Of a stretch of DNA of 64,000 nucleotides, positions 1 to 64,000 are shown piece after piece (position 1 is the first letter of the stretch; the number at the start of each line of letters is the position of its first letter). The stretch is taken from the NCBI RefSeq assembly GCF_014191715.1, contig NZ_JACHWY010000001.1, forward strand, positions 1,612,001 through 1,676,000. Reading direction: 5' to 3'. The translations under genes were made by a program, and so were the position numbers. This DNA is from Litorivivens lipolytica (GTDB taxonomy: Bacteria > Pseudomonadota > Gammaproteobacteria > Pseudomonadales > Spongiibacteraceae). The notes below the pieces were generated by a model. It ran no database searches. It was not told where the DNA came from and saw only the letters and a program-made list of their open reading frames with translations.

Positions 1-781
1 TGGACAGGCAAGGTAAAGGCCCACCGCCGGATTGCCCTATATAGGTATGGTAGCGAGCAATCAGGATCAGGTCGGCGAGATCGGGTTCTGGCTTTTTGTC
101 CCTTAGCCATGCCTCGCGCTCAAGGCCCACATTGACCAACTCGGTATCGAACTTCCACGCGTTGAGAATAAGCGCACTGATCTTGCCGGTGAAATCTCGG
201 AGCAGCTGCTTTAAGGCAAGGGGATCGGCAATCAGATCCGGGTAGTTTTCGAGCTGAGCCATAATAGGCAAGGCACCGATATCCTGAATCAAGCCAGCAA
301 GTAGTGCTCTGTCAGGCGCGAAATTGCAACGCCCAGCCATCACGTGGGCGACAGAAGCGGTATACACGCTGCGCTGCCAGATAGTCCTCAGCTGCGCCTT
401 CACAGAGGGATTACGCATAAAAAACAGAGTGCGAATGGCGTAGCTCGACGCGTAATCGCGAGTATTCGGTACACCAAGGCGACTAATCGCCTGCAACAGC
501 GTCGATGCCGGCTTCGCTCTCTGGTAGTGGGCGCTGTTGGAAATCTTGATCAGATAGGCGCTAAGACCCGGGTCCTGCTGTATTACCTTTACCAAGTCGG
601 GCACACCCAGATCGCGCTCGGCCGCGACCGAACGCACTTCCAGGGCAATATCGGGCAGGCTGGGCAACTCAATGGTCCCATCCTTCAAAGCGGCGCTGAT
701 CCGTCCCAGCAATTCGGATTTGGCAGCCTGGCTTCGCTGACTGGCGCCCGGAGGCGGCATATCCGTATTCATAGCATCCAT
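1..781 (-). CDS. HDOD domain protein (partial, 3' end outside window)
   Basis: The minus strand reads open from an ATG at 779-781 to the window edge, giving about 260 codons. The translation has the pattern of an HDOD domain: a helical stretch beginning near residue 20 (TIELPSLPDIALEV), QDPGLSAYLIKISNSAHY near residue 60, and GLIQDIGALP in the second half. HDOD proteins are HD-related signalling domains, usually lacking the full catalytic HD motif, and are common in gammaproteobacterial signal transduction. Two further in-frame ATGs (772, 763) make the exact start uncertain. The C-terminus and any attached output domain are outside the window, so the specific role is unknown. Confidence 0.75.
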   Translation of the reverse strand, partial: MDAMNTDMPPPGASQRSQAAKSELLGRISAALKDGTIELPSLPDIALEVRSVAAERDLGVPDLVKVIQQDPGLSAYLIKISNSAHYQRAKPASTLLQAISRLGVPNTRDYASSYAIRTLFFMRNPSVKAQLRTIWQRSVYTASVAHVMAGRCNFAPDRALLAGLIQDIGALPIMAQLENYPDLIADPLALKQLLRDFTGKISALILNAWKFDTELVNVGLEREAWLRDKKPEPDLADLILIARYHTYIGQSGGGPLPCLS

Positions 782-865
782 AACTACAGCGATAATAGCC
801 CACTGTCCAGCCGCAAGCGGCCGACTGCAATACGCAAATGCCGAAGCCGGGAAAAATTCCTGGAC

Positions 866-895
866 AAAAAAATGCCGCGACAAGCGCGGCATTTT
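866..895 (-). terminator. Intrinsic terminator of cytochrome c5 gene
   Basis: An 11-bp stem (869-879 with 885-895, GC-rich core GCCGCG/CGCGGC) with a five-base loop is followed on the minus strand by a run of seven T (A-run 866-872 on plus). It lies 20 bases after the cytochrome c5 stop codon. Confidence 0.8.
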
Positions 896-915
896 GGAGA
901 CGAGAAGGTTAGCGA

Positions 916-1338
916 CTACTTACTATTTTCAAGAATGTAATCAACGGTCGCCTCAATCTCTTCGTCAGAACAGCTCATGCAGGTACCTTTTGGCGGCATG
1001 CCATTGATGCCGTTGATGGCATTGGCGTATACCGTTTCGAGCCCTTTACCAAGGCGGTCTTCCCAGGCAGCAACATCACCCAGCTTGGGAGCGCCCGCTG
1101 CGCCGGTAGTGTGGCAGGCCATGCAGGAGGTGTTGTAGATCTCTTCGGCAGATTTACCGCTACCGCTACCCGCGGCAGAAGCGGAACCACAGCTGCTGTC
1201 GCCTTCCATACACACCTGGCCGGCCGGCTTGATCCGCTCTTCCATCTCGGCGCGCTGTTGATCCGTCATGGCGAAGGCGGATACTGCCAAGCCCAAGACC
1301 ACAAGGGACACCAACTTTTTTACAATACTTTCAATCAC
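916..1338 (-). CDS. Cytochrome c5 family protein
   Basis: Small periplasmic c-type cytochrome, an electron carrier of the respiratory chain. With the GTG start at 1338 the protein is 140 residues: signal peptide 1-23 (cleavage near AFA), haem-binding C72-x-x-C75-H76, probable axial Met114 in the GMPPKG motif, and C120/C123, the disulfide pair typical of cytochrome c5. The upstream in-frame GTG at 1356 is possible, but GAGGAA at 1345-1350 sits six bases before GTG 1338, which decides the start. Residues 43-62 form a Gly/Ser/Ala-rich linker with two extra Cys. It is transcribed alone, ending in a clear terminator. Confidence 0.9.
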   Translation of the reverse strand: MIESIVKKLVSLVVLGLAVSAFAMTDQQRAEMEERIKPAGQVCMEGDSSCGSASAAGSGSGKSAEEIYNTSCMACHTTGAAGAPKLGDVAAWEDRLGKGLETVYANAINGINGMPPKGTCMSCSDEEIEATVDYILENSK

Positions 1339-1458
1339 TTGGACTTCCTCACGCACTTCTGTCCGATGCGTAAATGCAGGACGCTGAATTTGGGCTGCGC
1401 ATTATAACGGCTACAACGCACACAGGCCACTCCGGCGGCCCACAGAGATGCGATCCCT

Positions 1459-2238
1459 CTAATTAATTTCATAGATTATAAGACGAGCGTTCGCGGGCAA
1501 ACCGGTTACAACACCAGCACCGTCAGGCGCCCTCTTTGAATCGTCTATTGCATGCAGCCGCGCCAATACGGGCACCACTTGCACACCTCCATTACTTTCA
1601 AACACCGTTTCGGATAAAAGCGCCCCCCCACTCATGAGAGTCACTCTAGCCGGAGTCACATGTAACTCGTCGACCAATTGAACATCTACTCGAGATTGAG
1701 GGTGATAAGCCGCATTGAAACTAGTCTTTACCGTATCGGCCAGTTCGACAAGTACAACCTTAAATTGGCTCGGTGATTCGCAAACCACTACTAACTCCAA
1801 GTAATCCTCATAGGGAGCTGTTGAGTAACCAACGTTTTCACCAGTAAATTCGATCTGCACTTCGCCACCATGCTCAAACTCACAACTCGATGAGCGAAGC
1901 ATGGACGGTAGCTGGCGTTGTAAAAAGGGCGGCAGAGCGTCAACGACCTCGTCGATAGAACTCCCTCTTGCAAGCATCTCTCGTATGGCTTCGGCAACGC
2001 TCTCCAGCTCAATTACTTGATCGGGATCTCCATGCAAAAGTACATCAATAGTCTCACGAGTCGCTTCATCTAACGTACACTGCGCATCTAGACTAGGCTC
2101 TGCGTTCTCGCCAAAACATCGCTCCTCAATAGACTCAGAAAAATGGTCTTTGAAGGGCATCAGTCTGTCTAGCAAGGCTCCACCTAGCGAGTACCCAGAC
2201 GCCACCGTTAAAAAGAACAAAATAAGATATCTGGACAT
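1459..2238 (-). CDS. Secreted protein of the chaperone-usher operon
   Basis: I do not recognise the family. The 259-residue product has an N-terminal hydrophobic segment consistent with a signal peptide (SRYLILFFLTVASGYSLG). The mature part is acidic with several Cys (ERCFGENAEPS, DAQCTLDE, SSSCEF, VVVCES), and the C-terminal half is predicted mostly beta. Its ATG overlaps the usher stop codon (ATGA at 2235-2238), so it is translationally coupled as the last gene of the operon. In chaperone-usher operons this place is often taken by a tip adhesin or minor subunit; that role is inference here. Confidence 0.6.
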   Translation of the reverse strand: MSRYLILFFLTVASGYSLGGALLDRLMPFKDHFSESIEERCFGENAEPSLDAQCTLDEATRETIDVLLHGDPDQVIELESVAEAIREMLARGSSIDEVVDALPPFLQRQLPSMLRSSSCEFEHGGEVQIEFTGENVGYSTAPYEDYLELVVVCESPSQFKVVLVELADTVKTSFNAAYHPQSRVDVQLVDELHVTPARVTLMSGGALLSETVFESNGGVQVVPVLARLHAIDDSKRAPDGAGVVTGLPANARLIIYEIN

Positions 2239-4526
2239 CAGTGCTCCCGGAATAACTCGCTGATTCTATAAAGGCGGCCTGTGTCACGATCGAATTCATA
2301 TATAGGCAACTCTTCTAAAACAAGAGGCAGCACCAAATCGTAAGATTTACCGCCAACTTCCAGCGTATTCTTTTCATTCGGGTGATACTTGGTGACGTAA
2401 GCACCGAAGTCGTTATGCACAAATGGCACACCATTAACAAAGATATCGTTAACGCCATTATTCAAAATATGAATTATAAGAGGAGACTGCATAACGGGCA
2501 TATCGACATTGACATAATTACCCTTCGCAACCCGAACAGGAGCAGCACCTTTAGCTAGAACATCGCTTCGATTCAACGAATCCCGATCGATTCTTACCTT
2601 TACTTCAGCAAAGGGAGGAACTGGAACCGAAGCAACTCCATCGGCGCCTGACTTGTCCGAATAACCCACCCCTTTAACAACTACATCGCGCTGCTGAGTA
2701 ACTGCAGTGGCATATGATTGAGAAACTGGACGAGAGGTTAAAAATGCGTCATGTCGACTAATGACAAAACCCGTTGTTAGCCGCGCACTCGTTCGCTCAA
2801 GGCTATTCACATCGCTATAGCTCGCTCTGGCGCTCACTTTCGCCCCCTGATAGGCTAATCCAGCGCGACTATCCACCGTGGAAGTGCGGTCGTATTCTTG
2901 GGCGGCGGCAAGCTGATACCCAAGGCTATTGTCTCCCACAGGAACGCTTCCTGTGATATCCGCACCTGCTGAACGATTATTTTTTTCCCAGCCGTGAGAC
3001 GCACGCACTCTTGGCTTGTACCGACCCTGCGGTCGATAGCCAATGGTAAATGTAGCCAAATAGTCGTCTGTTTCCAGATATTCCGCCGCAGCCTCTACAT
3101 ACCAGTTGTTTAGACTGTAGCCCGCGCCAACTGATCCGCCAGTAAAGCCAGCTATATCGAATGCAGAAACATTACCGTAAATTCGCCCAGCGCCCATGGC
3201 AAGTGAGATAGTCTTGCCGCGTCCATTTAACGCAGCTCGACGAAAACGAGGAAAGCGATCCGCTTCAAAGTACTCCGCGTTCACCTCGCCCCATCGCTGC
3301 AGCCCACCCCAACTCAAATTATACTGGGCTGTAAACGAATTTCCTTCTTCACGTCTGTCTCGATTTGCAGCCCATGCACCCTGCAAATTCAAAAGACTTT
3401 TTCCAAATGACAGAATAACCTCAGTCGACGCCTGCTCAAACTCGCCATTACCCTGATAACTTAAGATTTGCGTCCAATTATTGGTGACACCGACACTACC
3501 CCAGGCTAAGCCGTAATCGCCGCGATACTCGTTCTCACCCTCACGAATTGCACCGTAACCTATATCAAAATCAAACACGCCGGGCGCCAGATTACGAGTA
3601 ACATCGAATAATGACTGCCGTATTACTCGCCTATTACCAATCGAGTCAGTGAGAACCAAAGTCAGCTCATCGCCATGACTATAGAAACCACTTTCAAACT
3701 CAAGCCGCCCCTCTTGGTATTCTTGCTGCTTTACACGCTGACCATCAATAAAAAGCTCTAAAGTTCCCGGCAATCTCGCATCTGTCGCATACTTAAAAAA
3801 CGGCCGGTAGTTATAGTCTGGATCGACATTAAACGATCTGCGTATCCTGAAGCCTCCCAGCTGGACGGCCGCACCAAAGCCATCCGTCGCTGTCGTCACA
3901 TCTCCGATTTGAAGATTTACAAGTGATTCATCAAAAAATTTTTCGTAAAAGGACTGCCCTCGGATCGTCTCCGCGTCTTTAAAGTGGATGACCGAAGAAT
4001 AAATATTCCCAGTGCGACCCATTGATAAGCCAAAGTCGGCATCAATCGCATACTGCTCTTCATCAGTACGCTCTTCGTACCTACCCAGAAGATCAAACTG
4101 CGCAGCAAACCCTCCCCCATAAGCCAGCGGCATAGATTGCTGACTAGCGATGGTGGACACCACTCGCTGCGCAGGTTGATACTGAGGAAATATCTCTATT
4201 TGTGCTTTTGTCGTAGCCTCATCGAACCGGGCGTTAGCAACCAACTCCAGAGGTATACAGGGATTACAGCCATGAACATTTTCACTAAAACGCAACACTG
4301 CTTTCGTATCAACCAGCCCATTGAATTCTGTAACAGGGAAATACAGCTTGCCGTCAGGCCCCTCCACTAAAAGGATGTCGCGACGATTGCCACTGGAGAA
4401 ATCGGCCAAGTATGCACGCAGGTGGTTTTGAGCATCATTTGATAATGAGGTAGCCGAAAGTACTAGCGAGGCATTTATAGATATTAAAAATGCCAACGAA
4501 CACCTGATAATTAACGTCTTAAACAT
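2238..4526 (-). CDS. Fimbrial usher-like outer membrane protein
   Basis: Outer-membrane pore protein predicted to assemble and export surface-fibre subunits delivered by the chaperone. It has 762 residues, slightly shorter than classical FimD/PapC ushers. There is a signal peptide at 1-24 and an N-terminal domain with a Cys pair (HGCNPC near residue 85). A long beta-barrel region of alternating aromatic strands follows, with an usher-like segment (TLELFIDGQRV ... ELTLVLTDSIGNRRVI) near residues 250-305 that reads like the plug-flanking strands of archaic/Csu-type ushers. Beta-sandwich domains lie at the C-terminus. It sits between a chaperone (9-base gap) and a coupled secreted protein. The usher identity is fairly safe, the subfamily is not. 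Confidence 0.75.
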   Translation of the reverse strand: MFKTLIIRCSLAFLISINASLVLSATSLSNDAQNHLRAYLADFSSGNRRDILLVEGPDGKLYFPVTEFNGLVDTKAVLRFSENVHGCNPCIPLELVANARFDEATTKAQIEIFPQYQPAQRVVSTIASQQSMPLAYGGGFAAQFDLLGRYEERTDEEQYAIDADFGLSMGRTGNIYSSVIHFKDAETIRGQSFYEKFFDESLVNLQIGDVTTATDGFGAAVQLGGFRIRRSFNVDPDYNYRPFFKYATDARLPGTLELFIDGQRVKQQEYQEGRLEFESGFYSHGDELTLVLTDSIGNRRVIRQSLFDVTRNLAPGVFDFDIGYGAIREGENEYRGDYGLAWGSVGVTNNWTQILSYQGNGEFEQASTEVILSFGKSLLNLQGAWAANRDRREEGNSFTAQYNLSWGGLQRWGEVNAEYFEADRFPRFRRAALNGRGKTISLAMGAGRIYGNVSAFDIAGFTGGSVGAGYSLNNWYVEAAAEYLETDDYLATFTIGYRPQGRYKPRVRASHGWEKNNRSAGADITGSVPVGDNSLGYQLAAAQEYDRTSTVDSRAGLAYQGAKVSARASYSDVNSLERTSARLTTGFVISRHDAFLTSRPVSQSYATAVTQQRDVVVKGVGYSDKSGADGVASVPVPPFAEVKVRIDRDSLNRSDVLAKGAAPVRVAKGNYVNVDMPVMQSPLIIHILNNGVNDIFVNGVPFVHNDFGAYVTKYHPNEKNTLEVGGKSYDLVLPLVLEELPIYEFDRDTGRLYRISELFREH

Positions 4527-4535
4527 ATATATCCG

Positions 4536-5246
4536 CTACCGCTCTGGATCAACCCAGCCACTTCGGCGCAACTTAATAGCTGCGACTTCGTAAAGCGTTG
4601 CGACGGAAGCCAAATGAAAAATTTCGCCAGGCACTATGAACTTACCTACCGTTTCTGACCTCCCACTTCGATAGCGAATCTGTTCAATGTGATCGCCTCG
4701 AGTACCACTATTCGAAAGCCAAACCTTTTTATCCTTGAGACTCAGGGTGATATTTGGCTTCGAATCAGGCGCGATTATATTCAATGGGAATGCCTGCCCA
4801 ACCCGAGGGGCGACCCCGCTAGATTTGGGATTGCTTCGATCTTGCTTCAAACTAGCTTCAGAAACTGAATGCACGCGAATGTAGTAATACTTAGAAACAG
4901 CACTACCGCCCCGCCACAAAACACTAACTTGCTGAGACGTTTTTGGCTCGAGACGAAAAGTCTTGGGATAAATCACAACGAACCCGTCACGAGAGTTCTC
5001 ATAAACATTTGCACGAGGCGCAATGTCTATCGACACCACAACTGGCTCTTCCCCACCATTCTTTATAGGAAACCTCGACTGCGTTTGCGGAATCAAAATA
5101 GTGAGAGCTTGACCTGGAACACCTATTTGAGCCTGTGACGAGCCACAGCCAGCAAACAAAAATAGAGCTAAAAATAGGTATTTAAAGAGACCATTCATGA
5201 GAATTACCACAAAGAAGAGACAAGAATAGGCCAAAGCGCGAAGCAC
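4536..5246 (-). CDS. PapD-like periplasmic chaperone
   Basis: Predicted fimbrial chaperone that would hold subunits in the periplasm for the usher. The mature part has the immunoglobulin-like chaperone layout: QSRFPIKNGGEEPVVVSI, then DGFVVIYPKTFRLEPKTSQQVSVLWRGG, the usual 'P-x-x-F-x-L-x-P' strand, then YYIRVHSVSE. Two starts compete. GTG 5246 has GAGG five bases upstream (product 236 aa). ATG 5198 gives a cleaner signal (NGLFKYLFLALFLFAGC, a lipobox-like LFAGC) but a weaker ribosome site. If the second is used, the chaperone may be a lipoprotein, which would be unusual. It is the second gene of the operon after the 5293-6018 subunit candidate. Confidence 0.7.
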   Translation of the reverse strand: MLRALAYSCLFFVVILMNGLFKYLFLALFLFAGCGSSQAQIGVPGQALTILIPQTQSRFPIKNGGEEPVVVSIDIAPRANVYENSRDGFVVIYPKTFRLEPKTSQQVSVLWRGGSAVSKYYYIRVHSVSEASLKQDRSNPKSSGVAPRVGQAFPLNIIAPDSKPNITLSLKDKKVWLSNSGTRGDHIEQIRYRSGRSETVGKFIVPGEIFHLASVATLYEVAAIKLRRSGWVDPER

Positions 5247-5292
5247 TTCGGCCTCATCTACTTCAAGACTGATTATTATCTTTGCTTCACAA

Positions 5293-6018
5293 TCAGCTGC
5301 CGCCGTAAATCACGTAAAGCATAGGTGCGGGCGATCGTGGAGAGGAAATCACGCTACCAGTAGGCGCACTATTAACGGTCGGTGCTGCAGTGGGTGGGGT
5401 ATCTCCCTCTCGCATCGTTGTTGAGAACAAAGTTCCTGAAAAGGTAGCTGTAAGCTCGCCTCCAGCGTCAGCTGTCGCACTAGCACCGGCAAAAACACCA
5501 GTTGTACATGTAGCATTACCAGTGCAAGAAGCCAGATTTACAGTTATATATCCTTCCTGAAGGTTTTGCGTCACACACGACTCATCGCCACTCACAGCAC
5601 AACTTCGCGGATCCGGCACAAACGCTACAGGGTAGGATGTGCATCGACCATCGCTACCACATGCGAATGGATTAGCGCCACCAGCTTCCTGTCGAAAAGC
5701 AGGGTTGTTTGTCGCGAACTCAATTTGAGTTTCAGCAGTGGTTTCGCTGCAATCAATGGTTAGAGGAGACGTCGGAACCTTGTCATATTGGAATCGGCCC
5801 GTTGCAGCACCTTCTGAGTCTTTCTCTACTCTCCACTCACTAGCGTCGCCATCAAAATTAAACTCAACAGTACTTCCGACTTCAATCGAGCAAGTCCCGC
5901 CACCATCCACCGCAGCTATCGCCCCTGAAATTAGTACGGGAACCATATCTTCAGCCATAACGTTGCCATGCAAGCCGAAAACGGCAGACGCAAGCACTAT
6001 CAGTGATGTCTTCTTCAT
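5293..6018 (-). CDS. Secreted fimbrial-subunit candidate
   Basis: 241-residue protein with a clear signal peptide (cleavage near VMA/E, residue 22) and a good ribosome site (GGAG seven bases before ATG 6018). The mature part is beta-rich and carries several Cys: GGTCSIEVGS near residue 42, TIDCSE near 90, the ACGSDGRC and SCAVSGDESC pairs, and ASCTGNATC. The C-terminus is Pro/Ser/Thr-rich and ends YVIYGGS. As first gene of a chaperone-usher operon it is the best candidate for the exported structural subunit. I cannot place it in a named pilin family; a spore-coat-U-like (Csu-type) pilin is the nearest guess. The 244 bases upstream are strongly AT-rich, fitting a promoter region. Confidence 0.6.
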   Translation of the reverse strand: MKKTSLIVLASAVFGLHGNVMAEDMVPVLISGAIAAVDGGGTCSIEVGSTVEFNFDGDASEWRVEKDSEGAATGRFQYDKVPTSPLTIDCSETTAETQIEFATNNPAFRQEAGGANPFACGSDGRCTSYPVAFVPDPRSCAVSGDESCVTQNLQEGYITVNLASCTGNATCTTGVFAGASATADAGGELTATFSGTLFSTTMREGDTPPTAAPTVNSAPTGSVISSPRSPAPMLYVIYGGS

Positions 6019-6262
6019 ATTAATACTCCACAGTTATTATTTTGCTGGACATGAAATGCCTAATGCCCAACCTCAAGAGGGAACCCCTTTCCCACGGAGA
6101 GCGCTTCGAATGTCCTTTCGCCACTCCATAACTGTCATCCTGTCACACACAATGGAAATTGTGAATATTTACAACATTAAATTTAATATTTATTCATTAA
6201 TAAAGATCATTAAGGATTCAATGAAGATATCTCATTGATATTGAAGGGAATATCGACTTAGA

Positions 6263-7039
6263 TTAATAGCCCGCCAGGCTCATCCGATCGGGAGCCCTAT
6301 ATACAAACGAGCCAAAAGCCTGGAGCTCTTCACGATAAAGGCGCTCACAACGTGACAGATCATCGCTTTGTGTGTTTTTGTCCTGAATGAAGCTATAAAG
6401 TGAATGACGTGCGATCTCAGCAATGAGGCCTGGGATCTGATCGACAATTACTTCCTTTTCCACGCCAGACTCAATCCTGCCCATCAAATAGGTCTCAAGC
6501 TGCGCCAGACTCTGGGGGATGTTTCTTTCGTACAAGGCCAGCCGCAACTCCAGAGTAGAAGGAGACATTCTCTCCGACAGCTCAGCCAATATTATCTCTA
6601 CCAGCTGCAATGCGGGCTCAGCCCATATTTCGTGCCGACGCTCATCCAGCCTGTCTCGGGAATAGGTGTCACATTTACAGATGAAACGCCCGTAATACGC
6701 CTCAGGTAGTAACGAGGTGATTACCGCAACAGAAGGCGCAATCAAGACAAAGAAATATTCAGCTAATGTTGGGGGAGATTCTTCCGTCGCCTCCGCCAGC
6801 AGCCTGTCTAGCAAGCGCTTACGAAACTCGTTCAGTGGTTGTTCGCGAAATATTCGACAAGCGGCAAACAAACCATCCCTAGAGCGAAAATGGTAGTTCA
6901 CCGCAGCGGCATTACCGCTTTCTGCCCGCGCCAAAATATCACTGACACGAGCTTTCTCTCCGTTTATCGCAAACTCTCGTTCCGCCGCTATCAAAAGCTT
7001 AAGCGGAAGGGATGCTGAATCGTAAATCGAATGTGCCAC
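6263..7039 (-). CDS. TetR family transcriptional regulator
   Basis: 258-residue DNA-binding regulator. The N-terminal TetR helix-turn-helix is visible: LLIAAEREFAINGEKARVSDILARAESGNAAAVNYHFRSRDGLF, residues 15-58, with the 'YHF' recognition-helix end. The remainder is a helical ligand-binding and dimerisation domain. It is longer than most TetR proteins (about 200 aa). It is divergent from the small secreted peptide at 7267 and adjacent to the chaperone-usher operon, either of which might be its target. An imperfect inverted repeat 45-68 bases upstream of its start could be its own operator. Confidence 0.85.
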   Translation of the reverse strand: MAHSIYDSASLPLKLLIAAEREFAINGEKARVSDILARAESGNAAAVNYHFRSRDGLFAACRIFREQPLNEFRKRLLDRLLAEATEESPPTLAEYFFVLIAPSVAVITSLLPEAYYGRFICKCDTYSRDRLDERRHEIWAEPALQLVEIILAELSERMSPSTLELRLALYERNIPQSLAQLETYLMGRIESGVEKEVIVDQIPGLIAEIARHSLYSFIQDKNTQSDDLSRCERLYREELQAFGSFVYRAPDRMSLAGY

Positions 7040-7083
7040 ATCATCCTCTACATTACAGAGCTTGCCATCTTGTAATCATAGCA

Positions 7084-7107
7084 CTAACGACTTACTCAAA
7101 CAGTTAG
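7084..7107. promoter_or_regulatory. Candidate TetR operator
   Basis: CTAAC at 7084-7088 and GTTAG at 7103-7107 form an inverted repeat with 14-base spacing in the gap between the TetR gene (start 7039) and the peptide gene (start 7267). TetR regulators often bind such sites in a divergent promoter region. The arms are only five bases, so this is a weak call. Confidence 0.3.
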
Positions 7108-7266
7108 AATTGCGCCAGAACGTGAAACTAATGACTTTTATTGGTATTTGGTTTATAGCGCAGGATGTCACAGCAGGGTCCGAAAAATTGTGACGCTGTC
7201 ATCCAAATGTCACATTCCACTGGCAAACTCTCTTCCGTACACACTTTGACCGTTGAGGGTTTGCCC

Positions 7267-7455
7267 ATGAAACGCGTTGTACTTTGCTTTGCCGCTGCCC
7301 TGATCCCCGCTCTGGCGTCTGCCAACGAGGCAGTTCAGCATATAGAGGAAGTAGTGGTTACCGGTGCTGTGCGCGGTAACGACGCCATCCAGGTCGCCGA
7401 TATTAACCTCCCAGGCGATGCCGATCTGGCGGAAATGCCGGTTATTGCTGAGTAA
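7267..7455 (+). CDS. Small secreted peptide with TonB-box-like motif
   Basis: 62-residue protein. ATG 7267 is preceded by GAGGG seven bases upstream, and the product starts with a textbook signal peptide (KRVVLCFAAALIPALASA, cleavage near residue 19). Right after cleavage comes HIEEVVVTG, the motif that normally opens the plug of TonB-dependent receptors of this bacterial group. Here it is followed by only about 30 acidic residues, ending before any plug or barrel. A strong terminator follows. It could be a remnant of a receptor 5' end, but the intact signal, ribosome site and terminator argue for a real short gene. Function unknown. Confidence 0.65.
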   Translation: MKRVVLCFAAALIPALASANEAVQHIEEVVVTGAVRGNDAIQVADINLPGDADLAEMPVIAE

Positions 7456-7484
7456 TTCAGTTTAAGACTTTCCAGAAGTCTTTC

Positions 7485-7516
7485 AGGCGGCGGGCGTAGA
7501 GCCTGCCGCCTTTTTT
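7485..7516 (+). terminator. Intrinsic terminator after small peptide
   Basis: Eleven-base-pair stem (7485-7495 with 7501-7511, one G-T pair) with a GTAGA loop, followed by a T-run to 7516. It lies 30 bases after the peptide stop and before the convergent crotonase gene. Confidence 0.85.
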
Positions 7517-7538
7517 ATTATTTTCAATAACTTAAAAC

Positions 7539-8321
7539 CTAGCATCCCCGAAAAACAGCCGGACGCTTCTCGACAAAGGCTTTGACAGCTTCTGCCGCAT
7601 CTTGGGTCGCCAGACACACATTCTGGGTCTTGGCTTCCAGTGCAACCGTTTCCGCATAGCTCAGAGTCGTTGCCTTGCGTAGCAATTGCTTCACCTCACG
7701 CAGGGCGACCGGTGCTCGCTGAGCCAGCTCTTCTGCCCATTTGCGGGCTTCAGACATCAACTCATCGGCCGGCACCAGTTTGTTGGCAATGCCGGCTTCC
7801 AAACACTCATGGGCACTCATGCGACCGCCTTCGGCAATTAACTGGAAGGCGCGCTGATAGCCCAAGTGGCGCAGTAACTGCCAACTCGCGCCGCCGTCCG
7901 GCACCAGTGCGATATTGGTAAAGGCCAGCAGCATGCTGCCAGTATCCGCCATCATGATCAGATCCGAGTTCATGGCAAAGGCCGCACCGATACCGGCCAT
8001 CACACCGGGTACCGCGGCAATGATCGGTTTGTTTAGGTTGGCCATCAGATCGAGTACCGGGAAGTACTCTTTCATGATCTGATCTTCCACAGTTTTCTGC
8101 TCGCCGAGGCCATCCATCAGGTCGGCGCCGGATGAAAAAGCCTTGCCAGTCGAACCGAACAACACCACGCGCACCGCCTCGTTTTCACCTGCCTCGGTAA
8201 AGGCTGAAAGCAGCTCTTTGCGCATCTGCACATTAAAGGCGTTCAGGGATTCCGGGCGGTTCAGCAGAATATTGGCCACATGACCGTCGACCGAATAGCT
8301 GATGGTTTGATAGTCAGACAT
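7539..8321 (-). CDS. Enoyl-CoA hydratase/isomerase (PaaG-like crotonase)
   Basis: 260-residue crotonase-fold enzyme acting on acyl-CoA thioesters. The oxyanion-hole regions are present (SSGADL near 63-68 and GVMAGIGAAF near 106-115). The first catalytic Glu of true enoyl-CoA hydratases is absent (Ala in GIGAAFA), and the second is replaced by Asp142 in LVPDGGAS. That arrangement is the one known from PaaG-type isomerases, so a double-bond isomerase or related activity is likelier than hydration. It lies eight bases downstream of the acyl-CoA dehydrogenase gene, in one transcription unit. Confidence 0.85.
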   Translation of the reverse strand: MSDYQTISYSVDGHVANILLNRPESLNAFNVQMRKELLSAFTEAGENEAVRVVLFGSTGKAFSSGADLMDGLGEQKTVEDQIMKEYFPVLDLMANLNKPIIAAVPGVMAGIGAAFAMNSDLIMMADTGSMLLAFTNIALVPDGGASWQLLRHLGYQRAFQLIAEGGRMSAHECLEAGIANKLVPADELMSEARKWAEELAQRAPVALREVKQLLRKATTLSYAETVALEAKTQNVCLATQDAAEAVKAFVEKRPAVFRGC

Positions 8322-8329
8322 AAGGCCTC

Positions 8330-9499
8330 CTAGCGATCGATGTATGAAACAAATTTATCGGAAAAAATATCGCGACCGACAATCAGCTTCATCACCTCAG
8401 ACGTACCCGCAAAAATCCGTGTGATACGCGCATCGGTGTACATGCGCGAAATCGGGTATTCATCCATATAACCAGCCCCGCCGTGCAGCTGCACACCTTC
8501 GTCGACCATTCGACCGAGTACTTCACTCGTGTAAAGCTTGGCTTTGGCCGCGTCTTCAGCGGCTAAGTGACCGGCATTAAATTGCGCAACACAGGCATCC
8601 ACGTGAGCTTGAGCCACATCAATTTCGGTACGCAGTTCCGCCATTTTGAACTGGGTGTTTTGCATATACGACAGGGGCTTGCCGAAGACCTTACGCTCCA
8701 TAACAAATTCCCGAGTCACTTCGAAGGCTTTCTGGGCCGAGGCGATAAAACCACAGGCGCCGATCAATCGTTCTTCGGCCAAACCCTGCATCAGGTAGAC
8801 AAAGCCCATCGTGGGGTCACCCAATACATTTTCCTTCGGGACTTTTACGTCATTGAAAAATAGCTCTGCCGTATCCTGAGCCTTCATCCCCATTTTTTTT
8901 AGGTTGCGGCCGCGCTCGAAGCCTTCCATACCGCGCTCGACCAAAAACAGTCCCATGGCGTGAGGATTGTTTTCCGGGTCAGTTTTGGCTGCGACCACGA
9001 CCAGATCGGCGTTGATGCCGTTACTGATATAAGTCTTGGTGCCGTTCAACACCCAGTGATCGCCCATGCCTTTGGCGATAGCACGCATACCTGCCAGGTC
9101 AGAACCGGCGTCAGGCTCGGTCATGGCAACGGCGAGAATGCATTCGCCGCTTACACACTTGGGCAGAAAGCGGGCTTTTTGTTCGTCATTGCCGAAGCGC
9201 GACAAGTAAGGGCCAACCAAACGGCTGTGCAAAGTGTTGGTCCAATCGCCCGCATACACATTGGCGGTTTCTTCGATAATGATCTGCTCAAAGCGAAAAT
9301 CATCGTCGCCCATGCCACCGTATTCTTCGTCCGGCCAGATCATCAGAAAGCCCTGTTCACCGGCTTTGGTGAAGGCCTCGCGATCAACAATGCCCTGCTC
9401 CCGCCAGCGTTCTACGTGAGGGGCAATTTCCTTTTCCAGAAATTTTCGGTAGGCACCGCGGAACATGTTTTGTTCTTCGGTGAAGTTGCGTTTTAGCAT
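8330..9499 (-). CDS. Acyl-CoA dehydrogenase
   Basis: FAD-dependent enzyme of the first beta-oxidation step. Start ATG 9499 gives 389 residues and is preceded by GGAG nine bases upstream; the longer ORF to 9553 would run into the inverted repeat and is not supported. Family features: helical N-terminal domain, FAD and substrate signature AVAMTEPDAGSDLAGM near 122-137, WVLNGTKTYISNG near 151-163, and the C-terminal YMDEYPISRMYTDARITRIFAGTSEVM segment with the usual GTSE. It forms an operon with the crotonase at 7539. Confidence 0.92.
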   Translation of the reverse strand: MLKRNFTEEQNMFRGAYRKFLEKEIAPHVERWREQGIVDREAFTKAGEQGFLMIWPDEEYGGMGDDDFRFEQIIIEETANVYAGDWTNTLHSRLVGPYLSRFGNDEQKARFLPKCVSGECILAVAMTEPDAGSDLAGMRAIAKGMGDHWVLNGTKTYISNGINADLVVVAAKTDPENNPHAMGLFLVERGMEGFERGRNLKKMGMKAQDTAELFFNDVKVPKENVLGDPTMGFVYLMQGLAEERLIGACGFIASAQKAFEVTREFVMERKVFGKPLSYMQNTQFKMAELRTEIDVAQAHVDACVAQFNAGHLAAEDAAKAKLYTSEVLGRMVDEGVQLHGGAGYMDEYPISRMYTDARITRIFAGTSEVMKLIVGRDIFSDKFVSYIDR

Positions 9500-9527
9500 T
9501 TGGGGTTTCTCCGGATTCGATGGTACT

Positions 9528-9670
9528 CCGTCATTGCGAGCATCGCGAAGCAATCACCCGCGGCCGCTGCCATGAGTTGGAGATTGCTTCGTCGCTATGC
9601 TCCTCGCAATGACGAGGCACTTTCACCCTCGCCATGACAAGGAATATTCATGCTCGCAATGACGGGGTGT
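9528..9670. repeat. Inverted-repeat element (interspersed palindromic repeat type)
   Basis: Arm 9528-9555 (core TCATTGCGAG and GAAGCAATC) is inverted at 9582-9614 (GATTGCTTCG ... CTCGCAATGACG), separated by a GC-rich centre. Partial further copies of the arm end follow (CTCGCCATGAC near 9629 and CTCGCAATGACG near 9653). The TCATTGCGAG...GAAGCAATC motif resembles a family of short interspersed repeats seen between genes in many bacteria. No ORF of its own. It separates the acyl-CoA dehydrogenase gene from the multifunctional beta-oxidation gene and may form a large hairpin in RNA. Confidence 0.75.
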
Positions 9671-9681
9671 AGACGTGGCTA

Positions 9682-11829
9682 CTAGGCAAACAGCTCGTTG
9701 TTTTTGGCTTTATCCAGCAGCAATTGCGGCGGGGTAAAGCGCTCGCCGTACTTCTCGCTCAATGCATTGCAGCGATCAACAAACTCTTTCAAGCCATAGG
9801 TATTAATGAACTGGAACACACCGCCGGTGTGGGGTGGGAAGCCGATACCCATAATGGAACCGATATTAGAATCGGCTACATTGTTCATCACGCCTTCTTC
9901 AAAACAGCGCAGGGATTCAACGATCTGGCGGAACAGCAAACGATCCTTGATATCGTCGTTAGCTACATTGACGTCATCTTTGGCAAACATCTTCGCCACT
10001 TCCGGCCACAGGGTTTTCTCGCCACCTTCCGGATAGTCGTAGTAACCGCCGCCGTGGGCGCGGCCGCCGCGACCAAACTCGTCGATCATTTTCTTGGCCA
10101 TGCGGTAACCGGCGTTGTCGCTGCCAAATTTCTGACCCAGACGCTCGTCCAGTTCGCGATTGGTTTCATTGGCTTTAACTGTCAATTGCTGGCTGACTTC
10201 ATCCTGCACTGCCAGCGGGCCAACGGGCATACCAATCGCCTTTCCCAGATTTTCAATTAGCACCGGAGAAACACCCTCTTCCAGCAGCTGCGCACCTTCG
10301 TCGATATAGGTTGCGAATACGCGTGAGGTAAAGAAGCCACGCGAATCGTTCACCACAATCGGGGTCTTCTTGATCTGCTGGGCGTAGTCAAAAGCGCGGG
10401 CCAATGTTTCATCGGAGGTTTTCTCGCCGACGATGATTTCAACCAGCGGCATCTTGTCGACCGGCGAGAAGAAGTGAATGCCGATAAAGTTTTCAGGCTT
10501 CTGGGAAGGCTCGGCCAGCAGAGTGATTGGTAGGGTTGAGGTGTTAGAACCCCAAACACCGTTCTCGGCCAACTGCGGCTCCAGCTCTTTGGTGATCTGA
10601 TGCTTGAGGTCAACGTTTTCGAACACGGCTTCAATAATCAGATCACAGCCTTTCAGATCTTCTGCCTTATCAGTGGCTTTGATCAGGCCAAGGATGCCGG
10701 CCTTCTTCTCTTCGGTCATGCGGCCTTTAGCCATCGCTTTGTCGAGCAATTTTTCCGTATAAGCCTTGCCCTTGTCAGCGGCTTCCTGACTGATGTCTTT
10801 CAGTACAACTTCAATACCGGCTTTAGCAGAAACGTAGGCAATGCCCTGCCCCATCATGCCGGCGCCGAGGACGCCCACTTTTTTAACGGCGGTTTTCTCA
10901 ATGCCTTTCGGACGACTGCCACCACCGTTGACCTGATTCATTTGCAGGAAGAAGGTCATCAGGTTTTTGGCTTGCGGAGTCGTCACCAGTGCGGCCAAAC
11001 CACGGCTTTCGATGCGCATGGCGGTGTCGAAATCTACTCGCAGTGTGTTAGCTACCACATCGAGAATACGCGCCGGAGCAGGCACCAGACCTCGGGTTTT
11101 CTGCATCAACATGGGAATGGCGCCCTGAATCATCTGGGCAATTTTCGGGTTCTTCAGATCGCCACCGGGGATCTTGTAGCCTTTTTCATTCCAAGGGTTA
11201 GAAGCTTCCGGGTTGGCTTTGATCCAAGCTTTCGCCTTGGCGATCATCTCATCCGGGGAATCCGCCAGCTCTTCAATCAGGCCAGCGGCATGGGCTTTCT
11301 GTGCGTTAAAACGCGTGCCTTCCAGCAGGGGCATAATGGCTTTTTCAACGCCCAGCTTGTTCACCAGACGTACGATACCGCCGCCACCAGGGAGCAAACC
11401 CAGACCAACTTCGGGCAGCCCCACCTGCACCAGCGGCGAGTTCAGCGCCACGCGGTGATGACAGGCCAGACAGATCTCGTAGCCGCCACCCAGCGCTGCG
11501 CCATTAATGGCCGCAACCACCGGCTTACCCAGTTTCTCCAGTGTGGCGAGCATCGCTTTGATGTCTTCACACATCTGGAACAGGCCCTCTTCATCTTGAC
11601 CCGGCACAGCTTTCAGCATGTTCTTGATATCGCCACCAGCAAAGAACGTTTTCTTTGCTGAGGTCAGTACCACGCCGGCGATGTCGTTGCGCTCTTTATC
11701 CAAACGGGTGGTCGTTGCACCCATCAATTCAAGATACTCGTCGTTCATCGCGTTCACCGGACCACTCATGTCCATGGTGATGGTGACGATATTGTCGGCG
11801 TCTTTTTCGTAGTGGAATTGTCCAGTCAT
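9682..11829 (-). CDS. 3-hydroxyacyl-CoA dehydrogenase / enoyl-CoA hydratase (FadB/FadJ type)
   Basis: Multifunctional beta-oxidation enzyme of 715 residues, the usual length for the alpha subunit. The N-terminal crotonase domain (about 1-190) has both catalytic glutamates (E118 in GGGYEIC, E140 in GLPEVG) and so can hydrate 2-enoyl-CoA. An NAD-binding Rossmann domain begins near residue 315 (VGVLGAGMMGQG), and the C-terminal hydroxyacyl dehydrogenase region contains HFFSPVDKMPLVEII. Its partner thiolase is 32 bases upstream in the same operon, so the pair probably forms the hydratase/dehydrogenase/thiolase complex. FadB or FadJ assignment is not decided. Confidence 0.93.
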   Translation of the reverse strand: MTGQFHYEKDADNIVTITMDMSGPVNAMNDEYLELMGATTTRLDKERNDIAGVVLTSAKKTFFAGGDIKNMLKAVPGQDEEGLFQMCEDIKAMLATLEKLGKPVVAAINGAALGGGYEICLACHHRVALNSPLVQVGLPEVGLGLLPGGGGIVRLVNKLGVEKAIMPLLEGTRFNAQKAHAAGLIEELADSPDEMIAKAKAWIKANPEASNPWNEKGYKIPGGDLKNPKIAQMIQGAIPMLMQKTRGLVPAPARILDVVANTLRVDFDTAMRIESRGLAALVTTPQAKNLMTFFLQMNQVNGGGSRPKGIEKTAVKKVGVLGAGMMGQGIAYVSAKAGIEVVLKDISQEAADKGKAYTEKLLDKAMAKGRMTEEKKAGILGLIKATDKAEDLKGCDLIIEAVFENVDLKHQITKELEPQLAENGVWGSNTSTLPITLLAEPSQKPENFIGIHFFSPVDKMPLVEIIVGEKTSDETLARAFDYAQQIKKTPIVVNDSRGFFTSRVFATYIDEGAQLLEEGVSPVLIENLGKAIGMPVGPLAVQDEVSQQLTVKANETNRELDERLGQKFGSDNAGYRMAKKMIDEFGRGGRAHGGGYYDYPEGGEKTLWPEVAKMFAKDDVNVANDDIKDRLLFRQIVESLRCFEEGVMNNVADSNIGSIMGIGFPPHTGGVFQFINTYGLKEFVDRCNALSEKYGERFTPPQLLLDKAKNNELFA

Positions 11830-11861
11830 GACTATTTACCTTTCCTGATTCGTCTGTCGGC

Positions 11862-13070
11862 TTACACGCGCTCGATGATGGTTGCGATACCCATACCGCC
11901 ACCCACACACAGGGTGATCAGGCCGTAACGCAGGCCGCGGCGTTCCAGTTCATCCAAGCAGGTGCCGGTCAGCATGGCACCGGTTGCACCCAGCGGATGG
12001 CCCATGGCAATGGCGCCACCGTTGACGTTGATTTTTTCAAACGGCACCCCGGTGGCTTTTTGAAAGCGCATGGGGACCGAGGCGAAGGCTTCGTTCACTT
12101 CAAACAGATCAATTTGATCCAGGGTCATGCCGGCACGCTCCAGCACCTTGAAGGTGGCGGGCGCAGGGCCGGTCAGCATAATGGTGGGTTCAGTAGAAGT
12201 TACGGCGGTGGCCACAATGCGACCGCGCGGGGTCAGACCCAGCTCCTTGCCAATTTTCTCGCTACCGATCAGCACCGCAGCAGCGCCGTCCACGATGCCC
12301 GAGGAGTTGCCGGCGTGGTGAACGTGATTAATCTTGGCGACTTGGGGGTATTTGCTCAGGGCAATATCGTCGTAACCCAGAGAACCCATAAATTCGAATG
12401 AAGGCTTGAGGCCAGACAGGCTCTCAACCGTTGTACCCGGCTTAATGAAATCGTCTTGTTTCAGAATCACGAGCCCATTGTCATCGCGCACCGGAATCAC
12501 AGAGCGGTCGAAATAACCGGCTTCACGAGCGGCCGCAGCTTTACGCTGGGATTCAGCGGCAAAGGCATCGACGTCGGCGCGGCTATAACCGTCCAGTGTT
12601 GCAATCAAATCTGCGCCGATCCCTTGGGGAACAAACGCGGTATCGATGGCGGTCGCCGGATCTTCGCCCCAGGCACCACCGTTCACGCCCATCGGGACGC
12701 GAGACATGCACTCCACACCACCAGCTACGACCAGATCTTCCCAGCCAGAGGCAATTTTCTGAGCCGCAATATTGACGGCTTCAAGACCCGAAGCACAGAA
12801 TCGATCCAGTTGCACACCGGCGACAGACTCATCCCAGCCCGCTTTCAATACGGCGGTTTTGGCCACACAGGCACCCTGCTCACCCACGGGAACCACACAG
12901 CCAGCCACGACGTCGTCAACCTTGCTGGTGTCCAATTCATAGCGGTCACGCAGGCCGTTGAGCAGACCCGCAAGCAGATCGACGGGTTTAACCTCGTGCA
13001 AGCTGCCGTCTTTTTTGCCCTTGCTGCGCGGGGTTCGCACCGCGTCATAAATCAAAGCTGAGTGACTCAT
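11862..13070 (-). CDS. Acetyl-CoA C-acyltransferase (thiolase)
   Basis: Thiolase of the last beta-oxidation step, cleaving 3-ketoacyl-CoA. ATG 13070 is preceded by GGAG six bases upstream, giving 402 residues; the longer frame to 13127 has no good site. Active-site residues: nucleophile Cys92 in DRFCASG, the C-terminal [15 protein letters not shown] with the catalytic His, and the second Cys in TLCVGGGMG. First gene of the operon with the FadB/FadJ-type alpha subunit. Chain-length preference cannot be read from the sequence. Confidence 0.93.
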
Positions 13071-13398
13071 AGCAATCTCCGTAATGTTATCGGCCCGTAG
13101 AATCGCGCTTTGTAGCCAAATCGCCAATGACCGGCCCTTACAGTGAATTGACAGTTTGTTACAGCTTTACCCGCCTGTCGCAGCAAACAAATAGCCGGCG
13201 CCCCAAGACAGGTCGCGCGTTAGCGTGCTGGTAGAAACGGTCTATATTTACGGTAAAGCGTCACAGGCTGGTGGGTATAAGCAACATTTACACTCTTCGT
13301 CACCATGCTATTTCCCAATAACTGGGTTAGAATCCGGCGTCTGTCGATTTAGATTTATGTGCAATTAGCCCGGGATGGGCGAAGTGCGGAGAGAAGTT
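13071..13398. other. Divergent intergenic region, thiolase operon / csrA
   Basis: 328 bases without a gene, holding the promoters of the beta-oxidation operon (minus) and csrA (plus). A TTGACA hexamer lies at 13148-13153 on plus, but I see no convincing -10 at the right distance. No FadR or PsrA-type palindrome was evident to me. Confidence 0.5.
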
Positions 13399-13575
13399 AT
13401 GCTGGTACTTAATAGAACACCGGGACAGGTATTCACCATTGGCGATGACATTCGCATCACCATCGTTTCAGTGAATGGTAAAAACGTTCGCGTGGGCATT
13501 GAAGCCCCAAGAGAAGTCACCGTACTGCGCGCGGAACTGGAAAAACGCGACGCACCGGCAAAGCCGCAGGAATAA
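13399..13575 (+). CDS. csrA: Carbon storage regulator CsrA/RsmA family
   Basis: Small RNA-binding translational regulator that binds GGA motifs in mRNA leaders. The 58-residue product has the full CsrA pattern: MLVLNR at the start, GQVFTIGDDIRI, VRVGIEAPREVTVLRAE, with the Arg of the last motif (equivalent to E. coli R44) conserved. ATG 13399 is preceded by GGAGAG; an upstream in-frame ATG at 13375 would break the invariant N-terminus. TPGQVF and VSVNGK differ from the usual RVGE and LGVKG, so this may be a paralogue rather than the main genomic copy. Confidence 0.92.
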   Translation: MLVLNRTPGQVFTIGDDIRITIVSVNGKNVRVGIEAPREVTVLRAELEKRDAPAKPQE

Positions 13576-13596
13576 GAAAGCCTCGGTATTCGAGGC
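13572..13596 (-). terminator. Intrinsic terminator of 13606-14652 gene
   Basis: GCCTCG at 13580-13585 pairs with CGAGGC at 13591-13596 around a five-base loop. Reading on minus it is followed by a T-rich tract (TTTCTTATT), nine bases after the minus-strand stop and overlapping the csrA stop codon. Confidence 0.55.
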
Positions 13597-13605
13597 CACT
13601 GCGTC

Positions 13606-14652
13606 TCACTCCGCGAAGAATATCTCCAGCTTGGCCGTGATACTTGGCTCAGCGCTCCAGTTAAGCTCTCGGGGGTAAAATACCTCCGGCGAGATTCCGA
13701 GAAAAATCCAGTCTTCGTATAGCTGATACTGCCAACTCAGGCCGTAGAATACCCCGTTCACGCGTGGTACGGGCTGGCTCGCGCCAATGGCGCCGATCCG
13801 GTAATGCACCGCCGAACGCTCCGACACCACTTGCGTCATGGTGTAGACGTTAGCGTATTCGAAGAAATTGAATTGATCTTCGTAGTCGGCCTCCAGCCAG
13901 AAGCTGAAGATAAAGACATCACCCACAGGGTGCGTCGACGAAAACTCTGTACTCGTACCCCAACCGTCGTCATCGAAGTATTCCACCTTTTGCCGAAACA
14001 GGTGGAACCAGTTATCGCTGTCCTCCTCGCCCCATTCACGTTTGAGCTGGAATTTGACGTAAGGCACCAGCGAAGAACGAAGCCGCACACCACCACTGAA
14101 TTTGCGGCGCCACTTGCGATCCTTGTCATCGGGCGAGAATTCCAGACCGGACACCGACTTGTCTCGCTCAATCCGCTCACCGGTCGAGACCGAGCGCACC
14201 CGCTCCTCAACGTTGCTTTCTTCATCCGAACTGAAAAACAGTTTCAGCTTCTTTTCGGTGTTGGGGAGGTCGACGCGCACCCGCAGACGCACGTCGCTCT
14301 CTATTTCCCCTTCGGCCCGCCAGGTCTGCTTGGTCTCAAGCCGCATTTCGCTGTCATTTTCGTTTTCGAAGGTGGCGCCGTCGCTAAAATAGCCGTCCAG
14401 CCCGCGCCACATGCCAACGTAGCCCTTGCTGAGCCAGTCTCGCTGGATTTCCATCTGCTGCAGGCTGCGCATGACAAAGCCGGGCCTATCATCTTCGCCC
14501 TGTTCTTTCTCTGACTTTTTCTTTTCTTCTTCGGCGAAATAGAGCTCACCACTATCCGTTAGCGGCTCGAGCTCACGCGCCAGCAACGGTGCACTCAAAG
14601 CCAGCAGCAGCGTACAGAAAGGAAACGGAAAGGAATTACGCGTGATAATCAA
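13606..14652 (-). CDS. Predicted outer-membrane beta-barrel protein
   Basis: 348 residues with a signal peptide (cleavage near LLA/REL, residue 25), then a charged Lys/Glu linker at about 41-55. Alternating hydrophobic/charged strands with many Trp, Phe and Tyr continue to a terminal aromatic strand ending ITAKLEIFFAE. Such a pattern, with Phe close to the C-terminus, fits an outer-membrane barrel. I do not recognise a named family, though proteins of this look are found as conserved hypotheticals in marine gammaproteobacteria. Single gene, convergent with csrA. Confidence 0.65.
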   Translation of the reverse strand: MIITRNSFPFPFCTLLLALSAPLLARELEPLTDSGELYFAEEEKKKSEKEQGEDDRPGFVMRSLQQMEIQRDWLSKGYVGMWRGLDGYFSDGATFENENDSEMRLETKQTWRAEGEIESDVRLRVRVDLPNTEKKLKLFFSSDEESNVEERVRSVSTGERIERDKSVSGLEFSPDDKDRKWRRKFSGGVRLRSSLVPYVKFQLKREWGEEDSDNWFHLFRQKVEYFDDDGWGTSTEFSSTHPVGDVFIFSFWLEADYEDQFNFFEYANVYTMTQVVSERSAVHYRIGAIGASQPVPRVNGVFYGLSWQYQLYEDWIFLGISPEVFYPRELNWSAEPSITAKLEIFFAE

Positions 14653-14815
14653 GCAGGCATCCCGGCTGGCGACTCGCCCGGCCAGCCCCGCAGCGATCGC
14701 AGTGTAAATCGATTTTTATTAACTATAGCCGCTACTTGCACCTACCGCGACCCGGAGTGATACCTATATTCCGGGTTCGTGAACAAGGCCCAACACCAAA
14801 AGGTGAAGCCTGCCG

Positions 14816-15367
14816 CTACTGCCGCCACTGACTCAGCAGCTCATCCCGCTGAGACTCGCTGATCGCGGCCTTGCCAAGCCAGATGCTGAGCACCAGCGCC
14901 GCGCCGTCCGGGTCATTCAAGGTGCCCTGTATCTCGCCATTCAGCGCTAGCGTCAGACCCTGCTCTGGCAGCCAGTACACCGCATAGCGATCGCCTTCTT
15001 CAACCGCTGTGAGCCAACTGCAGAAGGTATCAACGGTCTCGCTGTGACGAGACAGATCTTCCGCTGACCAGTGCTCGGCCAGCTGCTCACGGGTCATTTT
15101 CCGGAAGCGCTCGGCACTAACGGAAAGCCCATATTCAATGGTCAGGTATTTGCGGTACCCCGGGTCGAGAATATCGCCGCTGGCGGGCTGGAGCTGACTG
15201 CTGTCAACGTAAAGGGCTACGTCGGTGATCCGCTTCCAAAGCACGGAATAGCGGGCTTCTGCCACTCGAGAAAGTGAGTGATCACCCACTTCAACCTGCC
15301 CAGGGAAGGTCGCCGCGGCGAGGTAAAGAGGGAAGGCCAAGGCGAGCATCGCGATCCAGCGTGTCAT
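14816..15367 (-). CDS. Chalcone isomerase-like family protein
   Basis: 183-residue secreted protein with a signal peptide (cleavage near LAAA, residue 19). The body shows the bacterial chalcone-isomerase-like pattern: G-V-ARYSVLWKRITDVALYVDSS, YGLSVSAERF, REQLAEHWS, and a late DPDGAALVLSIWLGKAAIS. Catalytic isomerase activity is not established for this bacterial branch. It is divergent from the FAD oxidoreductase/DUF1365/cyclopropane synthase operon, and such proteins are often found beside that operon in other gammaproteobacteria, so a role in membrane lipid modification or its stress response is plausible. Confidence 0.75.
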   Translation of the reverse strand: MTRWIAMLALAFPLYLAAATFPGQVEVGDHSLSRVAEARYSVLWKRITDVALYVDSSQLQPASGDILDPGYRKYLTIEYGLSVSAERFRKMTREQLAEHWSAEDLSRHSETVDTFCSWLTAVEEGDRYAVYWLPEQGLTLALNGEIQGTLNDPDGAALVLSIWLGKAAISESQRDELLSQWRQ

Positions 15368-15496
15368 TGTCTGTTCCTGTTCTGAGGGTTTGCAGTGTAC
15401 GTCAAAACCGGCTTTTTCGATGCACTCTGATCCACTATCCGCCCCCCCACGTAAAGCAGAATCGTTCTGTTATAAAGAGAAAGCTGGAGGCTTTCC

Positions 15497-16834
15497 ATGG
15501 CCGCTCCCCCCCTTAACATCGCTGTCGTCGGCTCCGGCATTGCCGGGCTCAGCGCGGCCTGGCTCCTTAGCAAAGCCCACACCGTGACAGTGTTTGAGCG
15601 CGAACAGCGACTCGGCGGGCACAGCAACACAGTCGACATTCTCACTCCCGAGGGGCGACTGGCAGTCGATACGGGTTTTATCGTTTTCAATAAGCGCTGC
15701 TACCCCAACTTGGTGAATCTGTTTAACACGCTCGGGGTTGAGTACCAGGCGACGGATATGTCCTTCGGGGTTTCCATCAATCAGGGCGAACTGGAATACG
15801 CGGGCGCCGACTCACTGCGCCCTTTGTTCGCCCAGAAGCGCAACCTGTTGCGCCCGCGATTTTGGCGCATGATCCGTGATTTGATCCGCTTTTATCGCGA
15901 CAGCGACGACTGGCTGAAATCGCTGGACGACACCACGACCCTGGGCGATCTGCTAGCGCGCGGGGGCTACGGCGACGGATTTCGCGACGACCATCTGATT
16001 CCAATGGGGGCCGCCATCTGGTCCACCCCCGCGGCGCAGATGGCGGATTATCCCGCCAAGGCGTTTCTGCAGTTCTGCGAAAACCATGGCCTATTGCAGC
16101 TATCCGATCGCCCGCAGTGGCAAACGGTCGTCGGCGGATCGCGAGAGTACGTGCGCAAAATCGGCCATGAGATCAGCGGCGACATTCTGCTCGGCACGGG
16201 CATTTCGCGCATTGAGCGCCACCCGGACGGTGTCAGCCTGACCGACGAGCACGGTGTCACACGGCAGTTCGATCACGTGGTACTGGCCGGCCACGCTGAC
16301 CAGTCTCTGGCCATGCTGGGGGATGCCAGCGTCACCGAGCAGGCCCTGTTATCGCAGTTCCGCTATGAGCACAACACCGCCTGGTTGCATTGCGACCCAA
16401 GCCTGATGCCACGACGTAAGGGGGCCTGGGCCAGCTGGTGCTATCTGTCGGATCGCCAAAATAGCCAGGGCAAGGTGGCGGTAAGTTATTGGATGAATCG
16501 CCTCCAGCATCTGCCCGGCAAAACGCCGATTATCGTGACCCTGAATCCGACGCATGAACCAGCCCCGGACAAATGCTTCCAGCGATTCGACTATGAACAC
16601 CCTCAGTTTAATGTCGCGGCGCTGCAGGCACAGCGGCATTTGTGGGATCTGCAAGGCACGAATAGCACCTGGTTCTGCGGCAGTTATTTTGGTCATGGTT
16701 TTCATGAAGACGGCATTCAATCCGGCCTCGCCGTAGCAGAGGCGCTCGGCGGTGTGGAGCGGCCTTGGAAGCTGGACGATCCCAACTCGCGGATTTACAC
16801 AACGGCGCCCATGCCCTCTGCTGAGGCGGCCTGA
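15497..16834 (+). CDS. FAD-dependent amine-oxidase-like oxidoreductase
   Basis: 445-residue flavoprotein. The N-terminal dinucleotide-binding motif VVGSGIAGLSAAWLLS lies at residues 10-25, followed by the second motif RLGGHSNTVD typical of the amine oxidase/protoporphyrinogen oxidase fold. The substrate is unknown. It is the first gene of a tight operon: its stop overlaps the DUF1365 start by one base, and cyclopropane-fatty-acyl synthase follows. This three-gene set is conserved in many proteobacteria and linked to unsaturated-fatty-acid modification, so an oxidation on the methylated acyl chain is a reasonable inference. Confidence 0.85.
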   Translation: MAAPPLNIAVVGSGIAGLSAAWLLSKAHTVTVFEREQRLGGHSNTVDILTPEGRLAVDTGFIVFNKRCYPNLVNLFNTLGVEYQATDMSFGVSINQGELEYAGADSLRPLFAQKRNLLRPRFWRMIRDLIRFYRDSDDWLKSLDDTTTLGDLLARGGYGDGFRDDHLIPMGAAIWSTPAAQMADYPAKAFLQFCENHGLLQLSDRPQWQTVVGGSREYVRKIGHEISGDILLGTGISRIERHPDGVSLTDEHGVTRQFDHVVLAGHADQSLAMLGDASVTEQALLSQFRYEHNTAWLHCDPSLMPRRKGAWASWCYLSDRQNSQGKVAVSYWMNRLQHLPGKTPIIVTLNPTHEPAPDKCFQRFDYEHPQFNVAALQAQRHLWDLQGTNSTWFCGSYFGHGFHEDGIQSGLAVAEALGGVERPWKLDDPNSRIYTTAPMPSAEAA

Positions 16835-17622
16835 TGGACGACGTTCAGCCAGTGCACTCCGCCCTCTATCGTGGCCAGGTGATGCATCACCGGCTCACGC
16901 CCCGGCGACACCGCTTCAGCTACAGCATCTCGGCCTTTTTGTTCGATTTAAGCGAACTGGAATCCATGTCGCGCCAGTGCCGCTGGTTTTCCCTCAACCG
17001 CTTTAATCTGTTCAGCTTTTACAGTCGCGACTTTGGTGATGGTCAACACGGCAACCTCCTCGACTACCTGCGCGAGCTGCTGCATCGCGAAGGCTTTGAA
17101 ACCCGCCTTAAACGGGCCAGCCTGCTTTGCTACCCGCGTATGCTCGGCTATGCCTTTAATCCGATTGCGGCTTACTTCTGCTATGACACCCAGGATCGTC
17201 TATTCGCCACCGTCTACGAGGTCAGCAATACCTTTGGCGAGCGACACAGTTATCTGCTACCAGCAGAAGAAGGGGAAGACGGGCTGATTCGCCAGAGCGT
17301 CGCCAAGGCCTTCCACGTCTCACCCTTTATGCCGATGCATCAGCACTATCACTTTCGGGTACGACCGCCCGGCGAGACCCTGCAATTGGGCATCCGGCAG
17401 CAACAAGCGGATGCCACATTGTTTACCGCCCTGTTTCATGCCAGCCGCCGCCCCTTGACGGACAGGCAGTTGTTGGCCTGCTTCTGCCAGATGCCCCTGA
17501 TGACTCTGAAAGTCGTCGCAGGCATTCACTGGGAAGCCCTCAAACTCTGGTTGAAAGGCCTCAAAATCTATCGCCATCAGGCCGCGCCCGCCCACGGCCT
17601 GAGTGTCAAAACACCACAATAA
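16834..17622 (+). CDS. DUF1365 family protein
   Basis: 262-residue protein recognised by HSALYRGQVMHHRLTPRRHRFSYSI at the N-terminus, PRMLGYAFNPIAAYFCYD in the centre and KAFHVSPFMPM, all diagnostic for DUF1365. Biochemical function is unproven. It is invariably linked to an FAD oxidoreductase and a cyclopropane synthase, as here (1-base overlap upstream, 14-base gap downstream). No signal peptide, so cytoplasmic. Confidence 0.88.
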   Translation: MDDVQPVHSALYRGQVMHHRLTPRRHRFSYSISAFLFDLSELESMSRQCRWFSLNRFNLFSFYSRDFGDGQHGNLLDYLRELLHREGFETRLKRASLLCYPRMLGYAFNPIAAYFCYDTQDRLFATVYEVSNTFGERHSYLLPAEEGEDGLIRQSVAKAFHVSPFMPMHQHYHFRVRPPGETLQLGIRQQQADATLFTALFHASRRPLTDRQLLACFCQMPLMTLKVVAGIHWEALKLWLKGLKIYRHQAAPAHGLSVKTPQ

Positions 17623-17636
17623 CCGGAAACCTGGCC

Positions 17637-18923
17637 ATGTCATCAAATACTCTTTCATCCCAGAATCAGCCATCAGATAGCCTGACGCGCTCTGTCGCGG
17701 TCGATATCAAAACAGGCACAGCGATACCAAACAGGTCACCTGCGACCGCGCCGCGATGGTTGACCCGCCTAACCGAACCCTTGAGTGCGGTCAGTGAAGG
17801 CCTACTGATTCTGCAACTACCCAATGGCGACAATCTTTCCTTTGGTGCCGATAACGGTCTGGTCCGGGCGACCGTCAAGGTAAACCGCTGGCGCGCCCTG
17901 CGCCGCCTGTTGAGTGGCGGCACGCTGAGCTGGTCCGAGGGCTTTGTGGAAGGTGACTGGGATTCACCCAATGTAGCCGCCGTGATCACCTGGGCGCTGG
18001 CCAACGAAGATGCCCTGACAAAATTATTAGCCGGCTCACGTATCAGCCGGTTTCTGAGCCTGTTTCGCCATCGCCGCAACGCCAACAGCAAGCGCGGAAG
18101 CCGCAAAAATATTACGTTTCACTACGACCTCGGCAACGACTTCTACCGGGCGTGGCTCGATGACACCATGACCTATTCATCGGCGCTGTTTACTGCCCCC
18201 CTGCAGTCACTGGCTTCCGCGCAAGCGACCAAGTACCAAAACATCATCGATGAACTGGATATTCAGGACGGCAGCCGCGTGCTCGAAGTGGGCTGTGGTT
18301 GGGGTGGCTTTGCCGAGCACCTGCTGCAACAGCGTCAGGTACAGTTGGAGGGCATCACCCTGTCCCACGAACAGCTCGCGTTTGCCCGCCAGCGCCTGGA
18401 AGCTGCTGGTTACGCGGACACGGCGCGTTTTTCACTGACCGATTACAGGGATACACAGGGCCAATACGACCACATCGTCTCGATCGAGATGCTCGAGGCT
18501 GTGGGTCAGGAATACTGGGATACCTATTTCAAAACGCTGTATCAGCGATTGAAACCCGGCGGCAGCGCGGCTGTTCAGGTTATTACCATTGATGAGAAGC
18601 GCTTTCGGGGTTACTGCGAAAGTCCGGATTTCATTCAGACCTATATTTTCCCCGGCGGCATGCTGCCGAGTATAGAGCGAGTGCAAGCGCACAGTGGCAA
18701 GGCTGGACTGGAATGGCGAGGCGCGCTGGCCTTTGGCGATAGTTACGCCCGCACGCTGGCGGAGTGGAACCAGCGTTTTCATGCTACCTGGCCCTCCGTA
18801 TCAAAACAGGGCTTTGACGAACGCTTCCGCCGCCTGTGGCGTTATTACCTCGAATACTGCGAGGGTGGCTTTCTTGCCGGCAGCATTAATGTCTATCAGG
18901 TTTTCCTCAGAAAGCCGGCCTGA
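17637..18923 (+). CDS. Cyclopropane-fatty-acyl-phospholipid synthase family methyltransferase
   Basis: SAM-dependent enzyme that methylates or methylenates double bonds of phospholipid acyl chains at the membrane. 428 residues. After an N-terminal substrate-binding domain come NITFHYDLGNDFYRAWLDDT (near 160) and the SAM motif VLEVGCGWGGFAEHL (near 218), the standard CFA synthase sequence. Later blocks IVSIEMLEAVG and QVITIDEKRF also fit. Because the FAD oxidoreductase and DUF1365 precede it, the product may be more than a simple cyclopropane; furan or branched fatty acids are made by related clusters in alphaproteobacteria. Confidence 0.9.
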   Translation: MSSNTLSSQNQPSDSLTRSVAVDIKTGTAIPNRSPATAPRWLTRLTEPLSAVSEGLLILQLPNGDNLSFGADNGLVRATVKVNRWRALRRLLSGGTLSWSEGFVEGDWDSPNVAAVITWALANEDALTKLLAGSRISRFLSLFRHRRNANSKRGSRKNITFHYDLGNDFYRAWLDDTMTYSSALFTAPLQSLASAQATKYQNIIDELDIQDGSRVLEVGCGWGGFAEHLLQQRQVQLEGITLSHEQLAFARQRLEAAGYADTARFSLTDYRDTQGQYDHIVSIEMLEAVGQEYWDTYFKTLYQRLKPGGSAAVQVITIDEKRFRGYCESPDFIQTYIFPGGMLPSIERVQAHSGKAGLEWRGALAFGDSYARTLAEWNQRFHATWPSVSKQGFDERFRRLWRYYLEYCEGGFLAGSINVYQVFLRKPA

Positions 18924-18944
18924 AGTAAAACCCGAAAGCCAAGG

Positions 18945-20390
18945 TCAGGCGCTTGCCTGTTGCGCGTAGTCGTCGCTAATTACATCGGCTGCGCGCTCAC
19001 TGGCTTGCGGGAGGAGGCAATCCTCCATATCCAACCAGGCGTCTTGCAAGGCTTTCAGATAGGCATCGGGATCTGGCAGCGCTTCGCGGCAGGCATTGAT
19101 CGCCAGCGTCAGCTCGTTTCCCCAGCGTGATAGGCAGTGGGTCAGTGACGCCCCCGGCAGCAAGGGCGCCAGGGCAAAGCTGCGCAGTAGCTTCGAGTAA
19201 CCAAAGTACAGCGGCATGTCGCTGCCACGCACACCCTCCACAAAGGTGTGGTGCCGATAAGGCGTATAACGGCCCAGCCTCAGGTAACCCTGCATGCCCA
19301 ACCGCATAAACAGAGGCGAAATCATCTCCGCGGCTCCATTGATCAAGCTCTGTTCTGCCAGCGGGTCGTGGGCTCTGGCCGCACGCTGGGCTTCACTGAC
19401 CCGTCGCAAACGCTCCAGCGGCGAGGCAAGCTCTGTGTGCAGAGCCAACCGCAGATTACCGCCGATAGTCACCGACTTGTCTTTGCGCTGCAGTTCATTG
19501 ACCAGACTCTGAGGCATACTAGCCACCAGACTAGCCTCGGGTAACTCGCCCTTGTGCAGCAGATAGTTGCGCATGCCGCCCCCGATCAGCGTCAGCATCA
19601 CATCACATAGGCTGCTGCCGGGTACCCGTTCGCGCATTGCCTGACAGCCACTGCGGGGCAAGCGCAAGTGGCTGACCACCCGAAAACTCGAGGGGTGTTG
19701 ATTAAAGCGAGTGGCCACCGTTTTTGGCGCCTCGGGCATATCCGTCTCGCGCTGGCTGCGGTATCGATCCAGGCTCTGCTGCAGCAGCTGTCGGCTTCGC
19801 CACCAGCGTCCACCCTGATTGCGCAGCGCCTGAAGTAGTAACTGACCACTGCCGGGGCGAATATCCCGCGTGCATACCAACTGCGACTCATCAGCTATAG
19901 CCGCCGGATCAAAGGTGTGCATTCGCATGAGCAGCGCATTGAGCTGGCCGTTGTCCGCAATGGCCCGATGGGCGCGAACCACCAGTGCGAAACTGCCCTT
20001 GGGCAGCCCCGACAGACTGTCCAGCCCGGTAATCACAAACGCCTGCCACAACGGGCGGTCACGGTGCATTGGCAGGGCCTGCAGCCGGGCGAGCTGCAAG
20101 TAGAACTGATGCCAGTTGCCCGGTTCCGGCAGGGCCATCTGGCGCAAATGACAGTCCACATCGAAATCCGGATCTTCTATCCAGTAGGGGTGATCCAGTG
20201 CCGAAGGCACCTTCAGCAGGCGACGGCGAAACAGGGGAAAGCGGGTCACCGCATTGAGAAAACTCTGACGAATGGCGGCAAAGTCGGCTTTGTCGCCGCC
20301 CTCATAAATATTGACTGCGGTTACCACCAGCGGCATGGCGTGCTGTTCCATGGCAAGGTAACTGCTTTCGATTCCGGTAAGCTGTTCCAT
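18945..20390 (-). CDS. Wax ester synthase/diacylglycerol acyltransferase-like protein, degenerate active site
   Basis: 481-residue member of the WS/DGAT superfamily, whose enzymes join acyl-CoA to fatty alcohols or diacylglycerol for storage lipid. The family layout is clear: the first residues (QLTGIESSYLAME), the PMHRDRPLW motif near 107, and the C-terminal helices. The canonical HHxxxDG catalytic motif reads HRAIADN at 141-147: the second His, normally catalytic, is Arg142 and the Gly is Asn147. The enzyme may therefore be inactive in acyl transfer or use other chemistry. Convergent with the cyclopropane synthase gene (21-base gap). Confidence 0.8.
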   Translation of the reverse strand: MEQLTGIESSYLAMEQHAMPLVVTAVNIYEGGDKADFAAIRQSFLNAVTRFPLFRRRLLKVPSALDHPYWIEDPDFDVDCHLRQMALPEPGNWHQFYLQLARLQALPMHRDRPLWQAFVITGLDSLSGLPKGSFALVVRAHRAIADNGQLNALLMRMHTFDPAAIADESQLVCTRDIRPGSGQLLLQALRNQGGRWWRSRQLLQQSLDRYRSQRETDMPEAPKTVATRFNQHPSSFRVVSHLRLPRSGCQAMRERVPGSSLCDVMLTLIGGGMRNYLLHKGELPEASLVASMPQSLVNELQRKDKSVTIGGNLRLALHTELASPLERLRRVSEAQRAARAHDPLAEQSLINGAAEMISPLFMRLGMQGYLRLGRYTPYRHHTFVEGVRGSDMPLYFGYSKLLRSFALAPLLPGASLTHCLSRWGNELTLAINACREALPDPDAYLKALQDAWLDMEDCLLPQASERAADVISDDYAQQASA

Positions 20391-20570
20391 CGAGACCTCT
20401 CAGGCGGGCAATGATATGCGTCGAGTAGGTCAGTTAAGATAGATCAGTTCTCTCAAATCGACATGGGAAAACTGCGCCAAAAATACCGATAAAAGGGTAA
20501 TTTAGGGGCTTGCTGTAACCCCTAAACGTCAAGAAATTGTGAGAGGGTGTTGGAGCCTACCGCCCCTTGC

Positions 20571-21377
20571 CTATTCGCCTTTGAAGACGGGTTTACGCTT
20601 TTCCTTGAAAGCGCGGGGTCCTTCGCGGGCATCCTTGGTCATCATCACCGCGCCGGTCTGTTCCATTTCCAGCTTGAAGGCGTCTTCCCACGGCAAGGTG
20701 TGGCTTTCCAATACGGTACGCTTGATCGCCTGCATGGCCAGCGGGGCATTCGCGGCGACGATGTCCGCCAGCTCATTGGCGCGTGCCTGCAACTGATCCG
20801 GCGAGACCACTTCAGAGATTAATCCCATTTGCTGTGCCGTTACGGCATCCACCGGCTCTGCGGTCAGCAATAACTTCATCGCGTGGGCGTAAGGTAACTG
20901 GCGTGCCAATCGAACCAGACTGCCGGCACCGGGGACAATACCAGATTTGGGTTCTGGCAAACCGAAGATTGCGGTATCGGCCGCTATTCGGATATCGGTG
21001 GCCTGCAACAGTTCGCAGCCGCCTCCGAGCGCGCGGCCATTAATGGCGGCAATAACCGGCTTGTGTAATGGCCGGTCTTTCAGCATCACACGATCGACAA
21101 TCATCGGGTCCGCCAGCAGCTTTTCTTCAATCTCGTTCTGCGGCTGGCGGGCACCGGTCCACAGCGGAATGACACTGCCCAGATCCCCACCACAGCAAAA
21201 ATCCTCTTCCCCGGAGGCGGTGATTACGGCCACCCGAATCGCATCGTTGTTGCGCACCTCTTCCCAGGCTTCGTTCAAGCGCACAAAGACTTCGGCATTG
21301 AGGGTATTTTTGGCTTCTGGACGGTTCAGGATAATCCGGGCGACAGCACCCTGCTGTTCAAAGATCACGGCGGTCAT
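20571..21377 (-). CDS. Enoyl-CoA hydratase (crotonase family)
   Basis: 268-residue crotonase. Both catalytic glutamates are present (E122 in GGGCEL, E142 in GLPEPKSG), so hydration of 2-enoyl-CoA is the likely reaction. Start ATG 21377 was chosen because the family begins there; a GTG at 21422 would add 15 residues of poor similarity. It is the third gene of a unit with the alpha/beta hydrolase (64 bases upstream) and KAS III-like synthase. Confidence 0.85.
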   Translation of the reverse strand: MTAVIFEQQGAVARIILNRPEAKNTLNAEVFVRLNEAWEEVRNNDAIRVAVITASGEEDFCCGGDLGSVIPLWTGARQPQNEIEEKLLADPMIVDRVMLKDRPLHKPVIAAINGRALGGGCELLQATDIRIAADTAIFGLPEPKSGIVPGAGSLVRLARQLPYAHAMKLLLTAEPVDAVTAQQMGLISEVVSPDQLQARANELADIVAANAPLAMQAIKRTVLESHTLPWEDAFKLEMEQTGAVMMTKDAREGPRAFKEKRKPVFKGE

Positions 21378-21441
21378 GGCATTACTCGTTGTTATTGCTG
21401 AAGATATAAGGAAATCATCCACGAAATCCGCAAACGAAGCA

Positions 21442-22362
21442 TTAGCAGATTGCGCGCAGCTTCAGGACAATCTCGGCCAACTCTGCGCCAAGCTCTTCCT
21501 GCACAAAATGCCCCGCACCACGAAGCGTCGTATGAAGATCGTTATCGGCACCGGGAATCCGTTTTCTGAACACCTCCGCCCACGGCGCGGTGCTCGGATC
21601 GCTATCGCTGAAGGCAGTGACAAAAGGTTTATCCCAGGTTTCCAGCAGCTGCCACACCTGCCGATTTTCGGCGCAACCGGCCATGTTTTCCCGAGTTGGA
21701 ATCAGGCTGGGAAATTCCAGCACAGCCGCTTTATAGCTGGCATCTGGGAACGGCGCATCGTAGGCCGCCTTAACCTCAGCCGCCAACGTTTTCACGCTGA
21801 CGCTATCGACAATATCCGCTACCGGCAGATCGTCTGCCTCGGCGGTCATGCCAACCCAGGCCGTTACGATTTCCCCCGGCCAATCAGCAATCCCGGCAGG
21901 TGGCAGTTCGCAATTGGGCAAGAGGGTGTTAGCCGCTACCACACCGCTGAAACGCTCGTGTCTTGCCGCCAGGGTGCTCAATCCAATTGGGCCACCCCAA
22001 TCCTGACAGACCAGAACGATATTCTTCAGGTCCAATTGATCCACAAAGGCCGTCATCCATGCAACAAAGGCGGCATAGGAATAGTCGCTGCGATGCGGCA
22101 ACTTGTCGGAACGGCCAAAGCCGATATGGTCCGGCGCTACCGCCCGGTAACCCGCCGCAGCCACCGCGGCGATCACATGCCGATAGGCAAAACTCCAACT
22201 GGGTTCACCGTGCAGCATCAAAACCACAGGCGCATCGCGCGGACCTTCGTCGATATAGGCCATACGCAACTCGCCTTCGGCGTGCGGCAGCGTCAGGTAG
22301 TGCGGAGAGTAAGGAAAGTCGGGCAGCGCCGCAAAGCGCTGCTCGGGAGTGCGCAGAATCAT
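21442..22362 (-). CDS. Haloalkane dehalogenase-like alpha/beta hydrolase
   Basis: 306-residue cytoplasmic alpha/beta hydrolase. Residues align well with DhlA-type (subfamily I) dehalogenases: HGEPSWS at 51-57, nucleophile Asp121 followed by halide-binding Trp122 (CQDWGG), Trp168 in VTAWVG at the second halide position, the AAYDAPFPDASYKAA block at 198-212, an Asp pair in FSDSDPST (252/254) and His284 in GAGHFVQ. A nucleophile Asp rather than Ser excludes an ordinary esterase. The natural substrate is unknown; epoxide or beta-lactone hydrolysis is also possible in this fold. Its ATG overlaps the stop of the KAS III-like gene by four bases. Confidence 0.85.
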   Translation of the reverse strand: MILRTPEQRFAALPDFPYSPHYLTLPHAEGELRMAYIDEGPRDAPVVLMLHGEPSWSFAYRHVIAAVAAAGYRAVAPDHIGFGRSDKLPHRSDYSYAAFVAWMTAFVDQLDLKNIVLVCQDWGGPIGLSTLAARHERFSGVVAANTLLPNCELPPAGIADWPGEIVTAWVGMTAEADDLPVADIVDSVSVKTLAAEVKAAYDAPFPDASYKAAVLEFPSLIPTRENMAGCAENRQVWQLLETWDKPFVTAFSDSDPSTAPWAEVFRKRIPGADNDLHTTLRGAGHFVQEELGAELAEIVLKLRAIC

Positions 22363-23441
22363 TCGCCCGCGGCGCGGCGGCAGCCGTCCACCCAGGGCTG
22401 AAGGATTTCCAACGCGGTTTTGTCGCAGGGCGGCAGCTCGTCGTCACAGGTGCCGAGAGGCTCGACTCGATCGCCCCATTTCACCAAAAAGGCGCCCCAG
22501 GTGAGGCCGGCGCCAAACGCAGCGGCCAGTACATTGTCGCCGGGCTTGATTCGCCCCTGTTCCAGCGCTTCGCAGAGGGCAACCGGAACCGTAGCTGCCG
22601 AGGTGTTGCCATACTTTTCAATATTGACCATCACCTTGTCCATCGGCGCATTGAGACGCTTGGCGAGGGTTTCGATAATCCGGATATTGGCTTGGTGGGG
22701 AATCACCAGATCAACGTCTTCGGGCTTGAGGCTCAGTTTGTCGAGCACGGTATTCATGGCGAAGCCCATGCCGCGCACGGCGCGCTTGAAAATTTCCTGA
22801 CCTTCAAAATTAATCTCAAACAGGCCATCGACAGGCCCGAAGCGCTCGCGCACAGCACCAGAATCACAGGCCATCAGAATATCCCGGGCATCGCCATCAC
22901 AACCGAGCTTGTCGGCCAGCAAACCACTTTCGGCTTCACTGGGCTCGACGATCACGGCACCAGCCGCATCACCAAATAAAACGGAGACATCACGCAGGGT
23001 CCAGTCGAGGTAGTAGGGAATGCCGTCGACACCAATCACCATCACCCGGTCCACACTGCCCGAGCGCACCATGGCGGTGGCCAGACTCAAGCCATAAACA
23101 AAGCCAGTACAGGCCGCATTGAGGTCAAAAACAGCCGCATTGGTCGCACCCAGCTGATGCTGTACCGCCGAGGCGCCATTGGGAATCATATTGTCCGGCG
23201 CAGCCGTTGCCAGGATGATCATATCGATGTCGGTCGCTTCCAAGCCGGCGGCGGCCAAAGCCCGCTTACCGGCCAGCGCGGCCAGTTCCGAGTATTTGAC
23301 GTGAGTGATGCGCCGCTCCTTGATGCCGGTGCGGGTACTGATCCACTCGTCGGAGGTATCCATGATCTGGGTCAGGTCTTGATTGGTAAGAACAGCTGGC
23401 GGCAGGCATTTACCCCACCCGGTAATATTGGCGTAGCGCAT
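22359..23441 (-). CDS. 3-oxoacyl-ACP synthase III-like condensing enzyme
   Basis: 360-residue KAS III family thiolase-fold enzyme that condenses an acyl thioester with a malonyl thioester. The catalytic triad is intact: Cys111 in NAACTGF, His249 in IPHQANIRI, Asn279 in YGNTSAA. ATG 23441 starts the normal KAS III N-terminus (MRYANITGWG); the longer frame to 23540 adds unrelated sequence. About 30 residues longer than FabH, with inserts near 165-200. Coupled by a four-base overlap to the dehalogenase-like hydrolase, so it more likely serves a special pathway than general fatty-acid initiation. Confidence 0.88.
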   Translation of the reverse strand: MRYANITGWGKCLPPAVLTNQDLTQIMDTSDEWISTRTGIKERRITHVKYSELAALAGKRALAAAGLEATDIDMIILATAAPDNMIPNGASAVQHQLGATNAAVFDLNAACTGFVYGLSLATAMVRSGSVDRVMVIGVDGIPYYLDWTLRDVSVLFGDAAGAVIVEPSEAESGLLADKLGCDGDARDILMACDSGAVRERFGPVDGLFEINFEGQEIFKRAVRGMGFAMNTVLDKLSLKPEDVDLVIPHQANIRIIETLAKRLNAPMDKVMVNIEKYGNTSAATVPVALCEALEQGRIKPGDNVLAAAFGAGLTWGAFLVKWGDRVEPLGTCDDELPPCDKTALEILQPWVDGCRRAAGE

Positions 23442-23631
23442 AACAGTCCATTTTCCGGATTCGTAATCTTCGGGATTATGCAACAGTCGAAAAACCTCTG
23501 CCATCCCGATTCCGGCCACCAACCGCACAGAGGGGGCCATATGTATAAATACGGGTAGCGGTCATGGGGTAGGCGCTTGCTAACATTCAGGGTGACCAAC
23601 CACGTGTCTATAGAGCAAAGGAACACGGCTT

Positions 23632-24246
23632 ATGGGTAGCAGACGCTGGGGCAACGGAGCCCGCGTAGATGATGTCGATACCGGTAAAAAGAAACTGCTG
23701 CGTGCAGCGATTACCTGTTTTGTCAGCAAGGGCGTTCAGTCCACCACCATTGAAGACGTGGCAAATGCTGCCAATGTCACCCGGCGTACAGTGTATCGCT
23801 ATTACGCTGGCAAATCTGAACTAATCGCAGCGGTCATTGATCTCGAGCGCAAGCGCCTGTTTGACCAGCTCACCACAGCCTGCGCGCCCTATCAGAATGA
23901 TTTTGCACGCATGGTCGAAGAAGCGCTGGTCTGCTCCGCTGAGGTCTTGTCACCTGTGCGCGGTAGTCAGGATCTGCTCAGCAGTAACAATGCTGGCGAA
24001 ATTCTATCGCACCTGACCGGGGAACTGGCTCGGGAGCAATGGCAGAAACTGTTTCAGGACGCTTACCTCGACTATCGCCGACGCAATCCCGATGCGGGCG
24101 CCCTGCACGACATTCTCGATATGGTAAGCCGTATCGCTTTGTCATTCCGCTATATGCCCGCCGAGGCAGAAGATGTCAGACGCGCTGTGCAATCCCTGTT
24201 TGCGGTTGCCCGTCGTCGCAGCACCGCCAATCTCCGGCTGGTATAA
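23632..24246 (+). CDS. TetR/AcrR family regulator
   Basis: 204-residue TetR protein. The HTH domain spans about 18-64 (KKLLRAAITCF ... TTIEDVANAANVTRRTVYRYYAGKSELIAAV), with YRYY in place of the commoner YYHF. The C-terminal domain is helical and ligand specificity is unknown. It is divergent from the KAS III/hydrolase/crotonase unit and lies 116 bases before the acyl-CoA dehydrogenase pair, so it may control either. Confidence 0.88.
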   Translation: MGSRRWGNGARVDDVDTGKKKLLRAAITCFVSKGVQSTTIEDVANAANVTRRTVYRYYAGKSELIAAVIDLERKRLFDQLTTACAPYQNDFARMVEEALVCSAEVLSPVRGSQDLLSSNNAGEILSHLTGELAREQWQKLFQDAYLDYRRRNPDAGALHDILDMVSRIALSFRYMPAEAEDVRRAVQSLFAVARRRSTANLRLV

Positions 24247-24362
24247 CACCAGCCCACCTGACCTGATCTGGCAGCCCCCACGCCGGGTTTTGTCATTGTC
24301 GACCCCGCCCCACACCGCTAAGCTTCCGGGTTCTTAAACCTCACAGAATCCGGGAGCAAAGC

Positions 24363-25475
24363 ATGAACTTTGACTTCTCTGAAGATCAGAAATTCATTCA
24401 AGAGCAGGCTCGCAACTTCCTGGCCAGCGAGTGCGATACCGCACGCGTTCGCCAGACCTTAGAAGGCGAGCAGGCTTACGACCAAGCACTTTGGCAGCAA
24501 ATTGTGGAACTCGGCTGGCCCGCCACCGCCATAAGCGAAGATCAGGGTGGCCTTGGCTTGGGCTATCTGGAGCTCTGCGTCATTGCCGAAGAGCTCGGTC
24601 GCGTTGTCGCGCCGGTGCCATTTATTGCCTCCGTTTACCTGGCCACTGAAGCGATCAAGCTGGCCGCCGACAAAGCCCAACAGGACACCTGGCTGCCGCA
24701 GCTCGCGGCCGGAGAGTGGATTGGTTGCCTTGCCACTCAGGAATCCGCCGGCGCGTTGACCACAGAAAATCTCAATACCACCGTCACCGACGGCAGCCTG
24801 AGCGGCAAGAAAACGGCTGTGCTTCACGGGGAGGTGGCGGACAAAGCCGTCGTTCTGGCCGCGGAAGATGGCCAACCCGCCCTCTATTTGGTCGACCTCA
24901 CCGCCGCCGGGGTTACCCGCAAAGCCCTGACCAGCATTGACCCAACCCTGCCACTGGCAGAATTGAGCTTTGACCAAGCGCCTTGCGAAAAACTCGCGAG
25001 CAGCGCCGATACCGTGGCAATTCTATCCACTCTGTTCGACCGGGCGGCGGTATTGCTGTCCTTTGAGCAGATCGGCGGCTGTGATGCAGCGCTGAACATG
25101 GGCAAGGAATACACCATGGGCCGCTACGCCTTTGGTCGTCAGGTGGCGTCATTTCAGGCCATCAAACACAAATTTGCCGATATGTTTGTAGCCACTGAAC
25201 TTGCACGCTCCAACGCCTACTACGGCGCCTGGGCCCTGTCAGCCGACGACGTCGAGCTGCCGCTCGCAGCGGCAACGGCCCGGGTCAGTGCGATTGACGC
25301 CTACTACGAGAGCAGCAAGGAAAACATTCAGGCCCACGGCGGCATGGGTTTCACGTGGGAGTTTGACTGCCACCTCTATTACCGTCGCGCCCAAGCCCTG
25401 TCACTGATTCTGGGCGGCAATCCGCAGTGGAAAGAGCTGCTTGTTGAACGTTTGCTGCGCATCAAGGCTGCCTGA
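24363..25475 (+). CDS. Acyl-CoA dehydrogenase (small partner)
   Basis: 370-residue flavoprotein of the acyl-CoA dehydrogenase fold: DFSEDQKFIQEQARNFLASE at the start, LGLGYLELCVIAEELGR near 60, GCLATQES near 120 and FGRQVASFQAIKHKFADM near 255. The final block reads YRRAQALSLILGGNPQWK, lacking the GTSE/GTNE motif of normal homomeric enzymes, as in the partner subunit of heteromeric acyl-CoA dehydrogenases used in steroid side-chain degradation. The next gene is the larger partner, 13 bases downstream. Confidence 0.87.
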   Translation: MNFDFSEDQKFIQEQARNFLASECDTARVRQTLEGEQAYDQALWQQIVELGWPATAISEDQGGLGLGYLELCVIAEELGRVVAPVPFIASVYLATEAIKLAADKAQQDTWLPQLAAGEWIGCLATQESAGALTTENLNTTVTDGSLSGKKTAVLHGEVADKAVVLAAEDGQPALYLVDLTAAGVTRKALTSIDPTLPLAELSFDQAPCEKLASSADTVAILSTLFDRAAVLLSFEQIGGCDAALNMGKEYTMGRYAFGRQVASFQAIKHKFADMFVATELARSNAYYGAWALSADDVELPLAAATARVSAIDAYYESSKENIQAHGGMGFTWEFDCHLYYRRAQALSLILGGNPQWKELLVERLLRIKAA

Positions 25476-25488
25476 GAGGAGAAGCATC

Positions 25489-26712
25489 ATGGATTTTAAA
25501 GATACCCCCGAACAGGCCGAGTTTCGTAAAGAGGTTCAGGCCTGGCTAAAAGCCAACGCCACCCCCAAGACCAAAGACGGCGGTCGCGGCAGTCAGGAAG
25601 AAGCCTACGAAAAAGCCAAAGCCTGGTACAAGAAAGTGTATGACGCGGGCTACGCCTGCCCGACCTGGCCCAAGGAATACGGAGGCGCCGGCCTGACCCA
25701 GATCCACAAGGTGATCTGGTCACAGGAAGTGGCTAAATACGATGAGCCTGACGGTTATTTCGTTATCGGTCAGGGCAACTGCGGCCCGGCCATCATGCAC
25801 TTTGCGACCGAAGAGCAGAAAACCAGCCTGCTGCCACGCATGGCCTCGGCCGAAGATGTCTGGTGTCAGCTGTTTTCCGAGCCCAGTGCCGGTTCTGACG
25901 TGGCGGGCTTGCGCACCAAGGCCGAACTGAAAGGTGACAAGTGGATTGTGAACGGCCAGAAAATCTGGACCTCCGGCGCCCAACACTCGGACTACGGCGT
26001 GGTGCTGTGCCGTACCGACACCGATGTGTCCAAATACCGCGGCATGACCATGTTCTTTATCGACATGAAGCAGCCCGGAGTAGACGTGCAGCCCATCAAA
26101 CAGATGGATGGCGGCTCCCACTTCAATGAAGTGTTTTTCAACAACGCCGAAATCCCCGACAGCCAGCGACTGGGTGAAGTCGGCGGCGGCTGGGGGGCGG
26201 CTCTGCTGGTACTGATGAACGAGCGGCTCGCCATTTCCGGCGTGCAGCCCGATGGCTTCCCCGAATTTTTCGAACTGGTGCAATCACTCGAGCTGAACGG
26301 CGAGCCGGTAGTGAATAACCCGGTAGTGCGCGACCGCCTGGCAACCTGGTACACCCAACACGCCGGCATCAAGGCTTCCACGAACCGAATGCTCACTGCC
26401 GTAGCCAAGGGCGGCATGCCCGGCGCCGAAGCGGCTCTGGGCAAACTGGTGGGCGCGGTAATGAATCAGGATATCGCCAACTACGCCCTGCAACTCATGG
26501 CGGATACCGGTGCCATCTGCGATGAATCGCTGGCGCCTCAGCGAGCCCACTTCCAGAAATCTGTGCTGTTTGCACCGGGCATTCGTCTGGCCGGCGGCAC
26601 CGATGAGGTAATGCGCAACATCATCGCCGAACAGGTGTTGGGCCTGCCGCAGGAGCCCCGCGCCGACAAGGGCATGGCCTTCAAGGATATTCCTTCGGGC
26701 AATCAGCACTAA
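25489..26712 (+). CDS. Acyl-CoA dehydrogenase (large partner)
   Basis: 407-residue acyl-CoA dehydrogenase. ATG 25489 follows GAGGAG, so the longer frame from 25441 (inside the previous gene) is rejected. Features: CQLFSEPSAGSDVAGLRT near 125-142 (FAD/substrate site), WIVNGQKIWTSGAQ near 152-165, and C-terminal RLAGGTDEVMRNIIAEQVLG, the standard ending. Together with the preceding 370-aa paralogue it probably forms an alpha2beta2 enzyme for bulky acyl-CoA substrates; that assembly is inference. Confidence 0.9.
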   Translation: MDFKDTPEQAEFRKEVQAWLKANATPKTKDGGRGSQEEAYEKAKAWYKKVYDAGYACPTWPKEYGGAGLTQIHKVIWSQEVAKYDEPDGYFVIGQGNCGPAIMHFATEEQKTSLLPRMASAEDVWCQLFSEPSAGSDVAGLRTKAELKGDKWIVNGQKIWTSGAQHSDYGVVLCRTDTDVSKYRGMTMFFIDMKQPGVDVQPIKQMDGGSHFNEVFFNNAEIPDSQRLGEVGGGWGAALLVLMNERLAISGVQPDGFPEFFELVQSLELNGEPVVNNPVVRDRLATWYTQHAGIKASTNRMLTAVAKGGMPGAEAALGKLVGAVMNQDIANYALQLMADTGAICDESLAPQRAHFQKSVLFAPGIRLAGGTDEVMRNIIAEQVLGLPQEPRADKGMAFKDIPSGNQH

Positions 26713-26739
26713 AACGCTGATAGCGCGTTGACGCTTGTT

Positions 26740-26771
26740 GGGGAGTTTGGCTTAGCCGGCTCCCCTTTTTT
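26740..26771 (+). terminator. Intrinsic terminator after acyl-CoA dehydrogenase pair
   Basis: GGGGAG at 26740-26745 pairs with CTCCCC at 26760-26765, with a small inner GGC/GCC stem, followed by six T. It ends the dehydrogenase operon 28 bases after the stop. Confidence 0.85.
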
Positions 26772-27330
26772 GCTTTCAAGGCTTCAAAAAATGCCATCGC
26801 TGCCAAATATTTCCCAGCAACCAACCTAATATCTTCGACAATCTCTCACTTTACTCCGGCAACAGGTCACAGTTTAGCCATCTCAAGGGCCTCGGAAGCT
26901 GTAACTACGGAAAAACACGTATACAGAAACGACCACCAAGAGCGTACCGTTACCCCATGCATGGATGCGCCTTTGCCAATACACAGGGGTATCGAGATGC
27001 AGCACTCAATTCACGAGAACGTTAACGCCATGTCGACAAAAAACACTGCTTCGCCGGCCAATGCCGCGACAACCAAAGAAAATAACGAACAGAACTCTTT
27101 TTTTGCAGTTCCTGAATCCTATAAGCGTGGTGAATGCGACACCTTGCGGCAGTTTTATTCTGGTGACTGGTGGCTCAACGTCAATTACGTAGAACAGGTA
27201 AGGTAAAGCGTTTTACCAACGTATTGTTGTTGGCGCTCTCGCCATGCCCCAACCCTTCACAAGCGATGCGCTTCACGCTCGGCGATGTTAGAATCCCAAT
27301 CCGTATTTTAACGACACCGGCACATCACGC
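26772..27330. other. Intergenic region with one doubtful short ORF
   Basis: 559 bases between the dehydrogenase terminator and yrfG. The only reading frame of any promise is 26997-27206 (listed separately). No repeats or RNA structures were evident, and base composition is lower in GC than the flanking genes. Confidence 0.5.
26997..27206 (+). CDS. Doubtful small hypothetical protein
   Basis: 69-residue frame starting at ATG 26997 with GGGG seven bases upstream. The product is polar, with an Asn/Thr/Ala-rich first half and a second half of more protein-like composition (FFAVPESYKRGECDTLRQFYSGDWW). I do not recognise it; no signal peptide or membrane segment. It lies alone in an intergenic region and might be a chance ORF. 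Confidence 0.3.
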   Translation: MQHSIHENVNAMSTKNTASPANAATTKENNEQNSFFAVPESYKRGECDTLRQFYSGDWWLNVNYVEQVR

Positions 27331-27987
27331 ATGATCAATTGGCAGGACATCGACACCGTCATGCTCGACATGGACGGCACCTTGCTGGATCTCCATTTCG
27401 ACAACTATTTCTGGACCCAGCACCTGCCCCTGCGCTACAGCGAGATCCACGGCACTCCGCTGGAAACCACGCGCGAATCCATCATGGCGCAGATTGCCGC
27501 CAAGCAAGGTACGCTTAATTGGTACTGTCTGGACTACTGGTCGCAGGAACTAAATCTCGACATTCCCACGCTCAAGCGTGAGGTCAACCATCTGATCTCC
27601 ATACGCCCCTACGTGGAAGAGTTTCTGCAATGGCTGAGTGACTCCCACCGCGAGATCTGGTTGGTTACCAACGCCCACAAACACAGCCTGGACCTGAAAA
27701 TGGAGCGAACCGGGCTGGATCGCTGGATTGATCGGATCGTTGTGTCCCATCAATTCGCTGCCGCCAAGGAAGACCCCCAGTTTTGGCTGAAGCTGAGCGA
27801 GGAAGCGCCGTTTGATGAAAAGCGCACCTTGCTGGTGGATGACAATGCCGAGGTGCTGCAGGCCGCGGCCGATTTCGGCATCGCCCATCTATTAACACTG
27901 CGTCAGCCAGATTCGCAGCAGGCCATTCGCGACAATCTGGCCTTCCCGGCCATTCACCATTTCGACGAGCTGCTACCCGCTCCATGA
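27331..27987 (+). CDS. yrfG: HAD-family GMP/IMP nucleotidase YrfG-like
   Basis: 218-residue HAD hydrolase. The nucleophile motif DMDGTLLDL lies at 11-19, motif II LVTNA near 111, and the late LLVDDNAEVLQAA carries the metal-binding Asp pair. E. coli YrfG dephosphorylates GMP and IMP, and the gene order yrfG-hslR-hslO-pckA is the same as in E. coli, which supports orthology. Its stop overlaps the hslR start by four bases. Confidence 0.88.
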   Translation: MINWQDIDTVMLDMDGTLLDLHFDNYFWTQHLPLRYSEIHGTPLETTRESIMAQIAAKQGTLNWYCLDYWSQELNLDIPTLKREVNHLISIRPYVEEFLQWLSDSHREIWLVTNAHKHSLDLKMERTGLDRWIDRIVVSHQFAAAKEDPQFWLKLSEEAPFDEKRTLLVDDNAEVLQAAADFGIAHLLTLRQPDSQQAIRDNLAFPAIHHFDELLPAP

Positions 27988-28376
27988 CCGCCAACACCAA
28001 GGTTCGCCTGGACAAGTGGCTCTGGGCGGCCCGCTTTTTCAAAACCCGCAGTCTCGCCAAGCAGGCCATCGAAGGTGGCAAAGTGCATTACAATGGCGAA
28101 CGCTGCAAAGTCAGCAAAGAGGTGGAACTGGGCGCTACGCTGACCATCCGTCAGGGCTGGGATGAAAAGACTGTCGCAGTACACGGCTTGTCGGATCAGC
28201 GGCGCGGCGCCCCGGAAGCGCAGCTGTTGTACCAGGAAACCGACGACAGCATCCGTCTTCGCGAAGAGCGCGCCGCCCAGCGCAAGGCCTTTGGCCCCGG
28301 CGCCGACCTGATCAGCCGCGAACGGCCGAACAAGAAGCAGCGCCGCCAGATTCATCGATTCAAACAGCAATCCTGA
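27984..28376 (+). CDS. hslR: Heat shock protein 15 (S4-domain ribosome-associated protein)
   Basis: 130-residue RNA-binding protein with an N-terminal S4 domain (VRLDKWLWAARFFKTRSLAKQAI, then GGKVHYNGERCK) and a basic C-terminal tail rich in Lys/Arg/Gln (RPNKKQRRQIHR). E. coli Hsp15 binds stalled 50S subunits carrying nascent chains. Length and operon position (between yrfG and hslO) are as in E. coli. Confidence 0.92.
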   Translation: MTANTKVRLDKWLWAARFFKTRSLAKQAIEGGKVHYNGERCKVSKEVELGATLTIRQGWDEKTVAVHGLSDQRRGAPEAQLLYQETDDSIRLREERAAQRKAFGPGADLISRERPNKKQRRQIHRFKQQS

Positions 28377-28390
28377 CCCCGAGCCCGACC

Positions 28391-29254
28391 ATGACCGAAC
28401 TGACCTGCGCCGATACCATCAGCCGCTTTACCTTTGACGATTGCGCCGTGCGCGGCGAGCATGTACTGCTCGACAGCAGTTATCAGGAACTGCTGGCCAT
28501 ACACCACTACCCACCGGTGGTCGCCGAGCTTCTGGGCGAGCTCTGCGCCGCCGCCTGCCTGCTGGCCGAAACCATCAAATTTGATGGTCTGCTGACCCTG
28601 CAAATTCGCAGTGAGGGTGAAATCCCCCTGATCATGGCCGAAGTCACCAACCAGCAGAGCTTTCGGGCCATTGCCCGTCAGGCGCAACAGGCCAGCAGCC
28701 GTGATTTTCAGCAGCTGTTTACTAACGGCCAGCTTGTGCTGACTATTCAACCAAAAAATGGCAAGCCATATCGCGGCATCGTCATGCTCGACGGCAACAG
28801 CCTCGCCTCCAGTATTGGCGCCTACTTCGCGCAGAGTGAGCAGCTGGAAACCCGACTTTGGCTGCACAGCGACGGCCAACGCGCCAGCGGCTTCCTGCTG
28901 CAGCAGCTTCCGGGTGATGAAAACAGCGAGCAATGGCAGCACCTGAGCCATATGGCCTCGACACTGACCAAGGAAGAATTGCTCAGCCTGCCGAGAGAGA
29001 CCTTGCTGTACCGGCTCTACCACGAGGAAAGCGTGCGCCTGCACCCGGAAAAACCTGTGCAGTTTCAATGTACTTGCACACGCGAGCGGCTGGAAAACGC
29101 ATTGCTCTCGCTGGGCGAGGCCGAACTCCGCGACATCATTGCGGAAAAGTCAGTGATCGACGCAAACTGTGAATTCTGCAACCGTTTTTACAGCTTTACG
29201 GCGGCAGACGTAGACGCGATGTTCGGGAACTCCAGCCCCGAATCACACCACTAA
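28391..29254 (+). CDS. hslO: Redox-regulated chaperone Hsp33
   Basis: 287-residue cytoplasmic holdase activated by oxidative unfolding. The C-terminal zinc switch is intact: C227-x-C229 and C260-x-x-C263, the standard CxC...CxxC arrangement. The N-terminal part has the family's EAxxL and GGSLQ-like strands. Located directly after hslR (14-base gap). Confidence 0.94.
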   Translation: MTELTCADTISRFTFDDCAVRGEHVLLDSSYQELLAIHHYPPVVAELLGELCAAACLLAETIKFDGLLTLQIRSEGEIPLIMAEVTNQQSFRAIARQAQQASSRDFQQLFTNGQLVLTIQPKNGKPYRGIVMLDGNSLASSIGAYFAQSEQLETRLWLHSDGQRASGFLLQQLPGDENSEQWQHLSHMASTLTKEELLSLPRETLLYRLYHEESVRLHPEKPVQFQCTCTRERLENALLSLGEAELRDIIAEKSVIDANCEFCNRFYSFTAADVDAMFGNSSPESHH

Positions 29255-29412
29255 GCGAGGGTTAGCGCTGGCCCGGCTTTTTTGACATAATGGCGCCCCC
29301 GAAAATTGGCTCCCCTGCAAGCCGGCAGCGGCAGCCCAAAAGTTTGGCCCCCATACAAGAGCTGCAGGTTTCGACTTGAAAGCCGACGGGACCGTTTTGA
29401 CAGGACGAGAGA

Positions 29413-30963
29413 ATGAGTGCAGAAACGATTGTTTACACAGATTTAGCGCCGTCGCGGCTGATCGAACAGGCGCTGGCGCGCGGTGAGGGTGAGCTGGCAG
29501 ACAACGGCGCCCTGGTTGTCACCACAGGCAAGCGTACCGGCCGCTCTCCCGGCGACCGCTTTATCGTCAAAGAGCCCTCCACCGGTGACGCCATCGAATG
29601 GGGCAGCGTTAACCGCCCCTTCGACGCCGACAAGTTCGACGCCCTGTGGAACCGCGTAGAAGACTATCTCGCCGATCACGACCGTTTCGTTTCTCACCTG
29701 CACGTTGGCGCTCACGAAGAGCACTACCTGCCCGTTGAAGTTCATACTCAAACTGCATGGCAAGCCCTGTTCGGCCGCAACATGTTCGTGCGCCCGCACA
29801 AGTACAACCCGAAAGGCAAAGAGCAGTGGACCATTCTCAATGTAGCCGGCTTCGTCTGCGATCCCGAGCGCGATGGCACTAACTCTGACGGCTGCGTCAT
29901 CATCAACTTTGCCCAGCGCAAAGTCCTGCTGGCGGGCATGCGCTACGCTGGCGAGATGAAAAAAGCCATGTTCTCCGTGCAGAACTTCCTGCTGCCGGAA
30001 AAAGACGTGATGCCGATGCACTGCTCCGCCAACGTCGGGGACGAGGGCGACACCACGCTGTTCTTCGGTCTGTCCGGCACCGGCAAGACCACCCTGTCAG
30101 CCGACCCGGCCCGCTTTCTGATCGGTGACGACGAGCACGGCTGGGCGAAAGGCGCAGTCTTCAATATCGAAGGCGGCTGCTACGCGAAAACTATCAACCT
30201 GAGCCAGGAAAACGAGCCCATTATCTGGGACGCAATCCGCTTTGGGGCCATTGTTGAAAACGTCGTGATCGATGCGGAAGCCCGCACGCCTGATTACGAT
30301 GACACCAGCCTGACCGAGAACGGTCGCTGCTGTTATCCGCTGGAGCACGTTGAAAAGCGCGTACCGCAAAACGCTGCCGGCGAACCCCAAACGGTTATCT
30401 TCCTGACCTGTGACGTGTCCGGCGTTCTGCCTCCGGTTTCGATCCTCAGCAAAGAAGCAGCGGCCTTCCACTTCCTGAGTGGTTACACCGCCCGCGTTGG
30501 CTCTACCGAGCTGGGCGCAGAAGCCGGTATTCACCCGACTTTCTCTACCTGTTTCGGCGCGCCTTTCATGCCACGTCCGGCCGGTGATTACGCCGAGCTG
30601 CTGATGAAGCGCATCGCCGACTTCGGTTCACGCGTTTACCTGATCAACACCGGCTGGACCGGTGGCTCCGGAGCCGCTGGCGGGACAGGCTCACGCTTCC
30701 CGATCCCGGTCACCCGCGCTGTCGTTGCCGCCGCCCAAAGCGGTGCCCTGAACGACGTGGAAACCGAGCATCTGGATATCCTCAACCTGGATATTCCGAA
30801 GTCCATCCCCGGCGTCGACGACAAGTTCGTCAACCCGCGTAAATCCTGGGGCGACGAAGCCGCCTACGATGCAGAAGCCGCCAAACTGGCGAAACTGTTC
30901 CAGGAAAACATCAAGAAATTTGATGTGGCAGACGCGATTGTTGCAGCGGGCCCTAAAGGCTAA
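29413..30963 (+). CDS. pckA: Phosphoenolpyruvate carboxykinase (ATP)
   Basis: 516-residue gluconeogenic enzyme converting oxaloacetate to phosphoenolpyruvate with ATP. Sequence landmarks: substrate-binding [10 protein letters not shown] at 41-50, P-loop GLSGTGKT at 219-226, the metal/phosphate motif GDDEHGW at 238-244, and GCYAKTINL near 255. The ribosome site GGACGAGAG is just upstream of ATG 29413. It fits an organism living on fatty acids and needing gluconeogenesis. Followed by a bidirectional terminator. Confidence 0.96.
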
Positions 30964-30977
30964 GCAGCAAACAACGC

Positions 30978-31015
30978 GCAACAAAAAAGGCACCCCAGGG
31001 TGCCTTTTTTGTTGC
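30978..31015. terminator. Bidirectional intrinsic terminator pckA / hydrolase
   Basis: A nearly perfect palindrome of about 17 bp per arm (core GGCACC/GGTGCC flanked by A6 and T6) lies between the convergent genes ending at 30963 and 31058, so it can stop both transcripts. Confidence 0.9.
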
Positions 31016-31057
31016 TGCTCGCTATGAAGGCGCGCGTTTTCACGCGCACCGCCTACA

Positions 31058-31840
31058 TCAAGATGCCAATGCGTCACCGTACCAGAAGCGTCGCAGCCAG
31101 CTGTTATTGAAGGGTGCCCAACTGCCTTCCTTCTGGGCCAGTCTTTCCGCTACCGCATACATCACGGCCGCATTGTGTGTCAGGCCCATATGACTGCCGG
31201 GTACTTTGACGTTTTCGGTCTGGTAACCGGGCTCGTCAACACAGTAGTGCCAGTCAGCCACACCATCACCGGTGCTATAAATAGCGGTAGACGGCACCGG
31301 CGGCGATTGTCGCCACGTATCCGCTGCTGACAGCATCGGATCACTGAGACCACCGGGATTCAAAAACTCGTAGAGCTTGGCAACTCCACCGGAAATGCTG
31401 TCGGTCGTTGCCACATTGAAAGGGGAGCCCAAGGTAATAACCTGTCTGACAAGCTCGGGCTTCGCGTTTGCTGCCGCGCGCGCATAAACACCACCAAGGC
31501 TCCAGCCGACCAGGCTAACGCTGGCGCCGCCGTGTTGCTCTGACACGGTTTCAATCTGAGCTAAAAGGTTATCGAGGAAAGCCTGACGAATACCGGTATT
31601 GCGCCCCTGATTCCAGCCATAACTTTTAAAACCGGAAGCATTCAGATAACGGCGCAGCAAAGCCGTGCCACCATCACCCGTCATAAAGGCGGGCACTACA
31701 ATCACGGGCTGACCATTACCTTTGGCAATATTACGCAACAAGGGCTGAAATGAAGCTGCTGCCGTCGCCTCAATCAAGGCGCGCAATTCCAGAAAAGCAG
31801 AAAACAGGTTCGGCCCGGTATGGGCTGGTGATTTTTTCAT
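31058..31840 (-). CDS. Alpha/beta hydrolase (lipase-like)
   Basis: 260-residue alpha/beta hydrolase without a recognisable signal peptide. The oxyanion strand is VIVVPAFMTGDGG near 46-58, the nucleophile elbow GWSLGG (Ser near 128) is intact, and a His candidate lies in VPGSHMGLTHN near residue 220. The pattern is that of small lipases/esterases of the PGAP1-like group. Because two phasin genes and a PhaD-like regulator follow downstream, a link with stored polyester or lipid is possible but unproven. Confidence 0.75.
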   Translation of the reverse strand: MKKSPAHTGPNLFSAFLELRALIEATAAASFQPLLRNIAKGNGQPVIVVPAFMTGDGGTALLRRYLNASGFKSYGWNQGRNTGIRQAFLDNLLAQIETVSEQHGGASVSLVGWSLGGVYARAAANAKPELVRQVITLGSPFNVATTDSISGGVAKLYEFLNPGGLSDPMLSAADTWRQSPPVPSTAIYSTGDGVADWHYCVDEPGYQTENVKVPGSHMGLTHNAAVMYAVAERLAQKEGSWAPFNNSWLRRFWYGDALAS

Positions 31841-32157
31841 CAGAAACTCCCCTACTGTGCGGCTTTATTAGAAGTTATCAATCTGAACCGCTGTCCAGAC
31901 TATAACCGTAGCCATCACGAAATATCAAAACCTATTTCACACTGTGATGGCATACGCATAAACCGAGGGCAGAGCCCGGATTTGCTCACTTTTCATACAA
32001 GGCGAGATACAAACGCAGGGAATTTTATTCTTTTAGTATGTTTATTCTAATTTTTCTCCGTAGAGTTGGCCCCAGCTTCAGAAAGCGGTGAAGGAGTCAG
32101 GTCGTATCACTCCCACGGTCTGAGCCCTGACTAACCAACTATTGAGAGGTGTATGCC
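31841..32157. other. Divergent intergenic region, hydrolase / phasin
   Basis: 317 bases without a gene. A T-rich tract at 32020-32055 and a purine-rich ribosome site (GAGAGG, near 32143) before the phasin start are the only notable elements. The short palindrome TCACACTGTGA near 31938 could bind a regulator, but no family is suggested. Confidence 0.4.
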
Positions 32158-32535
32158 ATGAGCAAGAAGCAAGCAGAAACCAAGAGCACTTTCGAAAAAG
32201 CCAACGAACTGGCCCGTGACGTTTTCCTGGCCCAACTGGGTCTGGCTGGCAAAGCCGTTGAGCAAGGCCAAGAATACGCCGAGAAAGCTCAGCAATCTTA
32301 CAAGGAAAGCACTGACAAAGTGCAGTCTCTGGTAGAGAAGCGCGCTGAGATTTTCGCTGATCTGGTTAAGCGTGGCGAGAAAGTTCAGTCTGACGCCCAA
32401 GCCAAGTTCGATGAGCTGGCTGCCAAGCCCAAAGCACTGGTTGAAGAGCAAGTTGAAGCCGTTAAAAGCTCTGTTGAGAAGCTGAAAGAGCGCATCAACA
32501 CTCGCAAGAGCCAAAACGCGACTGCGGAAGCCTAA
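32158..32535 (+). CDS. Phasin family protein
   Basis: 125-residue amphipathic helical protein, the type that coats polyhydroxyalkanoate granules. Start ATG 32158 has GAGAGG eight bases upstream; the frame's earlier ATG (32149) is inside that site. The family core VFLAQLGLAGKAVEQGQEYAEKAQ near 20-45 is clear, followed by a heptad-like Glu/Lys/Ala helix. A terminator follows, so it is mainly made as a monocistronic, probably abundant mRNA. Confidence 0.85.
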   Translation: MSKKQAETKSTFEKANELARDVFLAQLGLAGKAVEQGQEYAEKAQQSYKESTDKVQSLVEKRAEIFADLVKRGEKVQSDAQAKFDELAAKPKALVEEQVEAVKSSVEKLKERINTRKSQNATAEA

Positions 32536-32580
32536 GGCTTCTGCCCTGAGTGATCAGGTTACCCATCAGGTCGATTTTTT

Positions 32581-32613
32581 GCACGGTGCGTCTTCGGGCC
32601 ACCGTGCTTTTTT
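32581..32613 (+). terminator. Intrinsic terminator after first phasin
   Basis: GCACGGTG (32581-32588) pairs with CACCGTGC (32600-32607), followed by a six-base T-run. Confidence 0.9.
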
Positions 32614-32665
32614 ACATCTGACCTGACGCAATCAACGAACACACAAACGATTTGGGAGAACTGCC

Positions 32666-33085
32666 ATGAGCAAAGAGAAATCTCAATTGAAAGAAGTTAG
32701 TGATATGGCCAAAAACATTTGGCTGGCCGGCCTCGGCGCCTACGGTCGCGCTTTTGACGAAGCGCAAGAGCGTTACGAGCAAGCCAGCAAAGAAACCCCT
32801 CGCCTGTTCACTGAACTGGTAGAGAAAGGCCGCAACCTGGAATCACAGGCTCGCACAGCCATTGATGACGTTGCCAGCAAAGGCAAAGGCACCGCGACTT
32901 CTCTGGAAGAGCGCATCAGCAAAGTGCGCGCTAACCTCGGCTTCGGCGGCGTGTCCTCTGAAGACTTCGAGCGTCTGGAAAAGAAAGTTGATGCACTGGC
33001 GAAGAAGGTAAATTCTCTGTCAGCCGCACCGAAAAAAGCACCGGCCAAGCGTGCCGCTGCCAGCAAGGCTGCCACTGCCGAGTAA
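32666..33085 (+). CDS. Phasin family protein, PhaI/PhaF type
   Basis: 139-residue granule-associated protein. Conserved core NIWLAGLGAYGRAFDEAQERYE near 17-38, a coiled-coil Leu/Lys segment SSEDFERLEKKVDALAKKVNSL near 96-117, and a basic Lys/Ala/Pro tail (AAPKKAPAKRAAASKAA), the histone-like end of PhaF-type phasins. The tail could contact nucleic acid during granule segregation. Paralogue of the preceding phasin. Confidence 0.87.
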   Translation: MSKEKSQLKEVSDMAKNIWLAGLGAYGRAFDEAQERYEQASKETPRLFTELVEKGRNLESQARTAIDDVASKGKGTATSLEERISKVRANLGFGGVSSEDFERLEKKVDALAKKVNSLSAAPKKAPAKRAAASKAATAE

Positions 33086-33102
33086 TCTCAGCAGCAGTAT
33101 GT

Positions 33103-33131
33103 AAAAGGGCGACATTGATCGCCCTTTTTTT
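33103..33131 (+). terminator. Intrinsic terminator after second phasin
   Basis: GGGCGA at 33107-33112 pairs with TCGCCC at 33119-33124, extended by A/T pairs and followed by seven T. Confidence 0.88.
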
Positions 33132-33230
33132 ACGCCCGCGTGTTCTTCAGCCCCTATATCTGAGCACCGCATATAGACAGCTGCCCGCGAACATGGCACT
33201 TTCCAACGCTCACACTGTAGCCGGTCATCC

Positions 33231-33872
33231 ATGAAAACCCGCGATCGCATTCTGCAAACCAGTCTTGAGCTGTTCAATCTCGAGGGCGAACCCAATGTCA
33301 CAACCGTCGACATTGCCAACGAGCTCGATATCAGCCCTGGCAACCTGTACTACCACTTCAAGGGCAAGGAAGACATTATCGGCGCCCTCTACGACCGCTT
33401 TCATACCGAGCTGAGCGATATTCTCAACGCGCCCATCGCCCAGCTGCTGAAACCCGATGATGCCTGGTTTTATCTGTATATCGTATTCGAAGAGACCTAC
33501 AAACAGCGCTATTTCTACCGCAACCTGAACGACATTCTGCAGCGCTATCCGGTCATTGAAAAACGCTTTCGGAAACTGCTCGAACAAAAAGTTGCTGCCG
33601 CGCAGGCCGTGGCCCGCATTCTGATTGATCGCGGGGTACTCGCACTGGACGAAGGCCAACTGTCACGGCTGAGTGAAGCCGTAGCCATGCAGGTAACCTT
33701 TTGGCTGACCTACGACCTGCTCCGCAACAACAACCCGCCGGAGCAATTGCAGATTCATCAGGGCGTGTTTCAGGTGATGTCGCTGATCGCGCCGTACCTC
33801 ACCGAGGGCTACCGCAGCTTCTATGATGAGTGCTGCGAACTCTACGATTCACTGACTGCAGACCTGCTCTGA
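33231..33872 (+). CDS. TetR family regulator, PhaD-like
   Basis: 213-residue TetR protein whose opening (KTRDRILQTSLELFNLEGEPNVTTVDIANELDISPGNLYYHFKGKEDI) closely resembles pseudomonad PhaD, the regulator that controls phasin and PHA synthase genes. The HTH is residues 20-46. Located directly behind two phasin genes, as would suit such a regulator. No PHA synthase is seen in the window, so the polyester role remains inference. Confidence 0.8.
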   Translation: MKTRDRILQTSLELFNLEGEPNVTTVDIANELDISPGNLYYHFKGKEDIIGALYDRFHTELSDILNAPIAQLLKPDDAWFYLYIVFEETYKQRYFYRNLNDILQRYPVIEKRFRKLLEQKVAAAQAVARILIDRGVLALDEGQLSRLSEAVAMQVTFWLTYDLLRNNNPPEQLQIHQGVFQVMSLIAPYLTEGYRSFYDECCELYDSLTADLL

Positions 33873-33992
33873 CCGCTACAGCAATACCCCACCGGTGAGA
33901 CCTCACAGTCCGCGCCTGTCAAGACTCGCAGCTCCCCGTCTCTTTCTGCATAATGCGGCGCTCTCTTTTAATAACACGCAGGTTGCACGCGA

Positions 33993-36305
33993 ATGAAGCA
34001 GATTCTCCAGACCATCGCTCAGGAACTGAACACTCCCCTCCGCAATGTTGAGGCCGCTGTTCAATTATTGGACGAAGGTGCCACGGTGCCGTTTATTGCC
34101 CGCTACCGAAAGGAAGTAACTGGCGGCCTGGACGACACCCAGATGCGCGATCTGGAGAGCCGCCTGGGCTATCTGCGGGAACTGGAGGAGCGCCGCGACG
34201 CTATTCTTGGCAGCATTCGCGAACAGGAAAAACTGACCCCGGAACTGGAGCAGAAAATTCTCTCGGCTGACACCAAGAGCCGACTGGAAGACCTCTACTT
34301 GCCCTACAAACCCAAGCGTCGCACCAAAGGCCAGATCGCCATTGAAGCGGGACTGGAGCCCCTCGCCGATGCCCTGCTCGGCAACCCCGAGCTCGACCCG
34401 GAAACCGAAGCGACCGCCTTCCTGAATCCCGAACACAAGATCGAGACCGCCAAGGATGCCCTCGACGGCGCCAAATACATTCTGATGGAACGCTTTGCTG
34501 AAGACGCCGACCTGATCCAGAAGCTGCGTACCTTTGTCTGGGAAGAAGCGCGCCTGACTGCCTCCGTGGTTGCCGGCAAGGAAAAAGAAGGCGAGAAATT
34601 CAGCGACTATTTTGAACACAGCGAACCCCTGAAAAACACACCTTCGCATCGCGCTCTGGCCATGTTCCGGGGGCGCAACGAAGGTGTACTGTCGCTGACC
34701 CTGCAAATTGGCGACGACGCCAGTGCCAGCCCCTGCGAAGCCATGGTTGCCGATCACTGGAAGCTGTCGTTTAGCAACCGTCCTGCGGATAAGTGGCTCA
34801 GCGAAGTGGTGCGCTGGACCTGGAAGATCAAACTCTATATTCACCTCGAAACTGACTTGCTCGGCCAATTGCGCGAGCGCGCCGAGGCCGACGCGATTCA
34901 GGTGTTTTCGTCCAACCTGAAAGATCTCTTGCTGGCCGCGCCTGCTGGCCCCCGCGCTACCATTGGCCTCGATCCCGGCCTGCGTACCGGCGTAAAAATG
35001 GCGGTAATTGATGCCACTGGCAAGGTTATGGACCACGGTGCGATTTTCCCCAACCCACCGCAAAACAAAATCGCGGAAGCGGGTGCCGTCCTGCTGAAGA
35101 TGATCAAAACCTACAATGTAGAGTTGATTGCGATTGGCAATGGCACCGCGAGCCGTGAAACCGACAAGTTTGTAGGTGATTTGCTAAGCGCCTACCCCGA
35201 CCTAAAGTGCACCAAGGTGATGGTAAACGAGTCCGGCGCATCGATTTATTCGGCGTCCGAATATGCAGCTAAAGAATTCCCGGATCTGGACGTTACCATT
35301 CGCGGCGCTGTGTCCATTGCCCGCCGCCTGCAGGACCCGCTGGCGGAACTGGTGAAGATCGAGCCGAAATCCATCGGTGTCGGCCAGTACCAGCACGATG
35401 TTTCACAAACTGCCCTGTCGCGCTCACTGGACGCGGTGGTTGAGGACTGCGTTAACGCGGTCGGCGTAGATGTGAATACCGCTTCGCCCGCACTGCTTAC
35501 CCGCGTCTCCGGGCTCAACGCCTCGATCGCCGCTAACTTGGTGCAGTACCGCGATGAAAACGGTATGTTCAAGGATCGCGAATCGCTGAAAAAGGTTCCC
35601 CGCCTCGGCGACAAAACCTTTGAACAGGCTGCCGGCTTCCTGCGGATCATGAACGGCGATAATCCCCTCGACAGTTCCGCGGTTCACCCGGAATCCTACA
35701 GTGTGGTGGATAAAATCGTACAACAGTGTGGCCGCAAGGTCGGCGCGCTGATCGGTGACAGCACCTTCCTGCGCGGACTCAAACCCGAACAGTACGTGGA
35801 TGACAAGTTTGGTCTGCCCACTATCCGCGACATTATCAAAGAGCTGGATAAGCCCGGTCGCGATCCTCGCCCCGAGTTTAAAACGGCCTCTTTTATGGAA
35901 GGCATTGAGAAAGTCAGTGACCTGCGCCCCGACATGATTCTGGAAGGCAGTGTGACTAACGTGACCAACTTTGGCGCCTTTGTGGACATCGGCGTGCATC
36001 AGGACGGACTGGTGCATATCTCGGCCCTGTCGCATCAGTTTGTGAAAGACCCGCGCGATGTGGTTAAGGCCGGCGATATTGTGAAAGTGAAAGTGCTGGA
36101 CGTTGATGTGAACCGCAAGCGTATCGCTTTGAGTATGCGCCTCGACGACAAGGCAACGCCTCAGGACAAGGCTTCACGTGACAACAACCGCCGCGGTGGC
36201 AATGGGGGCAGCAACAAACCCAAGCAAGCCCGGCTGCAGGAGCCCGCCGCCAACAACGCGCTGGCAGCAGCTTTTGCTAATGCCAAACAGGGCGGCAGGC
36301 TCTAA
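33993..36305 (+). CDS. tex: Tex family transcription accessory protein
   Basis: 770-residue RNA-binding protein with the full Tex layout: N-terminal helical domain (1-200), YqgF-like RNase-H fold with [17 protein letters not shown] near 328-344, a helix-hairpin-helix region ([15 protein letters not shown] near 500), and a C-terminal S1 domain ([33 protein letters not shown] near 650-682). It helps RNA polymerase in stalled or stressed states. The C-terminus is Asn/Gly/Lys-rich and longer than in E. coli YhgF. Convergent with 36322. Confidence 0.93.
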
Positions 36306-36321
36306 GCCGGGAAGACAAACC

Positions 36322-37323
36322 TTAGTGAACCGGCAGCTTGTCCTCACAGCCAGCCGGTTCAGTCTCAACCTGCTTCTCTGACAACTCACGCTCACTGCGC
36401 GCCAATCGCTGATCAAAAGGCTTGAGTGTTCTTGCGTGAGTAATCGCCTTGCGCGCGGTGAGTGGGCAGCCCTCTGCATCCAGCGCAAAGGCGAAATTAT
36501 TCCACGCCAGCGCGTTATCCGGCTGCAACTGCAAGCCTCGTTGAAAATACGCCAGCGCGCCATCGCGCTTTTGTTCCTGTAGCAGGTTCGCCATCAAAAA
36601 CTGAGCCGTAGCCGAACGCGGCCAGCGCTCCACGGATCGTTCGAGAACCGCCTCGTAGTCACTGTCGGATATCGTGGCAGTCTCCCGCATTTTCTCCAAC
36701 TCAGACAGATACAGCAGCACAGAAACCGTTTCTGGTATCCGTCCTAGCGGCAGCGGCACCAGCCCCCAGTAGTCGCTGCGGTGCCAGGTCTTCATAAAGG
36801 TGCGCGAAGGCACTGAATAATACGCCTGATCACCGGAGTGCAGCAGTAGCTTGGCGCCATTGTCTTCATAACCAACGACCAGCGCGTAATGCCACTGCGG
36901 CCACCAGTTAAAAGACAGGTTCTGCAATACCAGCACCGGATTGCCCGCATCGAGCTCCTTGACCAAAGCATCCAGCGTGGGTGATGCCGGATAAGGCATC
37001 ATCCCCTGGCGACGAACGGCTGCGGTCATTTCCAGCGTCAACGAACCCTCGCGCCCCGGTACATAGACCTGCCGGATCAGCTCGTCCATATCCACGCTCT
37101 GACCGTGAAATTTCATCGCGGACGACAGGGCTGCAGGGCCACAATAGGCCAAGTCCTGCTCTACAAAGGGTACATCAAGCTTGTGGCTGGCCTGAGCCGG
37201 AGGGGTTGTAGGCGTCACACTGGCACAGGCTGATACCAATACGGTGGCAAGCCCAAGAATAACGCGACGAAAAAAAGCTCGCCCCAAAGAGGCGAGCTTC
37301 TGGCTTTCAGTTTTACTGTTCAC
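36322..37323 (-). CDS. PA2778-type C39-like cysteine peptidase lipoprotein
   Basis: 333-residue predicted lipoprotein (LVSAC lipobox, Cys33). A papain-fold C39-like domain follows: catalytic Cys61 in DLAYCGPAAL and His145 in QWHYALVVGY. The C-terminal half (about 220-320) has TPR-like repeats (AQFLMANLLQEQKRDGALAYFQRGLQLQPDNALAWNNFAFAL). It pairs with a PA2779-like small protein upstream, as in pseudomonads; the substrate is unknown. GTG 37323 as start gives an N-terminus that overlaps a terminator-like hairpin (37270-37299); an alternative TTG at 37287 would shorten the signal region. Confidence 0.8.
   Translation of the reverse strand: MNSKTESQKLASLGRAFFRRVILGLATVLVSACASVTPTTPPAQASHKLDVPFVEQDLAYCGPAALSSAMKFHGQSVDMDELIRQVYVPGREGSLTLEMTAAVRRQGMMPYPASPTLDALVKELDAGNPVLVLQNLSFNWWPQWHYALVVGYEDNGAKLLLHSGDQAYYSVPSRTFMKTWHRSDYWGLVPLPLGRIPETVSVLLYLSELEKMRETATISDSDYEAVLERSVERWPRSATAQFLMANLLQEQKRDGALAYFQRGLQLQPDNALAWNNFAFALDAEGCPLTARKAITHARTLKPFDQRLARSERELSEKQVETEPAGCEDKLPVH
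37270..37299 (-). terminator. Terminator-like hairpin inside 5' end of PA2778-type gene
   Basis: AAGCTCGCC (37275-37283 on plus) pairs with GGCGAGCTT (37291-37299), and on the minus strand the stem is followed by seven T and then CG. It lies 24-54 bases after the GTG start of 36322-37323 and 52-81 bases after the PA2779-like stop at 37351, so it may act as an attenuator reducing the downstream gene. Confidence 0.7.
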
Positions 37324-37350
37324 AATACGTTTCTTTCAGAAAGTCTGCGA

Positions 37351-37749
37351 TCAGTTAACCGGACGGATAAAGGGGAAGATATCGGTTGCGCCGATCACAT
37401 CAGTAATCACAAACACGATAAAGATGGTCAGCACCACACCCACAAGACCGGCACCCGCAGGAGCATCTTGCAGCGTCGCGTTTAGCTCGGCCAGTTCATC
37501 GGCTGTCATCGCATCAATACGTGAGTCCACGTCAGCCGGAGAAACACCCAGCTCTACCAGCTGCTCTTTTACATCATCCCGATCCAGAAAATCTTTCACG
37601 GCCTGTTTGCTTTCGAATTGATGCTGCTCGACCAACATGTCAGAAGATGAAACAACCCCTGCATTGGCAGAAGAAAGCAGCAGGCCACTCCACATAACCA
37701 GTGCTGACAGAATCAGTGACAAGGTCTTTCCGGCTTTTGAACGATGCAT
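37351..37749 (-). CDS. PA2779-like small secreted/membrane protein
   Basis: 132-residue protein. ATG 37749 follows a perfect AGGAGGT, which overrides the longer frame to 37839. Signal peptide to about residue 31 (LLLSSANA), an acidic helical middle (QAVKDFLDRDDVKEQLVELGVSPADVDSRIDAMTADEL), then a hydrophobic segment (AGAGLVGVVLTIFIVFVITDVIGA) and a short tail. This is the layout of PA2779-family proteins, the usual neighbours of PA2778-type peptidases; it may be the peptidase's substrate or anchor. Function unproven. Confidence 0.8.
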   Translation of the reverse strand: MHRSKAGKTLSLILSALVMWSGLLLSSANAGVVSSSDMLVEQHQFESKQAVKDFLDRDDVKEQLVELGVSPADVDSRIDAMTADELAELNATLQDAPAGAGLVGVVLTIFIVFVITDVIGATDIFPFIRPVN

Positions 37750-37888
37750 AATGCTACCTCCTGTTGAGCTTCCCATGCATTTTTCAATTTGCATTCTACC
37801 TGCCTTACTCAGGCGAGTAGAGTGCTTGTAAATATTCACGCGGCAGTCGCGCCTTACCTAAACCCTATCGACCCTAGACCCTATCGAC

Positions 37889-38671
37889 TCAGACAGCGAG
37901 CGCCACCATACAGCTATAGACCAGTACCTCCGCAATTTGTTGCGCGGCGCCGAGGGCATCACCGGTGAATCCCCCCAGGCGTTGCCGTAACTGTGCGGAA
38001 AATCCCACTCGAAACAGCGCCAGGGTCACACAAACACAAATTAAAACGGTGATATTCACAAATATAAAAAGGGGTAGCAGCGGCAAAGCGCCAATCAACA
38101 GTGCGCGCGGATTAATGGCATTCGCCAGCGGTTTACTTTTCCCCTCACTTTTTGCGTAAGGCGTATTGAGCATCAGGCTAATGGCGAGCCAGCGGCTCAA
38201 TGTTGCTGATAATATAATCGCGGCAATAACAACGGTGCCGGGCAGAGTCGCAATCAGCAACACACGAAATCCGAGTATAAAAAACAGACCCGCCACACCA
38301 AAAGTACCGAGCCGGGAATCAGTCATGATACGCAGTCGCGAACTGACATCCTGACCGCCAAAACTGTCACAGTAGTCCGCAAAACCGTCCTCGTGAAATG
38401 CCCCCGTCAACAGAACTCCCAGCATGACGCTAGTCATCGAGGCGAGCCAGACATTATCAAACAGTGAGAGTGCGAGGCTATAAGCCAGCGCCTGCAATAG
38501 GCCAAGCACAAACCCTACCCACGGAAAAAATCGCGCAGCCCGATTGAGGGCGTCCGGCGAATAATCCAGCGCACCCAGCGCCGGCAGGCGAGTCAAAAAA
38601 GTCCAAGCCAGCCAGAATTCATTAATGGCAGCTGAGAGGGGGGAACGTTCAGATAGTGAGGGATCAGACAT
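37889..38671 (-). CDS. cobS: Adenosylcobinamide-GDP ribazoletransferase CobS
   Basis: Integral membrane enzyme joining adenosylcobinamide-GDP with alpha-ribazole in the last steps of vitamin B12 synthesis or salvage. 260 residues from ATG 38671 (the TTG at 38698 has no ribosome site). Diagnostic motif LTGAFHEDGFADYCDSFGG near 90-108 carries the metal-binding acidic residues; five to six hydrophobic segments follow. No other cob genes in the window. Confidence 0.92.
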   Translation of the reverse strand: MSDPSLSERSPLSAAINEFWLAWTFLTRLPALGALDYSPDALNRAARFFPWVGFVLGLLQALAYSLALSLFDNVWLASMTSVMLGVLLTGAFHEDGFADYCDSFGGQDVSSRLRIMTDSRLGTFGVAGLFFILGFRVLLIATLPGTVVIAAIILSATLSRWLAISLMLNTPYAKSEGKSKPLANAINPRALLIGALPLLPLFIFVNITVLICVCVTLALFRVGFSAQLRQRLGGFTGDALGAAQQIAEVLVYSCMVALAV

Positions 38672-38773
38672 GACGAGGAAGTCGCGGCAAAAGGGCAAGC
38701 TTAGCCGCTCACTCTCGTCAGCGAAAGGGTTCCCTCAGTGAGCGCGACCGAAGAAACCCTACTCTAAGTTTGG

Positions 38774-39187
38774 TCAGTGCACGTTAATGGCAATACGCCG
38801 CGGCTCTGCTTCCTTGGATTTCGGCAAATGAATCGCCAGTACGCCATTACTGTATTTGGCATCAATGCGATCCACATCAGCGATTTTCGGCAGCGTAAAA
38901 CGACGCACGAAATCGCCGCGCCAGCGCTCCGTACTCAGCCGAGTGCGCTCGCACTCATCCCATTCGCGCTTGCCCTTAATGGTCAGCTGCTGGGAATGGG
39001 TTGTGATTTCGACATTGTCCGGGTTTACCCCGGGCAGATCGACGGTAATAAAATAACCGCTGTCGTCTTCGGACAGATCCACCGCTGGACTCCAGGTCTG
39101 CTGCTCGGACCCTGCATTCACGAGGCGGTTAAAATCCCGGCGGAAATCATCCAGCCAGGCATAGGGGGTATAAGTAAAGGTAGACAT
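38774..39187 (-). CDS. Hsp20/alpha-crystallin family small heat shock protein
   Basis: 137-residue holdase chaperone. The alpha-crystallin domain spans about 35-130: WSPAVDLSEDDSGYFITVDLPGVNPDNVEI, RWRGDFVRRFTLPKIADVD, and the closing GVLAIHLPKSKE. Ribosome site GGAGGTGAATC before ATG 39187. The C-terminus ends RRIAINVH, in which I-x-I takes the place of the usual IxI/V anchor. No neighbouring chaperone genes. Confidence 0.9.
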   Translation of the reverse strand: MSTFTYTPYAWLDDFRRDFNRLVNAGSEQQTWSPAVDLSEDDSGYFITVDLPGVNPDNVEITTHSQQLTIKGKREWDECERTRLSTERWRGDFVRRFTLPKIADVDRIDAKYSNGVLAIHLPKSKEAEPRRIAINVH

Positions 39188-39393
39188 GATTCACCTCCAG
39201 GTGCTTTCACCAAATGCTTTCGCAACTACCCAAATCATCAATACCTTTCCAGGCAGTGGGTTTCTTTCAGCCTGTTACTGCCAAAATGGGGGCGACGGGG
39301 GATTTTTCAAGAGTGCGCTTTCAAGTTCGCGCGCACTGGGGTTAGACTTAGCCCCTTACTGACATGTGCACGATCCGATAACAGGAGCCAACC

Positions 39394-39873
39394 ATGACGA
39401 TTAAAACCGGCGACAAGATTCCTTCACTGACTCTGAAAACCATGGGCAAGGAAGGCCCGGAAGACATCACCACCGACAGCATTTTCAGCAGCAAAAAAGT
39501 GGTACTGTTCGCGGTACCCGGTGCCTTCACTCCCGGCTGCTCCATGACCCATCTGCCGGGCTTTGTGGTCAATGCCGACAAGATCAAAGCCAAGGGCGTC
39601 GATACCATCGCCTGCCTGTCCGTCAATGATGCCTTTGTAATGGGCGCCTGGGGCAAGGATCAGAATGCCGACGAAATTCTGATGCTGGCCGATGGCAATG
39701 CGGAGTTCACCAAAGCCTGCGGTCTGGAAATGGATGGCAGCGGTTTTGGTATGGGTATTCGCTGCAAGCGAATGGCCATGATCGTTGACGACGGTGTGGT
39801 CAGCCACTTCGCGATTGAACCACCCGGCGGCATCGTAGAGACCTCCGCCGAAAAAATGCTCGAACTGCTTTAA
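39394..39873 (+). CDS. Peroxiredoxin (Prx5/AhpE-like group)
   Basis: 159-residue thiol peroxidase reducing hydroperoxides. Peroxidatic Cys49 lies in FTPGCSMTHLPG, the Prx5-type signature, and the late block CGLEMDGSGFGMGIRCKRMAMIVDDG matches. C-terminal half has a second Cys that may resolve the disulfide. It is 23 bases ahead of murI on the same strand. Confidence 0.92.
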   Translation: MTIKTGDKIPSLTLKTMGKEGPEDITTDSIFSSKKVVLFAVPGAFTPGCSMTHLPGFVVNADKIKAKGVDTIACLSVNDAFVMGAWGKDQNADEILMLADGNAEFTKACGLEMDGSGFGMGIRCKRMAMIVDDGVVSHFAIEPPGGIVETSAEKMLELL

Positions 39874-39896
39874 GTCGACAGCCCGGACAGACACCC

Positions 39897-40709
39897 GTGA
39901 GTGCAGTACCAACCGTTTTGGTGTTCGATTCGGGCGTAGGCTCCCTCAGTATTGGCGGCGAAATTCATCGCCGCCTGCCCCACCTCAATCTGATCTACGC
40001 GATGGACGCCGGCGGCTTCCCCTACGGCGAATGGGAGGAAGGTGCGCTCAGCGATCATATTTGTGCAACTGTCACTACACTGGTTGAGCAGACTTCCCCG
40101 GACCTGATCGTTATCGCCTGCAATTCCGCCAGCACTACCGTGCTGCCCGCCCTGCGTGGACAACTGAGTATTCCCGTGGTGGGTGTTGTGCCCGCCATAA
40201 AACCTGCGGCAGCTATCAGCCAAAGCAGAGTGATTGGTCTACTTGCCACACCCGGGACCGTGCGCCGCCAGTACACGGCCCAGTTGATTCAGGATTTTGC
40301 CGCTGACTGCAAGGTGCTCTCGGTTGGCAGCGGCGCACTGGCACCCGCTATTGAGCAACGGTTCTGGAGCGGGCTTGAGCAACCCGGCTTATACGCGGAG
40401 ATTGCTCAAGAATTCAATCGCCAGCCGGGGTCCAATGAAATGGACACGCTGGTCCTGGCCTGCACGCATTTCCCGCTGATTTCCGCGCAGTTGCAGCGCC
40501 ACTTTCCCGGCGTGACACTGATTGATTCCGGTGAAGCGATTGCGCGTCGGGTCGAGTCGCTGCTCGGCAGCAACAGCGATGCATCAAATGGAAGTGGGTT
40601 ACAGCAGGTTGTCGTTGTGGGAGAGCGAGAGCTTAGCGCCTGCTTCAAAACACAGCTTGCCCAGCGCGGAATCTCTGAAACCCCGTCTTTTTTGCTTAGC
40701 GAGCGTTAA
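39897..40709 (+). CDS. murI: Glutamate racemase
   Basis: 270-residue cofactor-free racemase making D-glutamate for peptidoglycan. Both catalytic Cys are in their motifs: VIACNSAST near 75 and LACTHFPL near 187. FDSGVGSLSI opens the protein. Translation starts at GTG 39897; no nearby ATG keeps the N-terminus. The 3' end overlaps the convergent gene 40696-41040 by 14 bases. Confidence 0.93.
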   Translation: MSAVPTVLVFDSGVGSLSIGGEIHRRLPHLNLIYAMDAGGFPYGEWEEGALSDHICATVTTLVEQTSPDLIVIACNSASTTVLPALRGQLSIPVVGVVPAIKPAAAISQSRVIGLLATPGTVRRQYTAQLIQDFAADCKVLSVGSGALAPAIEQRFWSGLEQPGLYAEIAQEFNRQPGSNEMDTLVLACTHFPLISAQLQRHFPGVTLIDSGEAIARRVESLLGSNSDASNGSGLQQVVVVGERELSACFKTQLAQRGISETPSFLLSER

Positions 40710-41040
40710 AGGTATCCAGTTCTGCGTGCACCTGACGCGAGATGGAATCCATATTCTCAACGGTGCGATTGTAGGCATTTAATCGCTCCAGCAGAATTTC
40801 CACATCCACATCGGGCTCGCTGGCCTTGAGTGCGTCAATACAATCCAGAAAGCTTTGAGCTTCTGCCTGATAATCTCGCATGTTGCGGTAGGCGTCGAGC
40901 ATGGTCTGTTTATCAGCAGTGCTGCCATCAGGCACGGCGGGCATTACGGGCTCGTGGCAGTCTGCGAAAGCAGACGGGGTTAGTGCGCAAACCAGATACA
41001 GCAAGCTGGCCACTCCGATGGCCTTATTATGTAATTTCAT
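40696..41040 (-). CDS. Hypothetical periplasmic protein
   Basis: 114 residues from ATG 41040 (KLHNKAIGVASLLYLVCALTPSAFA signal, cleavage near residue 26). The mature part is a helical, acidic protein with a Cys at DCHEPV and another in FLDCIDAL, possibly a disulfide. I do not recognise a family. The convergent overlap with murI shows compact packing rather than a functional link. Confidence 0.6.
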   Translation of the reverse strand: MKLHNKAIGVASLLYLVCALTPSAFADCHEPVMPAVPDGSTADKQTMLDAYRNMRDYQAEAQSFLDCIDALKASEPDVDVEILLERLNAYNRTVENMDSISRQVHAELDTFNAR

Positions 41041-41085
41041 TGATACCGTAGGGACAAATTTTTGGGGCACAACCTTAACAGGTTT

Positions 41086-41116
41086 CCGCAAAAAAGAAAG
41101 GAGGCATTCGCCTCCT
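41086..41116 (-). terminator. Intrinsic terminator of Rieske oxygenase gene
   Basis: On the minus strand GGAGGC and GCCTCC (41110-41115 with 41100-41105) form a stem with a four-base loop, followed by TTTCTTTTTT. It sits 27 bases after the stop at 41143. Confidence 0.88.
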
Positions 41117-41142
41117 TCCTGTTCACCGTTATTCGCCGAAAT

Positions 41143-42132
41143 TTACAGGGCTTTCGGGTCGAAATCGACGTAGAACTGGCTGTACCACTTGCGGAATTTC
41201 GCGATCGGGCCGTCGCCATCACAGAGGATGGGCAAGGGGCGGTAGATCTTGTGCTCCCAGATCGGCGCGTCTTCTTCCAGCTGACCCACGATATCCTTGA
41301 TGATGGCTGCGTTAACGCCGCCCTTCTTCACTTCGCCGTTAACCTTGGGCTGGCTGAAAGCAAAACGCACTTGCACGGTATCGTTATCAATCGGCGTCGT
41401 CAGGCCCATCAGGCAGGTTTCAGCAATACCCTTAAAGCGGGTGTAGCCCTGACCGGGACCGAAGCTGGCGGTGTGAATCTCACCTTTCACCTCACCGCGT
41501 GGCGTCGGCATGTTCGCTTTCTGCAAACCGCGGACTTTCGGGCCATCATAGGTCGTCTCCCACTCAGGGAAGGACGCGGTACCGTGAACATAGCGGAAGT
41601 GAGCCGGGTCGGCCGCATTTTCAGCCATTTCCTGAGGATGGGTTTTCAGGGTCCAGTCGAAGCGTTCCTGAGGTGACCAGTCGTCGCTGTTCATCTCATC
41701 ATGCGACTCCACTTCCCACAGCGGCGCGACGCGCTCGGGGTGATACCAGGCCCAGATAACCTGATTAGTTTCCCGGGTCGGGAAAGAAAACAGGCACTGC
41801 TTGCCCGCTACTTTCGGCGGCATGTTTTTGGCGTAGGGCACATCGGTGCACTCGCCGTTTTCGTTGAACTTCCAGGCGTGGAAAGGACAGACAATAGATT
41901 CGCCCTCAATACGGCCGCCCTTGCCTTCGTTCTCGTGAATCCCATAGCCCAGATGAGCACCCAGGTGAGGACAGTAGGCCTCTAGCAGAACCGGCGTACC
42001 GCTCTCAGTTCGAAACAGCACCAGATCCTGATTAAAGTAACGAACCGCACGGGATTCGCCCGCAGCCAGCTCATCGGAATAAGAAACAGCAAACCAGCCA
42101 AAGGGCATGGGCATGGGGTAACGGGTCGACAT
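41143..42132 (-). CDS. Rieske-type oxygenase (KshA/Neverland-like)
   Basis: 329-residue oxygenase component. ATG 42132 follows GAGGTG with good spacing; the earlier ATG 42150 is a poorer choice. The Rieske cluster ligands are C-P-H (YCPHLGAHLGYG) and C-P-F-H (VCPFHAWKF), and the mononuclear iron motif is ENAADPAHFRYVHG. The short, KshA-like organisation (CPFHxW, VPYAK after it) resembles 3-ketosteroid 9-alpha-hydroxylase and sterol 7-desaturase enzymes. It needs a reductase partner, which is not adjacent. The steroid link is inference and would fit the heteromeric acyl-CoA dehydrogenase pair. Confidence 0.85.
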   Translation of the reverse strand: MSTRYPMPMPFGWFAVSYSDELAAGESRAVRYFNQDLVLFRTESGTPVLLEAYCPHLGAHLGYGIHENEGKGGRIEGESIVCPFHAWKFNENGECTDVPYAKNMPPKVAGKQCLFSFPTRETNQVIWAWYHPERVAPLWEVESHDEMNSDDWSPQERFDWTLKTHPQEMAENAADPAHFRYVHGTASFPEWETTYDGPKVRGLQKANMPTPRGEVKGEIHTASFGPGQGYTRFKGIAETCLMGLTTPIDNDTVQVRFAFSQPKVNGEVKKGGVNAAIIKDIVGQLEEDAPIWEHKIYRPLPILCDGDGPIAKFRKWYSQFYVDFDPKAL

Positions 42133-42306
42133 GTCTTTCACCTCACTCATGTGCGCTCATAAGGCACGTAGATTACAGGCTGCTACTCTACGCCCCCCGC
42201 GCCAGCAGACAATGACATATCCTGTCACAATGCTGTCCATAGCTGCCAATAGGGCAAAATTCAGCGATTTATGACCGATTTTGCCAAATTTTAAGCCAAA
42301 AAGTTG

Positions 42307-43680
42307 TCAGTGAATCAGAACAAAGCTCAGCAGCGCGACAATCAGGGCCCCGAAAATACTCAGCACAATGCCACGTCTGGCCATATCAGGCACCCGAATC
42401 AGGCCACTGCCATAGACGATGGCATTGGGAGCAGTCGCAATCGGCAGCGTGAAGGCGCAACTGGCACTGATTGCTGCGGGCACCATCAATAAGGCGGGCG
42501 GCAGACCAAGCCCGAGAGCGGCAGCGCCCAAAATCGGCATAAGCAAGGTTGCCGTCGCCATATTGCTGGTCGCCTCAGTCAGAAAGGTCACGCTCAGGCA
42601 GAGCACCACCAGAAGCAGCAAGACCGGCCAATGCGCCAGCGCGGTCACCGCACCGGCTACCTGTTCAGACAAGCCCGAGGCCGCGAAGGCTTTGGCAATG
42701 CAGATACCGCCGCCGAATAGAATCAGTATTCCCCAAGGCAGCTCCCGGGTCGCCTCCCAATCCAGCAGGCGTCCGCCCTTGCCATCGCCAATGGCAAACA
42801 GACTAGCGCCCGCCAACAGCGCGATCGTCGCGTCATTGGCACCCGGCAGATTCAACAGACCGGACCATCCTCCGAAGGGTTCGCTGCGGGTAATCCACAA
42901 CAGCGCCGTTGCCAGAAATACCCAGAGCACGCGTTTTTGCGCGATATCCCAAGGCTCACGATCCGGTAGGCCGGCAGACAGCGAACTGCGCAAGCCGCGT
43001 GACAGCCTCCACATGGCCACGGGTAAAAACAAAACCACCACCGGCAGGCCCCAGCGCATCCAACCGAGAAAACTGATTTCCTCACCCGTAAGCTCGGTGT
43101 AGACCTGCATGAAAACCAGATTCGGCGGGGTGCCAATGGGTGTTGCAATACCGCCGATACTGGCAGCGTAGGCGATGCCCAGCAGCAGTGGCACCGCCAG
43201 CGACGGACGCTGCAAACGATCCAATATCGCCAAGGCAACCGGCAGCAACATCAAAGTAGTGGCAGTATTGGAAATCCACATGCTGAGCATGGCCGAGGCC
43301 AGCATGAAGCCCACAATGAGCCGCCGCTCGCTGCCGGCACCGACCCAATGCAGCGCCATCAGCGCCAGATGATAGTGGGTACCGCGATAAGCCATCGCCC
43401 GCGACAACAGGAAACCACCCAGCATCAGCAGCACAATGGATGCGCCGTAGGCCTCAGCCACCTCACGGCTGCTGAGCACGCCAAATAACGGAAAAACCGC
43501 CAGCGGGATCATCGCTGTAACCGCAATCGGAACAGCCTCGGCAAACCACCAGCCCAGACAGAAAGCAGTCACAGTCAGCGTGACCAGCGCCGGCTGTTCA
43601 AGTCCGGTGAAACTGCCAACAAGAACGCTCAAGGCTGCCAGCAAAGGGCCGCTGGCGAGGCGCCATGGTATTGCTTTCAT
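42307..43680 (-). CDS. SLC13/DASS family transporter
   Basis: 457-residue inner-membrane carrier, about 11-12 hydrophobic segments. Landmarks: SMWISNTATTLMLLPVAL near residues 138-155 (SNT sodium/substrate motif), ASIGGIATPIGTPPNLVFM near 180, and FLTEATSNMATATLLMPILG near 380 (the second SNT-like repeat). The family imports dicarboxylates or sulfate with sodium; the exact substrate cannot be read. Six bases separate its start from the stop of the next minus gene. Confidence 0.9.
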   Translation of the reverse strand: MKAIPWRLASGPLLAALSVLVGSFTGLEQPALVTLTVTAFCLGWWFAEAVPIAVTAMIPLAVFPLFGVLSSREVAEAYGASIVLLMLGGFLLSRAMAYRGTHYHLALMALHWVGAGSERRLIVGFMLASAMLSMWISNTATTLMLLPVALAILDRLQRPSLAVPLLLGIAYAASIGGIATPIGTPPNLVFMQVYTELTGEEISFLGWMRWGLPVVVLFLPVAMWRLSRGLRSSLSAGLPDREPWDIAQKRVLWVFLATALLWITRSEPFGGWSGLLNLPGANDATIALLAGASLFAIGDGKGGRLLDWEATRELPWGILILFGGGICIAKAFAASGLSEQVAGAVTALAHWPVLLLLVVLCLSVTFLTEATSNMATATLLMPILGAAALGLGLPPALLMVPAAISASCAFTLPIATAPNAIVYGSGLIRVPDMARRGIVLSIFGALIVALLSFVLIH

Positions 43681-43686
43681 CCGCGG

Positions 43687-44763
43687 TTACTGCTTGTCAG
43701 GCTGAGCAGCATCCGAGGACTGCGGCGCGGGCACACGCAACAGTCTATTGCCCGCATACGACCCGATAAACCAGTACGGACCCCATTCGACCGCGACCGT
43801 GCCTGCACCCATCGGCGCACCCTGCTGGCTAAATACCATTTCGGCTTCCAGCGTTGCCGGATCAATAGCAACGAGTTCAAAACGTGACTCGCAGGCGCCG
43901 TTGTGCACATCTCCACACAACCCAGGCAAAAGCTTATCCTGTGGGTGAGAAGCCACGATCAAACGACCGTCCGGCAGCCAACTGCTGTTATCAGGTTGAG
44001 CGACCGACACATCACCGAGGACTTCTCCGGTTTCCCGCTTCAGTTTGCGCACCCGGTTGTTGATGTAGTGATTCAGAAAAACATGCTGACCGTCGGCACT
44101 GATCTGGATGCCGTTGGGGAAGGATCCCGCGCTGCCCGGCAGAATGCTCATCCCGGTGTCCGGGTGCCATTGCCAGACATGGCCCAGCTCGGCCCCGAAC
44201 AGGGTGCGCACGATGGCGAGCACGTTATCTTTGGGGAACATGTGGGTAACCAGAAAGCCACCGTCCGGCGTTGCCACTACATCATTGAGAAAGGCATCAC
44301 CGGGCGGTACAACACAGCCCTGCCACTGCAAGGTGTTATCGCTGCGCCATTCGAAAAACTCGACGGACTCGCGACCACCGTGATTGACCACCAGCAACTG
44401 CCAACGACCATCGGATCGTTCAGACAGATGAATACCGTGAGGCGAAATGGCAGCGCCCGGTGCACCGGGGCAATCCTCACTACCCCAACCCTCGGGCTGC
44501 GCCGTCTGATTTGCCAGCGGGTACAGCGGCAGCGTCTTTTCGGTCTGCGGATCAAACAGTACCAGACTACCGGCACTCGACCCGGTAATGCCTCCGAACT
44601 GACTCAGAATCAGCTGCTTGCCATCCGGTGTCGGCTCAATATCCTCCGGTGCTTGCAGGCCGCAGATTGGCACCCGATCGTCGACCGGCTCGCAGGGGAA
44701 GTCCTGCTGGGCATCACAGGCTGCCAGCAGAAACGGCAGCAACAAAAGGGAAAATCGCTTCAT
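43687..44763 (-). CDS. Beta-propeller lipoprotein (SMP-30/strictosidine-synthase-like)
   Basis: 358 residues from ATG 44763, with a clear lipoprotein signal (RFSLLLLPFLLAAC, Cys at residue 17). The body is a six-bladed-propeller type sequence: EDIEPTPDGKQLILSQFGG, ISPHGIHLS, FLNDVVATPDGGFLVTHMF, FPNGIQISADGQHVFLNHYINNRVRKL and NSSWLPDGRLIVAS. Such proteins include lactonases and esterases. It lies downstream of a PepSY protein and a TonB receptor on the same strand (71-base gap), so iron starvation may co-regulate it. Catalytic role not shown. Confidence 0.78.
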   Translation of the reverse strand: MKRFSLLLLPFLLAACDAQQDFPCEPVDDRVPICGLQAPEDIEPTPDGKQLILSQFGGITGSSAGSLVLFDPQTEKTLPLYPLANQTAQPEGWGSEDCPGAPGAAISPHGIHLSERSDGRWQLLVVNHGGRESVEFFEWRSDNTLQWQGCVVPPGDAFLNDVVATPDGGFLVTHMFPKDNVLAIVRTLFGAELGHVWQWHPDTGMSILPGSAGSFPNGIQISADGQHVFLNHYINNRVRKLKRETGEVLGDVSVAQPDNSSWLPDGRLIVASHPQDKLLPGLCGDVHNGACESRFELVAIDPATLEAEMVFSQQGAPMGAGTVAVEWGPYWFIGSYAGNRLLRVPAPQSSDAAQPDKQ

Positions 44764-44834
44764 GGTACACCTGCTTTTATGATTATCCGGGCACCATACT
44801 ACCTGTGGACTTGCCATGAAAACCAGTCGCGCGA

Positions 44835-45956
44835 TTAGTTCAACAAACCCTCTTGCTCTCGCCGGCTCGCCTTTGCCGCAGCGCGCCGCCGCTGTGGCCG
44901 CCTTTTTAACCACAGGGTGATACCGGTAAACGCCAGAACCGTCGGCGCCAGCCCGAACAAACACCAGAGAATGCGGCTGGGCAACCCGGCAAAGTCACCA
45001 AAGTGCAGCCGTCGGTAACTGTCTACGGTTTTGGCACCTAACCCCTGCTCACGGATATCGTAGGTGCTGGTGGTTTCACCGGACTGCGCATCAAACTGCA
45101 CCACACTCGCGTATTGGCTCAACAGCGGATTGCCGCTTTCAACCTTGCCAAAGAAACGAATGTCCTGACCCGGCTCCCAGGGTAAGGAGATATAGGTGGC
45201 ATTAAAGTCAGGAATATCCTGTTCACTGCGATCATGCAGTGCCTGCAAAGATAGCTGGTCGTTATACAAGCGTTGCTGCATCACATAGTGCTCGGCGCCA
45301 TCGGCATGCTCTTCCAGCTCGTGATAAAAGTGCGTCAGATTCCACCAGGCACCGGTAAAGCCAAGAATCAGCAACACCGGCGAGGCATAGGCGCCGACCA
45401 GCTTGTGCAGATCACTGTAATACAAGACCCGACGCGCTTTGGTGCGCAGGGTACACAGGTTTTTCCAGAAACTGCGATGCAACCACAAGCCGGTAATTCC
45501 CAGCAGGCAAAGCACCACGGCAATCAAACCGCTCAACAACAACCCGGCATCGTGCAGCAACAGCGTAAAATGCAGCTCCAGCAGCCAGTCCGTCAGATAG
45601 TGGGTGGTGGAGACCACCAGCGCGAGAATGTCGGCGCGATACTGATCGAGCAGCAGATAGCTCCAGTCACTACTGCCGCGGGCAATCAGGTAAACCAGAT
45701 CAGCCCGCGCAGGATCTTCAAATAGTACCCAACCCACGACTTCATGGCTTGGGTTTGCCTCACTGACGGCTTGCAACAAAGTATCGAGGTTTTGCCGCTC
45801 CGGTAGCGGGTCGACCCGCACTTTGTCGTGCATCAACAGCGTATCAATTTCGTGCTTGAACACCAGCACGCTGCCGGTGAGGCAAATCACCAGCAGCGGC
45901 AGGCAAACCGCAAGCGCAGACCAGCTGTGAATGCGAAACAGCAGTTTGTTACTCAT
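44835..45956 (-). CDS. PepSY-associated TM helix protein
   Basis: 373-residue inner-membrane protein with four hydrophobic segments: near 13-33 (ALAVCLPLLVICLTGSVLVF), 130-150, 195-215 and 335-358. A PepSY-type extracytoplasmic region lies between the first two, and conserved His residues (LHKLVGAY, YRRLHFGD) may bind haem. The family is thought to act as a siderophore-iron reductase beside TonB receptors. Its start lies six bases after the stop of the receptor gene, so they are one operon. Confidence 0.88.
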   Translation of the reverse strand: MSNKLLFRIHSWSALAVCLPLLVICLTGSVLVFKHEIDTLLMHDKVRVDPLPERQNLDTLLQAVSEANPSHEVVGWVLFEDPARADLVYLIARGSSDWSYLLLDQYRADILALVVSTTHYLTDWLLELHFTLLLHDAGLLLSGLIAVVLCLLGITGLWLHRSFWKNLCTLRTKARRVLYYSDLHKLVGAYASPVLLILGFTGAWWNLTHFYHELEEHADGAEHYVMQQRLYNDQLSLQALHDRSEQDIPDFNATYISLPWEPGQDIRFFGKVESGNPLLSQYASVVQFDAQSGETTSTYDIREQGLGAKTVDSYRRLHFGDFAGLPSRILWCLFGLAPTVLAFTGITLWLKRRPQRRRAAAKASRREQEGLLN

Positions 45957-45961
45957 GGCGA

Positions 45962-48079
45962 TCAGTAAGCCCAGGACAGGGTGAGCTGACTGTTACGGGG
46001 AGCACCATAAAAGCCCTGTTCCCAATACAGACTGGTGATGTATTTCTCGTCGGTCACGTTGCCGATGTTCAAAGAGGCCGTCAGACTGTCGGTGATGGCG
46101 TACTGAGCAAAGAGATCCAGCAGTGCATAGCTGCCCTGCTTTACGCGCGTGCCGAGAGTAGGCAGTTTCATGTACGTGTCGTCCTGCCAGCGCAGCCCAC
46201 CACCAACGCGCAGTGGCAACACACCCGGCATCTGATAACTGAGGCTGGCATTCAGGGTTCGCTTAGGCACATAGTGACGCGCGCTATCGCCCTGATCATC
46301 TTCAATCTGCAGGACGGTAAAGTTGATATTGCCGCGCAGACCTTCGGCCAGATAGCCGCTGACTTCCAGCTCAAGCCCCTCGCTGGCGAAATCCACACCG
46401 CGGTAGACCCGCACTACCCCACCGGAAACCGGATCAGTTGCGTTGCCGGCAGCTTCTGCCGTGTTGTCATGCTCGGCACGGAAGACCGCCGCTGTTGCCA
46501 GCATGCGGCCACCGAACAGTTCGCCCTTTACGCCCAGCTCAATATTGCGCCCTTCGTTGGGATCGAGGCGGGTGAAGTCCTGACCGAGGTCGCGCTGCGG
46601 CATAAAGGTTTCGGTATAGCTGGTGTAGACCGTGTAGTCGTCGGCAAAGCGATACAACAGCCCGGCATAGGGCAAAGTCTTACCATTGGCTTCGGTGGAA
46701 TGATCTTCACCGTAGCTGCGACCTTCGCTTTCCCAGTCGATGGTGCGCGCACCGGCCGTTAGAGACAGGTTGTCGGTAAAGCGGTAACGGGTAGCGACGT
46801 AGATCGCCTGCTGGCGGTCAGTCCAGTTACTGCCATTGGCGGGGTCGCCAATGCCGTCGGCAAAGGTCGGGTAAGGCGCATTGCCATCCCAGGTATGCAG
46901 ATTGTCGATCGGCGGGAAGCCGTTACCGGTCGTAAAATCATAGACCGACGCATCTTTTAAGGTATTGCGCGCCCAGTTCGCTCCGAACACGATTTCGTGT
47001 TCACGGCCAGCCAGTGAATAACGACCGGAAACGTAGGCATCGGTGACGCCCTGATCTTCCTGCAGGGTGTAGGCGCTGGCATAGCCCGTCAGGCCCTGTT
47101 CAGTCACCGGGTCGGGTTGACCAAACACATAGAACAACTCTGAATCGCCATCGCGCCCATTGGCGTTGTGGCTGAGGATCAACTGCCAACCCTCGGCGAG
47201 CGTTTGCGCATACTCGATAAAGGCAGTGCGCCGATTGGTGTCCCAGTAAGACCAGTTCGACGAGGTGCTGGTCGAGGTATCATAGTCGGTCTGGGAGCCA
47301 TCTGTGTAATACAGGGGCAAGGCACCCCACAGTGGGCGGTCCGCATCACTGGACTGGAAGCTGCCACCAAAGGTCAGGCGCGCGCTGTCGCCAATATCCT
47401 GCTCAACCACCAGATATCCCAGTTTTATATCGAGCGAGTAGCGATCAAGGTAGGAGTCCCGGCTTTCCCTTGCCGCCACGGCGCGAAGGCGAGTCGACTC
47501 GCCGAGTACGACGCTAACGTCACCCTCTAAACGGCGCCGGTCCCACGAACCCGCTGTCAGCGCCAGTCGACCACTGTCTTCGGAAAACGGGCGTTTGCGC
47601 ACCAGATTGATACTGGCAGAAGGATTGCCGGCACCGGCCATCAGACCGTTGGGACCCCGCACCACATCTATGCGCTCGTAGATTGCGGTGTCTAATTCAC
47701 CCGCACGGTTGCCATAGCTTAGTGACAGCCCTACACCGTCGATCTGGAAGTTGGTGATATCAAACCCCCGCGCGGTGTAATAAGTTCGATCCGTCTCCAC
47801 GCGCTGCACCTGCACTCCGGACGCAGTATCCAGCGCCTGATTAAGGCTGACCATGCCAAAGTCGCGCATCTGATCCTGACCAATGGTGCTGATAGATTGG
47901 GGAGTTTCCAGCGCAGACAGCCCTAGACGGGTGGCACTGCTGTCACCCGCGGGCAGGTAGCCATCGCCCTTTTGCCCATAAACCGTCACCGTTTCGATTT
48001 CTTTCGCGATCAGCAAACCGCTGCAACCAGCCAGCAATACCGCCGCCCAATAGCGGCGACCCCGTGTATGCGTCTTCAT
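45962..48079 (-). CDS. TonB-dependent siderophore receptor
   Basis: 705-residue outer-membrane receptor. Signal peptide to about 25, TonB box-like IETVTVYG near 27-34, plug domain with ETPQSISTIGQDQMRDFG and YERIDVVRGPNGLMAGAGNPSASINLVRKRP (near 130-170), then the barrel ending in an aromatic residue (LTLSWAY). No N-terminal signalling domain. The plug wording is that of ferric-siderophore (FhuE/FpvA-like) receptors. A Fur-box match 48-66 bases upstream indicates control by iron. Confidence 0.93.
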   Translation of the reverse strand: MKTHTRGRRYWAAVLLAGCSGLLIAKEIETVTVYGQKGDGYLPAGDSSATRLGLSALETPQSISTIGQDQMRDFGMVSLNQALDTASGVQVQRVETDRTYYTARGFDITNFQIDGVGLSLSYGNRAGELDTAIYERIDVVRGPNGLMAGAGNPSASINLVRKRPFSEDSGRLALTAGSWDRRRLEGDVSVVLGESTRLRAVAARESRDSYLDRYSLDIKLGYLVVEQDIGDSARLTFGGSFQSSDADRPLWGALPLYYTDGSQTDYDTSTSTSSNWSYWDTNRRTAFIEYAQTLAEGWQLILSHNANGRDGDSELFYVFGQPDPVTEQGLTGYASAYTLQEDQGVTDAYVSGRYSLAGREHEIVFGANWARNTLKDASVYDFTTGNGFPPIDNLHTWDGNAPYPTFADGIGDPANGSNWTDRQQAIYVATRYRFTDNLSLTAGARTIDWESEGRSYGEDHSTEANGKTLPYAGLLYRFADDYTVYTSYTETFMPQRDLGQDFTRLDPNEGRNIELGVKGELFGGRMLATAAVFRAEHDNTAEAAGNATDPVSGGVVRVYRGVDFASEGLELEVSGYLAEGLRGNINFTVLQIEDDQGDSARHYVPKRTLNASLSYQMPGVLPLRVGGGLRWQDDTYMKLPTLGTRVKQGSYALLDLFAQYAITDSLTASLNIGNVTDEKYITSLYWEQGFYGAPRNSQLTLSWAY

Positions 48080-48126
48080 GACAATCTCCTGCGAGGCAAA
48101 TTATTGGATCGCATTTAAACGCAAGT

Positions 48127-48145
48127 AAGAATCATTATCAATATC
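48127..48145 (-). promoter_or_regulatory. Fur box upstream of TonB receptor
   Basis: Read on the minus strand the 19 bases GATATTGATAATGATTCTT match the Fur consensus GATAATGATAATCATTATC at 15 of 19 positions. It lies in the promoter region of the receptor (start 48079) and also upstream of divergent xthA. Confidence 0.75.
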
Positions 48146-48218
48146 GTTACCATTAAAAATATGCGTCGCACCTGCTCTGAGGTACAATGCGCGGCTTTAA
48201 ATTAAGGGGTTAACAGAG

Positions 48219-48983
48219 ATGCGTATCGCTTCGTGGAACGTCAATGGCATTCGGGCCGTCATGAAAAAAGACTTCGCTGAATCCCTTGCGGCCCTCGATA
48301 CCGACATCCTCTGCCTGCAGGAAACCAAGGCTCAGGACGATCAGGTCACTGCCGCTCTGGAAGGCATTGACGGCTACCACGTGTACAGCAATTCGGCTGA
48401 CAAGAAAGGCTATTCCGGAGTCGCCATCCTCAGCCGCAAGAAGCCGATTCGCGTGTTTGCTGACATCGGTATTGCCGAGCACGATACCGAAGGCCGGGTA
48501 CTGACGGCGGAATTTGACGACTTTTTTCTGCTGACGGTTTACACCCCCAACTCCGGCAACGAGCTGGTGCGCTTACCCTACCGCGAAACCTGGGATCGGG
48601 ATTTTCTGGCTTTTGTGAAAACGCTGGAGCAGGAAAAACCGGTGTTGATGTGCGGCGACTTCAATGTCGCACATCGAGACATCGATATTGCCCGGCCCAA
48701 GCCCAACTACAACAAAAGCGCCGGTTTTACCCAGAAAGAAATCGACGGAATGGACAATATCCTTGCGGCGGGTTTTGTCGACACCTTCCGTCACTGCTAT
48801 CCGGACACCGTCAAATACAGCTGGTGGAGCTACCGCGCTGGCGCGCGCGGCAAGAACATTGGCTGGCGGATCGATTATTTTCTGGGAAGTGAGTCGCTGG
48901 TAAGCAAGCGCCTGAAAGACGCCGCCATCTGGAATAATATCTTCGGCTCCGACCACTGCCCTGTAAGTGTGGACCTGAAATAA
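48219..48983 (+). CDS. xthA: Exodeoxyribonuclease III
   Basis: 254-residue DNA repair nuclease (apurinic/apyrimidinic endonuclease and 3' exonuclease). It begins MRIASWNVNGIRA, has the metal-binding Glu in CLQETK near 35, YTPNSG near 105, CGDFNVAHRDIDI near 145, YSWWSYR near 205 and the final GSDHCPV. All typical of the ExoIII family. Ribosome site AAGGGG before ATG. Confidence 0.93.
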   Translation: MRIASWNVNGIRAVMKKDFAESLAALDTDILCLQETKAQDDQVTAALEGIDGYHVYSNSADKKGYSGVAILSRKKPIRVFADIGIAEHDTEGRVLTAEFDDFFLLTVYTPNSGNELVRLPYRETWDRDFLAFVKTLEQEKPVLMCGDFNVAHRDIDIARPKPNYNKSAGFTQKEIDGMDNILAAGFVDTFRHCYPDTVKYSWWSYRAGARGKNIGWRIDYFLGSESLVSKRLKDAAIWNNIFGSDHCPVSVDLK

Positions 48984-49010
48984 GCCCGTGGACTTTAGCC
49001 TAAGTGCTTA

Positions 49011-49037
49011 GCTTTCACCGCTGCCAGCGGTGAAAGC
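49011..49037. repeat. Perfect 27-base palindrome over the stop codon of the VTT/FAD fusion gene
   Basis: GCTTTCACCGCTG (49011-49023) is exactly inverted at 49025-49037 around one base. It covers the last codons and stop (49015-49017) of the minus-strand gene and lies in the gap between convergent genes. No T-run follows, so it is not a standard terminator, although it could stabilise mRNA 3' ends. Confidence 0.85.
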
Positions 49038-51144
49038 GCTCTACCCATTGCAATAACTTCTGTGGCGCATGGGCCTTGCCCCACTCGCCGGCGGCATATT
49101 TATTCGCCTCGGCCAGTGTCGGGTAAATATGAATAGTGCCCAGAATTTTCTTGAGCCCAATGCGGTGCTTCATCGCCAGCACGTATTCCGCGATCAAGTC
49201 GCCGGCGTGTGCGCCAACAATGGTCACCCCGAGAATCCGATCTGAGCCCTCTGCCGTCAGCACTTTGACAAAGCCTTCATCACTGCCGTCGGCAATAGCG
49301 CGGTCGAGATCGTCGATGCCATAGCGCGTGACTTCATAGGCAATGTTCTGGGCTTTTGCATCCTGTTCATTCAAACCCACGCGCGCGATCTCGGGGCTTA
49401 TAAAGGTCGCCCAGGGAATTACCGAATAATCGACCCTGAATTTTTTGAAACGGCCAAACAGGGAATTTACCGCGGCGTACCAGGCCTGATGGGCGGCCAC
49501 GTGGGTAAACTGATAGGGCCCGGTCACATCGCCGCAGGCGTAAATATTGGGGTAACGGGTTTGCAGGTAGTCATTCACCGCAAGTGTGCCGTTGTCCCGC
49601 AATTCCACACCCAGCGTGTCCAGACCGAAACCTTCCACATTCGCTTTGCGTCCGATGGCTACCAGAACATGGTCAAAGACAAGCCGAACTGTTTCGCCTC
49701 TCTGCTCGGCATAAAGCACTTTCACCCCGTCTTCGAGGGCAAAGCGCACAGCCTTGTGGCCGGTCAGCAGATTCACACCATCCCGACGGAGTCCGTCGGC
49801 GGCGGCCGCCGCAACATCCTCGTCTTCTCGCGGCAGAATGCGCGGCAGCATTTCGACCTGCGTCACCTCGGCGCCCAAACGGACAAAGGCCTGAGCCAGC
49901 TCGCAGCCGATGGGACCACCGCCCAGCACCAACAGGCGCCCCGGATTGTCATCAATTTCCCAAAGGGAATCCGAGGTCAGGTAACCCACTTCATCGAGCC
50001 CGGGGAAAGGTGGCACCAGCGGTCTGGCCCCCGAAGCAATGATAATGTTGCGCGCCGAAAGACGTTCAATCTGACCATCTTCAGCGCGTATCTCGACGTC
50101 CCACGGTGATATCAGTCTGGCTTCCCCGGACCGACAATCGACGCCCAGTTCCGAATAACGTTCAACCGAATCATGAGGCTCAATACGCTCAATCACTTTG
50201 TGCACGCGCTGCATGATCGCGCCGAAATCCGCCTCGGGCGCCAAGGGTTTCAAGCCAAATCGGGGCGCACTGGCCGCGAGATGCCGCACCTGTGCACTTT
50301 TAATCAGGGTCTTGGACGGTACGCAGCCGGTATTCAGGCAATCACCGCCCATCTTGTGGCGCTCAATCAGGGTGACACTGGCCTTTACGGTCGCGGCGAT
50401 ATAAGCGCTCACCAGCCCCGCCGACCCAGCACCGATCACGATCAGGTTGCGATCGAAGTTCTTCGGTTTTTGCCAGCCGCGATACACTCGCAGGGCCTGC
50501 AGGCGATTGACGATGGCCTTGCCAAACCAAGGCAGCAGGGCCAACAACACAAAGGCCATCAGCAATTCAGCGGAGAGCAGGCCTGCGGGTGAGCTAATCT
50601 GCGATAGCTGGGTGCCGGCATTTACGTAAACAATCGCGCCGGGAAGCATGCCAATTTGACTGATCCAATAGAAGGTCCAGGTTCTGAGCGGTGTCAGCCC
50701 CATCAACAGATTGATGATGAAAAAGGGAAAGATCGGCACCAGACGCAGGGTAAAAAGGTACAGCGCACCATCGCGCTCAATACCCTGATTAATCGCCTTG
50801 AGACGCGTAGCGAACTTCTCCTGCACTGCATCTTTTAACAGATAGCGGGTTACCAGAAATGCCAGTGTCGCCCCGACACTGGCGGCAAAGGAGGCCAGTA
50901 ACACGCCGTGTAGCAGGCCAAAGATGGCGCCTGCCGCCAAGGTCATGATGGTGGCGCCCGGCAATGACAAGGCCGTCACTAGCACATAAAGGGCGAAGAA
51001 CGCAGCACTCGACAAGAGGGGCTTGGCCGCTACCGTGTCCTGAATCGCGCCCAACTGCGCCTGCAGGTAGGCGAGCCGTAGATACTGTCCGACATCGAAA
51101 ACGAACAGGAGCACGGCTAACAGCGCAATCAAGGTCGCCAGCAC
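49015..51144 (-). CDS. VTT/TMEM64 membrane domain fused to FAD-dependent disulfide oxidoreductase
   Basis: 709-residue fusion. Residues 1-210 form a TVP38/TMEM64 (VTT/DedA-like) membrane domain with five to six hydrophobic segments and the family's GATIMTLAAGAIFG and PIFPFFIINLLMGLTPL motifs. From 233 comes a complete pyridine-nucleotide disulfide oxidoreductase: FAD-binding LIVIGAGSAGL, redox-active Cys269/Cys274 in GGDCLNTGCVPSK, a second dinucleotide motif LLVLGGGPIGCELA, and ACGDVTGPY. It resembles mercuric reductase/dihydrolipoamide dehydrogenase but lacks the mercuric reductase Cys pair at the end. The start is unsure: GTG 51144 has no ribosome site, whereas GGGGGAGGG at 51172-51180 lies seven bases before CTG 51165. 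Last gene of the sigma/arsM operon. Confidence 0.85.
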   Translation of the reverse strand: MLATLIALLAVLLFVFDVGQYLRLAYLQAQLGAIQDTVAAKPLLSSAAFFALYVLVTALSLPGATIMTLAAGAIFGLLHGVLLASFAASVGATLAFLVTRYLLKDAVQEKFATRLKAINQGIERDGALYLFTLRLVPIFPFFIINLLMGLTPLRTWTFYWISQIGMLPGAIVYVNAGTQLSQISSPAGLLSAELLMAFVLLALLPWFGKAIVNRLQALRVYRGWQKPKNFDRNLIVIGAGSAGLVSAYIAATVKASVTLIERHKMGGDCLNTGCVPSKTLIKSAQVRHLAASAPRFGLKPLAPEADFGAIMQRVHKVIERIEPHDSVERYSELGVDCRSGEARLISPWDVEIRAEDGQIERLSARNIIIASGARPLVPPFPGLDEVGYLTSDSLWEIDDNPGRLLVLGGGPIGCELAQAFVRLGAEVTQVEMLPRILPREDEDVAAAAADGLRRDGVNLLTGHKAVRFALEDGVKVLYAEQRGETVRLVFDHVLVAIGRKANVEGFGLDTLGVELRDNGTLAVNDYLQTRYPNIYACGDVTGPYQFTHVAAHQAWYAAVNSLFGRFKKFRVDYSVIPWATFISPEIARVGLNEQDAKAQNIAYEVTRYGIDDLDRAIADGSDEGFVKVLTAEGSDRILGVTIVGAHAGDLIAEYVLAMKHRIGLKKILGTIHIYPTLAEANKYAAGEWGKAHAPQKLLQWVERFHRWQR

Positions 51145-51171
51145 TAATTTTCGTGATGTCGTCAGAACGGC

Positions 51172-51180
51172 ACCCTCCCC
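51172..51180 (-). promoter_or_regulatory. Strong Shine-Dalgarno without a standard start codon
   Basis: On minus the run GGGGGAGGG is followed after seven bases by an in-frame CTG (51163-51165), then 18 more bases in frame to the GTG at 51144. It could mark a CTG start for the VTT/FAD fusion, adding six residues (TTSRKL). Confidence 0.5.
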
Positions 51181-51190
51181 CTATGAATGT

Positions 51191-52105
51191 TTATATCTCG
51201 CTGCACGACGCACCATGCTTAAAGCAGCTGAAACAGCGGTGATGGCGCAGCATCACGCGCTGATTGAGGCTTTCTTTCAAGGTCGCACCGAGGTTGTAAT
51301 CCTCATCGTCATCCACGAGCGTGCAGGCGTAAACGCCAAGCTGTCCGTTTTGCTTGACCACCATGCGACTGAAGGCGCACATAAACTGGGCGCGGGTTTC
51401 TGCGCTATGGTGCTCTGTCATGCAGTTTTCGGTAATCTCGGGCACCGCCGCCTGAGAACCCGGCGTCAGAAAATCCGGAAAGGAAACCAATCGCAGGGAC
51501 TCCGGCAGACCATAGGCACGGAAGTGCTGCTTGAATGCCCGCTCAACTTCCTGCGTGTTTTCATCGGCCTGCCACTGCCGGGCGAGAGATACCTCGAAGC
51601 CCAACTCATGCAGTTGTCTCATTGCGATGAATGACTCTTCAAAAGTACCTTCGCCGCGCCCGGCCTCATGACGCGCCCGGTCCGGGTAATCGACGCTGAT
51701 TCTGAAACGTAGAGCGTGCGGTGCATTGATCAGCGGCTCCACCTGCGCCATGCGCTGCAGCAGTGGCCTCGTACCATTGGTCAACACCAGACAGGGCTTG
51801 AACTGAAGGGCGTAGTCGAGAATCTTGTGAAATTCCTTCGCAACAAAAGGCTCGCCGCCGGTAAAAGAAAAGTTTTCGACACCCAGTTCAACCGCCTCGT
51901 CGATAAAGGGTTTAACGTCTGCCAGCGTCATCAGTTGCAGTCGATCGTCACCGGGCTTGGAGCCTTCAAGGCAGAAGGGGCATTCAAGATTGCAGGCCGT
52001 GCCGGTATGAAACCAGAGCTCGCGTAGCGAGGGGGTATCAATATATCCGCGCGGCTCGCCGGCTGAAGTTGCAATCCAGCTGTTGGTTCTTGCGAGCATC
52101 AGCAA
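51191..52105 (-). CDS. Radical SAM protein of the arsM operon
   Basis: 304-residue radical SAM enzyme. The [4Fe-4S] motif is C38-x3-C42-x2-C45 (TACNLECPFC), with GGEP at 83-86 and further TIM-barrel strands (VLTNGTRPL, RFRISVDYP). A Cys-rich C-terminal part (CAFSRM, VYACTLV, RCFSCFKHGASC) resembles a SPASM/twitch auxiliary-cluster region. It does not look like the ArsS arsenosugar enzyme as I remember it. Its start overlaps the arsM stop by seven bases. A role in changing methylated arsenic products, for example adding a carbon group, is inference from context. Confidence 0.85.
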   Translation of the reverse strand: MLMLARTNSWIATSAGEPRGYIDTPSLRELWFHTGTACNLECPFCLEGSKPGDDRLQLMTLADVKPFIDEAVELGVENFSFTGGEPFVAKEFHKILDYALQFKPCLVLTNGTRPLLQRMAQVEPLINAPHALRFRISVDYPDRARHEAGRGEGTFEESFIAMRQLHELGFEVSLARQWQADENTQEVERAFKQHFRAYGLPESLRLVSFPDFLTPGSQAAVPEITENCMTEHHSAETRAQFMCAFSRMVVKQNGQLGVYACTLVDDDEDYNLGATLKESLNQRVMLRHHRCFSCFKHGASCSEI

Positions 52106-53142
52106 CAGGCCCCGCCATTGTCAGCGTCGGCGTTTTGCTGGAAAGGCATCAGATCACCACAGTCGGGAAAGATGCCGTAGTGGGTATCGAAGTTGCCGAT
52201 AAACTCAAAATAGCGCGCAAACCGGGTACCTTTCAGCATGTGCCAGGTATTGCCGCAGACCGGAAAAATACGCCCTTTTTCAATTCGATGATGGGAATCG
52301 AGCACAAACACTGCATCGCTTCCTTCAATACCACCGTGGTAAATCACAGCCTGGCCGTAGTCTTCACAGGCGGGCTCGAGCGAGTCGAGTTTGAACAAGC
52401 GGTAAGTCGCCGAGAAAAAAGAGGCCGGGGCCAATCGCTCGGCAATAGCAGGGTTATCGATCCCCAAGGGGCGGTCTTCAACCAAGCGAGGATCGGCAAA
52501 GCCGCTGCGTTTCGCCAGATTCAAAAAGTCGTTCCAATAAAGGGCACCACCCAGACACTCACCGTAGAGCACCGGGTCGTTGCGCAAACTGTCGGGCAAT
52601 CGACGATCACAGTAGACGTCGGAAAAATAAAACTCCCCACCGGGTTTGAGCACCCGATAAACCTCTTTCAAAACCGCATCTTTATCCGGCGACAGGTTGA
52701 TCACGCAATTCGAAATCACAATATCAAAACTATTGTCTTCCAGCCCCAGCTCATCCAGCTTTTCAATGTAGCCTTCGAGAAATTCGACGTTGGATGCGGC
52801 ATACCCGAACTGTTCGCGATGATAATCCTGATGCGCCCGGGCAACGGCAAGTTGCTCCGGCGTCATATCCACGCCCACCACATAACCCTGCTCGCCGACC
52901 AGTGCGGACAGCGCATAGACATCTCGACCACTGCCGCTGCCCAAATCAAGAATCCGCATGCCTTCCAGCACTGTTGGCGCAACCAACCCACAACCGTAGT
53001 ACCGATTCAGCACCTCCGGGTGGATTTTCGCCAGAATGGGTTTCAGCCATTGCGGTGGTTCGACGTCACAACAGGCATCGGTCTGCAGATCGTTGCTCGA
53101 TTGCAGTTGTTTACCGTAATAATCTTTTACATCACTTTGCAT
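52099..53142 (-). CDS. arsM: Arsenite methyltransferase (ArsM)
   Basis: 347-residue SAM-dependent methyltransferase converting As(III) to methylated species. The three conserved As-binding Cys are present: Cys51 in RYYGCGL, Cys146 in ISNCVINLS and Cys196 in GECLGGALYW. The SAM motif is ILDLGSGSGRDVYALS at 64-79. It also has Cys24/Cys25 near the N-terminus and ends GGACC. Length and order fit ArsM. It follows the zinc-finger anti-sigma gene by 15 bases and is coupled to the radical SAM gene. Confidence 0.92.
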   Translation of the reverse strand: MQSDVKDYYGKQLQSSNDLQTDACCDVEPPQWLKPILAKIHPEVLNRYYGCGLVAPTVLEGMRILDLGSGSGRDVYALSALVGEQGYVVGVDMTPEQLAVARAHQDYHREQFGYAASNVEFLEGYIEKLDELGLEDNSFDIVISNCVINLSPDKDAVLKEVYRVLKPGGEFYFSDVYCDRRLPDSLRNDPVLYGECLGGALYWNDFLNLAKRSGFADPRLVEDRPLGIDNPAIAERLAPASFFSATYRLFKLDSLEPACEDYGQAVIYHGGIEGSDAVFVLDSHHRIEKGRIFPVCGNTWHMLKGTRFARYFEFIGNFDTHYGIFPDCGDLMPFQQNADADNGGACC

Positions 53143-53157
53143 TGTGTGATTACCGCT

Positions 53158-53397
53158 TTATTTAAATGTAGATTTCTCGGCGTTCTCGACAGCTTTCAGG
53201 ACAGAGCTTATTTCCGCTTCGCTAGCTGAACCGTGCATTCTCGGAATGGCGCGCAACAACCACTCAAACTGACGGATATAACGTCGGCAATGCCGACATA
53301 TAATGAGATGCATCTGCAGCACAAAGCGCTCACGCCGGCTCAGCTCGCCCGCCAGCAGAGCATCGGCCTGATGCACGACCTCCCTGCATTTCAGCAT
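53158..53397 (-). CDS. Small zinc-finger anti-sigma factor
   Basis: 79-residue soluble protein. The zf-HC2-type motif is C4 near the start plus H-L-I-I-C-R-H-C at 30-37, i.e. H-x3-C-x2-C, the zinc-binding anti-sigma signature. No transmembrane segment, so it would sense cytoplasmic redox state or metal/metalloid directly. Its start overlaps the sigma factor stop by seven bases. As(III) binding to its thiols would be a simple trigger; that is a hypothesis. Confidence 0.85.
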   Translation of the reverse strand: MLKCREVVHQADALLAGELSRRERFVLQMHLIICRHCRRYIRQFEWLLRAIPRMHGSASEAEISSVLKAVENAEKSTFK

Positions 53398-53990
53398 TCG
53401 CCGGTCTCCTGATAATGATCAACAAGGCGAAACAGCTGGGTTCGCGCCCGGTGCAACAGCACCCTTGCATTGGATGCAGTAACGGCTAATTCGTTACAGA
53501 TTTCGTCAAAATCCAGCCCGCTGACATCGCGCAGCTCCAGCATGGCCCGCTGCTGAGCTGGCATAGCCGTCAGCACGCGGCTGAGGCAGTCGGCCAGCTC
53601 TCGCTCCATCAGTAGCCCGTCCGGGCTTTCGTCGTGCCAGGTTGCTGGCGGTTTACTCCAGTGCCCGCCCTCCCGGAACCGATCAGCCAGCGGATGCTGG
53701 CTTTCATCGAGTTCCAACGGCACCTCTCGACGGGTTTTACGCAATAGCATACGGGATTCATTGATGACAATCCGGGTCAGCCAAGTACGCAAAGAAGATT
53801 TCCCTTCAAATTGAGGTAGAGCCTGATGCGCCTTGATCCAGGCGTTCTGTAAGCACTCTTCGGCATTGTCGATGCCAACAATGGCGCTAGCTGTAGCCAA
53901 CAAAGCCCGGTGATGTTCTCTAACCAGTTCGCTGAAAGCTGTTGGGTCACCGCTCTGCAGCGCACGCAATGTGCTGAGTTCGGACGTCAT
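53391..53990 (-). CDS. ECF sigma factor
   Basis: 199-residue RNA polymerase sigma factor of the extracytoplasmic function type. ATG 53990 has AAGG seven bases upstream; ATG 53996 is too close to it. Region 2 reads FSELVREHHRALLATASAIVG, NAEECLQNAWIKAHQALPQFEGKSSLRTWLTRIVIN; region 4 reads LPA-type MPAQQRAMLELRDVSGLDFDEICNELAVTASNARVLLHRART. First gene of the operon with the anti-sigma factor, arsM, radical SAM and VTT/FAD fusion genes. Its target promoter sequence was not identified. Confidence 0.92.
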   Translation of the reverse strand: MTSELSTLRALQSGDPTAFSELVREHHRALLATASAIVGIDNAEECLQNAWIKAHQALPQFEGKSSLRTWLTRIVINESRMLLRKTRREVPLELDESQHPLADRFREGGHWSKPPATWHDESPDGLLMERELADCLSRVLTAMPAQQRAMLELRDVSGLDFDEICNELAVTASNARVLLHRARTQLFRLVDHYQETGEC

Positions 53991-54037
53991 AGACATACCT
54001 TGTGAAGCGCGTTCCGTTGTGACCACAGAATACCGCG

Positions 54038-54334
54038 CTATATCCTTATTTTCTGCTTTGCCACCCACGCGAAATGCTTCTGCAGGGCTGGATCTGATTG
54101 CAGAGACGCTAGCGAATTAAAGTGTTTGGCGAGCGTCATCTCGTCGTATATGCGGTGTATACCGCTGTGACACTGGCGGCAGATCAATACGCCTACATTA
54201 AGCTGTTCGCGAGAAAAATGCTTGCGGTAGTAAGTACGGCGGTGCAGTTTGCGGGGGATCAGATGATGCAGGGTAAGTAAGCTGTGTCGCGCGCACAGGG
54301 GGCAAACACCACGCTTTCGATTTACCTCAGACAC
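54038..54334 (-). CDS. HNH endonuclease-like protein
   Basis: 98-residue HNH protein: zinc-binding CPLC at 11-14, LTLHHLIPRKLHRR near 20-33 (the HH of the HNH motif), ICRQCHSGIHRIY near 51-63. GTG start. Such small stand-alone HNH proteins are widespread and mostly unstudied. It lies between the GNAT gene (31 bases) and the sigma factor gene (47 bases) on the same strand. Confidence 0.82.
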   Translation of the reverse strand: MSEVNRKRGVCPLCARHSLLTLHHLIPRKLHRRTYYRKHFSREQLNVGVLICRQCHSGIHRIYDEMTLAKHFNSLASLQSDPALQKHFAWVAKQKIRI

Positions 54335-54365
54335 CGCATTTACCCAAAAGCCTGACCTTCATGCA

Positions 54366-54947
54366 TCAGCGGGCATCACGCCACATGAGAAAAAGCGGCG
54401 GTGCATCAGGGGCAGCGCGTAATTCTTCGACGACCTCGAAGCCAAAATGCCGGTAGAAACCGATATTCTCCGGTTTTGAGTTTTCCAGATACGCCGCCTG
54501 CCGCTCAGCATCTACCCGCTCCAGCGTTGCACGCATCAACTGACCGCCCAGACCTTTGCCACGAGCGTCAACTCGAGTGGCGATGGCGAACAAGTAGTAA
54601 TGCGGCTCCAGCGGATGTTTGCGGCTCATTTCAATGTCGACGCGCAAGGCATTGCGCACGGCTGTCAAACCGCCCTTGCCAGCAATATGGGCGGCCATCG
54701 TCAGCGTAGATAGGAGGCCAAAGTGCTTCTTCGTACCGGGTGCCAACCACAATGAACCGGCCTGACCACCGTCAACAACGTGACCAAAGCCTTTTGTCAG
54801 ATAGAGATCACGCGCCATCAACGTATAAAGTGGCCGCAAAACCGCGGGATTTCGAAAAGACCAGAGATTGACCGGATCGTCGGCAAAGCCTTCCGCGATA
54901 ATATCGCCAATCAGCTCATGCTCGCCCGGCTGCAACAAATCAATCAT
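54366..54947 (-). CDS. GNAT family N-acetyltransferase
   Basis: 193-residue acetyltransferase. Acetyl-CoA binding motif ARGKGLGGQLMRATLERVDAE near 130-150 (consensus Q/RxxGxG/A) and YLENSKPENIGFYRHFGFEVVEEL, the typical GNAT end. Substrate unknown. Start overlaps the stop of the gamma-glutamylcyclotransferase gene by four bases. Confidence 0.88.
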   Translation of the reverse strand: MIDLLQPGEHELIGDIIAEGFADDPVNLWSFRNPAVLRPLYTLMARDLYLTKGFGHVVDGGQAGSLWLAPGTKKHFGLLSTLTMAAHIAGKGGLTAVRNALRVDIEMSRKHPLEPHYYLFAIATRVDARGKGLGGQLMRATLERVDAERQAAYLENSKPENIGFYRHFGFEVVEELRAAPDAPPLFLMWRDAR

Positions 54948-55357
54948 CTGCCTTTCCTCTGCAGGAGCGCCTCACACTGCGCTGCTGCATAGCGTTCAGC
55001 CTCGGGGCCATACTGCCAAGCTCGCTGGCTGAGCCGTGACCGAAAGCGCGGCCGCATAACATAGGTGCTGGCTTCAACCTCGGAATCATCAGCCAAAACC
55101 ACCGCAACGGTTTCCCGTCGATAGAACTCGCCCTCATACCTATCCAGTCCAAGCCAGGCGCCCGGTGGAATGTCACGCACCAGAAGCCCGGAAACGCGAT
55201 TCCCTTCCGCTGCTACAATCCCCGGATAAGCCGCCGACCGAATCGCGAAGCAGGCGTAGCCCTCGAGCGTTGCGGGCTCTGCGCTCAAGTCTCTTTCAAG
55301 CAGCGCACGTAGCAGCGGCTTATACATCAGCGTGCCGTAGCAGAACAGGTTGCTCAT
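54944..55357 (-). CDS. Gamma-glutamylcyclotransferase family protein
   Basis: 137-residue AIG2-like protein. The family opening NLFCYGTLMYKPLL is clear; the substrate-loop YEGEFYRRETV with its Glu is present near 75. Such enzymes cleave gamma-glutamyl amides (gamma-glutamylamines or glutathione-related). It is coupled by four-base overlaps on both sides, to the methyltransferase and GNAT genes, suggesting a joint small-molecule thiol/amine task. Confidence 0.85.
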   Translation of the reverse strand: MSNLFCYGTLMYKPLLRALLERDLSAEPATLEGYACFAIRSAAYPGIVAAEGNRVSGLLVRDIPPGAWLGLDRYEGEFYRRETVAVVLADDSEVEASTYVMRPRFRSRLSQRAWQYGPEAERYAAAQCEALLQRKGR

Positions 55358-55971
55358 TTAATCGCATAACCCCGATATCGAAACCCGGCAATGCGCGGTG
55401 TTTTTGGCAAATAACTCGCCTCGATATCTTTGATATCAAACCCGCCCTGCCGAATCAGCTCTGGTATCCGGCGATTGAGATGACAACCGCCGGCGACTTT
55501 TTTCCAAAGTGGGTTAACGCGGTTCTGCCAGCGAGCGACCGCTTCATCTGGCGCGGCGCCGTGTTCACAGAACAACAGTTTGCCGCCAGGCTTGAGCACT
55601 CTGCGCATCTGCTGAAGCGCTGCATTCCAGTCGGGGATGGTACACAGGGTAAAGGTCAGAACTACCGTATCGGCGCTGTCACTTTCAAGTGGAATTTCCT
55701 CACCGGGCAGGCCCAGCCATTCCACCCTGACGGGAGATTGCTCGAGGTTTTTGTGCGCCTTTTTACGCATACCTTCTGAGGGCTCTAGCCCCCAGACAAA
55801 ATCCACCTTATCCGGGTTGTAGTAGCGTAGATTCAGGCCACTGCCCATACCGACTTCCAGCACCCGTCCTTCGGCAGCGGCCAGCACCTGCTGACGCTGC
55901 TCCATGATAACTTTGTCACCACAGGCAAAATCGATCACGTGTGGCAGGATGTGTTGCTCGTAGAACGACAT
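55354..55971 (-). CDS. Class I SAM methyltransferase, METTL7/thiol methyltransferase-like
   Basis: 205 residues. SAM motif RVLEVGMGSGLNLRYY at 36-51; VVLTFTLCTIPDWNAALQQMRRVLKPGGKLLFCEHG near 100-135 and PLWKKVAGGCHLNRR near 155 follow the order and wording of the METTL7 (TMT1) alkyl-thiol methyltransferase family. A thiol or small hydrophobic substrate is likely. Located next to a gamma-glutamylcyclotransferase, which could also belong to thiol metabolism; substrate untested. Confidence 0.82.
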   Translation of the reverse strand: MSFYEQHILPHVIDFACGDKVIMEQRQQVLAAAEGRVLEVGMGSGLNLRYYNPDKVDFVWGLEPSEGMRKKAHKNLEQSPVRVEWLGLPGEEIPLESDSADTVVLTFTLCTIPDWNAALQQMRRVLKPGGKLLFCEHGAAPDEAVARWQNRVNPLWKKVAGGCHLNRRIPELIRQGGFDIKDIEASYLPKTPRIAGFRYRGYAIK

Positions 55972-56004
55972 GGCGCCTCCGGAGCTTTTTTATTTGTATA
56001 GGTT

Positions 56005-57441
56005 TTATTGAGGGTTATTCTTTTCCAGCACTTTATTGACGATGGCAGTCGTTGAGCAGTCATCGAAGAAGGACAGTACCTTCACCTCACCGCCGTAAGC
56101 TTCCACAATTTCCCAGCCAACCACGCCCTTCTTGTCGTAGTCGCCGCCCTTCACCAGAACTTCTGGCTTCAAAACGTCCAAGAGGGGTTCCGGTGTATCG
56201 TCATCAAAGCAGACGACCCAATCGACAGCTTCAAGACCCGCCAACACTTTCATTCGCCGGTCTTGGGGATTGATTGGACGACCGGGACCTTTGAGCTTGG
56301 TTACCGACGCATCGCTGTTGACCGCCACAACCAAACGGTCACCCAACTGCCTGGCCTGCTCCAGATAGCCCACGTGACCGGCGTGGATAATGTCAAAGCA
56401 GCCATTGGTAAACACAATGCGTTCACCGTGAGCGCGGGCGTCTTCCAGAGCGAGTGTGAGTTGCTCGACGGTGACCGCGCCGCGTTCACTGCCCTGCTCC
56501 CGTTGCACAGCGCGGCGCAATTCCGGTGCACTGATCGCGGCAGTGCCTAGTTTGCCGACCACAATACCCGCCGCGAGATTGGCCAGCGCCACGGCGTTGG
56601 GTAGATCATCTCCGGCACCCAAGGCTGCCGCCAACACAGAAATCACGGTATCCCCGGCACCCGTGACGTCAAACACCTCACGGGCACGGGCCGGCAGGTG
56701 AAACTCAGGTTCCCCCGGCCGAATCAGACTCATGCCGTGTTCGCCGCGCGTAACCAGCAAGGCCTGCAATTCGAGCTCGTGAATCATGGACTGGGCCTTT
56801 TCTACCAGATCCTGCTCGCTGGTGGTTTTGCCTACTATGGCCTCAAACTCGTGAAGATTCGGCGTCAACAGCGTGGCGCCTCGGTACTTCCGAAAATCTG
56901 TGCCCTTGGGGTCAACGAGAATTGCAATACCTTGCGCGCGCGCCGCCTGGATGAGTGGCTGAGGGTCTTGCAAAGCTCCCTTGGCATAGTCAGAGATCAC
57001 TAAGGCTTTGGCATCTTTCAGCGCAGTCAAAGCCGTCTGCGACAGTGCTTGCGCGTCTTCCGGCGCAAAGGGGTTTTCAAAGTCCAGACGCAACAGTTGT
57101 TGATGACGGGAAATCACCCGCAGTTTGGTTATCGTCGGATGGGTTTCTGAGACTTGGAACTGACAGAGAATATTCGCCGCCTCGAGTCGCTGTTGCAGTA
57201 CCCCGGCGGCCTCATCGCGCCCAACCAGACCCGCTAGTACCGAGGCGCTACCCAGCGCAGAAATGTTCAGTGCGACGTTGCCAGCACCTCCTGGGCGATC
57301 TTCGATCTGCTTTACATCCACCACAGGCACCGGTGCTTCAGGCGAAACCCGTGAGGTATTGCCGTGCCAGTAGCGATCCAGCATCAGATCACCCACCACC
57401 AGAACGCGTGACTGATCAAAACGCGGCATATGTAATTTCAT
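56005..57441 (-). CDS. hldE: Bifunctional heptose kinase/adenylyltransferase HldE
   Basis: 478-residue enzyme with two domains for ADP-heptose synthesis in lipopolysaccharide core formation. N-terminal PfkB-type kinase (1-320): RVLVVGDLMLDRYWHG, RPGGAGNVALNI, and DVTGAGDTVISVLAAAL near 265 with the catalytic Asp. C-terminal nucleotidyltransferase (from about 345): FTNGCFDIIHAGHVGYLEQAR with the HxGH motif. ATG 57441 has AAGG nine bases upstream; ATG 57450 is too near that site. Confidence 0.95.
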   Translation of the reverse strand: MKLHMPRFDQSRVLVVGDLMLDRYWHGNTSRVSPEAPVPVVDVKQIEDRPGGAGNVALNISALGSASVLAGLVGRDEAAGVLQQRLEAANILCQFQVSETHPTITKLRVISRHQQLLRLDFENPFAPEDAQALSQTALTALKDAKALVISDYAKGALQDPQPLIQAARAQGIAILVDPKGTDFRKYRGATLLTPNLHEFEAIVGKTTSEQDLVEKAQSMIHELELQALLVTRGEHGMSLIRPGEPEFHLPARAREVFDVTGAGDTVISVLAAALGAGDDLPNAVALANLAAGIVVGKLGTAAISAPELRRAVQREQGSERGAVTVEQLTLALEDARAHGERIVFTNGCFDIIHAGHVGYLEQARQLGDRLVVAVNSDASVTKLKGPGRPINPQDRRMKVLAGLEAVDWVVCFDDDTPEPLLDVLKPEVLVKGGDYDKKGVVGWEIVEAYGGEVKVLSFFDDCSTTAIVNKVLEKNNPQ

Positions 57442-57561
57442 GCAGACCATCCTTAATTCAATGGGGGCAAATCATAGCATATGGCTGGCCGGAATCACCG
57501 TTGCCGCCCGGGGCCAAATTGGTTAATGTGCCCAGCCTTCTGTTACCTCACTGGACTGCTC

Positions 57562-58173
57562 ATGGATCTGCCACTGGATATCGGATCGATCAAAGGCTTT
57601 CTTGCCGACGACGAGGCTGACGCGCTTTATCGCGCAGCGCTGGACCGGTCCCAACACGGCCCGGTGCTGGAAATTGGCAGTTATTGCGGTAAATCGACCG
57701 TCGTTCTAGGACACGCCTGTCGGCAACACAACAGCGTGCTCTATGCGGTGGACCATCACCGCGGCTCGGAAGAGCACCAGAAAGGCGAGCTCTTTCATGA
57801 TCCGGAGCTTTACAACGAAGCAGAAGCTCAGTTTGACAGTTTTGGCGAGTTTCGCCGAAACATGGCGAAAGCCGACCTGCACGATACCGTCGTGCCAATT
57901 GTCTCAAGCTCGGATGTCGCGTCGCGGCATTGGCAAACGCCCCTCTCCATGGTCTTTATTGATGGCGGTCACAGCCTTGAGGCGGCGCTAAGCGATTACC
58001 GCTGCTGGGCTGGACATATTCAACGCGGCGGCATCCTCGCCATACATGACCTGTTTGATGAACCGGAAAATGGCGGACAAGCCCCCATTGCAATCTTCCG
58101 ACTCGCAGTGGCCTCAGGGTTGTTCCAGCCTGTTGAACGCGTTTCCTCCCTAGCGTTATTAAAACGCCTTTAA
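57562..58173 (+). CDS. Class I SAM methyltransferase (Methyltransf_24-like)
   Basis: 203-residue methyltransferase. SAM motif PVLEIGSYCGKSTVVLG at 34-50, acidic loop AVDHHRG, VFIDGGHSLEAALSDY near 132-147 and GGILAIHDLFD near 160. Such enzymes act on small phenolic or sugar substrates. ATG 57562 is chosen as the family start; the frame extends upstream to 57481. Divergent from hldE and near a surface-glycan cluster, so a glycan role is possible. Confidence 0.78.
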   Translation: MDLPLDIGSIKGFLADDEADALYRAALDRSQHGPVLEIGSYCGKSTVVLGHACRQHNSVLYAVDHHRGSEEHQKGELFHDPELYNEAEAQFDSFGEFRRNMAKADLHDTVVPIVSSSDVASRHWQTPLSMVFIDGGHSLEAALSDYRCWAGHIQRGGILAIHDLFDEPENGGQAPIAIFRLAVASGLFQPVERVSSLALLKRL

Positions 58174-58332
58174 CACTGCGACTTAGTTACATTTCCCGCG
58201 GGAATGCTTGGCAATTTATGAAGGTTACCGCCTTGGCAAAGGCAATTTTCCCGGTTTAAAACTACAGAGCTTGCGACTGGTAATGTGCAGGTTCAGCGTG
58301 TGAGAACACGTTGAACCCCAAACAGGCGCATC

Positions 58333-60024
58333 ATGCTGCCAAGCCTTTTCCGACCGCTGTTGCTTTTTGTCACGCTGACCTTGTCTGCTTGTTTTGAAAT
58401 CACATTCAGCCACTCACTGTCACCTGACGAAGTCTATGACGTACTGATCACTTCACATGCCCCCAATTCTCAGGGTGGCAGTACGACCCAAATTTCCGCG
58501 ACCGTCTTTCTGCCCGACAATTACGCTGATGGCGAACCCTATCCGCTGGTCATTCATAGCCACACCTGGGGCGGTAGTCGACTGTCTCGCGAGGATTTTT
58601 TTGGTCTGTTTCCGGGAAACGCCAGCAACGTCGACGGGGACAGCCTGTTCTATTACCTTGAGAGCGAAATCGCCAGACTGCGCGCCGCTGGCTACGCCGT
58701 TATCTCTCACGACCTCAGAGGCTTTGGTCGGGGTGACGACGGCGACTTCGGCTCTGCTGACGGCAGCCATGCACTGGCGCCCGAGTTTGAAATCGAAGAC
58801 GGTAAGGCGATTCTTAACTGGGCGGTGCAAAATTTGAATGTTCAGCTTGATAGCGCTGGCGATCCGCGGGTAGCGCTGATTGGCTCTAGCTTCGGCGGTG
58901 CTTTCTCTACCATGCTCGCCCTAGCAGACACGCGCGTAGATGCCATTGTCACTTCGGCAGGCTGGTTCAATCTCACCCAATCATTGGCACCCAACGGCGT
59001 ACTGAAAAAACGCTGGCTAGCGGCGGTATGTGAAAAAATCATCGACGGCGACGGTGCCGAACTTTCTGCCTCCGTATTTCGCGCCTGCAACCAAACAAGC
59101 TTTTCGTTCAGCCGTGAGCTAACGGATGCACCGGCAGCTGCCAGCGGATTTCTACGCCACGGTCCCGCTATGTACGCCGCACTGGGGCGAGAGCCCAATG
59201 TTGATGCGCTGATCCTGCACAGCAGCCGCGACACGCTGTTCAATCTCAGCGAAGCCCTGTCTCTATTCGATTACTTGCAAACGGGTGGGCAGGTCAATCT
59301 CCTGACGCATGAGGCCGGGCACTCCCTGACTACGTTTTATCCTCACCGCGATTCAGAATCCCTTGGCAGCGCATTCTGCGGGCAATTCGATGCACTTCAA
59401 TCCATCGTCACCTGGCTGGACTGGCGAATGCGAGACGGACCTTCTCCCGGGCTCCCGCCTATCTGCCTGTCGCTCACCAATACCGAGGGCGTGTACCTGA
59501 GTCATTCGCCGAATGCTTTCCCGTCATGGCAGGTTTCTGTACCACTATCATTGGTCCGGGGAGATCGCCACCACACTGACTTCCACGCCACCCGAGAGGC
59601 CTTGTTCGTGCCTCTGTCAGAATCGATTGCCAGCCATTCTGCACTGGCTGGCAGCCCTATTGCCCGGCTGAATGTCCGCCCCGCCCCCGGTAATCACGAC
59701 CCGAGCAGCGCCTCACGAAATCGGGCGGCGGTCTTTGTGGGAATCGGGCTGGAGCGCAACGGTCAGCTCCAACTGATCGACAACCAGATAACCCCTGTGC
59801 TGGATGCGTCAGACGACCAACCACAAACCATCGAGCTGGCCGCGATTGCTGAAGCGCTGCAACCGGGTGACCGGGTTGGCCTATTGCTCTTTGGGCGACA
59901 TCACCTGTTTGAATCGCCGGAGACCCTGCAACGCACCGCCAGCCGCAACTGGGAGGGAAATCTCGCCTCTGTATTTGGCACCGTAGACTTGCCAATCAGT
60001 CAACACCGGGTAACTCGCCGTTGA
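58333..60024 (+). CDS. CocE/NonD-type hydrolase lipoprotein, copy 1
   Basis: 563-residue lipoprotein (LTLSAC, Cys20) with an alpha/beta hydrolase domain: HSHTWGGSR near 75-83, HDLRGFGRGDDGDFG, nucleophile elbow G184-S-S186-F-G188, DALILHSSRDTLFN carrying the acid, and HEAGHS with the His. A C-terminal beta domain (after about 380) resembles the X-Pro dipeptidase/CocE C-terminal domain and ends FGTVDLPIS. It may hydrolyse acyl or peptide-like bonds outside the inner membrane. Tandem paralogue follows 90 bases later. Confidence 0.8.
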   Translation: MLPSLFRPLLLFVTLTLSACFEITFSHSLSPDEVYDVLITSHAPNSQGGSTTQISATVFLPDNYADGEPYPLVIHSHTWGGSRLSREDFFGLFPGNASNVDGDSLFYYLESEIARLRAAGYAVISHDLRGFGRGDDGDFGSADGSHALAPEFEIEDGKAILNWAVQNLNVQLDSAGDPRVALIGSSFGGAFSTMLALADTRVDAIVTSAGWFNLTQSLAPNGVLKKRWLAAVCEKIIDGDGAELSASVFRACNQTSFSFSRELTDAPAAASGFLRHGPAMYAALGREPNVDALILHSSRDTLFNLSEALSLFDYLQTGGQVNLLTHEAGHSLTTFYPHRDSESLGSAFCGQFDALQSIVTWLDWRMRDGPSPGLPPICLSLTNTEGVYLSHSPNAFPSWQVSVPLSLVRGDRHHTDFHATREALFVPLSESIASHSALAGSPIARLNVRPAPGNHDPSSASRNRAAVFVGIGLERNGQLQLIDNQITPVLDASDDQPQTIELAAIAEALQPGDRVGLLLFGRHHLFESPETLQRTASRNWEGNLASVFGTVDLPISQHRVTRR

Positions 60025-60114
60025 ATTTTCGCAATTCGAGGCAAAATACCGCACATTTCGGAAAAACCGTGATGTGTCTGTTTTCGTACAGTTTTACAAT
60101 CAAAGGGGCCGAAA

Positions 60115-61866
60115 GTGCCTAGTAGCTATTTATTTATGCGTGTCCGTTTTCTATTCATAGTAGCCATTGTCCTGACACCTCTGCTGAGTGGGTGCAACAG
60201 CAGCAGTGATCGGGATGACATTCCGGAAGAACTTACCCGGGAAATTATTATAAATTCTCAGGCCCCAAACGACTCCAACGGTAACCTGACCACCGCGATA
60301 ACCGCTTCGCTTTTTCTTCCTGATGAACACCGCAATGGCCAAGCTTACCCATTGATCATACACAGCCACAGCTGGGGAGGCAGCCGGGTCTCTTCCAGCG
60401 AATTGCGCAATATGGTTCCCGCAACGGCTGCGTCAACCAGCGACTATGGGTCGCAAGTGAACTCCCAACTAGCGGCTCTTCGTGAAGCTGGCTACGCCAT
60501 TATTTCCTTTGACCAACGCGGCTTTGGCCGCAACGGCGATGACGGAGACAATGGGTCAGAAGGCGGCAGTCACGGCATGTCGCCAGATTTTGAAATAGAA
60601 GATGCCAAAGCCGTTGTGCAATGGGCCGTAGACGAGTGGCAAGCCGGCAGGCTCAACTTGCTTGCCGACGGGGACGACCCACGAATCGGTCTGCTCGGCA
60701 GCAGCTATGGTGGCGCCTTTCAACCTATGCTAGCAGCAGAAGATCCTCGTATAGACGCCATTGTTCCCTCCATGACCTGGCATAACCTTGAAGCCTCATT
60801 TGCCCCCAATGGCGTCCTTAAAAAGGCTTGGCTGATTGCTATTTGCAATAAAGTTGTGGACGAAGACGGAGCAGAGCTCTCCACTGAAATGGAGCTCGCC
60901 TGCACTCAGGTTCGACTAGACGATTCACGGGAAATCGAGGATGCCCGAGTCACCGAGAACCTGTTTTTTGATAATAGTCTGGCGTCTTACGAAGCAGACC
61001 CGACGTTTCGCATGCCAAAAGTCGACGCCTTGATCCTACAGGGGGTTCGCGACACACTGTTCCCGATGAATGAAGCGCTGAAGATGCGACGCTATCTGCT
61101 AAGTGGCGGCGGCGACGTAAAAATCATTGCCCATGAAAGTGGTCACAGCGGAGTTCGCTCAGGAGCCGGGTCGCAAGGCCCCATCGGGCAAGCCTACTGC
61201 GGTTCCATCGACGCCATCACCACTATCCGTCGCTGGTTCGACGAGAAATTATATCGTCGCAATAGCGTTGCACTACCCGACATTTGCGTCGCACTGGACA
61301 ACCGAACCGGCATACGAGTTTCAAGCATCGCCCCGGCCTCAGGCAGCTACCGGGTTGCCATTCCGCCCTCGACCACACTTCAGGGCATCAGCGAAAACAA
61401 CGTGCGCTCAGCCGCGAACGAAGCGCTCTTTTATCCCTTGGGGCAGCCCATTACCCAGTCGAACCTGATACTGCTGGGAACGCCCTTGGCCCGGGTTACG
61501 GTCAACGCCGGCGTGACTAACGATGACCCCACACCAGCCACAGGTCCAAATGCGGCCGGTATATTTATCGGAGTTGGCATTCTGCGAAATAATCAGATCT
61601 ATCTCGTCGACGATCAGGTTCAACCCATTCTGTCGACGGATCCTCGCACCGATGGCACCCAGCAGCCCATCGAACTGGTAGCCGTTGCCGAGAAACTGGA
61701 AGTGGGTGATCGGGTTGGGGTGTTACTCTACGGCAAGCATGATCTCTACGAGAACCACCCAATTGGCAGCAATGAGCTGGGAACCAATTGGGACGGCAAT
61801 GTCGCCACCGTGTTTGGCACCGTAGATCTGCCGATTATTGAAGCCAACTCGCTGGACCGGCGCTAA
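60115..61866 (+). CDS. CocE/NonD-type hydrolase lipoprotein, copy 2
   Basis: 583-residue paralogue of the preceding gene. GTG 60115 follows GGGG at six bases; ATG 60136 is possible. Lipobox LLSGC (Cys27), HSHSWGGSR near 83-91, elbow G195-S-S197-Y-G199, DALILQGVRDTLF with the acid, HESGHSG with the His, and the same C-terminal ending FGTVDLPI. It differs in acidic inserts (GDDGDNGSEGG). Both copies keep the triad, so both may be active with different preferences. Confidence 0.8.
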   Translation: MPSSYLFMRVRFLFIVAIVLTPLLSGCNSSSDRDDIPEELTREIIINSQAPNDSNGNLTTAITASLFLPDEHRNGQAYPLIIHSHSWGGSRVSSSELRNMVPATAASTSDYGSQVNSQLAALREAGYAIISFDQRGFGRNGDDGDNGSEGGSHGMSPDFEIEDAKAVVQWAVDEWQAGRLNLLADGDDPRIGLLGSSYGGAFQPMLAAEDPRIDAIVPSMTWHNLEASFAPNGVLKKAWLIAICNKVVDEDGAELSTEMELACTQVRLDDSREIEDARVTENLFFDNSLASYEADPTFRMPKVDALILQGVRDTLFPMNEALKMRRYLLSGGGDVKIIAHESGHSGVRSGAGSQGPIGQAYCGSIDAITTIRRWFDEKLYRRNSVALPDICVALDNRTGIRVSSIAPASGSYRVAIPPSTTLQGISENNVRSAANEALFYPLGQPITQSNLILLGTPLARVTVNAGVTNDDPTPATGPNAAGIFIGVGILRNNQIYLVDDQVQPILSTDPRTDGTQQPIELVAVAEKLEVGDRVGVLLYGKHDLYENHPIGSNELGTNWDGNVATVFGTVDLPIIEANSLDRR

Positions 61867-61878
61867 AGTTGATCGCTT

Positions 61879-62955
61879 TTAGTGGGCTCGCTCGAGATCC
61901 AGCGATTCTGAGGTTTCCGCTTCCAGCAAAGTAACCCGGTTGAACAGGTGGTGAGCTGCGGTGTGTTCAGTCAGAGCATCCGCGGCCAGCAGAATGGCGC
62001 CAGCCGTCCATGTCGGTTTTTCATCCGGCCACATGAGATCTTCTACAAACTGATAACCGGTCCAGTATTCACCACTCTTGAGGCGCCACTGATGGAGCCA
62101 GCTATAGAGGGTGACCGCACGGGCATGATCACCCGCAGCCAGCAAGGCCATAACCAATTCGCAAGACTCTGCTACCGTGACCCAGGGCTCGTCCGACACA
62201 CAGCGGCACCCCATATCCTGCTCGACAAACTCTGACCACCGCTTTTGCAGATGTTCTTTCGCCCGCGCTTTCGGAAAAGCACCAGACAGGACTGGGTAAA
62301 ACCAGTCCATCGAATAGCGCGCCTTGCTTTCCCAGGTGCGATCGAAGCGCTCCGGTTTATTTCGCAAAGCATCACCGAGACGTTCCCGTGCCGACAACCA
62401 GTGAGCGCGATCTTCACCCAGTGTTACGGCAATATTGTGGGCGCACTCCAGGCTTTTATAAATAGAACTGCAGCCGGTTACTAGAGCGTCTTCCATCGGC
62501 TTGCCGTGGGTATCCACGGCCCAGTTAATCTCGCCATGGCGACTCTGCTGCGCCAGAACGAAGCCAATGGCCTTATCCACGACGGGCCACAGGCGACGCA
62601 GAAAACCCTCACGGCGGGTAATCAGATAATGGTGCCAAACACCGGTTGCGACATAGGCAACGAAATTAGTTTCACGACGCTCTCGATTATCAACTTCGCC
62701 ATCCCGGTAGGCCGCCCACCAGCTACCGTCGGCCAGCTGATTTTCTGCCAACCAGTCGTAGGCCTGCTCAGCAGCCGTGTATTCGCCGCCAATACTCAAG
62801 CCCATTGCCGCTTCGACATGGTCCCAAGGATCGGCATGACCACCCTCAAACCAGGGAATCAGGCCATCGGGGCGCTGAACGTGCTTGATAAACTCGACCG
62901 TTGAGCTGAAAAAGGACTTGGGAAATAAACCCTTAGTGAGGAATACGCCACTCAT
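61879..62955 (-). CDS. Prenyltransferase/squalene-cyclase-like toroid protein
   Basis: 358 residues with repeated short helices typical of alpha/alpha-toroid proteins: RPDGLIPWFEGGHADPWDHVEAAMGLSIGG near 28-57, YDWLAENQLADGSWWAAYRDGE near 65-86, WTAGAILLAADAL near 325. No signal peptide. It is annotated in related genomes as prenyltransferase, but the motif DGSWW also occurs in glycoside-processing toroids, so the activity is open. Start overlaps the upstream methyltransferase stop by four bases; a glycosyltransferase precedes that. Confidence 0.7.
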   Translation of the reverse strand: MSGVFLTKGLFPKSFFSSTVEFIKHVQRPDGLIPWFEGGHADPWDHVEAAMGLSIGGEYTAAEQAYDWLAENQLADGSWWAAYRDGEVDNRERRETNFVAYVATGVWHHYLITRREGFLRRLWPVVDKAIGFVLAQQSRHGEINWAVDTHGKPMEDALVTGCSSIYKSLECAHNIAVTLGEDRAHWLSARERLGDALRNKPERFDRTWESKARYSMDWFYPVLSGAFPKARAKEHLQKRWSEFVEQDMGCRCVSDEPWVTVAESCELVMALLAAGDHARAVTLYSWLHQWRLKSGEYWTGYQFVEDLMWPDEKPTWTAGAILLAADALTEHTAAHHLFNRVTLLEAETSESLDLERAH

Positions 62956-63683
62956 TGTGCGGCTCCTTGGGCATCGGCCAGTTTACGGAAATACATGACC
63001 ACACTTTTGCCCACTACGGGATTCAGGGCCTGTTCCAAAACCTGTGTGGTTTTGGGACGCTCCAGCAGGTCCCACACCAACAGGCGATGATACTGGCGAA
63101 CCAGAAAGTTGCTGTCCTGACTTTTCCAGAACAGGCATTTCAGCCACCAAAACGGCGCATGCAAGGCATGCGCCCAGTGACGGTGATAAAACTGAAAGCC
63201 CAGCGCCTGAATCTGACCGCGCAGTTTAGCGGCATCGAAAATCCGCACATGACCGCCCTCAACCTTGTGGTAGGCCTCACTCAAGGCCCAGCAGATCCGT
63301 TCTGGCCACGCCCTCGGCACGCTCGCACAGAACAATCCACCCGGCTTGAGCACCCGCTCAATCTCTTTAAGCACCGAGCGATAATCGGGAATATGTTCCA
63401 GCACTTCCGAGCAGATAATCTTGTCGAAGGTATTGTCAGCAAACGGCAGCTGCAGCGCGTTCGCCTGACTGAGACCGAAGCCTTTCGCCTCGTTAGCCGG
63501 CTCAGCAAAATCCGCAAATTTGGACTGAGCCGTTTGCAGGTCTTTCAGGCAGAGGTCAACGCCTACTGCAGTCACATCCGCCTCGACAAAAGCCGAGATA
63601 ACGTGGCGCCCTTCGCCGCAACCCAGATCCAGAACCCGGTCGCCCGTTTGAAGAATAAAGTGTTTAAAGTCAACGGTTTGCAC
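62952..63683 (-). CDS. Class I SAM methyltransferase of glycan cluster
   Basis: 243-residue methyltransferase. SAM motif RVLDLGCGEGRHVIS at 16-30, acidic VGVDLCL, and FDKIICSEVLEHIPDYRSVLKEIERVLKPGGLFCASVP near 86-122. The rest (WAHALHAPFWWLKCLFW) is unusually aromatic and may contact a lipid or membrane. Overlaps both neighbours (14 bases with the glycosyltransferase stop, 4 bases with the toroid protein start), so translation is coupled. Confidence 0.88.
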   Translation of the reverse strand: MQTVDFKHFILQTGDRVLDLGCGEGRHVISAFVEADVTAVGVDLCLKDLQTAQSKFADFAEPANEAKGFGLSQANALQLPFADNTFDKIICSEVLEHIPDYRSVLKEIERVLKPGGLFCASVPRAWPERICWALSEAYHKVEGGHVRIFDAAKLRGQIQALGFQFYHRHWAHALHAPFWWLKCLFWKSQDSNFLVRQYHRLLVWDLLERPKTTQVLEQALNPVVGKSVVMYFRKLADAQGAAQ

Positions 63684-64000
63684 GATCGATGACCTTCCAG
63701 TAAAAGTCCGTCATTTCCAGCGCAGCCTTGCGCCAGCAGAATATGTTTTCCATGCGTTCTCGTCCTTCGCGAGCTAGGCGCTGGCGTAGTTCGGGGTCAT
63801 CAAACAGCTTGATCACCGCATTGCTTATCGCGTCGCTATCACGCACAGGCACCTGAATACAGGCGTCGCCCACCACCTCAGGCAGGGCCCCACCATTGCT
63901 CGAGACTACCGCCGTGCCGCAAGCCATTGCTTCACCGGCCGGCAGCCCGAAACCTTCATACACCGAGGGCACAACAACAATTTCCGCCTCGTTGTAGTAA
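63670..64000 (-). CDS. Glycosyltransferase family 4 (partial, 5' end outside window)
   Basis: About 110 C-terminal residues of a GT4-type glycosyltransferase are visible: VVVPSVYEGFGLPAGEAMACGTAVVSSNGGALPEVVGDA, the donor-nucleotide site with its E-x7-E spacing, then a C-terminal helix. The frame is open to the window edge. Together with the methyltransferase and toroid protein it belongs to a surface-glycan operon. Confidence 0.85.
   Translation of the reverse strand, partial: YYNEAEIVVVPSVYEGFGLPAGEAMACGTAVVSSNGGALPEVVGDACIQVPVRDSDAISNAVIKLFDDPELRQRLAREGRERMENIFCWRKAALEMTDFYWKVIDRANR

Follow-up and report, generated by a model that had tools for sequence, protein, structure and literature searches.

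A conserved, putatively exported small protein resembling the N-terminus of TonB-dependent receptors and its association with a transglutaminase-like enzyme in Litorivivens lipolytica and relatives

The peptide gene and its surroundings

The window investigated here comprises 64,000 nucleotides of the genome of Litorivivens lipolytica (assembly GCF_014191715.1, contig NZ_JACHWY010000001.1, positions 1,612,001 to 1,676,000), and coordinates without further label refer to this stretch. On its forward strand lies a small gene (7267..7455; ATG at 7267, stop codon at 7453-7455) encoding an exported-looking protein of 62 aa with a TonB-box-like motif (MKRVVLCFAAALIPALASANEAVQHIEEVVVTGAVRGNDAIQVADINLPGDADLAEMPVIAE). 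A ribosome-binding site read from the sequence, GAGGG (7255..7259, +), is located 7 nt 5' of the ATG, and an intrinsic-terminator-like hairpin with a T run (7485..7511, +; 11 pairs, 9 of them G-C) follows the gene; the interval 7000-7600 contains two terminator-like sites, where shuffled sequences gave 0.8 on average, and no match to a sigma-70-like promoter. An alternative in-frame ATG at 7165 would give a product of 96 aa; the start at 7267 is common to the same-genus homologue. The first-pass annotation had described just such a gene, a 62-residue protein with signal peptide, ribosome-binding site and terminator but neither plug nor barrel, and this description was borne out.

Residues 1-19 (MKRVVLCFAAALIPALASA; 7267..7323, +) form the putative, hydrophobic signal peptide, with a cut after ASA; for the peptide and for the enzyme discussed below alike, signal peptides were assigned by eye. 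With the putative cut after residue 19, the TonB-box-like motif begins 6 residues past it and not directly after cleavage as first annotated, so that of this earlier claim the motif stands and its position does not. The motif in question, IEEVVVTGAV (motif 1; 7342..7371, +), was recognised from the sequence, the family alignment and a box profile, and a second one, the C-terminal DADLAEMPVIAE (motif 2; 7417..7452, +), from the alignment and a tail profile. Pfam and NCBIfam searches of the peptide returned no match near any cut-off; the plug domain PF07715 was not matched, the best Pfam match being DUF5818 (E 0.15), and no in-frame beta-barrel follows, since the frame stops at 7453-7455 and the homologues end at the same conserved C-terminus. 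AlphaFold2 did not fold the mature peptide of 43 aa (pLDDT 62, pTM 0.17), which is probably unstructured, and a mechanism cannot be read from the prediction.

The divergent neighbour (6263..7039, -) is TetR-like, based on a weak TetR_N match (E 0.003) below the Pfam cut-off. The interval 7166-7213, 101 to 54 bases 5' of the peptide ATG, contains TGTCA[CT] three times and GTGAC once; these words may possibly represent an operator for this regulator gene. The convergent neighbour (7539..8321, -), whose product we take to be enoyl-CoA hydratase-like, is also found beside the peptide gene in the same-genus neighbourhood L028, not in the other neighbourhoods examined. Further upstream, a chaperone-usher-like cluster (1459-6018) encodes proteins of 241, 236, 762 and 259 aa, of which the 236 aa protein matches PapD_N just under the cut-off (E 1.6e-4) and the usher-sized 762 aa protein gave no Pfam match at 0.01.

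Conservation of the peptide and its pairing with an enzyme

Searching 57 genomes, the own genome and relatives, we observed short, free-standing homologues in 19 of the 21 same-family genomes (members of Zhongshania, Spongiibacter, Neomelitea and one Spongiibacteraceae MAG among them) and in none of the 36 genomes outside the family at E 0.01. The two family genomes in which the peptide was not found, G001 and G020, have a completeness of 89% and 84%, and were searched with a single sequence. Counted from the likely start, the homologues are 62-73 aa long and end alike: M1, A19, the motif 1 residues E27, E28, V29, V31, G33, A34 and V35, and the motif 2 residues D51, M57, P58 and E62, which is the last residue, are invariant in all 19 aligned rows. 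Compared with the same-genus homologue, the mature part shows a dN/dS of 0.021 (20 synonymous and 3 nonsynonymous differences, Nei-Gojobori), the signal peptide one of 0.74; over 210 pairs from 21 sequences, the median pN is 0.51 in the signal and 0.23 in the mature part. On these sequence comparisons, the exported chain is the part that is kept, the mature peptide is under strong purifying selection, and the gene is to be regarded as real and strongly conserved. No paralogue was found in the own genome (next best match E 0.18).

The first-pass annotation had also suggested looking for short homologues with a conserved tail and comparing their dN/dS, with a receptor remnant as one of its two readings. 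Such homologues do occur in the relatives, none of them runs on into a receptor, and the remnant reading in the sense of a dead gene is rejected, because the homologues are short and free-standing, with a conserved C-terminus and under purifying selection; the gene may still have arisen long ago from the N-terminus of a receptor.

A profile built from the 19 rows matched 76 of 390 genomes of the order at E 0.01. Full-length short matches (E <=3.1e-10) were confined to 20 of these 390 genomes, 18 from the own family and two from a second family (G222 and G297, genus g102), and a tail-only profile recovered the identical 20 genomes below 1e-12, with the next match at 9e-4. The remaining full-profile matches are weaker (8.7e-7 or worse) and lie mostly inside frames of 700-1100 aa; all ten that were fetched (L058-L067) turned out to be receptor N-termini and were therefore excluded from the member count. 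The best short-frame tail matches outside the 20 genomes, L096 (E 9e-4) and L098 (E 0.012), have neither motif 1 nor an adjacent enzyme frame and were consequently taken as chance matches.

Outside the own genus, the neighbourhoods L029-L037 and L068-L075 show the peptide gene in convergent orientation to the gene of an enzyme of ~475-560 aa. Searched independently in 390 order genomes sampled likewise, the enzyme was found in the 20 peptide genomes only. In the second family, 100 genomes were searched: six have the peptide (E 1e-4), and these six plus G770 have the enzyme; in genus g102, the other two sampled genomes (G792, G807) contain neither. G770 encodes two full enzymes without any peptide match by search, because its adjacent peptides, which were found by position, have diverged: one short, exported-looking protein (...MEIMTVVGAVK...NLQAMPTVEE) is convergent and 13 bp from its enzyme gene, and another (...MEEVMVVGAVS...NLAELPTIVE...) is encoded downstream of the enzyme on the same strand. 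As to the three family genomes outside the order sample, G002 contains both genes, G001 and G020 neither. Altogether, both genes were found by search in 25 genomes, and the peptide alone in none of the genomes examined for both.

In 23 of the 25 genomes the pair is convergent, with ~9-171 bases separating the matched ends. Within the window's own genus, the two genes are on different contigs in the genome of the window (G000) and in G002, and both are kept; in G001 both went undetected. The own-genome enzyme copy (G000:C2:93616-94992, 44% identical to the query) is therefore on another contig than the peptide gene, and a DUF3301 gene overlaps its end. This partner gene, the most telling clue of all, was thus out of sight for the first-pass annotation. 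Retention of both genes after unlinking argues for function rather than mere linkage, and the co-occurrence clusters on the tree, which means few independent events. These observations point to peptide and enzyme forming a two-part system in their bacterial group.

Other genes occur close to the pair in some neighbourhoods. Near the g102 peptide-enzyme pair, a second small exported-looking protein of 80-91 aa (e.g. MKSFVKVLAVAGVLMSVSSVVLAEERVDFATAGMIGVLPEMEAKL...) is encoded at L068 6580-6822 (-) and L200 7325-7600 (+), the L068 copy having no Pfam match. An alpha/beta hydrolase-like gene, so called from a Pfam search of the L074 copy only, precedes the enzyme gene on the same strand at L070 4919-5827, L074 5211-6092 and L073 9404-10387.

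The enzyme matches the Pfam family Transglut_core with E-values of 7e-14 to 4e-19 and, in 3 of 3 copies, with 52-69 bits against a curated cut-off of 23 (62 in the own-genome copy, 64 in the L075 copy). A Cys-His-Asp triad is present in all nine aligned copies from named genomes; a regular expression for it matched 19 of 27 enzymes, and the remaining 8 can be seen from their sequences to have all three residues. A signal peptide is present as judged by eye, and 13 of the 26 peptide-linked copies contain a lipobox pattern. An AlphaFold2 model computed from nine named-genome sequences (pLDDT 78, pTM 0.50) resembles, over residues 28-231, the Brucella protein EipB (DUF1849; 6ntr; Foldseek E 6.7e-8; VIA-align Z 17.9, rmsd 3.1, 199 aligned, 10% identity), the next small barrel being a DUF1089 protein (Z 13.7, rmsd 3.1, 158 aligned). 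The C-terminal part resembles 3isr, titled a putative cysteine protease (Foldseek E 2.5e-7; VIA-align Z 17.4, rmsd 3.4, 197 aligned), and eukaryotic transglutaminases (the true transglutaminases at Z 9-11), TgpA and LapG follow lower down. In the predicted structure, the enzyme is thus a protein with an EipB-like N-terminal spiral beta-barrel; the DUF1849 Pfam profile, however, finds no sequence match in the enzyme copies. Its sequence places the partner in the transglutaminase-like superfamily, and its activity could equally be that of a protease.

TgpA (6g49/6g4h), LapG (4fgo/4fgp) and 3isr share the catalytic-domain fold and the Cys-His-Asp residues with the enzyme, but in the latter the catalytic domain is joined to the EipB/DUF1849-like barrel, and the enzyme is linked with a peptide gene. 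LapG acts with LapD and LapA as its partners, and neither of these was seen by eye in the neighbourhoods listed. For EipB, the literature reports a barrel that lacks an enzyme domain, which distinguishes it from the partner enzyme, and an effect on envelope integrity, its exact role being unknown (PMC10787603). In the open-licence literature searched, we found no description of the peptide family or of its pairing with the enzyme; the kinds of components are known, and their combination appears to be new.

Resemblance to receptor N-termini and possible functions

TonB-dependent receptors consist of a plug (PF07715) followed by a barrel, and the own genome contains 55 plug matches. The DNA upstream of all 55 was analysed, and a box was found by pattern in 50, most commonly EEVVVTA (14), EEVIVTA (13) and EEVLVTA (7). 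One of the 55 plug matches lies within the window itself (47618-47911; G000:C1:1659618-1659911), with the TonB box IETVTVYG, which is unusual in this genome. In the profile of the own receptor boxes, IEEVVVTG scores 18.3 bits, above all 24,030 8-mers of long window ORFs. The same score is reached by the peptide of G002, and 11-14 bits by the rest of the family; the g102 peptides score 7.5-10.5 bits, L193 and L203 10.9, and L192, L205 and L202 merely 3.4-4.5, which is no signal, since 0.5-0.9% of the background reaches this. An hhalign comparison of the mature family profile with the own receptor boxes aligned 12 columns (P 5.8e-6). Receptor L149 also has a box and is outside the box, tail-profile and hhalign counts.

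The second motif resembles the receptors as well. In 41 of 51 own receptors, a profile of the last 12 residues of the peptides has its maximum at one and the same position, 11 residues downstream of where the box begins; this position corresponds to the plug start, EESLQDTPVSVS. There the profile scores 9.2 bits on average, as compared to a background mean of -9.0, and exceeds 12 bits in 24 of the 51 receptors versus a fraction of 4.2e-5 of 23,754 background 12-mers. In the reverse test, a plug-start profile was run over the peptides, with a mixed outcome: nine of the 30 tails score higher than any of the 23,754 background 12-mers, namely four of the 19 family tails, five of the six from g102 and none of the five others. 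The family tails thus resemble the plug start, the tail encoded in the window only weakly (5.1 bits, reached by 0.3% of the background). With hhalign, peptide tail and plug align over 10 columns (P 0.006), the profile scan being the stronger test. At the level of sequence, the family taken together clearly mimics the receptors, though not uniformly.

Peptide and receptors share the succession of export signal, TonB-box-like motif and plug-start-like motif. They differ in that the peptide chain, devoid of plug and barrel, stops where a plug would begin, in that its linker is 13-14 residues longer (the second motif follows the box at an offset of 24-25 residues, compared to 11 in receptors), and in the invariant GA after its box.

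Considering the conservation, the co-occurrence, the convergent linkage and the motif similarity, together with an export signal assigned by eye, we lean towards the view that the peptide is a dedicated ligand, either inhibitor or substrate, of the exported transglutaminase-like enzyme and mimics a receptor N-terminus. We infer that the mature chain of 43 aa would bind the enzyme through the short linear motifs at its two ends, which a variable linker separates: motif 1 (EEVxVxGAV) might dock on it as an added beta-strand, and motif 2 (DExLxEMPVxxE-COOH) might sit close to the EipB-like barrel or to the active site, by which the peptide would become a pseudo-substrate inhibitor or a specific substrate. 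As the two motifs follow each other like the TonB box and plug start that they resemble, the peptide probably mimics the receptor N-terminus, and the enzyme may consequently act on such termini. A bolder version, for which we see some small chance, makes the peptide a decoy of receptor N-termini and the built-in pseudo-substrate of a receptor surveillance system, in which the barrel-plus-transglutaminase enzyme would process or check the TonB-box/plug-entry segment of the receptors and the decoy would control the enzyme.

The other reading of the first-pass annotation was that the free peptide could compete for or modulate TonB. Such an enzyme-independent role, with the box of the free peptide binding the TonB C-terminal domain and thereby limiting or timing receptor energisation, would agree with the box scores within the own family, L193 and L203, with the hhalign result and with a genome this rich in plug matches. 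Synthetic TonB-box pentapeptide inhibitors were reportedly described by Tuckman and Osburne in 1992; they too are free peptides with a TonB box, but synthetic and externally added, whereas the peptide discussed here is the product of a conserved chromosomal gene with an export signal. In E. coli, a Ton box pentapeptide was added as a means of blocking TonB action (PMC5413942), which provides a precedent. We nevertheless consider this role unlikely: in most homologues V, I or M replaces the T or S of receptors, a GA is invariant, motif 1 is weaker in g102 and gives no signal in L192, L205 and L202, and the pairing with the enzyme is left unexplained. Nor is a Fur-like site beyond shuffles found in 21 of 22 upstream stretches; scanned against 60 base shuffles, only the L015 row exceeded them, the window and L009 being the same stretch among the 22. 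Covalent attachment of the peptide by the enzyme to an envelope protein or to peptidoglycan could draw on the true transglutaminases among the fold matches, on the complete triad and on a short unfolded partner, which would suit a tag; the peptide, however, has no invariant Gln or Lys, so that its classic transglutamination is not indicated, and the best match to the catalytic domain is a structure titled putative cysteine protease, which makes this reading quite improbable in our opinion.

Two further explanations fare much worse. That the peptide is the drifted, functionless, still translated N-terminus of a former receptor would account for two motifs in receptor order, but is highly improbable given the dN/dS of the mature part, the invariant C-terminal residues, the retention of the gene by 19 of the 21 family genomes and its presence in a second family. 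Hardly credible is likewise a bacteriocin-like secreted peptide entering rival cells via its TonB box: colicin M and pyocin S2 do carry TonB boxes (PMC11658791), but a signal of the Sec type takes a protein to the periplasm, inspection of the listed neighbourhoods by eye revealed neither an immunity nor an export gene, and the peptide is conserved family-wide instead of being variable.

If the peptide is indeed a ligand of the enzyme, its importance would lie in the fact that receptor-rich bacteria, such as the one studied here, must share TonB among many receptors. To our knowledge, periplasmic factors watching receptor N-termini are an open question, and a conserved mimic of the receptor terminus tied to one enzyme offers a small and directly testable handle: two genes and one predicted complex.

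Distant relatives of the enzyme

Relatives of the enzyme occur in 39 of 121 genomes of another order, and distant ones in two of 369 genomes of the class besides the own genome. A tree of 58 enzymes unites the 26 peptide-linked ones from this order in a single clade (100/99) and 29 further enzymes in a clade without a recognised peptide; L202, L203 and L205 make up a third small group with long branches, whose position is therefore unsure. Within 1.5 kb or less per side, no partner was recognised for 29 of the 32 relatives outside the peptide-linked clade, and no adjacent peptide candidate was found beside the distant enzymes of G623 and G755:C9. When 30 loci of the other order were scanned for the motifs, two matches resulted, the number also obtained from 77,250 bases of control sequence, so that the candidate of G755, next to L202, is no better than chance.

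L203 and L205 were examined by eye after the tree had grouped them with L202, which makes theirs a post hoc choice. By eye, both show a convergent protein with the two motifs after a hydrophobic segment (LTTVTVTGGL...EELAADLPIIDE in L203, LEPILLFVGGV...ESDLSVLPVVYE in L205). In a tail scan of 32 loci, built without these two, L205 came first with 14.7 bits, above the control maximum of 12.2, and L203 second with 11.1 bits, below it; by these scores, L205 is suggestive as a distant partner and L203 a weak candidate. In both proteins (L203 1-447, +; L205 2283-3059, -), which gave no Pfam match, a Cys-x-x-Cys segment precedes the hydrophobic segment, so that the peptide part may here be the tail of a membrane-spanning regulator.
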